Source: Haliea sp. (GTDB lineage Bacteria; Pseudomonadota; Gammaproteobacteria; Pseudomonadales; Halieaceae). Taken from it: DNA of 33,466 nt. This document shows positions 1 through 33,466 of the stretch, one piece after another (position 1 is the stretch's first letter; the number at the start of each line of letters is the position of its first letter). Made by a program: the position numbers and the translations under genes. The stretch covers positions 1 to 33,466 of the forward strand of contig JAACFI010000007.1 of the NCBI GenBank assembly GCA_009937575.1, written 5' to 3'. Below the pieces are notes generated by a model. The model made no database searches, was not told the DNA's origin, and saw nothing but the letters and a program-made list of their open reading frames with translations.

Positions 1-5
1 TACCC

Positions 6-45
6 TGGATCGGAGTACCCGTAGGGTGCGCACTGCGCACCATAA
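6..45. repeat. REP-like palindromic intergenic repeat, copy 1 (cut by window edge)
   Basis: Positions 6-29 are identical over 24 bases to 30393-30416 in the secB-trmL gap. Positions 25-41 form a perfect inverted repeat, GGTGCGCA-c-TGCGCACC. The copy sits directly downstream of the minus-strand cytochrome gene, where REP/BIME-type elements commonly lie. Its left arm is outside the window. Family name and copy number in the genome are not known. Confidence 0.7.
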
Positions 46-46
46 A

Positions 47-2290
47 TCAATTCCCCCGGGAAAGCTGCTGATACAACTGCTGATAACCCCGATTCCCCGG
101 CGCCAGCTCGGTCAATTTCCTGGCGTACTCCACAGCCTGCTCGCGCCGTCCCAGTTCCGCGCTGTAATTGGCCAGTGCCAGCAGCACGTCCTGGTCCGCC
201 GGTACCTGGCGCAGCAGGCGTTGTAACTGGCTGATGGCTTCCGCGGGTTGACCGAGGTCGTGCAGCGCGATGGCGTAGACGAAGCGATGGCGGGTGCCGC
301 TGTTTTCCAGTTCCGCTGCCTGCTTCAGGTAGGCCAGAGCCTTTTCCGGGTTGTCACTGCGCGTCTCCAGCAGCCCCAGGGCGTGCAGGGCGTTGCCATT
401 GTCCGGATCAACCTCCAGGGCGGCCAGCAATTGTGCCCGTGCCTCATCCTCCCGACCCTGGGCGCGCAGCAGGTCCGCCAGGTTGAGATAGGCGGGGACC
501 AGCTGTCGGTTCAGGTACAGGGCCTCGCGGTAGGCCTTTTCTGCCCCGGGCAGATCTCCGCGATTCACCAGGAAAACCCCGGTCTGCATCTGCGTTCCCG
601 GCATGTCTGAGTGCAGGTGCTGGATCTGCAGGTATTCATCGAAAAGACCCCTTAGTGCCGCGGCCTGTTCCGGACTGACCTGGTCCAGGGGCACCCCGGC
701 CAGCGAGGCGGCCACCTCCATGCGCACCGCGGTGACCTCGTCATTGATCAGTGGCTGCAACAGTTGCAGGCGCTGGTGCAGTGGCAGGAAATCGAGGGCG
801 CGCACGGTGCTGGCGCGCAGCATCGGGTCGTCGTCGTAAAGCAGGGTGGTAGCGCTCTGCAGGGCTTCTCGTCCGCCCGCCTGCCCCAGTACCTCCATCG
901 CGGTGGCGCGCCAGATCGGCGCGGCCTGCGGGTCGTTCGCCAACTGCGCCAGGGCTGGCACGCCGCGGCCATCGCCCTGTTCTACGCGCTGCAGGGCCCG
1001 GGCCGGGTGGCTGCCGGTATCGTGGAACCGCACGCCCCACTGGCGCAGGGCGTCCAGTGCCCAGGTGGCATCCCGGTCCGCATGGCACTGGTTGCAGGCA
1101 TTGGGGGTACCCATGACCACGCTCAGGTCAGGGCGGGGAATGCGCATACTGTGATCCCGGCGGGGATCCACCACCATGTAGGTCGCTTCCGGCATATGGC
1201 AGTTGGCACAGGAAGCCCCGTCAGATCCCGTCGGGTGGTGATGGTGCTGTTCGCTGTCGTAGCGCTCCGGCTTGTGGCACTGGGCGCAGACGCCGTTGCC
1301 CGAAGCGCGCAGTGACAGGCTGTGGGGCTCGTGGCAGTTGCTGCAGACGACACCGGCCTGGTGCATCTTGCTCTGCAGGAATGAGCCGTACACGTAGACC
1401 TCGTCCCGGATCTGCCCGTCGTGGTAGTAGAGCGGCCAGCGGGGCAGGGACAGCCGGTGGGTATCCAGTAGCTCGGCCCCGTAGTGATAGCCCCCCAGAG
1501 TACCCCGGCGGGCGTGGCAGCGAGCGCAACTGTCCACCTGGGCGCGGGACTGCAGGGGTTCGCGGCGCCTTGCGATCGCTGCCTGCTCTGGAAAAGCCCA
1601 CTCTCCGCGCTGGGCCAGATCGGTGGGAAAACCGCCTCCGGGTACAGATCCCAGCGTATCCGCAGCGGCGAGTTCCAGGTGTTTTTCCCCCGGGCCATGG
1701 CAGGCTTCACAACCCACGTTGATTTCCTCGAAGGTGGTGGCGAAGCTGCGCTTCCCGGCGTCATAGTTCTTCTGCAGGTCGGTGCTGTGGCACTCGGCGC
1801 AGCGGGTATTCCAGTTCTGGTAGGGTCCCGTCCAGTGCAGGGGGTCCCGGTGATCGATAGATTCCTCCGGGTAGAGGTGAAACCAGCGCTGGCCTCCCTG
1901 CTCCGCGGGCCGGCTGTCCCAGGCGATACTCAGGGCCTGTAGTCGGCCGCGGGACAGGGGCAGCAGGTACTGCTGCAGTGGATAGACCCCGAATACATAA
2001 CTCACGGGAAAATCCGTCGGCTTGCCGTCTTCACCGTCGGTGCGCACCATGAATTTTTCGCCGTCGCGATAGAATCGGCTGGTCACCCCGTTGTAGGTGA
2101 ACAGGGCGTCGTCGAAGTTCCCCAGCACAGAGTCCTCCGTGGGTAACTGCATGGCGAGGTCGTGGTGGCTGCCGCGCCAGTCCCTGTACTGCTGCTGGTG
2201 GCAGTCTTTGCAGGCATCAGAGCCGGTAAAGCCCTGGGTGGCAGAGCTTATTAGCAGCGCCGCGAGGAAAACAAGCCGGGTAAAGTACAA
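47..2290 (-). CDS. Exported octahaem cytochrome c with HEAT-like and TPR repeats
   Basis: This 747-residue protein starts with a Sec-type signal peptide (about residues 1-22), so it should act in the periplasm or be surface exposed. Eight CxxCH haem-binding motifs are visible at about residues 27, 164, 194, 255, 316, 335, 361 and 399. Many extra His residues could be distal ligands, including an HHHHH run near 349-352. No CxxCK motif is present, so it is not a typical NrfA-like nitrite reductase. After the haem region come HEAT-like helices (about 410-590) and at least three TPR units (about 610-745), suggesting a protein-docking scaffold. Electron-transfer function is inferred; donor and acceptor are unknown. 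The only usable start in the frame is TTG at 2290, because an in-frame stop lies at 2321-2323, and no strong ribosome-binding site precedes it. It is transcribed away from the amidotransferase gene. Confidence 0.88.
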   Translation of the reverse strand: MYFTRLVFLAALLISSATQGFTGSDACKDCHQQQYRDWRGSHHDLAMQLPTEDSVLGNFDDALFTYNGVTSRFYRDGEKFMVRTDGEDGKPTDFPVSYVFGVYPLQQYLLPLSRGRLQALSIAWDSRPAEQGGQRWFHLYPEESIDHRDPLHWTGPYQNWNTRCAECHSTDLQKNYDAGKRSFATTFEEINVGCEACHGPGEKHLELAAADTLGSVPGGGFPTDLAQRGEWAFPEQAAIARRREPLQSRAQVDSCARCHARRGTLGGYHYGAELLDTHRLSLPRWPLYYHDGQIRDEVYVYGSFLQSKMHQAGVVCSNCHEPHSLSLRASGNGVCAQCHKPERYDSEQHHHHPTGSDGASCANCHMPEATYMVVDPRRDHSMRIPRPDLSVVMGTPNACNQCHADRDATWALDALRQWGVRFHDTGSHPARALQRVEQGDGRGVPALAQLANDPQAAPIWRATAMEVLGQAGGREALQSATTLLYDDDPMLRASTVRALDFLPLHQRLQLLQPLINDEVTAVRMEVAASLAGVPLDQVSPEQAAALRGLFDEYLQIQHLHSDMPGTQMQTGVFLVNRGDLPGAEKAYREALYLNRQLVPAYLNLADLLRAQGREDEARAQLLAALEVDPDNGNALHALGLLETRSDNPEKALAYLKQAAELENSGTRHRFVYAIALHDLGQPAEAISQLQRLLRQVPADQDVLLALANYSAELGRREQAVEYARKLTELAPGNRGYQQLYQQLSRGN

Positions 2291-2489
2291 GATGGAAGAG
2301 CCGTGATTGGTAACGAGGGCTCACATTACCTCATCTACCGGGAATGCCCAAGTCGGCGACGATAAGGTTGCCGCTATCGCCGGTCAGGACCTGCCCTATG
2401 GTGGTATGGACAGCCCCTGGGAGGCTACCTATCATGGCGTCTCACCGCGCGGGTATATTGCCTGCGGGAACGGTAAATACTGGTGTGAA

Positions 2490-3191
2490 ATGAAACTGGG
2501 AATACTGAAGACAGATGCAGTTAGGCCGGAGTGGGTGCCGGAATTCGGGGAGTACCCGGATATGTTCATGGCGCTGCTGGGCGAGGCGGACCCGGAGCTC
2601 GAGTTCCGTGTGTACGACGTGGAGGAGGGTGAGTACCCGGCCGATATGGACGAGGTGGATGCCTACCTGATCACCGGCAGCAAATCCAGTGTCTACGACG
2701 ACAAGCCCTGGATTGCACAGCTCATCGAATTCGTCCGTGAACTGGATCGGCGGCGCAAGAAAATCGTCGGCATCTGCTTTGGCCACCAGCTGGTGGCAGA
2801 GGCTCTGGGGGGCAGGACTGAGAAGTCATCCAAGGGCTGGGGCGTGGGCCTGCATACCCACAGTTTCAGTACGCTTCCCGCCTGGCACGACCAGGGTGAG
2901 ACGGCTTTCGATGTGCTGGTCAGCCACCAGGACCAGGTGGTGGAAAATGCCACCGGGGCCACGGTGCTGGCCAGCAGCGAATTCTGTGAGAACGCCGTGT
3001 GTCAGGTGGGCGATCACATTCTCACCTTCCAGGGACACCCGGAGTTCGTGCCGGGATACTCCCGGGAAATCATGGAGTTCCGGCGGGAGATGATCGGTGA
3101 ACAGGTCTATCACAACGGGGTGGCTTCACTGCAAGTCGAGCCCCAGGGCCAGCGCGTGGCGCACTGGATACTTAATTTCCTGAAATCGTAG
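2490..3191 (+). CDS. Class I glutamine amidotransferase (GMP-synthase-like GATase1)
   Basis: The 233-residue protein is a stand-alone GATase1 domain. The nucleophile elbow GICFGHQ places Cys at residue 96, and GHPEF supplies the His183/Glu185 pair, completing the Cys-His-Glu triad that releases ammonia from glutamine or hydrolyses gamma-glutamyl bonds. No synthetase domain is attached, so the acceptor is unknown; relatives are annotated as GMP-synthase-like or gamma-glutamyl hydrolases. The open frame extends to 2307, but the first 61 codons look unlike the family, and ATG at 2490 (MKLGILKTD) begins the beta strand expected of this fold. No strong Shine-Dalgarno is seen before it. It converges on the STAS gene with only 10 bp between the two stops. 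Confidence 0.85.
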   Translation: MKLGILKTDAVRPEWVPEFGEYPDMFMALLGEADPELEFRVYDVEEGEYPADMDEVDAYLITGSKSSVYDDKPWIAQLIEFVRELDRRRKKIVGICFGHQLVAEALGGRTEKSSKGWGVGLHTHSFSTLPAWHDQGETAFDVLVSHQDQVVENATGATVLASSEFCENAVCQVGDHILTFQGHPEFVPGYSREIMEFRREMIGEQVYHNGVASLQVEPQGQRVAHWILNFLKS

Positions 3192-3201
3192 TTAATACGG
3201 T

Positions 3202-3576
3202 CTAGTCGCCACGGACCTTGTTCTGCATGGATTCCAGGTAGTCGTCCAGTTCCTGGTCATTGGCAAACACGGCCATATCCGGCAGCGCCTTGAGAATTTC
3301 AAACACCTTGTCGATATGCGGTTTGCGATTGGCTGCTGCCAGTCGGTGCCCGGCCGCCTTGGTCTGTTTGGCGGCCTTGAAAATCACCCGCAGCCCCGCC
3401 GAACTGATGTAGTCCAGGTCCTTCATGTCCAGCACGGTGAGGTTCAGCCCCCGGGTAATCACCCGCTGCAGTTCCTGGTCAAATCCCGGCGCCGTATCGG
3501 TATTCAAGGCGCCGGCCAGGGCGACCCGGGCGATGGACTTGTCTTCATCGATGGTGACGGTGGTATTCAGTTCCAT
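3202..3576 (-). CDS. STAS-domain anti-sigma-factor antagonist
   Basis: This 124-residue single STAS domain protein resembles SpoIIAA/RsbV. The signature DLDYISSAGLR carries the expected phosphorylatable serine (Ser58 or Ser59). In partner-switching systems the dephosphorylated STAS protein binds an RsbW-type kinase or another target, and a PP2C phosphatase resets it. The gene lies 48 bp downstream of, and on the same strand as, a phosphatase with a fused RsbW-like domain, so the two are very likely partners. A good purine-rich ribosome-binding site (gaggggg) precedes the ATG. The final output, whether sigma factor, diguanylate cyclase or something else, is not encoded nearby. Confidence 0.9.
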   Translation of the reverse strand: MELNTTVTIDEDKSIARVALAGALNTDTAPGFDQELQRVITRGLNLTVLDMKDLDYISSAGLRVIFKAAKQTKAAGHRLAAANRKPHIDKVFEILKALPDMAVFANDQELDDYLESMQNKVRGD

Positions 3577-3624
3577 GTGGCGAGAGGCCCCCTCTTGACG
3601 CTGTCTATTGCGATCCGCAGCAGA

Positions 3625-5973
3625 TCAGGCGCTGTCGGTATCCAGTAATTTGACAACACGCAGAATATTGCCGCCGCCCTCGTGGCGGTAGCTCTGTTCA
3701 TCCGTGAGTTGCGTGATCAAGTGTACACCAAGTCCGCCGATCTCGGCAGATTCGATGTCGGCCCCGAGTTCAGATCGCTTGCCGTCGCGCAGGGGATCGA
3801 AGGCCACGCCCCGATCCGAGAACTCCATCGCCAGGGTGCTAGCGGAAATCGACAGGTCGAGCAGAACCTCGGAGCCGGCGGGCAATTCCCCGTACTTTTC
3901 TATGTTGGTACTGATCTCCTCGGCCACCAGCACCGTTTCCACGCTGACATCAGGGGCCAGTGCCTGCTCCTCGAGCGCCGTTTGCAGCCAGGTGATGACT
4001 CTCCCGGCCAGCCCCTCCCCGGCAGGGAAGACGCCTCTGGATGTTGATCGGGAATCGCCTTGGACCGGGAGTTCCAGCAGCAGTAGCGTGATGTCGTCGG
4101 ATTGTGGGGTATCGCCGGCGTGTTCGTCCACGGCGTCGAACAGCGCAGCGCCTGCCTGCTCCAGGGGAAGTGCGGCGCCATCACCAAACCCGCGGTTGAA
4201 TCGCTCCGGGCCGAACATCTGCGCTGCTTCATTGAAGGCCTCGTCGATGCCATCGGTGTAGATGGCCAGGCGATCGCCGAAGGCCAGCTGCACCTTGTTG
4301 CGCGGGAACTCCAGGCCAGGTGCCAGCCCCAGGGCGGGCCCGTCATCCTGCGGCAATACCCCGACACGAGCGTCTCGCAACAGGCTGGGCGGGGTGTGGC
4401 CGGCGCTGGCAAATTCCAGTTCGAGGTTGGCCAGGTCTACCACTCCCAGGAACAGGGTGACGAACATGCAGTTATCGTTGCCTGCCTCCAGGGCGTTGTT
4501 CAATTTTGCCAGGGCGGTCACGGGTGACTCCCCGGCGGCAAGCAGCTGTTGTATCAGGCTGGTGGCCTTGGCCATGAACAGGGCCGCTGGTACGCCCTTG
4601 TCCGACACGTCGCCGACGGCGATAAACAGCCGCTCGCCGGATTGCTGGTAGGTGTAGAGATCACCACCCACGGATTTTGCGGGTCTCACCCGGGCCCACA
4701 GGCTGTAGCCCTCGTGCTGTTCCAGCACCTCCCCACCCCCTGGCAGCAGGGACATCTGGATTTCACGCGCGGCCGCCAGCTCCCCCTCCAGGCGACTGCG
4801 GCTGGCAGTGGCGGTTTCCAGGTCGGAAATATAGGTTTTGAGGTCCCTGCGCATGGCGTCGAAAGACATCACCAGCTGGGCTATCTCGTCCTCGCCACGC
4901 ACAGTTGGCAGGGCGGTATCCAGTTTACCGCGGGCGATATTGTCACTGGCTCCCACCAGCACCGTCAGCGGGCGGGTGAGCCGCCTCGTCACCAGGTATA
5001 CCGCCAGGGCCATCAGTAGCAGGGTGACCAGGCCGATGACAGCCGTCCTGATCTGGTAGCGTCGCAGTGGGGCGGTTATTTCGTGTTCGGAATAGATCAT
5101 GCCCACCGGCCAACCGGTGGACTGCAGGGTATCCATCCTGATGACGCAGCGCCCGATGATATCCGGGCACTCGAGCTGGCGGGTCACGGCCTGGCCCGCC
5201 AGTGCAGACTGGAGCATGTCGCGCCAGGTGGGCAGGTCCACCGTGTCGGAGCGGGCGTCGGAGTAGTGCCGCATGATGTAGTCGGGATTGCGGCTGCTGA
5301 GAATGATACCGGTGCGGCTCAACAGCGTTGCGAAGCCGCTGTCGCCAAGGCGCAGCCGCCTCAGGTAGGCTCGCAGCTCGTCCAGGGGGACGTCCGCAGT
5401 GACCACAGCGTAGAGGAAACGCTCTCCCTGCGCACTGACGCGGAATACGGGCACCGCGAAGGTGGTCATCAGTGTTTCGCCACCGCCGCGATCAAAATAG
5501 GGTTCCACCCACACGGGTTTGCCGGCGTTTACCGCGTCCAGGTACCACGCCTGTTCCTGGTAGGCGTATTCCTCGGACGCCAGGTCCGCGTAGGTGAGTA
5601 TTCCGTCCCGGTGGAAATAGTAGGGCGCAAAACCTCCCGGCGAATCCGTGATCACCGGGTTGAGTGCGATGGTGGAGCCGTAGATATCGGCGTTGTTCTC
5701 GACGATATCCTTGAGCATTTGCTCCAGGCCTGCGTGGGTGTAATCGCGCTGTTCGAGAATGCGCGCCAGGAACAGGGTGGAGCCTTCCACGCCGTCCAGC
5801 CAGTTTTCCATGTCGATTATGGCGGCGCGAATGGTTTCCTGGGATTCGTTTTTCAGGCGTTCAAGGATTTCCTCCCGGGACAGGCGGTAGTCCAGCCACA
5901 TGCCGACGCCGAGAATCAGTGCCGAACAGAGACTGAGAACCGCGATCAGCCGTGTGGCAATACTGTTTTTCAC
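3625..5973 (-). CDS. Membrane sensor PP2C (SpoIIE) phosphatase fused to RsbW-like HATPase
   Basis: The 782-residue protein has TM1 at about residues 8-28, a periplasmic dCache-like sensor domain (about 30-305), TM2 (about 309-330), a HAMP linker (about 330-385) and a short coiled coil. A SpoIIE-type PP2C phosphatase follows (about 420-635), with metal-binding aspartates in GGDLY, GDVSDKG, DGIDEA and DDITLL. The C-terminal GHKL ATPase (about 650-775) has an N-box (EEISTNIEKYG) and glycine-rich lids (SDRGVAFDP, GGLGVHL), as in RsbW/SpoIIAB. It therefore appears to combine the phosphatase and the anti-sigma kinase of a partner switch in one ligand-sensing membrane protein. HsbR of Pseudomonas is a similar fusion but has a receiver domain instead of a periplasmic sensor. 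The start is GTG at 5973. The gene follows the glyoxalase-like gene by 15 bp and precedes the STAS gene. Confidence 0.93.
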   Translation of the reverse strand: MKNSIATRLIAVLSLCSALILGVGMWLDYRLSREEILERLKNESQETIRAAIIDMENWLDGVEGSTLFLARILEQRDYTHAGLEQMLKDIVENNADIYGSTIALNPVITDSPGGFAPYYFHRDGILTYADLASEEYAYQEQAWYLDAVNAGKPVWVEPYFDRGGGETLMTTFAVPVFRVSAQGERFLYAVVTADVPLDELRAYLRRLRLGDSGFATLLSRTGIILSSRNPDYIMRHYSDARSDTVDLPTWRDMLQSALAGQAVTRQLECPDIIGRCVIRMDTLQSTGWPVGMIYSEHEITAPLRRYQIRTAVIGLVTLLLMALAVYLVTRRLTRPLTVLVGASDNIARGKLDTALPTVRGEDEIAQLVMSFDAMRRDLKTYISDLETATASRSRLEGELAAAREIQMSLLPGGGEVLEQHEGYSLWARVRPAKSVGGDLYTYQQSGERLFIAVGDVSDKGVPAALFMAKATSLIQQLLAAGESPVTALAKLNNALEAGNDNCMFVTLFLGVVDLANLELEFASAGHTPPSLLRDARVGVLPQDDGPALGLAPGLEFPRNKVQLAFGDRLAIYTDGIDEAFNEAAQMFGPERFNRGFGDGAALPLEQAGAALFDAVDEHAGDTPQSDDITLLLLELPVQGDSRSTSRGVFPAGEGLAGRVITWLQTALEEQALAPDVSVETVLVAEEISTNIEKYGELPAGSEVLLDLSISASTLAMEFSDRGVAFDPLRDGKRSELGADIESAEIGGLGVHLITQLTDEQSYRHEGGGNILRVVKLLDTDSA

Positions 5974-5988
5974 GCCGCGGTGGGGCGC

Positions 5989-6429
5989 TTACCAGCTGCC
6001 GGTATTTTCCATCGATGCCCAGGGTTCCTGCGGTGGCAGTGCTTCCCCCGCCTGCAGCAGTTCGATAGAGATCCCATCCGGTGAGCGAATGAAAGCCATG
6101 TGGCCATCCCGTGGAGGGCGGTTGATAGTGACCCCCTTATCCATCAGCTGCTGGCACAGGGCATAGATGTTGTCGACCCGATAGGCCAGGTGGCCGAAAT
6201 TGCGCCCGCCGTCATAGCTCTCGGAATCCCAGTTCCAGGTGATTTCCAGCAGCGGGCTGTGCCCCTCCCTGGCGCGTTCTGCGTCATCTGGGGCGGCCAG
6301 GAATACCAGGGTGAAGCGCCCTGCCTCGCTGTCATAGCGGTTGACCTCTACCAGGCCGAGTTTATTGCAGTAAAAATCCAGTGTTTCGTCCAGGTCGCTG
6401 GCGCGGACCATGGTGTGCAGGTAGTTCAT
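5989..6429 (-). CDS. VOC-family protein, glyoxalase I (lactoylglutathione lyase)-like
   Basis: This 146-residue protein follows the glyoxalase I pattern through both beta-alpha-beta-beta-beta modules. The four metal ligands of GloA appear conserved: His5 (LHTMVRASD), Glu62 (LLEITWNW), His80 (FGHLAYRVDN) and Glu123 (SIELLQ). GloA isomerises the hemithioacetal of methylglyoxal and glutathione to S-lactoylglutathione in the cytosol. The protein carries an extra C-terminal tail of about 18 residues compared with the short GloA type, and the middle loop is longer, so a related VOC lyase with another substrate is possible. A ggaag ribosome-binding site precedes the ATG. It is the first gene of the minus-strand run that contains the partner-switch phosphatase. 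Confidence 0.85.
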   Translation of the reverse strand: MNYLHTMVRASDLDETLDFYCNKLGLVEVNRYDSEAGRFTLVFLAAPDDAERAREGHSPLLEITWNWDSESYDGGRNFGHLAYRVDNIYALCQQLMDKGVTINRPPRDGHMAFIRSPDGISIELLQAGEALPPQEPWASMENTGSW

Positions 6430-6449
6430 AAGTGGCTTCCCGGCGGCTG

Positions 6450-6478
6450 AAAACTAAAACGGGGTGCATTGCACCCCG
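6450..6478 (-). terminator. Intrinsic terminator after the flavoprotein gene
   Basis: On the minus strand a perfect 9-bp inverted repeat (CGGGGTGCA / TGCACCCCG, 6460-6478) is followed directly by TTTTAGTTTT (6450-6459). It lies between the flavoprotein stop (6533) and the glyoxalase-like start (6429). It should therefore separate the two transcription units. Confidence 0.72.
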
Positions 6479-6532
6479 GTTCACATAGTAGAAGCGTGCC
6501 GGCGGGCTGACAAGCCCCGGGGTACGCCGCTG

Positions 6533-8026
6533 TCAGCTGCGCTCCGCGGAGGCGACCTGTTTTCCCGCCATACGCCCGGAAAAAGTCGCATCCCCCACAG
6601 ACATGCCACTGCTGTAGCCCTCGGCGCGGCGCACCACGCCGCAGGCAGTGCGCCCTGCGGCGTACAGGCCGGGGATCACGCGCCGCTGGGCATCGACCAC
6701 CTCGCCGCTGGGCAGGGTGTCCAGTCCCCCCAGGGTGAAATAGGGTACGAAGGCGCCGCGTCCCGGCGTGATATCCAGGGCCACCAGCGGTGGTTCCAGG
6801 GGCTCCAGCCACTCCGCCGCCTTGTGGCAGATACTGTCCTCTCCGCGGGTGCAGTCCTCGTTGTAGACCTTGAGGGTCTGCTGCAAGGTACCCTCGCGAA
6901 GGCCCAGCTCCTGTTCCAGCTCCTTTACGGTCTCGCCGGTACCCGCCACCTGGGCGCCCAGGTAACTGACTCGCTCGTAGTCACCGTACTGCTCCACGGT
7001 GACGATGAAGTAGATGCGGTCTGACTGCTGGCGCAGGGCAAAGGCACCGAGGCGCCCGTGGTACACGTCCTCGTTGATGAACCGCTGTCCCTTGTCGTTG
7101 ATGACGATGCCCCGGGTCATACTGGCGGGCGGGTAGTAGGGCAGGCTGATAAAGCCCTCGTGCATGTTGATGGCGGCTCCCCCGACTGACATGCCCATCA
7201 GTATCCCGCTGCCGGTGTCTCCCGGGTTACCGATGGGCTCGGTACCGGCGGTGAGCATGGGGGCGTACTTGCGGATCATCTCCTCGTTCATCACGAATCC
7301 GCCGGCGCAGAGGATGACGCCCTGCCGGGCGCGTACGTTCAGCTCCTGCTGGTTCTGGCGGATCACCAGGCCCACTACCCGCTCCTCCTCATCCACGATC
7401 AGTGTCAGGGCGCGGGTTTCGTAGTCCACGGAGATGGCATCGCGTTTCTCCACGTTCTCTGTAACGATTTTCATAAACAGGGGGCCGCCATTGTCACCCT
7501 CCACGTAGAGGTTGTGACCCCGCGGGCAGGGCCTGGCCTGCTGGGAGAAGGGATAGGCCTTCTCGCTGCCGGTGTAGAGCAGGCCGTCGTCGGTCAGGCA
7601 CATGATGGCCCGTTCCTGGTGGAAGCTGTCCTTGAAGGGCACCCCGATATCCACCAGCCACTGGAAATGGGCGCGGCTGTTCTCGCAGTAGTTGCGGATT
7701 TTCTCCTCGTCGGCCTGGGGACCGGCGGCCATCATCATGTAGGTGACCATGTCTTCGGTAGTGTCCTCAAAACCGCAGGCCTGCTGCACCCGGGTACCGC
7801 CGTTGCCGCCCATGTAGATCTCGGCGCTGGACAGGGCGGTGGAGCCGCCGCTGGAGCTGGCCAGTTCGAAGATGATAACGCTGGATCCGGCGTCGGCCGC
7901 CTCGATGGCGGCACAGCCACCGGCACCGCCGAAGCCGACGATCGCGACATCGGTCTCCCGGTCCCACTGGGCCACATCCCGCAGCTTGCGCGGTTGGGAG
8001 GGGTTGGTCTTGGGCTTTTCTGACAT
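6533..8026 (-). CDS. FAD-dependent oxidoreductase, 3-ketosteroid dehydrogenase / fumarate reductase flavoprotein family
   Basis: The 497-residue protein has an N-terminal dinucleotide-binding motif, DVAIVGFGGAGGCAA (about residues 20-34). A second family motif, GVILCAGGF, is near the middle, and a C-terminal FAD segment, GLYAAGRTACGV...GYSSGMSVGDATFSGR, follows. This layout is typical of KstD-like and soluble fumarate-reductase-like flavoenzymes that introduce or reduce carbon-carbon double bonds. The substrate cannot be assigned, and no steroid-degradation neighbours are present. There is no signal peptide, so it is cytosolic. An open frame extends up to 8290, but ATG at 8026 fits the family start and lies downstream of a strong promoter at 8090-8118. 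The gene is monocistronic, ending at an intrinsic terminator. Confidence 0.88.
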   Translation of the reverse strand: MSEKPKTNPSQPRKLRDVAQWDRETDVAIVGFGGAGGCAAIEAADAGSSVIIFELASSSGGSTALSSAEIYMGGNGGTRVQQACGFEDTTEDMVTYMMMAAGPQADEEKIRNYCENSRAHFQWLVDIGVPFKDSFHQERAIMCLTDDGLLYTGSEKAYPFSQQARPCPRGHNLYVEGDNGGPLFMKIVTENVEKRDAISVDYETRALTLIVDEEERVVGLVIRQNQQELNVRARQGVILCAGGFVMNEEMIRKYAPMLTAGTEPIGNPGDTGSGILMGMSVGGAAINMHEGFISLPYYPPASMTRGIVINDKGQRFINEDVYHGRLGAFALRQQSDRIYFIVTVEQYGDYERVSYLGAQVAGTGETVKELEQELGLREGTLQQTLKVYNEDCTRGEDSICHKAAEWLEPLEPPLVALDITPGRGAFVPYFTLGGLDTLPSGEVVDAQRRVIPGLYAAGRTACGVVRRAEGYSSGMSVGDATFSGRMAGKQVASAERS

Positions 8027-8089
8027 CTGCTTCGTCCCTCGATTGCGGACTGGTTTGCGGACATGTTCCGCGATTTCCGTGGACTGGGG

Positions 8090-8144
8090 ATTAAAACGGT
8101 TTCCCCGGGGGCTGACAACGTTGTCTCGGGTCAGTCGGACTGAC
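8090..8144 (-). promoter_or_regulatory. Sigma-70 promoter with two palindromic operator candidates for the flavoprotein gene
   Basis: Reading the minus strand, -35 TTGTCA (8113-8118) and -10 TTTAAT (8090-8095) are separated by exactly 17 bp. The predicted transcript starts near 8083 and has a leader of about 57 nt. A perfect palindrome GACAACGTTGTC (8114-8125) overlaps the -35 element. A second perfect inverted repeat, GTCAGTC-g-GACTGAC (8130-8144), lies 4 bp further upstream. CTGACAA is repeated directly at 8112 and 8140. This is the usual layout for repressor binding, but no regulator gene is adjacent. Confidence 0.65.
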
Positions 8145-8219
8145 AATTTGTACGTGGGGGCATTTTCTGGCCCGGGAGAGGTTCCGATCAGGCTGGTGGT
8201 ACAAGAAATTGATTGCCTG

Positions 8220-8248
8220 CTGGCAATGCCCTGCCCCTGGGGTACAAT
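8220..8248 (+). promoter_or_regulatory. Candidate sigma-70 promoter for rdgC-mnmH-selD
   Basis: A -10 element TACAAT (8243-8248) lies 17 bp downstream of CTGGCA (8220-8225), which matches 4 of 6 bases of the -35 consensus. Transcription would start near 8255, 25 bp before the rdgC ATG. No operator-like palindrome is obvious here. Confidence 0.5.
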
Positions 8249-8279
8249 CTGCCGCTTTTGCCGGGGGCAGTATCCTTTC

Positions 8280-9185
8280 ATGTGGTTCAAGAATATCCGG
8301 GCCTACCGCCTGACCAGTCCATTCGACCTCTCGCCTGAACAACTGGGCAGCCAGCTGGCCCAACGCGGCTTCCAAGCCTGTGCCAAATCCCAGGCCCTGT
8401 CCCTGGGGTGGGTGCCGCCTCTGGGTGAGGAATCGGAGCAGCTGGTCCACGCTGCCGGTGGTCGGTTGTTGCTGAAGCTGAAAAGGGAAGAGAAACTGCT
8501 GCCTGCCACGGTGGTGCGCGAGCAACTTGATGAGAAAATTGCCGCCATTGAGGCCGACCAGGGTCGCAAGGTCTATCGCAAGGAGCGGCTCAGCCTGAAA
8601 GACGAGATCGTCCAGGACTGCCTGCCCCGCGCCTTCAGTCGGTCCACGGCGATGCATGCCTATATCGACACACGGGCCAACTGGATTTTCGTGGATGCCG
8701 CCAGCGCCGCCCGGGCGGAGGAATTCCTAAACCTGCTGAGGGAGTGCATCGGCAGCTTCCCGGTGCTGTTGCCCCAGGTCAACAACGCCCCCGCTGCCAC
8801 CATGACCGGCTGGCTGGTGCACCGCAACCTGACGGATGACTTCGTCCTCGGCGAGGAGTGCGAATTGCGCGAACCCGGGGAAGAAGGCGGGGTGGTGCGC
8901 TGCCGCGGCGTTGATTTGTTGAGTGAAGAGGTGGAAACTCACCTCAACGCGGGCAAGCAGGTGGCGCGCCTGTCGCTGGCCTGGGAAGAGCGACTCTCCC
9001 TGGTCCTGGCGGAGGACCTGTGCCTGCGCCGGCTGAAGTTTGCGGACGAACTGATGAAGGAAAACGAGGATATTCCCGAAGCGGACAATGCCGCCCGCCT
9101 GGATGCGGATTTCGCCCTCATGTCCGATGCCGTTACCAGACTACAGGAGCGCATCCTGGTCCTGTTCGGCGGGGAAGCGGAGTAG
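8280..9185 (+). CDS. rdgC: Recombination-associated protein RdgC
   Basis: The 301-residue protein matches RdgC over its whole length, starting MWFKNIRAYRLTSPF and including the conserved segments LGWVPPLG and the C-terminal ALMSDAVTRLQERILVLFGGE. RdgC forms a ring-shaped dimer on duplex DNA and limits RecA access during recombination and replication restart. Length is normal for the family (about 300 residues). The frame is open far upstream, but the family start is the ATG at 8280. It is the first gene of a unit with mnmH (3 bp gap) and selD; that pairing is positional and implies no known functional link. Confidence 0.95.
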   Translation: MWFKNIRAYRLTSPFDLSPEQLGSQLAQRGFQACAKSQALSLGWVPPLGEESEQLVHAAGGRLLLKLKREEKLLPATVVREQLDEKIAAIEADQGRKVYRKERLSLKDEIVQDCLPRAFSRSTAMHAYIDTRANWIFVDAASAARAEEFLNLLRECIGSFPVLLPQVNNAPAATMTGWLVHRNLTDDFVLGEECELREPGEEGGVVRCRGVDLLSEEVETHLNAGKQVARLSLAWEERLSLVLAEDLCLRRLKFADELMKENEDIPEADNAARLDADFALMSDAVTRLQERILVLFGGEAE

Positions 9186-9188
9186 CGC

Positions 9189-10280
9189 GTGACCCTGCGC
9201 CCGGATACGGAGGACTACCGCGCCCTGTTTCTCGGCGACGTGCCGATGATGGATATGCGCGCCCCTGCGGAGTTCGAGCACGGTTCTTTCCCTACGGCGC
9301 ACAGCCTGCCACTGATGACCGACGACGAACGCGCTCAGGTGGGTATCTGTTACAGGCAGCACGGGCAGGCCGCCGCCATTGAATTGGGCCAGCAGCTGGT
9401 TTCGGGCGACGTGAAGGCCAGGCGACTGCAAGCCTGGTGCGACTTTGCCCGAAAGCACCCCGGTGGCTACCTTTACTGCTTTCGCGGCGGCCTGCGCTCC
9501 CAGACCGTGCAGCAGTGGCTTCGGGATGAGGGCGTCGACTACCCGCTGGTCCTGGGCGGTTACAAGGCCATGCGGCGTTTCCTGCTGGAGGAACTGGAGC
9601 GTTCGGTAGGGCGGGCGGAGTTCGTCCTGATAAGCGGCAAGACCGGCACCGGCAAAACCCGCGTGATTGCGCGGCTGTCTGCCAGCGTCGACCTGGAGGC
9701 GCTGGCCAACCACCGGGGTTCCACCTTCGGCCAGTTGCCGCTGCCCCAGCCCAGCCAGATTGATTTCGAGAACGCCCTCAGTATTGCCCTGATGAAACAG
9801 CTGGAGCAGGGGAAAGGCCCGATCTTCCTGGAGGACGAGGGCCGCCTGATCGGCAGGCTGGCACTGCCCGGGGTCCTGCGCCAGAAGATGAAGAATGCCC
9901 CTATGCTGGTGGTGGAGCAGAGCCTGGAGCAGCGCGTGGATGTGGTGATCGAGGACTACGTGCTGGATCTCGGCAAGCGCTACACAGAGCTACACGGGGA
10001 CGATGGCGCGCGCAGGCACAGCGAAAAACTGCAGGATGATCTGCTGCGTATCCGAAAACGGCTGGGGGGAGAACGGCATCAGCAGGTCAGTGCGGTGATG
10101 GCGGGGGCCTTTGCCGCCCAGTGGCGCGACGGCGACCTGTCCCTGCACCGGGAGTGGATACGCTTCCTGCTGGAAAACTATTACGACCCCATGTACGACT
10201 ACCAGCTGGCCCAGCGGAAGGGCAACCAGTTGTTCAGTGGTGACCGGGATGCCGTGGTCGCCCGGGCGGAGCAGTTCTAG
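9189..10280 (+). CDS. mnmH: tRNA 2-selenouridine synthase (SelU/YbbB)
   Basis: The 363-residue protein has an N-terminal rhodanese domain with the active cysteine at residue 97 (YLYCFRGGLRSQT) and a C-terminal P-loop domain with Walker A GKTGTGKT (about 150-157). The family replaces sulfur with selenium in 2-thiouridine at the wobble position of tRNA-Lys, Glu and Gln, using selenophosphate and passing through a geranylated intermediate. The start is GTG at 9189, 3 bp after the rdgC stop, with a cggag ribosome-binding site inside the end of rdgC. The selD gene follows with a 1-bp gap, which directly couples production and use of selenophosphate. Confidence 0.96.
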   Translation: MTLRPDTEDYRALFLGDVPMMDMRAPAEFEHGSFPTAHSLPLMTDDERAQVGICYRQHGQAAAIELGQQLVSGDVKARRLQAWCDFARKHPGGYLYCFRGGLRSQTVQQWLRDEGVDYPLVLGGYKAMRRFLLEELERSVGRAEFVLISGKTGTGKTRVIARLSASVDLEALANHRGSTFGQLPLPQPSQIDFENALSIALMKQLEQGKGPIFLEDEGRLIGRLALPGVLRQKMKNAPMLVVEQSLEQRVDVVIEDYVLDLGKRYTELHGDDGARRHSEKLQDDLLRIRKRLGGERHQQVSAVMAGAFAAQWRDGDLSLHREWIRFLLENYYDPMYDYQLAQRKGNQLFSGDRDAVVARAEQF

Positions 10281-10281
10281 G

Positions 10282-12492
10282 GTGCAGCGCCAGGCAGAAA
10301 TTCACCGGGACCTGGTGCTTGTGGGGGGTGGGCACAGTCACGCTCTGGCCTTGCGCATGCTGGCGATGCAGCCCATCGAGGGCCTGCGCATCACCCTGGT
10401 TTCCCCCTCCAGCCACACGCCTTATTCCGGCATGCTGCCCGGACTGGTGGCGGGACACTACAGCTTCGAACAGGCCCATATCGACCTGGCCCGCCTGTGC
10501 CAGTGGGCGGGCGCGCGCTTTATCGCCGCCGAAGTGACGGCCCTCGATCCCGAGGAGCGATGCCTGTCCGTGGCGGGACGGCCTGCCATCTACTATGACC
10601 TGGTCAGCATCGATATCGGCTCCCAGCCGGAACTGGATACGGTGCCCGGTGCCCGTTCCCATGCGGTACCGGTAAAGCCGGTGTCGGGACTGTGGCAGCG
10701 CTGGCAGGAGCTCCGGGGCCGGGTGCTGGCGCGGGCAGCCGGCGATGACCATCGCATTGCGGTTGTCGGCGGCGGCGCCGGCAGCGTGGAGCTGGCCATG
10801 GCCATGGCCAACAGCCTGGCAAGCGAAACCATCGCTATCGACCTGTGGTGTGGCGCGCCAGAAATCCTGCAGAACTATAATGCCCGGGCCCGAAGGTCGG
10901 TGATGGAGGCACTGGCGGAGCAGGGTGTGCAGGTGCACCTTGATGCCCGCGTGGAGCGGGTGGAGGGAGATGCCCTGGTGTTTGCAGGTGGCGAGCACGC
11001 CATCTACGACGATCTGTTCTGGTGTACCGGCGCGGCGGCCGCCCCCTGGATCGCCGCCAGTGGCCTGCAGAGCGATCCCCTGGGCTTCCTCGCGGTCCAC
11101 GATACCTTGCAGGCGCTGGGCGACGAGTGGGTATTCGGCGCCGGGGATATCGCGGTCCAGGTTGAGCACCCCCGGCCCAAGGCGGGCGTATATGCGGTGC
11201 GCCAGGGGCCCGTACTGGCCCACAACCTGCGCGCCAGTCTGCTGGGTACGCCCCTCAAGGAGCACCGTCCCCAGCAACGCTTCCTGTCCCTGGTGTCCCT
11301 GGGTGGGCGCAGGGCGACGGCGGACAAGGGACCGTTTGCCGCCACCGGGGCCTGGGTGTGGCGCTGGAAGGACCGGATCGACCGGGAGTTCATGGGGCGC
11401 TTTGAGCAGTTGCCGTCGCCGATGGCTTCGGGGAAAGCTGCCCGGCTGCCCGAACATAACGACACCGAACAGGCCCATTGCGGTGGCTGCGGGGCCAAGG
11501 TCGGTGGCGACGCACTGTCCAGTGTACTGCGGGCCCTGGCCCGGGAGTATCCGGATCACTGCAGTAGCGACGGCGACGATGCCAGTCCGATTCCGGCCGC
11601 TGCGGGTACAACCATAATACAAAGCCTGGATATTCTGCGCGCCATGGTGGACGATCCATGGCTGATGGGGCGTATCGCTGCCAACCACGCCCTCAGTGAT
11701 CTCTACGCTTGCGGCGTTCGTCCGGTATCCGCCCTCGCGGCGGTCGGCCTGCCGTTTTCCGCGCCCGAGATCCAGCGGCGGGAGTTGCAGCAGTTGCTGT
11801 CCGGCGCCCTGCACGAATTTTCTGCTGTGGACTGCCGCCTCACAGGTGGTCACAGCACCCAGGGACCGGAGTTGACCCTGGGTTTCGCCGTGAACGGAGT
11901 TCCCATGCAACCAGCGCTTGCTACCCTGGGTAAACGCGGCCTGCGTCCGGGGGATAGCCTGATTTTGACCAAGCCCCTTGGCACGGGCGTGCTGTTCGCA
12001 GCCCATATGCAGCTGAGGGCAGATGGACGCCATATTGCGGCTGCGGTAGAGCAGATGCTGCTTAGCAACCTGTCGGCGGCGGAACTGGCGCTTGCCTTCG
12101 GGGCCAGTGCCGCCACCGATATCACTGGCTTTGGCCTGCTCGGGCATCTGCTGGAGATGCTGGGAGAGGAGTACGGCGCACAACTGGATGTGGCCGCCCT
12201 GCCATTGATGCCCGGCGCGTTGGAGGCGTCGCAGGCGGGAGTTTCCAGCACCATGCACGAGGCCAATGCCCGCGGTGCGGACGAGTTGCTGGACCGGGGG
12301 GCGGCAGACCCGGCGCGAGTGCAGATGCTGTTTGACCCGCAGACCAGCGGTGGCCTGCTGGTTTCAGTTGCCGCGGACCGGGCACAAGCCTTGTGCGATG
12401 CGCTGCATCAACGCGGTTGTGAACAGGCGTCGATCATCGGTACGGTACAGGAACGCGGGGCGACGGGTGAGTCGGTGGTGCGACTGCGCTAG
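10282..12492 (+). CDS. selD: Fused FAD/NAD(P) oxidoreductase-selenide, water dikinase (SelD)
   Basis: The 736-residue protein is two enzymes joined. Residues 1-380 are a type II NADH dehydrogenase-like flavoprotein, with FAD motif LVLVGGGHSH (about 11-20), NAD motif IAVVGGGAGSVE (about 159-170) and a second FAD motif VFGAGDIAV (about 284-292). Residues 398-736 are SelD, with the catalytic loop GGCGAKVGG (Cys403, Lys406), aspartates of DGDDASPIP and SLDILRAMVDDP for ATP and metal, and LTGGHST plus ATDITGFGLLGHLLE. SelD makes selenophosphate from selenide and ATP. The oxidoreductase may reduce selenium species for it, but this is inference. The active residue is Cys, not selenocysteine. The start is GTG at 10282, 1 bp after the mnmH stop. 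No selA or selB is present in the window. Confidence 0.95.
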   Translation: MQRQAEIHRDLVLVGGGHSHALALRMLAMQPIEGLRITLVSPSSHTPYSGMLPGLVAGHYSFEQAHIDLARLCQWAGARFIAAEVTALDPEERCLSVAGRPAIYYDLVSIDIGSQPELDTVPGARSHAVPVKPVSGLWQRWQELRGRVLARAAGDDHRIAVVGGGAGSVELAMAMANSLASETIAIDLWCGAPEILQNYNARARRSVMEALAEQGVQVHLDARVERVEGDALVFAGGEHAIYDDLFWCTGAAAAPWIAASGLQSDPLGFLAVHDTLQALGDEWVFGAGDIAVQVEHPRPKAGVYAVRQGPVLAHNLRASLLGTPLKEHRPQQRFLSLVSLGGRRATADKGPFAATGAWVWRWKDRIDREFMGRFEQLPSPMASGKAARLPEHNDTEQAHCGGCGAKVGGDALSSVLRALAREYPDHCSSDGDDASPIPAAAGTTIIQSLDILRAMVDDPWLMGRIAANHALSDLYACGVRPVSALAAVGLPFSAPEIQRRELQQLLSGALHEFSAVDCRLTGGHSTQGPELTLGFAVNGVPMQPALATLGKRGLRPGDSLILTKPLGTGVLFAAHMQLRADGRHIAAAVEQMLLSNLSAAELALAFGASAATDITGFGLLGHLLEMLGEEYGAQLDVAALPLMPGALEASQAGVSSTMHEANARGADELLDRGAADPARVQMLFDPQTSGGLLVSVAADRAQALCDALHQRGCEQASIIGTVQERGATGESVVRLR

Positions 12493-12502
12493 AGACACGC
12501 GC

Positions 12503-12801
12503 TCAGACCCGGTCCCAGTAACGGGTCATTTCCAGGTACAGGAAGGACGCAGACCAGGTGATAAGTACCAGCCCCGACAGGGACTCCAGCCCTCGGCCCG
12601 GTGCATCAGGAGAAATGAGATGGCGAAAACCCACACCTCCGCAGCGTGGGCGGAGAGAGCCACGAATACGCCGAACACGATGCGGAAGCGGTGTCGTATT
12701 TTCAGCTGTGGCATCAGCAGCGTGATGCGATACAGGAACTCGTAGTGAATCATCACCACGAGACCGATGACAAACAGGTTAACGGCAACAACTGTGATCA
12801 T
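12503..12801 (-). pseudogene. Two-helix ion-channel (potassium-channel family) gene with pore segment deleted
   Basis: From ATG at 12801 the frame reads as the N-terminal part of a small two-TM channel protein: hydrophobic helix 1, then IHYEFLYRITLLMPQLKIRHR, then helix 2 ending FLLMHRAEG (about residue 71). The frame then runs into unrelated residues and stops at 12526. In the next frame, directly after the same point, the expected C-terminus follows: LESLSGLVLITWSASFLYLE and MTRYWDRV, with a stop at 12503-12505. The missing part is the P-loop with its selectivity filter, which in relatives, from memory, is roughly 40-50 residues. So an internal deletion that also shifts the frame has removed the functional pore. 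The gene is convergent with selD (10 bp gap). Confidence 0.75.
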
Positions 12802-12991
12802 TTATTGTAGGCCTCAGCCTCTTATGCTGAATACTACTTTAACGTTTCTCGGGCTTGCGCATGAATCCCCATGCCAGGGTGAAAGTGCAGTGCTTGAGGT
12901 GCATCAGGCAACGCGCCTTGGCATATCCGCTCGGCGGCATTAGGCTTGTTGCCCGGCGATTCGTTGCCCGGCCAATTTCTCCCTTTCGCGC

Positions 12992-13005
12992 TTGATATTG
13001 ATCAA
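12992..13005. promoter_or_regulatory. Perfect FNR/Anr-type box (TTGAT-N4-ATCAA)
   Basis: The sequence TTGATATTGATCAA matches both half-sites of the FNR/Anr/CRP-FNR family consensus exactly. Its centre (12998.5) is about 81 bp upstream of the predicted start of the 13137 gene, a distance used by class I activators. It could alternatively act on the divergent broken channel gene. Binding is predicted only. Confidence 0.6.
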
Positions 13006-13067
13006 GGAAGGGGCAGTTCACCTGGACATCGACTATTTCATCGTCAAATTTTTTGTATGGCGTAGGC

Positions 13068-13098
13068 TATACTTCCACCCAGTGAATTCACTCAGTGG
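13068..13098 (+). promoter_or_regulatory. Candidate -10 element and 24-nt imperfect palindrome upstream of the 13137 gene
   Basis: TATACT (13068-13073) is a good -10 hexamer, but no good -35 lies 16-18 bp upstream, as expected for an activator-dependent promoter. Directly downstream, 13075-13098 is an imperfect palindrome (20 of 24 positions symmetric) with the perfect core AGTGAATTCACT (13081-13092). It would overlap the transcription start and could be an operator. Confidence 0.45.
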
Positions 13099-13136
13099 AC
13101 GATTACGTTAATGTATAGCTGCGGAGGAAGTACACG

Positions 13137-13616
13137 ATGAAACAGAAAAAAAGTCTGATCACCAGTATTACACTCACGGTCTTGCTTAGTGTTGCGATAT
13201 TGCAGACCGGTCCTGCGGTTGCCGAGGAGTACAATATCGGCGCACAGGTTTGTCAGTACGTGCAACTGGAGCAGGCCGCAGGGCTGAGGTACAACGAGCG
13301 AGGGCTTACGAACGCCAGCGCGTACCCCCAGTGGGTCGTTTGCCCGTTGGCTGTCCAGACCCTGGGGGATAATGTAGATACCAAGGCCCGGATTATCAAT
13401 CTCTCCGACGTGGGAGATACCGTTAAGTGCGTGTACCGGCTCACCGATGAACTCGGCAATATCGACTCCGCTTTACCCCAGGAAGTCTTCGTGCCTGTAG
13501 GTTTCCAGGTAGAACTGTTCACCAGTAACATCGACTATAAATCGGCCCATGTACTGTCGATTACCTGTAGATTGCCATCGCAATTTATGGCGATCTCCTT
13601 TTCCATAGAAACCTAG
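13137..13616 (+). CDS. Small exported protein of unknown function
   Basis: The 159-residue protein begins with a clear signal peptide: a KQKK n-region, a hydrophobic core and AVAEE near residue 30. The mature part has four cysteines (motifs VCQYVQ, VVCPLAV, VKCVYRL, ITCRLPS) that could form two disulfides, and alternating hydrophobic residues that suggest a beta-sandwich. I do not recognise the family. A strong ggagga ribosome-binding site lies 8 bp before the ATG. The gene is downstream of the FNR-type box, and the next gene follows after 31 bp, so the two may be co-transcribed. A periplasmic or extracellular location is inferred. Confidence 0.8.
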   Translation: MKQKKSLITSITLTVLLSVAILQTGPAVAEEYNIGAQVCQYVQLEQAAGLRYNERGLTNASAYPQWVVCPLAVQTLGDNVDTKARIINLSDVGDTVKCVYRLTDELGNIDSALPQEVFVPVGFQVELFTSNIDYKSAHVLSITCRLPSQFMAISFSIET

Positions 13617-13647
13617 GCGGATTCGACTGGTAGGGAGTTCTGGATTC

Positions 13648-14349
13648 TTGCGGGCCAGTTACCTTGGAGTGGTTGGGCTGCTGGTGGTGGCAGGGTTGTT
13701 GTTTGCCTGGAACAGGATGCTGTCCCCTGAACAGGCGCCCGCTGTCGCCACTCCAGTGCCCCAGGAGCGCGAAGCCGGCCTGGCCGAAGCGCTGTCTGCA
13801 ATGGAAAGACGGCAGGCCAGCCTGGATCGCCGCCTGGAGGTGCTGGAGCGCAACCGACAGTCCGGTGCACCTGTCACCTATACCTCCCCTGAGTACAACG
13901 ACCTGAGCGCTCGCCTTGAAGCCGTGGAAATACAACTGCGCCGGCTCCCCGATGACGCCGATTTAGCGGGCTCGCCCGGCAATGAGAATTCGCAGGGAGT
14001 GACACTGTATTCCCCGGGAGAGTCAGACTCGCAGGTCGAGCAACTGGAGCAGGCATTTGAACAGGACGCCAGTGTCGATGGGGCAGAACAGGCTTCCCTG
14101 GAAAACGCTGCCACCATTTTCGATCGAGAGGAATTGTCTGATCTGCAGTTCAGGGATCTCGTGTGCAGGGAAACCTACTGTAAGCTGAGCTACGAGGATC
14201 ATTCCTCCAGCGCTGGAGCATCTACCATCGCCGAAAACGAGTTGTTTATGGCGCTGTTGGAAAAATACGGCGATGGCGTCGCGATTCACGGTGGTGAGCA
14301 GGCCGGAAGAAACCGGACTTTTTACATCGAGCGAAATGTATCCCGCTGA
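13648..14349 (+). CDS. Membrane-anchored coiled-coil protein with a C-terminal periplasmic domain, unknown function
   Basis: The 233-residue protein has one N-terminal transmembrane segment (about residues 4-21) and a heptad-like charged helix (about 40-75) compatible with a coiled coil. An acidic linker and a C-terminal domain (about 150-233) follow, containing LVCRETYCKLSYED. The VxCRxxxCK pattern occurs in many uncharacterised periplasmic proteins of Proteobacteria and Myxococcota; this comparison is from memory. The start is TTG at 13648, supported by a taggag ribosome-binding site about 10 bp upstream and by the membrane segment starting at once. The next ATG is too far inside. It follows the small exported protein by 31 bp. 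Confidence 0.75.
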   Translation: MRASYLGVVGLLVVAGLLFAWNRMLSPEQAPAVATPVPQEREAGLAEALSAMERRQASLDRRLEVLERNRQSGAPVTYTSPEYNDLSARLEAVEIQLRRLPDDADLAGSPGNENSQGVTLYSPGESDSQVEQLEQAFEQDASVDGAEQASLENAATIFDREELSDLQFRDLVCRETYCKLSYEDHSSSAGASTIAENELFMALLEKYGDGVAIHGGEQAGRNRTFYIERNVSR

Positions 14350-14390
14350 ATCCTTTAGTCTTTACTATTGCCACTTCGGCCCTTTCGACC

Positions 14391-15698
14391 ATGAAAAAAT
14401 TTATCGTCTTGTTGAGCATTTTCGGCCTTTGCACAACCGCTAGGGCAGATTCGGGCGTCGGCAGTAATGCTACAGATACCTTGGGCGAGGCTCCGGTGGA
14501 ATCAGAGGCCGAGCTGACCATGGGCACCGCGGTTTCGATCCGCAACCAGTTTGAAGAGGATATACGGCCCAAGGATTACCGGCTTAGGTACGCCCCGATA
14601 GACAAGCTGTTGAGTCCCTGGGGCGAGCTTCGCGGGCGCCTTGCTGAAGAACACGGTTTCAGGCCCAGCTTTTCCGCCACCCATGTCTACCAGGAGACCA
14701 CCGATAACGTCGGCCCTGAAGATAGCGCGGCGGGCTACGAACTGGTGGCGGACGCGACCTGGACTTTCGCCGGCCGTGGTACCACGTCACCCGCTATGGC
14801 GGGCTTCGAGTTCCTGTACCGCGATTTCACCTCCGATGTCCCACCGGTTGCGCTGTTCACCCAGGCGGGCACGCTCTACCCGAGTACTGTGGCCTTCGGC
14901 GAAGTGGACCCCACCCTGGGGCAGCTATGGGTACAGAAGAACTTCGACAACCGATTCGGCTACCAGGTCGGGAAGCTGTTCCCCCTGGGGTATTACGACT
15001 ACTTCCCCTTGAAGAATTTCCGCAGCGATTTCATGGATGCCATCCACGCGGCGAACTTCGTAATTCCCCTGCCGGACAGGGGGCTGGGTGGTTACGTCAT
15101 GTACCGTCCCGCCGACCAGTACTACCTGCGACTGGGCGTGCACGATGCCAACGCGGATGCCGAGGAGTTTGATTTTGACGTGTTCGACGATGGCGAGCTG
15201 TTCAGCATCCTCGAGCTGGGCTGGGATCCCGGCCTGATGCCGCGTCTGCCCGGGCGACCACCCATGGGGGATGTCCATATTGGCCTGTGGCACCAGGACG
15301 AACGCGAGGATGACACGGTGGCGGAGTCCTGGGGTGTGGTTGTTTCTGCCTACCAGCGATTCGGCCGCTTCCTGCCGTTCGCGCGTTACGGTTACACCGA
15401 CAGCGATTCTGAGGAAGGGCTCAAGGATTCCACGCCGATAGAACATATGGTCAATGTCGGGTTTGCAGTGGACGCCCTGTTCGGGCACCAGGACGATCGG
15501 CTGGGTATCGGCGGCACCTGGGCCCGCCCACTGGACGATTCGCTGGACGACCAGTACGCAATTGACCTGTATTACCGATTTCGACTGGCTCCCCGCTTTG
15601 CGATGACACCAACGCTACAGGTGGTGTTTGACCCCGTACGCAATGCCGATGAGGATCAACTGGTAATCTGGGGAATCCGGTCCCGTTTTGTTTTCTAG
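14391..15698 (+). CDS. Outer-membrane porin, OprB-like carbohydrate-selective family
   Basis: The 435-residue protein has a signal peptide (about residues 1-20, cut near ARA-DS) and ends in the aromatic RSRFVF, the C-terminal Phe that the BAM machinery recognises in outer-membrane barrels. The body alternates beta strands with Asp/Gly-rich turns. Segments such as GQLWVQKNFDNRFGYQVGKLFP and FAIDLYYRF-like strands resemble OprB carbohydrate porins, which have about 16 strands. The substrate is not known. A sulfatase gene remnant follows 22 bp downstream, suggesting the pair once served uptake and hydrolysis of sulfated sugars or sulfate esters. No clear ribosome-binding site precedes the ATG. 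Confidence 0.75.
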   Translation: MKKFIVLLSIFGLCTTARADSGVGSNATDTLGEAPVESEAELTMGTAVSIRNQFEEDIRPKDYRLRYAPIDKLLSPWGELRGRLAEEHGFRPSFSATHVYQETTDNVGPEDSAAGYELVADATWTFAGRGTTSPAMAGFEFLYRDFTSDVPPVALFTQAGTLYPSTVAFGEVDPTLGQLWVQKNFDNRFGYQVGKLFPLGYYDYFPLKNFRSDFMDAIHAANFVIPLPDRGLGGYVMYRPADQYYLRLGVHDANADAEEFDFDVFDDGELFSILELGWDPGLMPRLPGRPPMGDVHIGLWHQDEREDDTVAESWGVVVSAYQRFGRFLPFARYGYTDSDSEEGLKDSTPIEHMVNVGFAVDALFGHQDDRLGIGGTWARPLDDSLDDQYAIDLYYRFRLAPRFAMTPTLQVVFDPVRNADEDQLVIWGIRSRFVF

Positions 15699-15705
15699 TT
15701 TTTAG

Positions 15706-16735
<1,030 letters not shown>

Positions 16736-16863
16736 ATGTTTTCGATAGTCGCGCACTCCGGGTGACTGCATTTGATTAGATTTATTGCTATAAAAATCAA
16801 GTAGATAGCTAGAAAATAGGCCTGAAGACAACATGCCCGTAATCAACCGGCAGGAGGTGTCAT

Positions 16864-18003
16864 ATGCAGGCCATAAAGTTGCTTTCCCGGCGCAGTCTCG
16901 ACGATCTGGAAGACGAAATCATCTCCCTGGCGGGTCGTATCAACGCGTCCGAGTATGAGTTTCTGGTCCTGGTGCGCGAGTTCGATCTGCGGCAGGGCTG
17001 GAAGCCCTATCATTTCAACAATTGCGCCGAATGGCTGAACATGAAATGCGGCATTGCGCCCGGTACTGCCCGGGAGAAAATCCGGGTGGCGAACGCGCTG
17101 TTCGACCTGCCGCAGACCGCTGGGGCGATGCAGTCGGGCCGACTGTCCTATTCCAAGGTCCGCGCGCTCAGCCGCATTGCCACACCCGATACCGAGAAGC
17201 GTCTGCTGGATTACGCAATTCCCGCTACCGCCCTGCAGGTGGATGACCACTGCAGGCGTTTGCGCAATGTGCAGCGGGATCTGTCGGGCGAAGATGCACG
17301 GCGGCTTCACCGGGCACGCTCTTTGACCCGCTCGTTGCACGGGGATGGCAGCATGACGATCTCGGTGGAGTTGCCCCGGGAGAGTGGAGAACTGGTGATG
17401 AAGGCGCTGGAGATGGCCCTGTCTATGCTCGAGTCCGATGGGGATGAGCCGGAGTGCGATGATCCAGTCGACGAGGAAACACTGCAGCAGAAGCAGGCCG
17501 ATGCGCTGGTCGCTGTGGCCAGGGGATATCTGTCGGGCTGTGAGGGCAAGCGCAACTGTACCGCGGATCACTACCAGGTGGTGGTGCATGTGGATGAAAA
17601 AGCACTGCGTGGCGAGCCCGATGAGAATTCCAAAAGTGATCTGCCGATAGAGACGGTTCGGCGCCTGTGCTGTGACGGCGCAGTAGTGCCTGTGACCGGG
17701 GATGACAATGGCGATCCACTCAACGTGGGCCGGAAGCACCGCGTGGTGCAGCCCGCGCTTAAAAGGGCTTTGCTGGCCCGGGATAAGTGCTGTCGGTATC
17801 CCGGGTGCACGCATGAGAAATGGCTGGACGCGCATCACGTGGTGCACTGGGCAGATGGCGGTGAGACCACGCTGGGGAATACAATTCTGCTCTGCTCACG
17901 ACACCATCGGCTGTTACATGAAGGTGCGTTTGATATCAGAAGCGGGCCTGGGGGAGACTGGCTTTTCAGGCGGAGTGCCAACGCACCGGCTGCAGTTACA
18001 TGA
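16864..18003 (+). CDS. DUF222-type HNH endonuclease
   Basis: The 379-residue protein has a helical N-terminal DUF222/13E12-type region (about residues 25-290). A C-terminal HNH nuclease module (about 305-353) follows, with zinc-type cysteines CCRYPGC, the core DAHHVVHWADGG, and N-T-I-L-L-CSRHHRLLHEG. Such genes are frequent, often multicopy, in Actinobacteria and in Halieaceae-like gammaproteobacteria; their role is unproven, and links to mobile elements have been suggested. A strong caggaggtgt ribosome-binding site lies before the ATG. The 127-bp AT-rich gap upstream follows the sulfatase remnant. No intron or recombinase is attached. Confidence 0.88.
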   Translation: MQAIKLLSRRSLDDLEDEIISLAGRINASEYEFLVLVREFDLRQGWKPYHFNNCAEWLNMKCGIAPGTAREKIRVANALFDLPQTAGAMQSGRLSYSKVRALSRIATPDTEKRLLDYAIPATALQVDDHCRRLRNVQRDLSGEDARRLHRARSLTRSLHGDGSMTISVELPRESGELVMKALEMALSMLESDGDEPECDDPVDEETLQQKQADALVAVARGYLSGCEGKRNCTADHYQVVVHVDEKALRGEPDENSKSDLPIETVRRLCCDGAVVPVTGDDNGDPLNVGRKHRVVQPALKRALLARDKCCRYPGCTHEKWLDAHHVVHWADGGETTLGNTILLCSRHHRLLHEGAFDIRSGPGGDWLFRRSANAPAAVT

Positions 18004-18074
18004 ATGCGCTGCCCATTGTGATCCCCCTGGCTGAGGCCGTGGGGGTGAATGTGCCCCTGATGGTGGCGCGGTGA
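18000..18074 (+). CDS. Possible 24-codon ORF overlapping the HNH gene stop (doubtful)
   Basis: An ATGA overlap joins the HNH stop to a short frame encoding MNALPIVIPLAEAVGVNVPL and four more residues. Translational coupling is possible, and the peptide is hydrophobic. No upstream ribosome-binding site and no family resemblance are seen. It may instead be the tail of a longer HNH protein after a frameshift, or simply chance. Confidence 0.2.
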   Translation: MNALPIVIPLAEAVGVNVPLMVAR

Positions 18075-18079
18075 GAGGG

Positions 18080-18109
18080 TTGAACTAAGCTAAGAAATAA
18101 CGCCATAAG
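18080..18109 (+). promoter_or_regulatory. Candidate promoter for the DUF6394-channel pair
   Basis: TTGAAC (18080-18085) lies 18 bp upstream of CATAAG (18104-18109). This gives a moderate sigma-70 match 26 bp before the DUF6394 start codon. Both hexamers deviate from consensus, so support is limited. Confidence 0.35.
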
Positions 18110-18134
18110 AGCAATACCGCGGGAAGGGTTTAGA

Positions 18135-18515
18135 ATGAATCTGGAAAAAGTCGTCTTCGGTTTTTTTATCCTGCTCGCTTTGACACTCAATTTCGGCTTC
18201 GTGCTGGGGGACATCGACAACCCCGATCATCACCATGCCTACGAGCTGTGGGCCGCCATTTTGGTCAGCTTGATCGCCACCGTTCTTAAATTCGGCGACC
18301 GCAGCCACATGGGCGCCGTGCTGCTTGCCACCAGCCTGGTGGCGGACCTGCAGCTGATCATGGCTGCCTTCGTCTGGGCCATGGCCACGCATGTACAGGG
18401 GGGGACGGATGCCCAGATCATGCCTAGCGTGGTCTCACTTGCGGGAGGGGCGCTGCTGGCCAACCTGGCTTCGGGCGTATTGCTCATAATCGAAACTGCG
18501 ACACTTCGCCGCTAG
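18135..18515 (+). CDS. DUF6394-family inner-membrane protein
   Basis: The 126-residue protein has about four hydrophobic segments (near residues 5-25, 35-50, 55-85 and 95-120) and conserved pieces such as NFGFVLGDIDNPDHHHAYELWAAI and VLKFGDRSHMGAVLLATSLVADLQLI. I recognise it as the DUF6394 family, whose function is not established. An aaggg ribosome-binding site is 6 bp before the ATG. The gene lies 6 bp upstream of a tandem-RCK potassium channel; this pairing suggests an accessory subunit or assembly factor for the channel, which is inference from position. The HHH cluster in the first loop could bind metal. Confidence 0.85.
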   Translation: MNLEKVVFGFFILLALTLNFGFVLGDIDNPDHHHAYELWAAILVSLIATVLKFGDRSHMGAVLLATSLVADLQLIMAAFVWAMATHVQGGTDAQIMPSVVSLAGGALLANLASGVLLIIETATLRR

Positions 18516-18521
18516 ATCACC

Positions 18522-20234
18522 ATGTCTGAGGGATTCGTGGACAGCGCACTCTCCCGGGTGCTGTTCCTTTTTTTCAGGCGCATGCGAACGCCGCTGATCG
18601 TCCTTATACTGACCTATTCTATTTCTGCAATTGGGCTGGTGCTGATTCCCGGTACCGACGCCGATGGCAATACCTGGCGCTTCGATTTTTTCCACGCGTT
18701 CTACTTCGTCAGTTTCATGGGCTCGACGATCGGCTTTGGTGAGATACCCCAGGAGTTCAACGGCGCCCAGCGGCTGTGGGTTGCGGTCAGCATCTGGGTT
18801 ACCGTGGTGGCCTGGCTCTATGCCATAGGAAGAATTTTCACCCTGACGCAGGATCCCGCCTTCACCCGGGCCACCACCGAAGCGCGCTTTATCCGCAGCG
18901 TACGCAAGATCAGCCAGCCGTTTACCGTGGTTTGCGGCTACGGCGAGACCGGTGTCCTGCTGGTGCGCTCACTGGCATACCGCGGCATACAGCCTGTCGT
19001 ACTCGATCAGGACCAGTTGAATATCGATTCCGTGCAGCTGGAAAACCTGGGCATGGATATACCGGCCTTTTGTGCCGACGCCTCGGTGACACAGCACCTG
19101 GTGGAAGCCGGCCTGCACAGCCCCCTGTGCCGGGCGGTGGTGGCGATCACTGACAGCGATGAGGTGAATGTGAAAATCGCGGTTACCGCCAAACTGCTGC
19201 AGAAGGAAATCCCCGTAATCGCCCGGGCGGGCGTAAAGGAAGCGGTGGATAACCTCGCCTCCTTTAACACCGATCACATCATCAACGCTTACGAGGTGTT
19301 TGGTGAACACCTGGCCATGACCCAACGCACCCCCAGCGTGCACCTGCTGCACGCGTGGTTGATCAGCCTGCCCAACCGCACCCTGCAACCGCCCGTGACA
19401 CCGCCGCAGGGGAAGTGGGTGATATGTGGGTATGGGCGTTTCGGAAGCTCCTGCGCTCGTTACCTGGAGTCGGAGGGCAATGAGGTGACCGTGATCGAAC
19501 GCAAGGAGGAAAAGGCGCCGGAAGGTTCTATCGTGGGGCGTGGCACAGAAGCGGGGCCACTGATCTCTGCGGGGATTCGTGATGCCGTGGGCATAATCTC
19601 TGGCACCGATTCAGATACCAACACCCTGTCGGCCATTATGACCGCCCGGGAACTCAACCCGGATCTTTACCTGGTGGCCAGGCAGGACCGGCGGGCCGAT
19701 ACCGCGATATTTGAGGCCGCAGGGCTGGACCTGATCATGGAGCCCAGCCGGATTATTGTCTGGCGTATCCTGCCGCTGATTACCACGCCTCTCCTCAGCC
19801 GGTTTCTTCGCCTGCTGCGGGCCGGCACCGAGAATGATGCATGGCAGGTGCGGGAGCGCATTGCTGCCGTGTGCGGAGGCGTGACTCCCGAAACCTGGTC
19901 CTTCAAGATCAAGCCTGATGAGACCGCCGCACTGTGGGATGCGCTGGAGCAGGGCGAGACGGTTTGCCTTGAGCACCTGCATCGGAAGCCGAGCAATCGC
20001 GATCGTATGCTTCCCTGCATTCCCCTGCTGCTGGCCCGGGGCGACAGAACCTTTATGTTGCCCGGACCGGAGATGCAACTGCGAAGCGGCGACCGCATAC
20101 TCTTCACTGCCAGGGCCGGCACCCGACGAGTCATGGATTGGGGCCTGAATAATCCAAAGGTTCTGGAGTACCTGGTTACTGGCATTGAATCGCCGGACGG
20201 CTCCGTCTGGCGCTGGATGGCCCGCCAGCGGTGA
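18522..20234 (+). CDS. Two-TM potassium channel with tandem RCK/TrkA domains
   Basis: The 570-residue protein has TM1 (about residues 24-44), a P-loop with filter-like STIGFGEIP (about 66-74), and TM2 (about 85-103). Two RCK modules follow: TrkA-N 1 with VVCGYGETGVLLVRSL (about 132-147), and TrkA-N 2 with WVICGYGRFGSSCARYL (about 303-319), with a C-terminal TrkA-C-like part ending near 565. RCK rings gate K+ channels in response to NAD(H), Ca2+ or other ligands. The filter is TIGFGE instead of the canonical TVGYGD, so ion selectivity is uncertain. It is preceded by DUF6394 with a 6-bp gap and very probably forms an operon with it. Confidence 0.9.
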   Translation: MSEGFVDSALSRVLFLFFRRMRTPLIVLILTYSISAIGLVLIPGTDADGNTWRFDFFHAFYFVSFMGSTIGFGEIPQEFNGAQRLWVAVSIWVTVVAWLYAIGRIFTLTQDPAFTRATTEARFIRSVRKISQPFTVVCGYGETGVLLVRSLAYRGIQPVVLDQDQLNIDSVQLENLGMDIPAFCADASVTQHLVEAGLHSPLCRAVVAITDSDEVNVKIAVTAKLLQKEIPVIARAGVKEAVDNLASFNTDHIINAYEVFGEHLAMTQRTPSVHLLHAWLISLPNRTLQPPVTPPQGKWVICGYGRFGSSCARYLESEGNEVTVIERKEEKAPEGSIVGRGTEAGPLISAGIRDAVGIISGTDSDTNTLSAIMTARELNPDLYLVARQDRRADTAIFEAAGLDLIMEPSRIIVWRILPLITTPLLSRFLRLLRAGTENDAWQVRERIAAVCGGVTPETWSFKIKPDETAALWDALEQGETVCLEHLHRKPSNRDRMLPCIPLLLARGDRTFMLPGPEMQLRSGDRILFTARAGTRRVMDWGLNNPKVLEYLVTGIESPDGSVWRWMARQR

Positions 20235-20250
20235 TCGGTGAAACAGAAAG

Positions 20251-20271
20251 TGGTGCCCAGAGACAGAATCG
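20251..20271. repeat. Duplicate of tRNA-Phe 3' end (attachment-site-like direct repeat, outer copy)
   Basis: These 21 bases are identical to the last 21 bases of the tRNA-Phe gene, including CCA (20320-20340), in the same orientation and 69 bp away. Direct repeats of a tRNA 3' end are the usual trace of integrase-mediated insertion. Only 48 bp lie between the copies, so any element would be almost completely gone. A partial tandem tRNA duplication is the alternative. Confidence 0.75.
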
Positions 20272-20319
20272 TACCGGCCGGCGTTCCGGGGGCGACACAA
20301 TGTGGCGGCATGGGGAATT

Positions 20320-20395
20320 TGGTGCCCAGAGACAGAATCGAACTGCCGACACGGGGATTTTCAATCCCCTGCTCTACCGACTGAGCTATCTGGGC
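20320..20395 (-). tRNA. tRNA-Phe (anticodon GAA)
   Basis: The minus strand folds into a complete 76-nt cloverleaf with acceptor GCCCAGA/TCTGGGC and encoded CCA. The D arm is GCTC-AGTCGGTA-GAGC, the anticodon stem GGGGA/TCCCC carries loop TTGAAAA (anticodon GAA at 20360-20362), and the T arm loop is TTCGATT. It closely resembles Escherichia coli tRNA-Phe as remembered. It has its own promoter at 20423-20451 and is followed by a duplicated 3' end. Confidence 0.97.
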
Positions 20396-20422
20396 GTGTT
20401 TGCTGGATCGCAAGAGGCGCGT

Positions 20423-20451
20423 ATTAAACCCGCAGAAGGGCGTGGAGTCAA
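20423..20451 (-). promoter_or_regulatory. tRNA-Phe promoter with GC-rich discriminator
   Basis: On the minus strand TTGACT (20446-20451) and TTTAAT (20423-20428) are 17 bp apart, close to the sigma-70 consensus. The discriminator after the -10 is GC-rich (acgcgcc), as at stable-RNA promoters under stringent control. It lies between the yggX stop and the tRNA. Confidence 0.75.
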
Positions 20452-20461
20452 GATCTCCCGC

Positions 20462-20734
20462 CTACTCTGAGGGGGGTACATATCCCTCCGCCTGGTCGTA
20501 CTCTTCCCCGGAGAAAAACTTGTCCATTTCCCCCTGCAGGTACTTGCGCGCCTCGGGATCCACCAGGCTCAGGTGTTTCTCGTTGATCAGCATGGTCTGG
20601 TGAGCCTGCCAGTCCTGCCACGCCTGTTTTGACACCGATTCGAAAATTTCCTGTCCCTTGGGGCCGGGGTATGGCGGGGTGTCCAGGCCTTCCATCTCTT
20701 TCTGGTATTTCTTGCAAAAAACGGTGCGGGACAT
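20462..20734 (-). CDS. yggX: Fe(2+)-trafficking / oxidative-damage protection protein YggX
   Basis: The 90-residue protein matches YggX over its length: [22 protein letters not shown] with the conserved Cys near the N-terminus, then [16 protein letters not shown], and [12 protein letters not shown] near the end. YggX is a small cytosolic protein that protects Fe-S clusters from oxidative damage and is controlled by SoxRS in enterics. It lies 23 bp downstream of mutY on the same strand, the standard gammaproteobacterial arrangement. That order makes sense because MutY is itself an Fe-S enzyme. Its stop is 11 bp from the tRNA-Phe promoter. Confidence 0.97.
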
Positions 20735-20757
20735 GGTGTTACTCCAACTGTCGAGTG

Positions 20758-21807
20758 TCAGGCCAACCTGGACAGCAGGTCGGCCACCGGGGCTGCCAGG
20801 CCGATTTGCGGCGGCCGGCGACTGTTATACCAGAGCTGGTCAGATGCTTCCATGATGCCCGTCGGGGTACTGTCCAGCTCAACCTGCATCGGTTGAATAT
20901 CCAGGTGGTAGTGGCTGAAGGTGTGGCGGAAGGCATCCCAGCTTTCAATGCTGTTGGGTTCCAACCCCCAGCGGTCGATGCACCAGGCGGTAACCTGTTC
21001 AGCCGCGCTGAGTTCCGGGAAGCACCACAACCCACCCCATATGCCGCTGGCGGGGCGGCGTTCCAGCCAGATATCGCCGTTGGCGGCTCTCACCATGAGG
21101 AAGGTAGTGGATTTCACAGGCAGCGACTTGCGGGGCTTCTTCCCCGGAAAATCCTGTTGCGCGCCGCGCTCCCGCGCCACGCAATCGCCGTTCACCGGGC
21201 AGCTCTCACAGGCAGGGGCGCTGCGGGTGCACAGGGTGGCCCCCAGGTCCATCATCGCCTGGGAATAATCTGCAAAGCGTTCGCCCGGAGTGCAGTCTTC
21301 GGCGATTTGCCACAGCTGCTTGTGTACTGAAGTTGTGCCGGGCCAGCCGGGTACGGCACGGTGGCGGGACAATACACGTTTGACGTTGCCGTCCAGGATA
21401 ACCGCTCGCTTTCCCAGGGCGATACTGACGATCGCGCCGGCGGTGGAGCGCCCGACTCCCGGCAGTTGTTCCAGTTCCTCCACACTGCCTGGGAATATAC
21501 CGTCGAATTCCTCGCAGACCATTGTCGCCGCCCGGTGCAGGTTGCGTGCCCGGGCGTAGTAGCCCAGCCCGGTCCAGAGGTGCAGAACCCGATCCACCGG
21601 GGCGGCCGCCAGCTCCTCAACTGTCGGGAAGGTTTCCATGAAGCGATGGAAATAGGGTATGACGGTCTGCACCTGGGTCTGCTGCAGCATGATCTCGGAT
21701 ACCCATACCCGGTAGGGTTCGGTGTCCTGTTGCCAGGGCAGGTCCTTGCGCCCCGAGTGTTCGAACCAGGCAAGGACTCTTTCGGCGAAGCTGGATGTGG
21801 CAGGCAT
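20758..21807 (-). CDS. mutY: A/G-specific adenine DNA glycosylase MutY
   Basis: The 349-residue protein removes adenine mispaired with 8-oxoguanine. It has the catalytic Glu38 ([15 protein letters not shown]), a helix-hairpin-helix ([12 protein letters not shown], about 115-126) and the catalytic Asp139 ([11 protein letters not shown]). The [4Fe-4S] loop is C193-x6-C200-x2-C203-x5-C209. A C-terminal MutT-like domain (about 230-349) follows, which reads 8-oxoguanine. Length is typical. It starts with ATG at 21807 and is divergent from hisB across a 142-bp gap. The yggX gene follows in the same transcript. Confidence 0.97.
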
Positions 21808-21891
21808 TGTGGTGGGATAGACAGCAAAAACAGGCAGTTAGGGTAATCCGGAAGTGTGAAAACCTCCAGTGAATTCACAGGCGCATTCTTT

Positions 21892-21897
21892 TATAAT
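21892..21897 (+). promoter_or_regulatory. Candidate -10 element for hisBHAF
   Basis: A perfect TATAAT is present 53 bp before the hisB ATG, in the gap shared with mutY. The hexamer 17 bp upstream (GTGAAT) is a poor -35. No leader peptide rich in His codons or attenuator hairpin is visible in the short leader, so enterobacterial-type attenuation is unlikely. Confidence 0.5.
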
Positions 21898-21949
21898 GGC
21901 CCGCTTTTCCGGGGGATGGCTCCCGGAGTGACCTCCCGTGGAGAGATCG

Positions 21950-22543
21950 ATGGCTGAGCGCAAGGCCACAGTAGAGAGAAATACCCTGGAGACCCGGATC
22001 ACCGCCAAGGTGAATCTGGATGGCTCCGGGGCGGCGACCTTTGATACCGGCATCCCCTTCCTGGAGCACATGCTGGACCAGATAGCGCGCCACGGCCTGA
22101 TCGACCTGGACATAAAGGCCGAGGGCGACCTGCACATCGACGACCACCACACGGTAGAGGATATCGGCATCACCCTGGGCCAGGCTTTTGCGAAGGCTGT
22201 TGGTGACAAGAAAGGTATCCTGCGCTACGGGCACGCTTACGTGCCCCTGGACGAGGCCCTGTCACGAGTGGTGATCGACTTCTCCGGGCGTCCCGGGCTC
22301 GTCTACCAGGTGCCCTATACCCGTGCCACCGTGGGCGGCTTTGACGTGGACCTGTTCCTGGAATTTTTCCAGGGTTTCGTCAACCACGCACAGGTGACCC
22401 TGCACGTGGACAACCTGCGCGGTGACAATACCCACCACCAGGCGGAGACGGTGTTCAAAGCCTTCGGTCGGGCTATGCGTATGGCCCTGTCCGAGGACCC
22501 GCGCATGGCGGGTGTTACCCCGTCCACCAAAGGTGTTCTGTAA
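21950..22543 (+). CDS. hisB: Imidazoleglycerol-phosphate dehydratase HisB
   Basis: This is the monofunctional 197-residue form. The metal-binding His/Glu motifs are present: [26 protein letters not shown] and [17 protein letters not shown]. It dehydrates imidazoleglycerol phosphate to imidazoleacetol phosphate in histidine synthesis. A GTG at 21938 is in frame, but ATG at 21950 is better placed behind ggagaga and gives the usual [14 protein letters not shown] start. It is first of four genes, with hisH starting 9 bp downstream. There is no fused phosphatase domain as in Escherichia coli. Confidence 0.96.
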
Positions 22544-22552
22544 GGACCGATC

Positions 22553-23203
22553 ATGAGTGGTGTAGTCGCCGTAATCGATTACGGCATGGGCAACCTGCAC
22601 TCCGTGGCCAGTGCGCTGGAGCACGTGGGCGCGGACAAGGTGCTGGTGACCCATGACGCGGAACTGATCCGCCAGGCAGACAGGGTGGTGTTTCCGGGCG
22701 TGGGCGCTATTCGCGACTGTATGGCGGAAATCCGCCGGCTCAAGTGCGACCAGCTGCTGAGCGACGCGCTCACAGAACAGCACAAGCCGGTGCTGGCGAT
22801 CTGCGTGGGCATGCAGGCCCTGATGACCCATTCCGAGGAGAACGACGGGGTGCAGTGCCTGGACATTATCCCCGGCGAGGTGCGCTTTTTTGGCAAGGGA
22901 CTGACAGATGCTGAAGGGCAACGCCTGAAGGTTCCGCACATGGGCTGGAACCAGGTGCGCCAGGTAATGGCTCACCCCCTGTGGCGGGATATTTCCGACA
23001 TGTCGCGTTTCTATTTCGTGCACAGCTACTATGTGGATGCGGTGGACCGCAGCCTGCTGGCGGGTTCGGTGGATTACGGTGTCTGTGCCGACGCCGCGCT
23101 GGCCAGGGACAACCTCTTCGCAGTGCAGTTCCACCCGGAAAAGAGCGCCACTGCGGGCCTGCAATTATTACGCAATTTCCTGGAGTGGAACGGCACATGC
23201 TGA
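22553..23203 (+). CDS. hisH: Imidazole glycerol phosphate synthase, glutaminase subunit HisH
   Basis: The 216-residue class I glutamine amidotransferase has its nucleophile Cys84 in [10 protein letters not shown] and the His/Glu pair in QFHPEKS near the C-terminus. It also has the oxyanion strand [10 protein letters not shown]. It supplies ammonia to HisF. Its last 7 bp overlap the start of hisA, which implies translational coupling. Length is normal for the family. Confidence 0.96.
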
Positions 23204-23931
23204 TTATTCCCGCAATCGACCTGAAGGATGGCCAGTGCGTGCGTTTGCGTCAGGGCCTGATGGACGACAGCACGGTTTTTTCCGACGACCCGGTGGCCAT
23301 GGCCGCCCGTTGGGTGGAGGCCGGTTGCCGCCGCCTGCACCTGGTGGACCTGAACGGCGCCTTCGCCGGTGAGCCGGTAAACGGCGAGGTAGTGACCGCT
23401 ATCGCCGCCGCCTACCCCGACCTGCCGATCCAGATCGGCGGTGGCATCCGCAACCTGGACACCATCGAACACTACGTGAAGGCCGGTGTGTCCTACGTGA
23501 TCATCGGTACCAAGGCCGTGAAGGAGCCGGAATTCGTCGCCAAGGCCTGCGCCGCCTTTCCCGGCAAGGTAATCGTCGGGCTGGACGCGAAAGATGGCCT
23601 GGTGGCGACTGACGGCTGGGCGGAGGTTTCGGAGGTGAAAGCCACCGATCTGGCCAGGCAGTTCGAATCCGATGGCGTGTCTGCCATCGTCTACACGGAC
23701 ATCGCCCGTGACGGCATGATGCAGGGGGTCAACGTGGAGGCCACGGTGACAATGGCGCAGGCGTCGTCAATTCCCGTGATCGCCTCCGGCGGTATTACCA
23801 ATATCGACGATATCCGTGCACTCGTGGCAGTGGCGGGTAGTGGTATCTGTGGCGCCATTACCGGCCGCGCCATCTACGAGGGAACGCTGGATGTTTCCGA
23901 AGCCCAGAAACTGTGTGACGAGGCTGCCTGA
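23197..23931 (+). CDS. hisA: ProFAR isomerase HisA
   Basis: The 244-residue (beta/alpha)8 barrel begins [17 protein letters not shown] with the catalytic Asp8. It continues with ADLNGAF-like [25 protein letters not shown] and the second catalytic Asp region [10 protein letters not shown]. Paired phosphate-binding loops lie in the two half-barrels (IGGGIR and ASGGI). It converts ProFAR to PRFAR. The open frame extends upstream, but ATG at 23197 overlaps the hisH stop as usual for this operon. The hisF gene follows after 2 bp. Confidence 0.97.
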
Positions 23932-23933
23932 GG

Positions 23934-24707
23934 ATGGGACTGGCAAAGCGCATCATTCCCTGCCTGGACGTGGAGTGCGGTCGGGTAGTGAAGGGGGTCA
24001 ACTTCGTGGATATTCGCGACGCAGGTGACCCGGTGGAAATTGCCATGCGCTACAACGAGCAGGGGGCGGACGAAATAACCTTCCTTGATATTACAGCGAG
24101 TCACGAGGGCCGGGAGACCACGGTGCACACTGTGGAGCAGATTGCCGAACACGTGTTCATCCCGCTTACGGTCGGCGGTGGAATCCGCACCATCGAGGAT
24201 ATCCGCACTATGCTCAACGCCGGTGCCGACAAGGTCAGCATCAACACCGCAGCCATCCACAATCCTGACCTGGTGAGGGAGTCCGCCGAGCGCTTCGGCT
24301 CCCAGTGCATCGTGGTGGCCATCGACGCCAAGCGGGTCGATGACGTGGAGGGCAAGCCGCGCTGGGAGATTTTCACCCACGGCGGTCGCAAGCCAACCGG
24401 GATCGACGCGGTCGCCTGGGCGGAACGAATGGCGGACCTGGGAGCCGGCGAAATACTGCTGACCAGCATGGACCGGGACGGGACCAAGAACGGTTTCGAG
24501 CTGGGTGTGACCCGGGCCATTACTGACGCGGTGGATATCCCGGTGATTGCCTCCGGTGGCGTGGGCAACCTGGACCACCTGGTTGAGGGCATCACCCTGG
24601 GCGGCGCCGATGCGGTGCTGGCCGCAAGTATTTTTCACTTCGGTGAATACACCGTGCCCGAGGCAAAGGCCTATATGGCCGCCCGTGGTGTGGAGGTCAG
24701 GCTGTAA
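23934..24707 (+). CDS. hisF: Imidazole glycerol phosphate synthase, cyclase subunit HisF
   Basis: The 257-residue barrel begins with the signature [22 protein letters not shown] containing catalytic Asp11. It continues with [18 protein letters not shown], the second catalytic Asp in VVAIDAKRV, and [13 protein letters not shown]. With HisH it forms IGP and AICAR. It is the last gene of this segment; hisI, hisE and hisG are not adjacent. It converges with ctpA with 17 bp between the stops, and no terminator hairpin fits in that gap. Confidence 0.97.
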
Positions 24708-24724
24708 GGGCGGCTCGCAGGGGC

Positions 24725-26062
24725 TCAGGATTCGCCTGTGGTCTCGCTGTCGCTGGCTTCACGGGTTTTCGGGTTGCGCATTCCCAGTACATTAATGCCC
24801 TTGAGCAGGGTGAGAGCCTCGTACAGCTGGTTGTCACTGGCCAGCAGCTCGCTGGACAGTTTGCGTGAGGACGTGGTTTTCCGGTTGCCGTTGTCGCCGT
24901 TGTCACCATTGACGTTGTCCAGGTGGCCGGAAAGGTCCGCCTCCTTGATACGACCGGAAGTGTCGTAGGCGGTCACTTTGGCGCGTTCCACCATGATATC
25001 GGGCTCGATTCCCTCCGCCTGGATGGAGCGCCCGTTGGGGGTGAAATACAGGGCTGTAGTTAGCTTGACCGCCCGGGATTTGGAAAGTGGCAGGATGGTC
25101 TGCACCGAGCCCTTGCCGAAACTGTGGGTACCCATCACTACCGCCCGGCCATGGTCCTGCAGGGCGCCGGCGACGATCTCCGAGGCACTGGCGGAGCCGC
25201 TGTTTATCAGCACTACCAGCGGCGTGCCTTTACTGGCGTCGCTGGCCTCGGCATCGTAGTGCATATCCGAGTTGGCCAGGCGGCCCTCGGTATAGACCAC
25301 TGTGCCGCCATCCATGAACAGGCCCGCCACATCGACACTGGCCCGCAGGATACCGCCGGGGTTGTTACGCAGGTCCAGGACCAGCCCTTTGAGCTCCTCA
25401 TCCTGCATGAGCTTGCCCAGGGCCTTGCTGACATCTTCCCCGGTGGCGCTCTGGAACTGGGCGATGCGGATATAACCATAGCCCGGCTCCAGCCAGCGTT
25501 GGCGTACGCTGGCGATTTTGATCACGTCCCTTATCAGGGTCACATCGAAGGGCTGGCTTTCGCCCGGTCGACCGATAGTCAGTTTTATTTTCGTTCCCTT
25601 GGGGCCGCGCATGATGTCGATCGCATCGTTCAGGCTCATGCCCTTGACCGGCGCCTGGTCCAGCTTGAGTATCACGTCGCCGCTCTGCAGGCCTGCTTCT
25701 GCAGCGGGAGAGCCGTCGATGGGGGAGATGATCTTGACGTAGCCGTCCTCCATACCCACTTCCAGGCCGAGGCCGGTGAACTCTCCGGTGGTGGTGTCCT
25801 GGAGGTTCTTGAAGGCGTCCTCGGTCAGGTAGACCGAGTGGGGATCCAGGCCCATGAGCATCCCCTGGATGGCGTATTCCAGCAGGGTGCTGTCGTCAAT
25901 TTCCTCCACGTAGCCGCTGCGGATCTGGTTATAGACGTCGGCGAAGGTGCGCAGTTCATCCAGTGGCAGCTGGCCCTGCTCCTCCACAGCCATTGCGGGC
26001 AGTGGCATCGCCAGAACAAGAGCTGCGAGCAGTCGATTTGCGGACAGGAAGGGGAAACGCAT
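24725..26062 (-). CDS. ctpA: Carboxyl-terminal processing protease CtpA (family S41)
   Basis: The preferred form has 445 residues. A signal peptide ends near PAMA-VEE. An N-terminal helical part and a PDZ domain follow (GLGLEVGMEDGYVKIISPI...GLQSGDVILKLD). The S41 protease core then shows LRNNPGG, INSGSASASEIVAGAL with the catalytic Ser, and HSFGKGSVQT with the catalytic Lys. It acts in the periplasm on proteins with unstructured C-termini, in related bacteria including murein hydrolases. GTG at 26086 would add 8 residues, but ATG at 26062 gives a cleaner signal peptide. The Asn/Gly-rich tail (NVNGDNGDNGN) is a low-complexity linker. It is third in the gpmI-envC-ctpA run, about 94 bp after envC. 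Confidence 0.92.
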   Translation of the reverse strand: MRFPFLSANRLLAALVLAMPLPAMAVEEQGQLPLDELRTFADVYNQIRSGYVEEIDDSTLLEYAIQGMLMGLDPHSVYLTEDAFKNLQDTTTGEFTGLGLEVGMEDGYVKIISPIDGSPAAEAGLQSGDVILKLDQAPVKGMSLNDAIDIMRGPKGTKIKLTIGRPGESQPFDVTLIRDVIKIASVRQRWLEPGYGYIRIAQFQSATGEDVSKALGKLMQDEELKGLVLDLRNNPGGILRASVDVAGLFMDGGTVVYTEGRLANSDMHYDAEASDASKGTPLVVLINSGSASASEIVAGALQDHGRAVVMGTHSFGKGSVQTILPLSKSRAVKLTTALYFTPNGRSIQAEGIEPDIMVERAKVTAYDTSGRIKEADLSGHLDNVNGDNGDNGNRKTTSSRKLSSELLASDNQLYEALTLLKGINVLGMRNPKTREASDSETTGES

Positions 26063-26156
26063 GAATACCGCCAGGGTGGCTCTCACGCCACTGTATACCT
26101 AAGGACGCCTAGTGTAACCCATTCCCCAAGGTGGGTGCCAAACGGTCCTCGGCGGC

Positions 26157-27314
26157 TCAACCGCGACACCACCTGGCCGGATCAGTGGGTTTGCCCTGGT
26201 GGCGGATCTCGAAGTACAGGGCGGCCCGGTCGAGCCCCCCGCTGTCTCCCACTGTACTGATCGGGGTGCCGGCTGACACCCATTCACCGACGTCCCTGAG
26301 CAGGCTCTGATTGTGAGCATACAGGCTCATGTAGCCATCACCGTGGTCGATGATCAGCAGCAGGCCCGAGCCCCGCAACCAGTCGGCGTACACCACCCGA
26401 CCGTGGTGTATGGCTTTTACCGTGGTACCTTCTGCGGCGGGGATGTTCACCCCCTGCCAGCGCATTTTGCCCTCGTTGCGGGGTCGGCCGAAGCGGTTGC
26501 TGGGCTTGCCATTCACCGGCCAGGGCATTTTCCCCCTGGCGCTGTTGAAGGCCTGGTAGTTTTCCGGTACTTCCAGGTTGACCACTGCTTCCTCGATTGC
26601 CTTCAGCAGCTTTTCCAGCTCCCGGCGGTCCTGCTCTTTCTGCTTGAGTTGCTGCCCCTTGTCGCGGATGCTGCCGTTCAGTTTCGCCACGGCGAGGGTG
26701 CGGGTCTCCCTGGCCTTTACCAGCTGCTGTTGCTGCTTTTCCAGTGCGCGTTGCTGCTGACCCAGCCGCGCCAGGGTGCTTTCAATTTCCTGTTCCACAA
26801 CCTGCAGCTGCTCCAGGGTTTCCCGGAACTGGCCCAGTAATTCGTTGCGGGCCTCAAAAAAATAGCGGTAGTAGCCCATGGCCCTGGCGACCGTGTGGGG
26901 GCTCTCCTGGTTCAACAGCACCTTGATCTGGCCCTGTCGCCCCATCTGCCATGCGGTTTTCAGTTCGATGGCAATGCGCGCCTGTTGCTGATCCCGCGCA
27001 AGCTCCAGGGCCTCTCTTTGCTTCTCCAGGGAACCCAGCTCCTGCTCACTTGCGGAAATGGTGCTGCGGTTCCCCGCCATGGCCCGCTGCAGCTCGCCGA
27101 GTTCGACTTCGGCATCCCTGAGCTGACGCTGCAGTTTGTTCTTACGGGTAGTGGCGCTGGAGATGTCGCGCTGTATCTGCTGGATATCCCGCTGTAACTG
27201 CTGCAGGTCGCTGCGCGCCTTTTCTTCGTCGGACTGGCCCGACGCTGCCAGTGACAGCGACGCCAGCAGGATTAACGCCAGCCCTCGCCGCCAGATCCGG
27301 GGGCGTAGCGGCAT
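26157..27314 (-). CDS. envC: Murein hydrolase activator EnvC
   Basis: The 385-residue protein has a signal peptide (cut near ASG-QSD) and a long coiled coil (about residues 25-240), rich in Gln and Glu, that in EnvC binds FtsEX. A C-terminal LytM/M23 domain follows (about 280-385). The zinc ligands of active LytM enzymes are not conserved: the segment MRWQGVNIPA lacks the first His-x3-Asp motif. This is as expected for EnvC, which activates the amidases AmiA/AmiB instead of cutting murein itself. It begins 5 bp after gpmI and precedes ctpA, a conserved gammaproteobacterial order. Confidence 0.93.
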   Translation of the reverse strand: MPLRPRIWRRGLALILLASLSLAASGQSDEEKARSDLQQLQRDIQQIQRDISSATTRKNKLQRQLRDAEVELGELQRAMAGNRSTISASEQELGSLEKQREALELARDQQQARIAIELKTAWQMGRQGQIKVLLNQESPHTVARAMGYYRYFFEARNELLGQFRETLEQLQVVEQEIESTLARLGQQQRALEKQQQQLVKARETRTLAVAKLNGSIRDKGQQLKQKEQDRRELEKLLKAIEEAVVNLEVPENYQAFNSARGKMPWPVNGKPSNRFGRPRNEGKMRWQGVNIPAAEGTTVKAIHHGRVVYADWLRGSGLLLIIDHGDGYMSLYAHNQSLLRDVGEWVSAGTPISTVGDSGGLDRAALYFEIRHQGKPTDPARWCRG

Positions 27315-27319
27315 CGAGG

Positions 27320-28873
27320 TCAGGCTGCGCTGGCCAGGTTTTTGCCGGACATTTCCGGCGGTCGCGGCAGCCCCATCAGTCCCAGCAGGGTGGGGGCAAT
27401 GTCCGCCAGAATACCCCCCTCGGGGTCCAGGGCCAGCTGCCGGCGTCCGATGTAGACCAGCGGAACCAGCTCGGTGGTGTGCTGGGTATGGTGCTGGCCC
27501 GACTGGTAGTCGATCATCTGCTCGCAGTTACCGTGGTCGGCAGTGATAAGGGCATCGCCACCTGCATCCAGCAGGGCCTGCTCCACTCTGCCCAGGCACT
27601 GGTCCAGGGTTTCCACCGCTTTCACCGCAGCCTCGTAAATCCCCGTGTGCCCCACCATGTCCCCGTTGGCATAGTTGCACACAATCAGGTCGTATTTCCC
27701 GGAATGAATGGCTTCTACCAGCTTGTCGGTCACTTCCGGCGCACTCATCTCGGGCTTGAGGTCGTAAGTTGCCACGTCGGGGGAGGGGATCAGTTCCCGC
27801 TCCTCTCCGGGGAACAGTGCCTCTCGTCCACCACTGAAGAAGAAGGTAACGTGGGCGTATTTCTCGGTCTCCGCCATGCGCAGCTGGGTCATCCCGCGTT
27901 GCGCCAGGTAATCGCCCAGCACGTTGGTCAGGGCCTCCGGCGGGAACGCGCAGCTGGTGTCGATATCTGCGGCGTACTCGGTGGTCATCACGAAATCGGA
28001 CAGCTCCGGTACCACGGCACGGGGAAAATGGTCGAAATCTGGCTGCACGAAGGCCCGGGTCAGCTGCCGGGCCCGGTCGGCCCGGAAATTCATGAACAGG
28101 ACGCTGTCCCCGTCCGCTACGGTTACCGCTTCCTGCCCCTCGGCCTGCACCACGGTGGGGAGCACGAATTCGTCGTTTTCCCCCCGTTCATAAGCCGCCT
28201 GCAGGGCCTCCCCGGCGTTCTCGGATCTGTGTTCCGACAGACCCTCGGTGAGCATCCGGTAGGCCTGTTCGATCCGTTCCCAGCGGTTGTCCCGGTCCAT
28301 GGCATAGTAACGGCCGGTGATACTCGCCGTGCGCCCGCAACCGAGTTCGGCGAACAGGGCATCGGCTTTTTCGATGGACGGGCCTGCACTGCGCGGCGGG
28401 GTATCGCGACCATCCAGGAAAGCGTGCAGGTATACGTGCCTGACGCCGCGCTTCGCCGCCAGGCGGATGGCGGCGAACATCTGCTGTTCGTGGCTGTGCA
28501 CACCCCCGGGGGACAACAGGCCGAAGACATGCACGGCGCCACCGGCCTGCACCGCGCTGTCTATCGCACCGGTGTAGGCGGGGTTATTGTCAAAACTGCC
28601 GTCGGCAATGGCCTGGTCGATACGGGTGATATTCTGGAAGATCACCCGTCCGGAGCCCAGGCTCATGTGGCCCACCTCTGAATTGCCCATCTGGCCCGCG
28701 GGTAGGCCCACGTCCAGGCCTGACCCGGAAATCAGGGTGTGCGGAGCCTCCGCCCACAGCCGGTCCCACACGGGGGTATGGCCGTTGGCGATGGCGTTGT
28801 CGCGAGGTTCTTCCCGGTGGCCCCAGCCGTCGAGAATGATCAGGACAGTGGGTTTCTTGGTATCGGCACTCAT
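27320..28873 (-). CDS. gpmI: 2,3-bisphosphoglycerate-independent phosphoglycerate mutase
   Basis: The 517-residue alkaline-phosphatase-superfamily enzyme interconverts 3- and 2-phosphoglycerate through a phosphoserine. [11 protein letters not shown] supplies a metal-binding Asp. [11 protein letters not shown] contains the catalytic Ser65, FLDGRDTPP lies in the substrate domain, and ITADHGNCE is near the end. Length is standard for the family. It needs Mn2+ and acts in the cytosol. It is divergent from yibN across 219 bp and is first in the unit with envC and ctpA. Confidence 0.97.
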
Positions 28874-29010
28874 CTGGGTTCCACAGTTTTCACAGGGTTA
28901 ACTGCATTGCTTCGAGCGCCGCATTTTACCCTTTCCAGGCCATTGGCGCATTGTCAATCTGTCCCCTTTCACCGGCGTGGACGGGGCTGGTTGCGCCCCC
29001 CGAGACCCTG

Positions 29011-29016
29011 TATACT
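29011..29016 (+). promoter_or_regulatory. Candidate -10 element for yibN-grxC-secB
   Basis: TATACT lies 76 bp before the yibN ATG in the gpmI-yibN divergent gap. The base pattern 17 bp upstream (TGGTTG) is a weak -35. No operator-like palindrome stands out. Confidence 0.35.
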
Positions 29017-29092
29017 TGGCGCCTTTTTGAGCAGACGGACCCGGGGTGAACCGGCCTCGGCTGCCTGCACCTGGTTGAACTGAACACGCACC

Positions 29093-29506
29093 ATGGCACT
29101 TTTTCTGGAATTTCTGGCCGAGCAGTGGATACTGGCCGCCGCGCTTCTGGCTGTCATTATCATGCTGGTTATGCACGAAACCCGCAAATCTGGTCCCTCC
29201 CTGTCACCGCAGCAGGCTATCAACCTGGTCAATGGGGAACAGGGGGTCTTCGTGGACCTGCGCGATGCGGCCTCCTATAAGCAGGGGCATATCGTCGACG
29301 CGCTGAATATCCCAGCGGCGAAGCTGCCGGACCGCATGGGGGAGCTGGAGAAGTACCGGGACAAGCCCATTGTCCTGGTGTGCAAGATGGGCCAGCAGGC
29401 AGGGGCCGCGGGCAAGCAGCTGCGGGCCGGCAACTTTGAAAAGGTCTACAAGATGAGTGGCGGCATGATGGAGTGGGGCAATTTGCAACTCCCCACCGTG
29501 GTCTAG
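29093..29506 (+). CDS. yibN: Membrane-anchored rhodanese-like protein YibN
   Basis: The 137-residue protein has one N-terminal transmembrane helix (about residues 10-28) and a rhodanese domain (about 38-135). The active-site loop is VLVCKMGQQAG, giving Cys97, and the entry motif is VDLRDAASYKQGHI. Rhodanese domains carry persulfide sulfur; the substrate of YibN is not firmly known. It heads yibN-grxC-secB, the same order as in Escherichia coli, with grxC starting 14 bp after its stop. Confidence 0.93.
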   Translation: MALFLEFLAEQWILAAALLAVIIMLVMHETRKSGPSLSPQQAINLVNGEQGVFVDLRDAASYKQGHIVDALNIPAAKLPDRMGELEKYRDKPIVLVCKMGQQAGAAGKQLRAGNFEKVYKMSGGMMEWGNLQLPTVV

Positions 29507-29520
29507 GATTGCCACTGGCG

Positions 29521-29784
29521 ATGAGCGCTGGCGTCACCATTTACAGCACCCGTTTCTGTCCCTATTGCGTACGGGCCAGGCAGTTGTTGCAGAGCAAGGG
29601 TGTGGCCTACACGGATATCGGTGTGGACGGCGCCCCGGACTTGCGCCGGGAGATGACCGCACGCAGCGGGCGCCACACGGTGCCGCAGATCTGGATCGGC
29701 GAGCACCACGTGGGTGGTTTCGACGACCTGTCGCGACTGGAATACCAGGGGCGACTGGACCCATTACTGCAATCTGTGTCCTGA
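29521..29784 (+). CDS. grxC: Glutaredoxin 3
   Basis: The 87-residue glutaredoxin has the dithiol active site CPYC (Cys13, Cys16), the cis-Pro motif TVPQIWIG and the glutathione-binding HVGGFDDL. It reduces disulfides and glutathionylated proteins in the cytosol. ATG at 29521 matches the usual length, although the frame is open further upstream into yibN. The secB gene follows after 43 bp. Confidence 0.96.
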   Translation: MSAGVTIYSTRFCPYCVRARQLLQSKGVAYTDIGVDGAPDLRREMTARSGRHTVPQIWIGEHHVGGFDDLSRLEYQGRLDPLLQSVS

Positions 29785-29827
29785 GGGACACCCCTGACAT
29801 TTACACAACTAACCGGAGGACGGCGCA

Positions 29828-30325
29828 ATGGCCGAAGAACAGGCAGCAACCCAACAGGATCAACCGCAGCAGCAGTTTGCGATGCAGCGTATCTACAGCA
29901 AGGACATCTCGTTTGAGTCGCCCTCGACCCCGGGGGTCTTCACCAAGCAGTGGCAGCCCAAGGTCAACGTCGACCTGAATACCAAGAGCGACAAGATCGA
30001 CGAAAAGGGAAATTACGAGGTGGTGCTTACCATTACCATCACCGCCAAGGTGGAAGAGGAGACCGCCTTCCTGGTGGAAATCCAGCAGGCCGGCATCTTC
30101 TTCATCACTGGCTTCGAGGGTGAAGACCTGCGCCGCATTCTCGGCACCGCTGCACCCAATATCCTGTTCCCCTATGCCCGGGAGGGTATCGATGCCCTTT
30201 GTGTCAAAGGCGGATTCCCGCCGGTCATGCTGGCGCCGGTCAACTTTGATGCGCTTTACCAGCAGGCTCTGGCGCAGGCGCAGACGCAGGGTGAACCCGA
30301 GAGTGGTGAAGCTGCGACTCACTGA
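29828..30325 (+). CDS. secB: Protein-export chaperone SecB
   Basis: The 165-residue protein matches SecB: FAMQRIYSKDISFESPSTP, VVLTITITAKVEEETAFLVEIQQAGIF, and the signature ILFPYAREGIDALCVKGGFPPVMLAPVNFDALY. SecB works as a tetramer that keeps preproteins unfolded and hands them to SecA. A strong ggagg ribosome-binding site precedes the ATG. The gene is followed 4 bp downstream by a hairpin that begins a repeat-rich gap. Confidence 0.97.
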   Translation: MAEEQAATQQDQPQQQFAMQRIYSKDISFESPSTPGVFTKQWQPKVNVDLNTKSDKIDEKGNYEVVLTITITAKVEEETAFLVEIQQAGIFFITGFEGEDLRRILGTAAPNILFPYAREGIDALCVKGGFPPVMLAPVNFDALYQQALAQAQTQGEPESGEAATH

Positions 30326-30329
30326 GTGC

Positions 30330-30356
30330 CACCGGGAACCCTGATGGTACCCGGTG
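30330..30356. other. Hairpin directly after secB
   Basis: CACCGGGAACC (30330-30340) and GGTACCCGGTG (30346-30356) pair over 11 bp with one mismatch around a 5-nt loop. No T-run follows on the plus strand, so it is not a standard intrinsic terminator. It may stabilise the mRNA end or be part of the adjacent repeat element. Confidence 0.55.
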
Positions 30357-30443
30357 AAGCGGGGCAGGCCCTGCGCAGTGCGCACCCTACTTTGGATCGG
30401 AGTACCCGTAGGGTGCCCGATAAAGCGGGGCAGGCCCTGCGCA
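30357..30443. repeat. REP-like palindromic repeat block, copy 2
   Basis: A 21-base unit (AAGCGGGGCAGGCCCTGCGC plus A) occurs at 30357-30377 and again at 30423-30443. Between them GCACCCTAC (30382-30390) and GTAGGGTGC (30408-30416) form a 9-bp stem around a 17-nt loop. Bases 30393-30416 equal 6-29 at the left edge of the window. It fills most of the secB-trmL gap and has no coding potential. Confidence 0.7.
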
Positions 30444-30492
30444 CCATTGGATTACCGCTCCTCCGATCTCGGATATCGCGCACCTTGCTTCG

Positions 30493-30957
30493 TTAAGCCA
30501 ACCCCTCAAACCCCAACTGGCGCAATCCCTCGTAAACCACGAGGGCCGCCGCGTTGCTGAGGTTCAGGCTGCGACTGTTGGTCGCCATGGGGATGCGGAT
30601 ACAGTGATCGGTCCCCACTTGCTCCAGGATATCGGCGGGCAGACCGCGGGTTTCGGGACCGAACAGCAGTGCGTCACCGGGTCGATAGTGTACCTGGTGG
30701 TAGCCGCGTGAGCCCCGGGTGCTGACGGCGAATAAACGCGGGTTCTTCCGCTGCTGCAGAAAATTCTCGAGGTCGGGATACAGGCATACATCGGCAAATT
30801 CACGATAGTCCAGCCCCGCCCTGCGCAGCTTTTTATCCTCCAGCTCAAATCCCAGCGGCTCGATCAGGTGCAGCGAACAACCGGTGTTGGCGCACAGGCG
30901 AATAATGTTGCCCGTATTGGGTGGAATTTCCGGCTGGTAGAGGACGACGTCGAGCAT
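30493..30957 (-). CDS. trmL: tRNA (cytidine/uridine-2'-O)-methyltransferase TrmL
   Basis: The 154-residue SPOUT-fold enzyme begins MLDVVLYQPEIPPNTGNIIR, carries LLFGPETRGLP and ends with the SAM-binding knot IRIPMATNSRSLNLSNAAALVVYE. TrmL 2'-O-methylates the wobble base 34 of tRNA-Leu isoacceptors. Its length equals that of the minimal family members, which act as dimers. It is convergent with secB and lies downstream of ntrC on the same strand with a 41-bp gap. Co-transcription with ntrBC is possible but not shown. Confidence 0.95.
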   Translation of the reverse strand: MLDVVLYQPEIPPNTGNIIRLCANTGCSLHLIEPLGFELEDKKLRRAGLDYREFADVCLYPDLENFLQQRKNPRLFAVSTRGSRGYHQVHYRPGDALLFGPETRGLPADILEQVGTDHCIRIPMATNSRSLNLSNAAALVVYEGLRQLGFEGLA

Positions 30958-30998
30958 TGCCCCATCTTATCGGTGCCGGCAACACCCCACCAGTGGAA

Positions 30999-32414
30999 TC
31001 AGACTTCCAGCTGGAGATCCCTGATCTTGCGGGTCAGGGTATTACGACCCCAGCCCAGCAGTTCCGCGGCATCGCGCTTGCGGCCCTGGGAGTGCTGCAG
31101 GGCCACCTCGATCATGACCTTTTCAAAGGCCGGCACCGCGTCCTGCAGGATGTGGTGCTTGCCCTGCACCAGTTCATTGCGGGCCCAGCGGTAGAGCAGG
31201 TCGCGCCAGTCTGCACTGTCGCTCTCCGCCAGCCCGGTTTCCACCTTGCCCAATTCCGGTGGCAGGTCACTCAGGTGCACTTCCCGGCCGGAGGCCATTA
31301 CTGTGATCCAGCGGCAGGTGTTCTCCAGCTGACGCACGTTGCCCGGCCACTCCAGGGAGGTGAGGAATTCCTCGGTTTCAGGTAGCAGTATCTTCGTCTC
31401 CCCGCCCAGTTCCTCGGCCGCCTGCGCGAAGAAGTACTGCATCAGCCGGGGAATATCCTCGCGCCGTTCTGACAGCCTGGGAATATGTATACGGATCACG
31501 TTCAGCCGATGGAACAGGTCCTCCCGGAAATCTCCCCGGCGTACCAGCTCCTCCAGGTCCTGATGGGTGGCAGCGATGATGCGCACGTCTACAGTCACCG
31601 GGGTGTGGCCGCCGACGCGATAGAACTCGCCATCCGCCAGTACCCTCAGCAGCCTGGTCTGGGTTTCGGCAGGCATGTCGCCAATCTCGTCCAGGAACAG
31701 GGTACCGCCATCGGCCTGTTCGAAGCGCCCCTCCCGTTTACTGTTGGCGCCGGTAAAGGCGCCCTTCTCGTGGCCAAAGAGTTCCGATTCCATCAGGTCC
31801 CTGGGGATGGCGGCCATGTTGAGTGCGATGAAGGGCTGCGGGGCGCGGGGACTGTGCCGGTGCAGGGCGTGGGCCACCAGTTCCTTGCCGGTACCGGACT
31901 CGCCGTTGATCAGCACGGTGATATTGCTGTGAGCCAGGCGACCGATGGCGCGAAATACCTCCTGCATGGCAGGTGCTTCGCCGATGATTTCTGTCTGGGG
32001 TAACTCCTCCAGGACAGGGCTGACCCCCTGCTTTTCCCTGGACTGGGCCAGGGCCCGTTCGGTGATGGCAATAACCTCATCCAGGTCGAAGGGTTTGGGC
32101 AGGTACTCGAAGGCACCGCGCTGGTAGGATTCCACCGCACTGTCCAGGTCCGAGTGGGCGGTAGTGATGATAACGGGCAGCTCGGGGTGACTGTCGCTGA
32201 TACTCGAAAGCAGGGCCAGGCCATCGGTACCCGGCATGCGGATATCGCTGATGATGACATCCGGTTGCTCGCTGGCGATCCGCTGCAGGAGCTGGTCGGC
32301 ATCGGCAAAGCTCTCGTTGGCGATCCCCGCCTGGTTGAGTGCTCTCTCCAGTACCCAGCGGATCGAACTGTCATCGTCCACCACCCAGACTTTAGCCTGT
32401 CTGTGCATCTTCAT
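30999..32414 (-). CDS. ntrC: Nitrogen regulator NtrC (sigma-54 activator)
   Basis: The 471-residue response regulator has a receiver domain (about residues 6-125) with phospho-acceptor Asp57 ([11 protein letters not shown]). An AAA+ sigma-54 interaction domain (about 150-380) follows, with Walker A GESGTGKE and the GAFTGA loop that contacts sigma-54. A Fis-type helix-turn-helix ends the protein ([20 protein letters not shown]). It activates nitrogen-scavenging genes under nitrogen limitation. The frame is open to 32537, but the family starts at [18 protein letters not shown] at 32414 and at 32408 are both possible, and both overlap the end of ntrB, implying coupled translation. Confidence 0.96.
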
Positions 32415-33462
32415 ATTCCATTGGTAGGTAAATAGTGAATCGGGTCTTTTCCGGGCAGCTCTCGCACTCCAGCAGGCCGCCGTGCCGGTTGACGATGGCC
32501 TGGGCAATCGACAGCCCGAGGCCGGTGCCGTCGGCACGCCCGGTTACCATGGGCGCAAAAATCGCGTGGACCATGTCTTCCGCAATACCAGGTCCGTTGT
32601 CGATGATGTCCACCCGGCAGACCAGTCGATGCCGCTGGGTGCCCACCGTGAACTGCCGCTGGGACCGGGTGCGCAGGGTGATCTCGCATTGCTCGGTGTG
32701 CAGAGCGGCCTGCAGCGCGTTGCGCACGATGTTCAGCACCGCCTGGATCAACTGGGCCCGGTCGGCGGGAAATTCTGGCAGGCTCGGGTCGTAATCCCGC
32801 AGGATGACCGCCCGGTTATCCGATTCCGCTGTAATCAGGTTGCGCACGTGCTCGAGCACTTCATGAATATTGAGCGGCTGCCGGTCCAGCTGCTGGTTGG
32901 GGCCCAACAGGCGGTCCACCAGGTCGCGCAGGCGATCTGCCTCGCGGATAATGACCCGGGTGTATTCTGCCAGGCTCTCGTCCGGTAACTCCCTGGCCAG
33001 CAATTGCGCCGCGCCCCGCACCCCGCCCAGTGGGTTCTTGATCTCGTGGGCGAGCCCACGAATTACCGCACGGGTGGTTTCCTGGGCGTGCATCAGGCCC
33101 TCCTCGCGGCTGATTTTCAGCAGCCGGTCCACCGGTTGCATCTCCACCACCAGGGTGATGCCGCAGGGATTGCCAGTGATCGGGGTGATCATCAGGTCAA
33201 CGTGGATCTCCTGGCCGGACAACAGGGTCAGGGGCATGCCCCTGCGGGCCATGGGACTGTTGCTGGCAAGTACCTGCTCCAGGCCGCCCAACCAGTTCGC
33301 CGGCTGCAGTAACAGCTGCGCGGCGTGGGCACCGATACAGCGGTGCTCGGAGGTTTCCAGTAGCGCCTGACCCGCGGCGTTGACGGCGATCACCCGCAGG
33401 TCGTCATCCAGCGCTATGATTCCCGTGCTGATATTGTCCAGTATGTCCTGGTCCTGCTGCAT
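32392..33462 (-). CDS. ntrB: Nitrogen sensor kinase NtrB (possibly 5'-truncated at window edge)
   Basis: The 356-residue histidine kinase has a PAS domain (about residues 5-115). A dimerisation/phosphoacceptor helix follows with His139 in GLAHEIKNPLGGVRG, then a HATPase domain (about 235-350) with the N-box IVRNALQAA and glycine boxes DNGPGI and GTGLGLSIA. There is no transmembrane segment, which fits the cytosolic NtrB that responds to PII protein. It phosphorylates and dephosphorylates NtrC. The visible ATG is 4 bases from the window edge, so a slightly longer N-terminus cannot be excluded. Its 3' end overlaps the ntrC start by 23 bp. Confidence 0.95.
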   Translation of the reverse strand: MQQDQDILDNISTGIIALDDDLRVIAVNAAGQALLETSEHRCIGAHAAQLLLQPANWLGGLEQVLASNSPMARRGMPLTLLSGQEIHVDLMITPITGNPCGITLVVEMQPVDRLLKISREEGLMHAQETTRAVIRGLAHEIKNPLGGVRGAAQLLARELPDESLAEYTRVIIREADRLRDLVDRLLGPNQQLDRQPLNIHEVLEHVRNLITAESDNRAVILRDYDPSLPEFPADRAQLIQAVLNIVRNALQAALHTEQCEITLRTRSQRQFTVGTQRHRLVCRVDIIDNGPGIAEDMVHAIFAPMVTGRADGTGLGLSIAQAIVNRHGGLLECESCPEKTRFTIYLPMEYEDAQTG

Positions 33463-33466
33463 TGAT

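Follow-up and report, generated by a model that had tools for sequence, protein, structure and literature searches.

The window analysed here, a stretch of 33,466 nucleotides, belongs to contig JAACFI010000007.1 of the marine bacterium Haliea sp. (GCA_009937575.1) and carries a putative two-gene switch on its minus strand. The first gene (3625..5973), defined by its open reading frame, its Pfam matches and its orthologs, encodes a 782-residue receptor kinase/phosphatase in which a transmembrane segment, a dCache sensor, a second transmembrane segment, a HAMP domain, a helical linker, a PP2C phosphatase and a HATPase_c_2 domain follow one another. The second gene (3202..3576) lies 48 bp downstream, the spacing given in the original prediction for this locus, and encodes a single-domain STAS protein of 124 residues, the predicted substrate of the receptor. 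Relatives of the receptor with 39-71% identity are present in 35 of 140 genomes of the family, so the reading frame is not a chance one. Upstream of the receptor gene by 15 bp, and missed by the original prediction, is a glyoxalase I-like gene on the same strand (5989..6429; Pfam; TIGR00068 at 109.7 bits, slightly below the cut-off of 120), which is probably co-transcribed with it. A pattern scan placed a terminator-like hairpin (6460..6478, minus strand) between the genes for an FAD oxidoreductase and the glyoxalase, suggesting that the transcription unit begins downstream of it; the signal is weak, since the scan gave 7 sites where shuffled versions of the region gave a mean of 3.8 (sd 2.1). 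The genes flanking the receptor/STAS pair in the window are those for the glyoxalase and an amidotransferase.

The domain order originally proposed for the receptor, a dCache-like sensor, HAMP, PP2C and an RsbW-like ATPase on one 782-residue chain, was recovered with every domain above its curated Pfam cut-off. Two hydrophobic stretches, defined by Kyte-Doolittle hydropathy only (approximately residues 3-29, 5887..5967, and 306-333, 4975..5058), bracket the predicted periplasmic dCache/PDC sensor (approximately residues 35-300, 5074..5871). This region matched MCP-like_PDC_1 (PF22673) at residues 83-201 (1.7e-24) and dCache_1 (PF02743) at residues 35-228 (2.9e-16), and its residues W143, D194, C269 and C276 are kept in at least 31 of the 32 loci. 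This locus set includes the window; G009, G014 and G046, with broken contigs, were left out, and L054-L056 were dropped as duplicates of L026-L028. The HAMP domain (PF00672, residues 327-379, 4837..4995, 6.3e-12) leads into a helical linker (residues 380-433, 4675..4836) that is the best-conserved stretch of the chain, with a mean identity to the window residue of 0.68. The SpoIIE-type PP2C domain (residues 446-635, 4069..4638, 9.6e-47) is followed by the RsbW/SpoIIAB-like ATPase, or serine kinase, domain (residues 655-775, 3649..4011), supported by conservation, by Foldseek and by a HATPase_c_2 match of 7.6e-16 within the interval, residues 650-775, on which the original prediction had made its case depend. 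Neither a PAS nor a receiver (Response_reg) domain was matched by Pfam in the receptor, dCache and HAMP occupying the place of the latter.

Both putative catalytic domains retain their diagnostic residues. Each of the aspartates D438 (just ahead of the Pfam span), D455, D458, D574, D626 and D627 is unchanged in at least 31 of the 32 loci, window included, in agreement with the claim that all visible metal aspartates are in place; we take them to be the metal ligands of the PP2C family. The N, G1 and G2 boxes of the HATPase domain (E686, N690, D720, G722, G746, G747 and G749) are conserved to the same extent. The receptor has both enzyme domains expected of an RsbU/RsbW/RsbV-type partner switch, and phosphatase and kinase activities are predicted from these motifs. 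The STAS protein matched the Pfam STAS domain at residues 9-106 (3.6e-13) and scored 59.1 bits against the anti-sigma antagonist model TIGR00377 (cut-off 53.45). Its S58 and S59 are serine in 32/32 loci, and S59 (codon at 3400..3402, minus strand) aligns with the RsbV serine in PDB 6m36, bearing out the expected phospho-serine and making S59 the predicted phosphorylation site.

Structural modelling gave a coarser picture. The full-length AlphaFold model, built on an alignment of five sequences, had a mean pLDDT of 48, with the HATPase part at about 80 and dipping to 38-48 at residues 731-750; a sensor-only model (pLDDT 41) was unusable, and neither model pointed to a ligand. The best Foldseek match in the PDB was the RsbU-RsbW region of Rv1364c (3ke6, E 8.8e-15), with an rmsd of 9.4 and a TM-score of 0.54 by target length for a model that is weak overall, followed by RssB, SiaA-PP2C (6k4e), SpoIIAB and RsbW. 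A search of PDB sequences with the kinase domain alone reached RsbW at only E 0.58.

Comparative analysis outlined a strict association between the two genes. Sensor and STAS occurred together in 35 of the 140 family genomes, with no genome holding one alone at the thresholds used, and were adjacent on one contig in 34 of them, the pair in G046 being interrupted by a contig end. Together with the domain matches, this co-occurrence upholds the proposal that a single membrane-bound sensor carries a kinase domain and an opposing phosphatase domain and has a STAS protein dedicated to it. Three of the 32 loci, in three genera, present in-frame sensor-STAS fusions in which the STAS domain is C-terminal. 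Of 18 sensor-less loci (all such loci among the 30 fetched), 13 have their flanking genes 9-121 bases apart, indicating that no third gene accompanies the pair; four others have 259-879 bases between these genes, and one lacks the second flank in its stretch. No recurrent fourth gene was detected beside the system in the 32 loci, where the recurrent neighbours are the glyoxalase, the amidotransferase and a cytochrome gene. The receptor and STAS genes are therefore gained or lost as a unit, a two-gene cassette, which the original prediction had not recognised. Neighbours were counted with tblastn; picking of the longest reading frame at times took an antisense frame over the glyoxalase or missed the STAS gene. 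Gaps to the upstream gene, and those between the flanking genes of sensor-less loci, were counted from the last aligned codon, stop codons included, so that the 15 bp in the window reads as 18. Occurrence counts derive from whole-genome searches, used in place of a whole-protein search of a public genome collection; of the five loci which that search returned, one was matched over the PP2C domain only. Outside the family, counts are of at least the values obtained, the best three or best two candidates having been scored per genome.

These features place the receptor/STAS pair with the HsbR/HsbA, CrsR/CrsA, SypE/SypA and Rv1364c switches, as a one-component form built on a membrane receptor. 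HsbR/HsbA, proposed at the outset as the nearest analogue sensing through a receiver domain, proved a fair comparison: as described in PMC6482189, HsbR/HsbA of Pseudomonas aeruginosa and CrsR/CrsA of Shewanella oneidensis likewise have an anti-sigma-type serine kinase placed after a PP2C on one chain that acts on a lone single-domain STAS protein, and their targets are encoded elsewhere and controlled in trans. The same layout is seen in the window, with the STAS gene directly downstream. The input differs, being in HsbR a cytoplasmic receiver fed by phosphotransfer (PMC6482189) and in the receptor a periplasmic dCache domain with HAMP. The HATPase loop past the N box is also shorter in the receptor than in HsbR-like kinases. 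In midpoint-rooted trees covering 15 of the 32 window-family loci, the HATPase domains of HsbR-like proteins formed a clade (100/99) without window rows and those of the window family another (90/82). For the PP2C domain, the window family fell within a group of 24 rows (94/86) that contained none of the HsbR-like ones, but six dCache relatives (G506, G629, G487, G525, G411 and G393) grouped with the HsbR-like PP2Cs (13 rows, 88/67), so there is no clean PP2C split by input domain. The source genome also encodes a REC-PP2C-HATPase protein with its own STAS partner, a pair overlooked in the original prediction.

A kinase and a phosphatase on one chain were already known from SypE and Rv1364c, another precedent that had been missed. 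In Rv1364c of Mycobacterium tuberculosis, the protein of 3ke6, the PP2C likewise precedes the kinase on one chain; its C-terminal STAS domain, as described in PMC9138534, is mirrored in the three fused orthologs of the receptor. Rv1364c differs in its PAS input (PMC9138534), the receptor having a membrane dCache/HAMP module and, in the window, a separate STAS protein. SypE of Vibrio fischeri is likewise one kinase and phosphatase protein acting on one STAS protein, SypA, but its order is kinase-REC-PP2C and it lies in the syp polysaccharide locus (PMC10120452), whereas the kinase of the receptor is C-terminal and no REC is present. Among the relatives of the receptor, the split forms G206 and G170 encode a dCache-HAMP-PP2C protein and a separate HATPase_c_2 protein, the second gene lying 11 bp downstream of the first in G206 and overlapping it by 4 bp in G170; no STAS gene was recognised beside either. 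Taken together, the evidence allows us to regard the core of the system as a one-component transmembrane partner switch with considerable confidence.

The periplasmic signal was approached through sensor motifs and gene neighbourhood. The amino-acid motif of dCache_1AA domains, represented in PctA by R126 and W128 (PMC10104139, PMC11245519, as described there), is absent from the window sensor, in which Q141 stands two residues before W143; arginine occupies this position in only 6/32 loci. For the dCache_1AM amine motif the comparison covered the shared aromatics and D194, which fit. The glyoxalase gene is directly upstream in 28 of the 31 loci with enough upstream sequence. Since 117 of the 140 family genomes have this gene, and loci without the sensor keep it in position, this neighbourhood is mostly inherited; the gene is not specific to the receptor/STAS system, and it was rejected as a clue to the signal. 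Elsewhere, the gene immediately preceding the sensor in G055 encodes a TauD dioxygenase (Pfam 1.1e-68), with another member of that gene cluster in G039, and an aldehyde dehydrogenase gene follows the STAS gene in G277, though not in G193 or G300, which bear the same genus label. These neighbours were not taken as ligand evidence.

On this architecture, a small molecule or a binding protein would occupy the periplasmic dCache domain, and the resulting change would be relayed via HAMP and the helical linker, setting whether the PP2C or the HATPase domain dominates within the one chain. Sensor domains, HAMP included, have been proposed to activate PPM phosphatases via coiled-coil linkers (PMC12143880, as described there), and by analogy the linker at residues 380-433 may take part in this relay. 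The HATPase domain would place a phosphate on S59 of the STAS protein encoded downstream, which the PP2C domain would strip again, and the phosphorylation state would decide whether the STAS protein remains with the receptor or engages a conserved target whose gene lies elsewhere in the genome. Output would then pass through the STAS protein, as it does with HsbA, SypA or SiaC, and only to a lesser degree through a sigma factor sequestered by the receptor.

The original prediction had argued for an output other than a standard sigma factor from the lack of a nearby sigma gene. The observation stands: Pfam or NCBIfam scans covering part of the window reading frames detected no sigma factor, the product of 30999-32537 being an activator of sigma-54 instead. 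The inference does not follow, because CrsR and HsbR act on RpoS in trans, and an absent sigma gene nearby hence says nothing on output. The one-chain switch and its STAS partner in that interpretation thus survive, and the neighbourhood argument against a sigma output is withdrawn. One alternative is a CrsR in membrane form, the HATPase domain holding a sigma factor, most likely RpoS, until dephosphorylated STAS displaces it, with no other target. It is consistent with descriptions in PMC6482189, where CrsR/CrsA and HsbR/HsbA govern RpoS post-translationally and in trans, the anti-sigma/kinase domain of CrsR sequestering RpoS and HsbR interacting with it, and with a pair that travels without an accompanying target gene. 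An RpoS gene is present in the source genome, on another contig, and genomes with the system have RpoS more often than those without it (32/35 versus 46/105, p = 3.6e-7, kinship not removed). When the small-genome genus g21 was excluded, taken as handles G056-G112, of which those listed bear the g21 label, the figures became 32/35 versus 35/48 (p = 0.048, kinship again not removed); g21 therefore drives much of the raw signal, and the association offers weak support to a sigma-S output. Three system genomes gave no RpoS match at cut-off: G009 (66% complete), G049 (87%) and G138 (100%).

Conservation of the individual domains bears more directly on this point. Across 31 loci (L046 was left out, its STAS gene being cut by a contig end), mean all-pairs identity was 72% for STAS, 56% for PP2C, 45% for HATPase and 43% for dCache, and STAS identity exceeded HATPase identity in 465/465 pairs, by 27 points on average. 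A HATPase domain among the least conserved parts and a STAS protein conserved the most are the reverse of what is predicted if the HATPase domain binds a conserved sigma factor. The HsbR/HsbA-like control comprised six of nine HsbR-like matches (L110 had no STAS match; L111 and L116 were left out), effectively two lineages, between which identities were 47-50% for HATPase, 48-50% for STAS and 55-58% for PP2C; in this control too STAS exceeded HATPase, in 12/15 pairs and by 1-9 points, which counts against the STAS-borne output, the gap never surpassing 9. Because the STAS protein, unlike that of the control, is far more conserved than its own kinase, an output via the STAS protein, perhaps non-sigma, is favoured on conservation rather than on gene neighbourhood. 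With the HATPase domain also outside the HsbR-like clade, we view sigma sequestration by the receptor as a plausible but rather unlikely account, and a one-component transmembrane partner switch with STAS-borne output as the probable one.

A further alternative is that the receptor acts as a phosphatase only, its HATPase domain being an ATP sensor or a dead kinase, and that another kinase, such as an HsbR-like protein, phosphorylates the STAS protein. Loss of kinase activity was reportedly found for Rv1364c in a 2008 study. The source genome holds the second PP2C-HATPase protein with its own STAS mentioned above, and an HsbR-like protein is commoner in system genomes (6/35 versus 3/105, p = 0.008). 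These 6/35, at a strict cut-off of E <= 1e-80, nonetheless make such a protein unlikely as the general kinase, and the conserved N, G1 and G2 boxes speak against a dead domain; we consider this account improbable. An HsbA-like output linked to FlgM is suggested by the binding of FlgM by Pseudomonas HsbA, as described in PMC6482189. FlgM was not matched in the source genome nor in the two others of its genus, although so short a protein could escape the search; these are among 21/35 system genomes in all without a match, including the single-contig, 100% complete G027, and FlgM showed no enrichment with the system (14/35 versus 47/105, p = 0.70). Barring a divergent FlgM, this possibility is largely refuted for the source genome, and it is very doubtful.

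The dCache-HAMP-PP2C region also resembles SiaA. SiaA has a membrane dCache sensor, and its profile (NF038263) aligns to the receptor from ahead of HAMP through PP2C (residues 308-633). SiaABCD of Pseudomonas aeruginosa is likewise a partner switch; its PP2C is of the SiaA type and its output acts on a diguanylate cyclase. It differs in its separate kinase SiaB, in the phosphorylation of SiaC on threonine 68 and in a co-transcribed SiaD (as described in PMC7647112 and PMC8457831). No SiaB, SiaC or SiaD is found in the window operon, where the neighbours are the glyoxalase, STAS and amidotransferase genes. That the receptor is a SiaA-SiaB fusion within a SiaABCD system is scarcely credible, since, despite SiaA-PP2C 6k4e being among the top PDB matches, the profile scored 95.3 bits against an equivalog cut-off of 700, on which membership was rejected, the kinase is a HATPase_c_2 domain, the partner is a STAS protein above the anti-sigma antagonist cut-off, and the recurrent neighbours in the loci examined are those listed above; the pair may nonetheless work in a SiaABCD-like way.

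The partner-switch reading with STAS-borne output can be extended into a fuller proposal, which we advance tentatively as falling somewhat short of likely. The receptor would both write and erase the phosphoserine of the STAS protein, which alone would act on a conserved non-sigma target, along a one-component membrane route with no phosphorelay, receiver or dedicated effector gene. The system would travel as a two-gene cassette, in which kinase, phosphatase and STAS, once separate, would have come together step by step on a single membrane chain. Of the Gram-negative partner switches in this comparison, HsbR and SypE receive their input through a receiver, and SiaA/SiaB divide phosphatase and kinase between two proteins. 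If the present reading is true, an extracellular ligand would set STAS phosphorylation directly through one membrane chain. SypA is described in PMC10120452 as the downstream component of the SypE switch, with a target that is not known. The minimal two-gene form, together with close genomes lacking the system and natural single-chain fusions, may make the receptor/STAS pair a tractable case for the output of Gram-negative STAS proteins, SypA included.

The receptor is encoded by an open reading frame of 782 residues (3625-5973, minus strand), separated by 48 bp from a second frame of 124 residues (3202-3576, minus strand) encoding the STAS protein. Pfam searches outlined in the receptor an MCP-like PDC/dCache sensor, a HAMP domain, a SpoIIE-type PP2C phosphatase and a HATPase_c_2 kinase, in that order, and identified a STAS domain in the smaller protein, which also scores above the cut-off of TIGR00377 (anti-sigma factor antagonist). 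Scores of the receptor against the SiaA, RsbW and SpoIIE equivalog models lie far under their cut-offs. Since hydropathy analysis places hydrophobic stretches on both sides of the sensor, this domain should be periplasmic. The reading frames, their spacing and their domains all bear out the original prediction of a receptor with a separate STAS gene.

The PP2C aspartates (D438, D455, D458, D574, D626 and D627) are identical in at least 31 of the 32 family loci read, the window counted, and so are the kinase residues of the N, G1 and G2 boxes (E686, N690, D720, G722, G746, G747 and G749). Serine is present at STAS positions S58 and S59 in all 32 loci, and S59 aligns with the RsbV serine of 6m36. 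The full-length AlphaFold model of the receptor is weak (mean pLDDT 48); in the PDB it best matches the RsbU-RsbW portion of Rv1364c (3ke6, E 8.8e-15, rmsd 9.4), then RssB and SiaA-PP2C and, lower down, SpoIIAB and RsbW. The receptor carries conserved kinase and phosphatase motifs, from which both activities are predicted.

A survey of 140 Halieaceae genomes (E <= 1e-60 for the sensor, 1e-15 for STAS) identified both proteins in the same 35 genomes and, at these thresholds, no genome with just one of them. The two genes adjoin on a single contig in 34 of these 35, the contig ending within the sensor in the other (G046); named relatives in public collections include a Halioglobus sp. (family Halieaceae) and unclassified Gammaproteobacteria. 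Receptor and STAS genes are one system. In three of the 32 loci (G043, G113 and G115, with three genus labels) the intervening stop is absent, and Pfam detects dCache/PDC-HAMP-PP2C-HATPase-STAS in fused proteins of 920-929 residues. All three retain the STAS start codon, preceded by a purine-rich stretch, so the STAS part could also be translated separately. The G043 fusion is probably recent, because its congeners G044 and G045 have unfused genes.

Conserved sensor residues comprise W143, D194 and the pair C269/C276. According to excerpts of PMC10104139 and PMC11245519, the arginine of the dCache amino-acid motif is R126 of PctA, two residues ahead of W128. The window receptor presents Q141 at this position, where arginine occurs in just 6 of 32 loci, making a dCache_1AA-type amino-acid sensor unlikely; the ligand may be an amine or another compound.

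Published extracts describe kinase and phosphatase on one chain, as in the window receptor, for HsbR, CrsR, SypE and Rv1364c, report dCache domains on Ser/Thr phosphatases, and mention HAMP on PPM phosphatases (PMC12143880). Searches of open-licence PubMed Central papers found no description of a receptor of the order dCache-HAMP-PP2C-HATPase paired with a STAS protein.

The window's genome also encodes an HsbR/CrsR-like set (contig C136, L050:103-6448), consisting of a hybrid histidine kinase with Hpt, a REC-PP2C-HATPase protein and a STAS protein, after which comes a gene for an ion channel that has a cyclic-nucleotide-binding domain. The REC-PP2C-HATPase protein was detected at E <= 1e-80 in 9 of the 140 family genomes, six of them with the window system. 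A further protein of this genome (contig C288, L051:5361-7133) combines REC, PP2C and STAS on one chain, and no kinase domain was found in it. In the HATPase tree, the domains of the HsbR-like set cluster in a separate clade (100/99) from that of the window family (90/82). The PP2C tree groups the window family with dCache-HAMP relatives, some lacking a fused kinase (24 rows, 94/86), and weakly places other dCache relatives (G506, G629, G487, G525, G411 and G393) on the HsbR-like side (13 rows, 88/67). On these placements, the window receptor does not appear to be an HsbR whose input was recently exchanged, while reshuffling of input and catalytic part has probably occurred repeatedly in the wider group.

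Beyond the family, searches covered 293 genomes from the order and 369 from the class, scoring the best two or three candidates per genome, so that counts are lower bounds. In at least eight genomes (G187, G193, G277, G300, G431, G487, G506 and G629) the match extends through the kinase, and a kinase profile matched all eight. Pfam, applied to seven of these, identified PP2C and HATPase_c_2 over cut-off in each one; HAMP was detected in all but G431, and a Cache/PDC sensor in all but G487. An adjoining STAS gene was recognised in G193, G277, G300 and G506, and not in G187, G431, G487 or G629. In G277, an aldehyde dehydrogenase gene lies 38 bp past the STAS gene on the same strand (L095:10947-12308); none was seen directly after STAS in G193 or G300. 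G206 and G170 encode the kinase separately, in a gene directly downstream of a dCache-HAMP-PP2C gene. G525 presents STAS, an NMT1-like periplasmic binding protein and a dCache-HAMP-PP2C relative consecutively (L104:7643-10896), and the binding protein may be a ligand carrier for that relative's sensor.

Elsewhere in the window, a pyridine nucleotide-disulphide oxidoreductase is fused to an AIR synthase-type domain, presumably SelD-like (10111-12492, plus strand). The adjoining 9189-10280 has a weak Pfam AAA_16 match, and we take it to be tRNA selenouridine synthase-like; together they suggest selenium metabolism. A frame at 15996-16736 (plus strand) covers just the C-terminal part of a sulfatase model (positions 204-301 of 301) and is possibly a truncated gene. 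A DUF222-HNH endonuclease-like gene (16864-18003, plus strand), of a type known mainly in actinobacteria, is separated by some 2.3 kb from a tRNA-Phe gene (20320-20395).

The original prediction had reasoned that the output may not be a standard sigma factor, as no sigma gene lies nearby. This reasoning fails: CrsR/CrsA and HsbR/HsbA control RpoS post-translationally (excerpts of PMC6482189), and rpoS is present in the window's genome on a different contig. RpoS is commoner with the system (32 of 35 genomes versus 46 of 105 without), but leaving out the small-genome genus g21 narrows this to 32 of 35 versus 35 of 48 (p = 0.048). FlgM, an HsbA target in the same excerpts, was not found in the window's genome or, in total, in 21 of the 35 genomes with the system. 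Sequence conservation is a better guide to the output. A kinase domain obliged to hold a conserved sigma factor would not be expected to rank among the fastest-evolving parts, and a STAS protein that has to fit a conserved second partner would be expected to evolve slowest. Across 31 loci, mean all-pairs identity falls from 72% (STAS) through 56% (PP2C) to 45% (HATPase) and 43% (dCache); in every one of the 465 pairs STAS is above HATPase, the average excess being 27 points, and pairs with PP2C identity of 55-59% (n=96) average 72.6 for STAS and 44.8 for HATPase. As a control, the family's HsbR/HsbA-like pair was compared in six loci from two lineages. Between its lineages, identities are 47-50% for HATPase, 48-50% for STAS and 55-58% for PP2C; within them, STAS exceeds HATPase by 1-9 points, and overall it is the higher of the two in 12 of 15 pairs. 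The contrast is large, although the control comprises two lineages. With STAS the slowest part and HATPase among the fastest, these identities favour an output through the STAS protein.

A glyoxalase I-like gene lies immediately upstream of the receptor-STAS pair in 28 of the 31 loci with sufficient upstream sequence, 6-47 bases away when measured from the final aligned codon of this gene. On the other side of the pair, 31 of 32 loci have a glutamine amidotransferase gene in convergent orientation; the remaining locus is cut by a contig end. Downstream of this region, 26 of 32 loci present a multihaem cytochrome c-TPR gene (47-2290, minus strand, in the window; NCBIfam partial matches). In 13 of the 18 sensor-less loci read, 9-121 bases separate the glyoxalase and amidotransferase genes, and both sensor and STAS are missing; these loci include G042, which shares its genus label with the system-carrying G043-G046. 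The receptor-STAS pair is therefore gained or lost by itself, as a two-gene cassette that no dedicated target gene accompanies, and its target must be encoded elsewhere in the genome.
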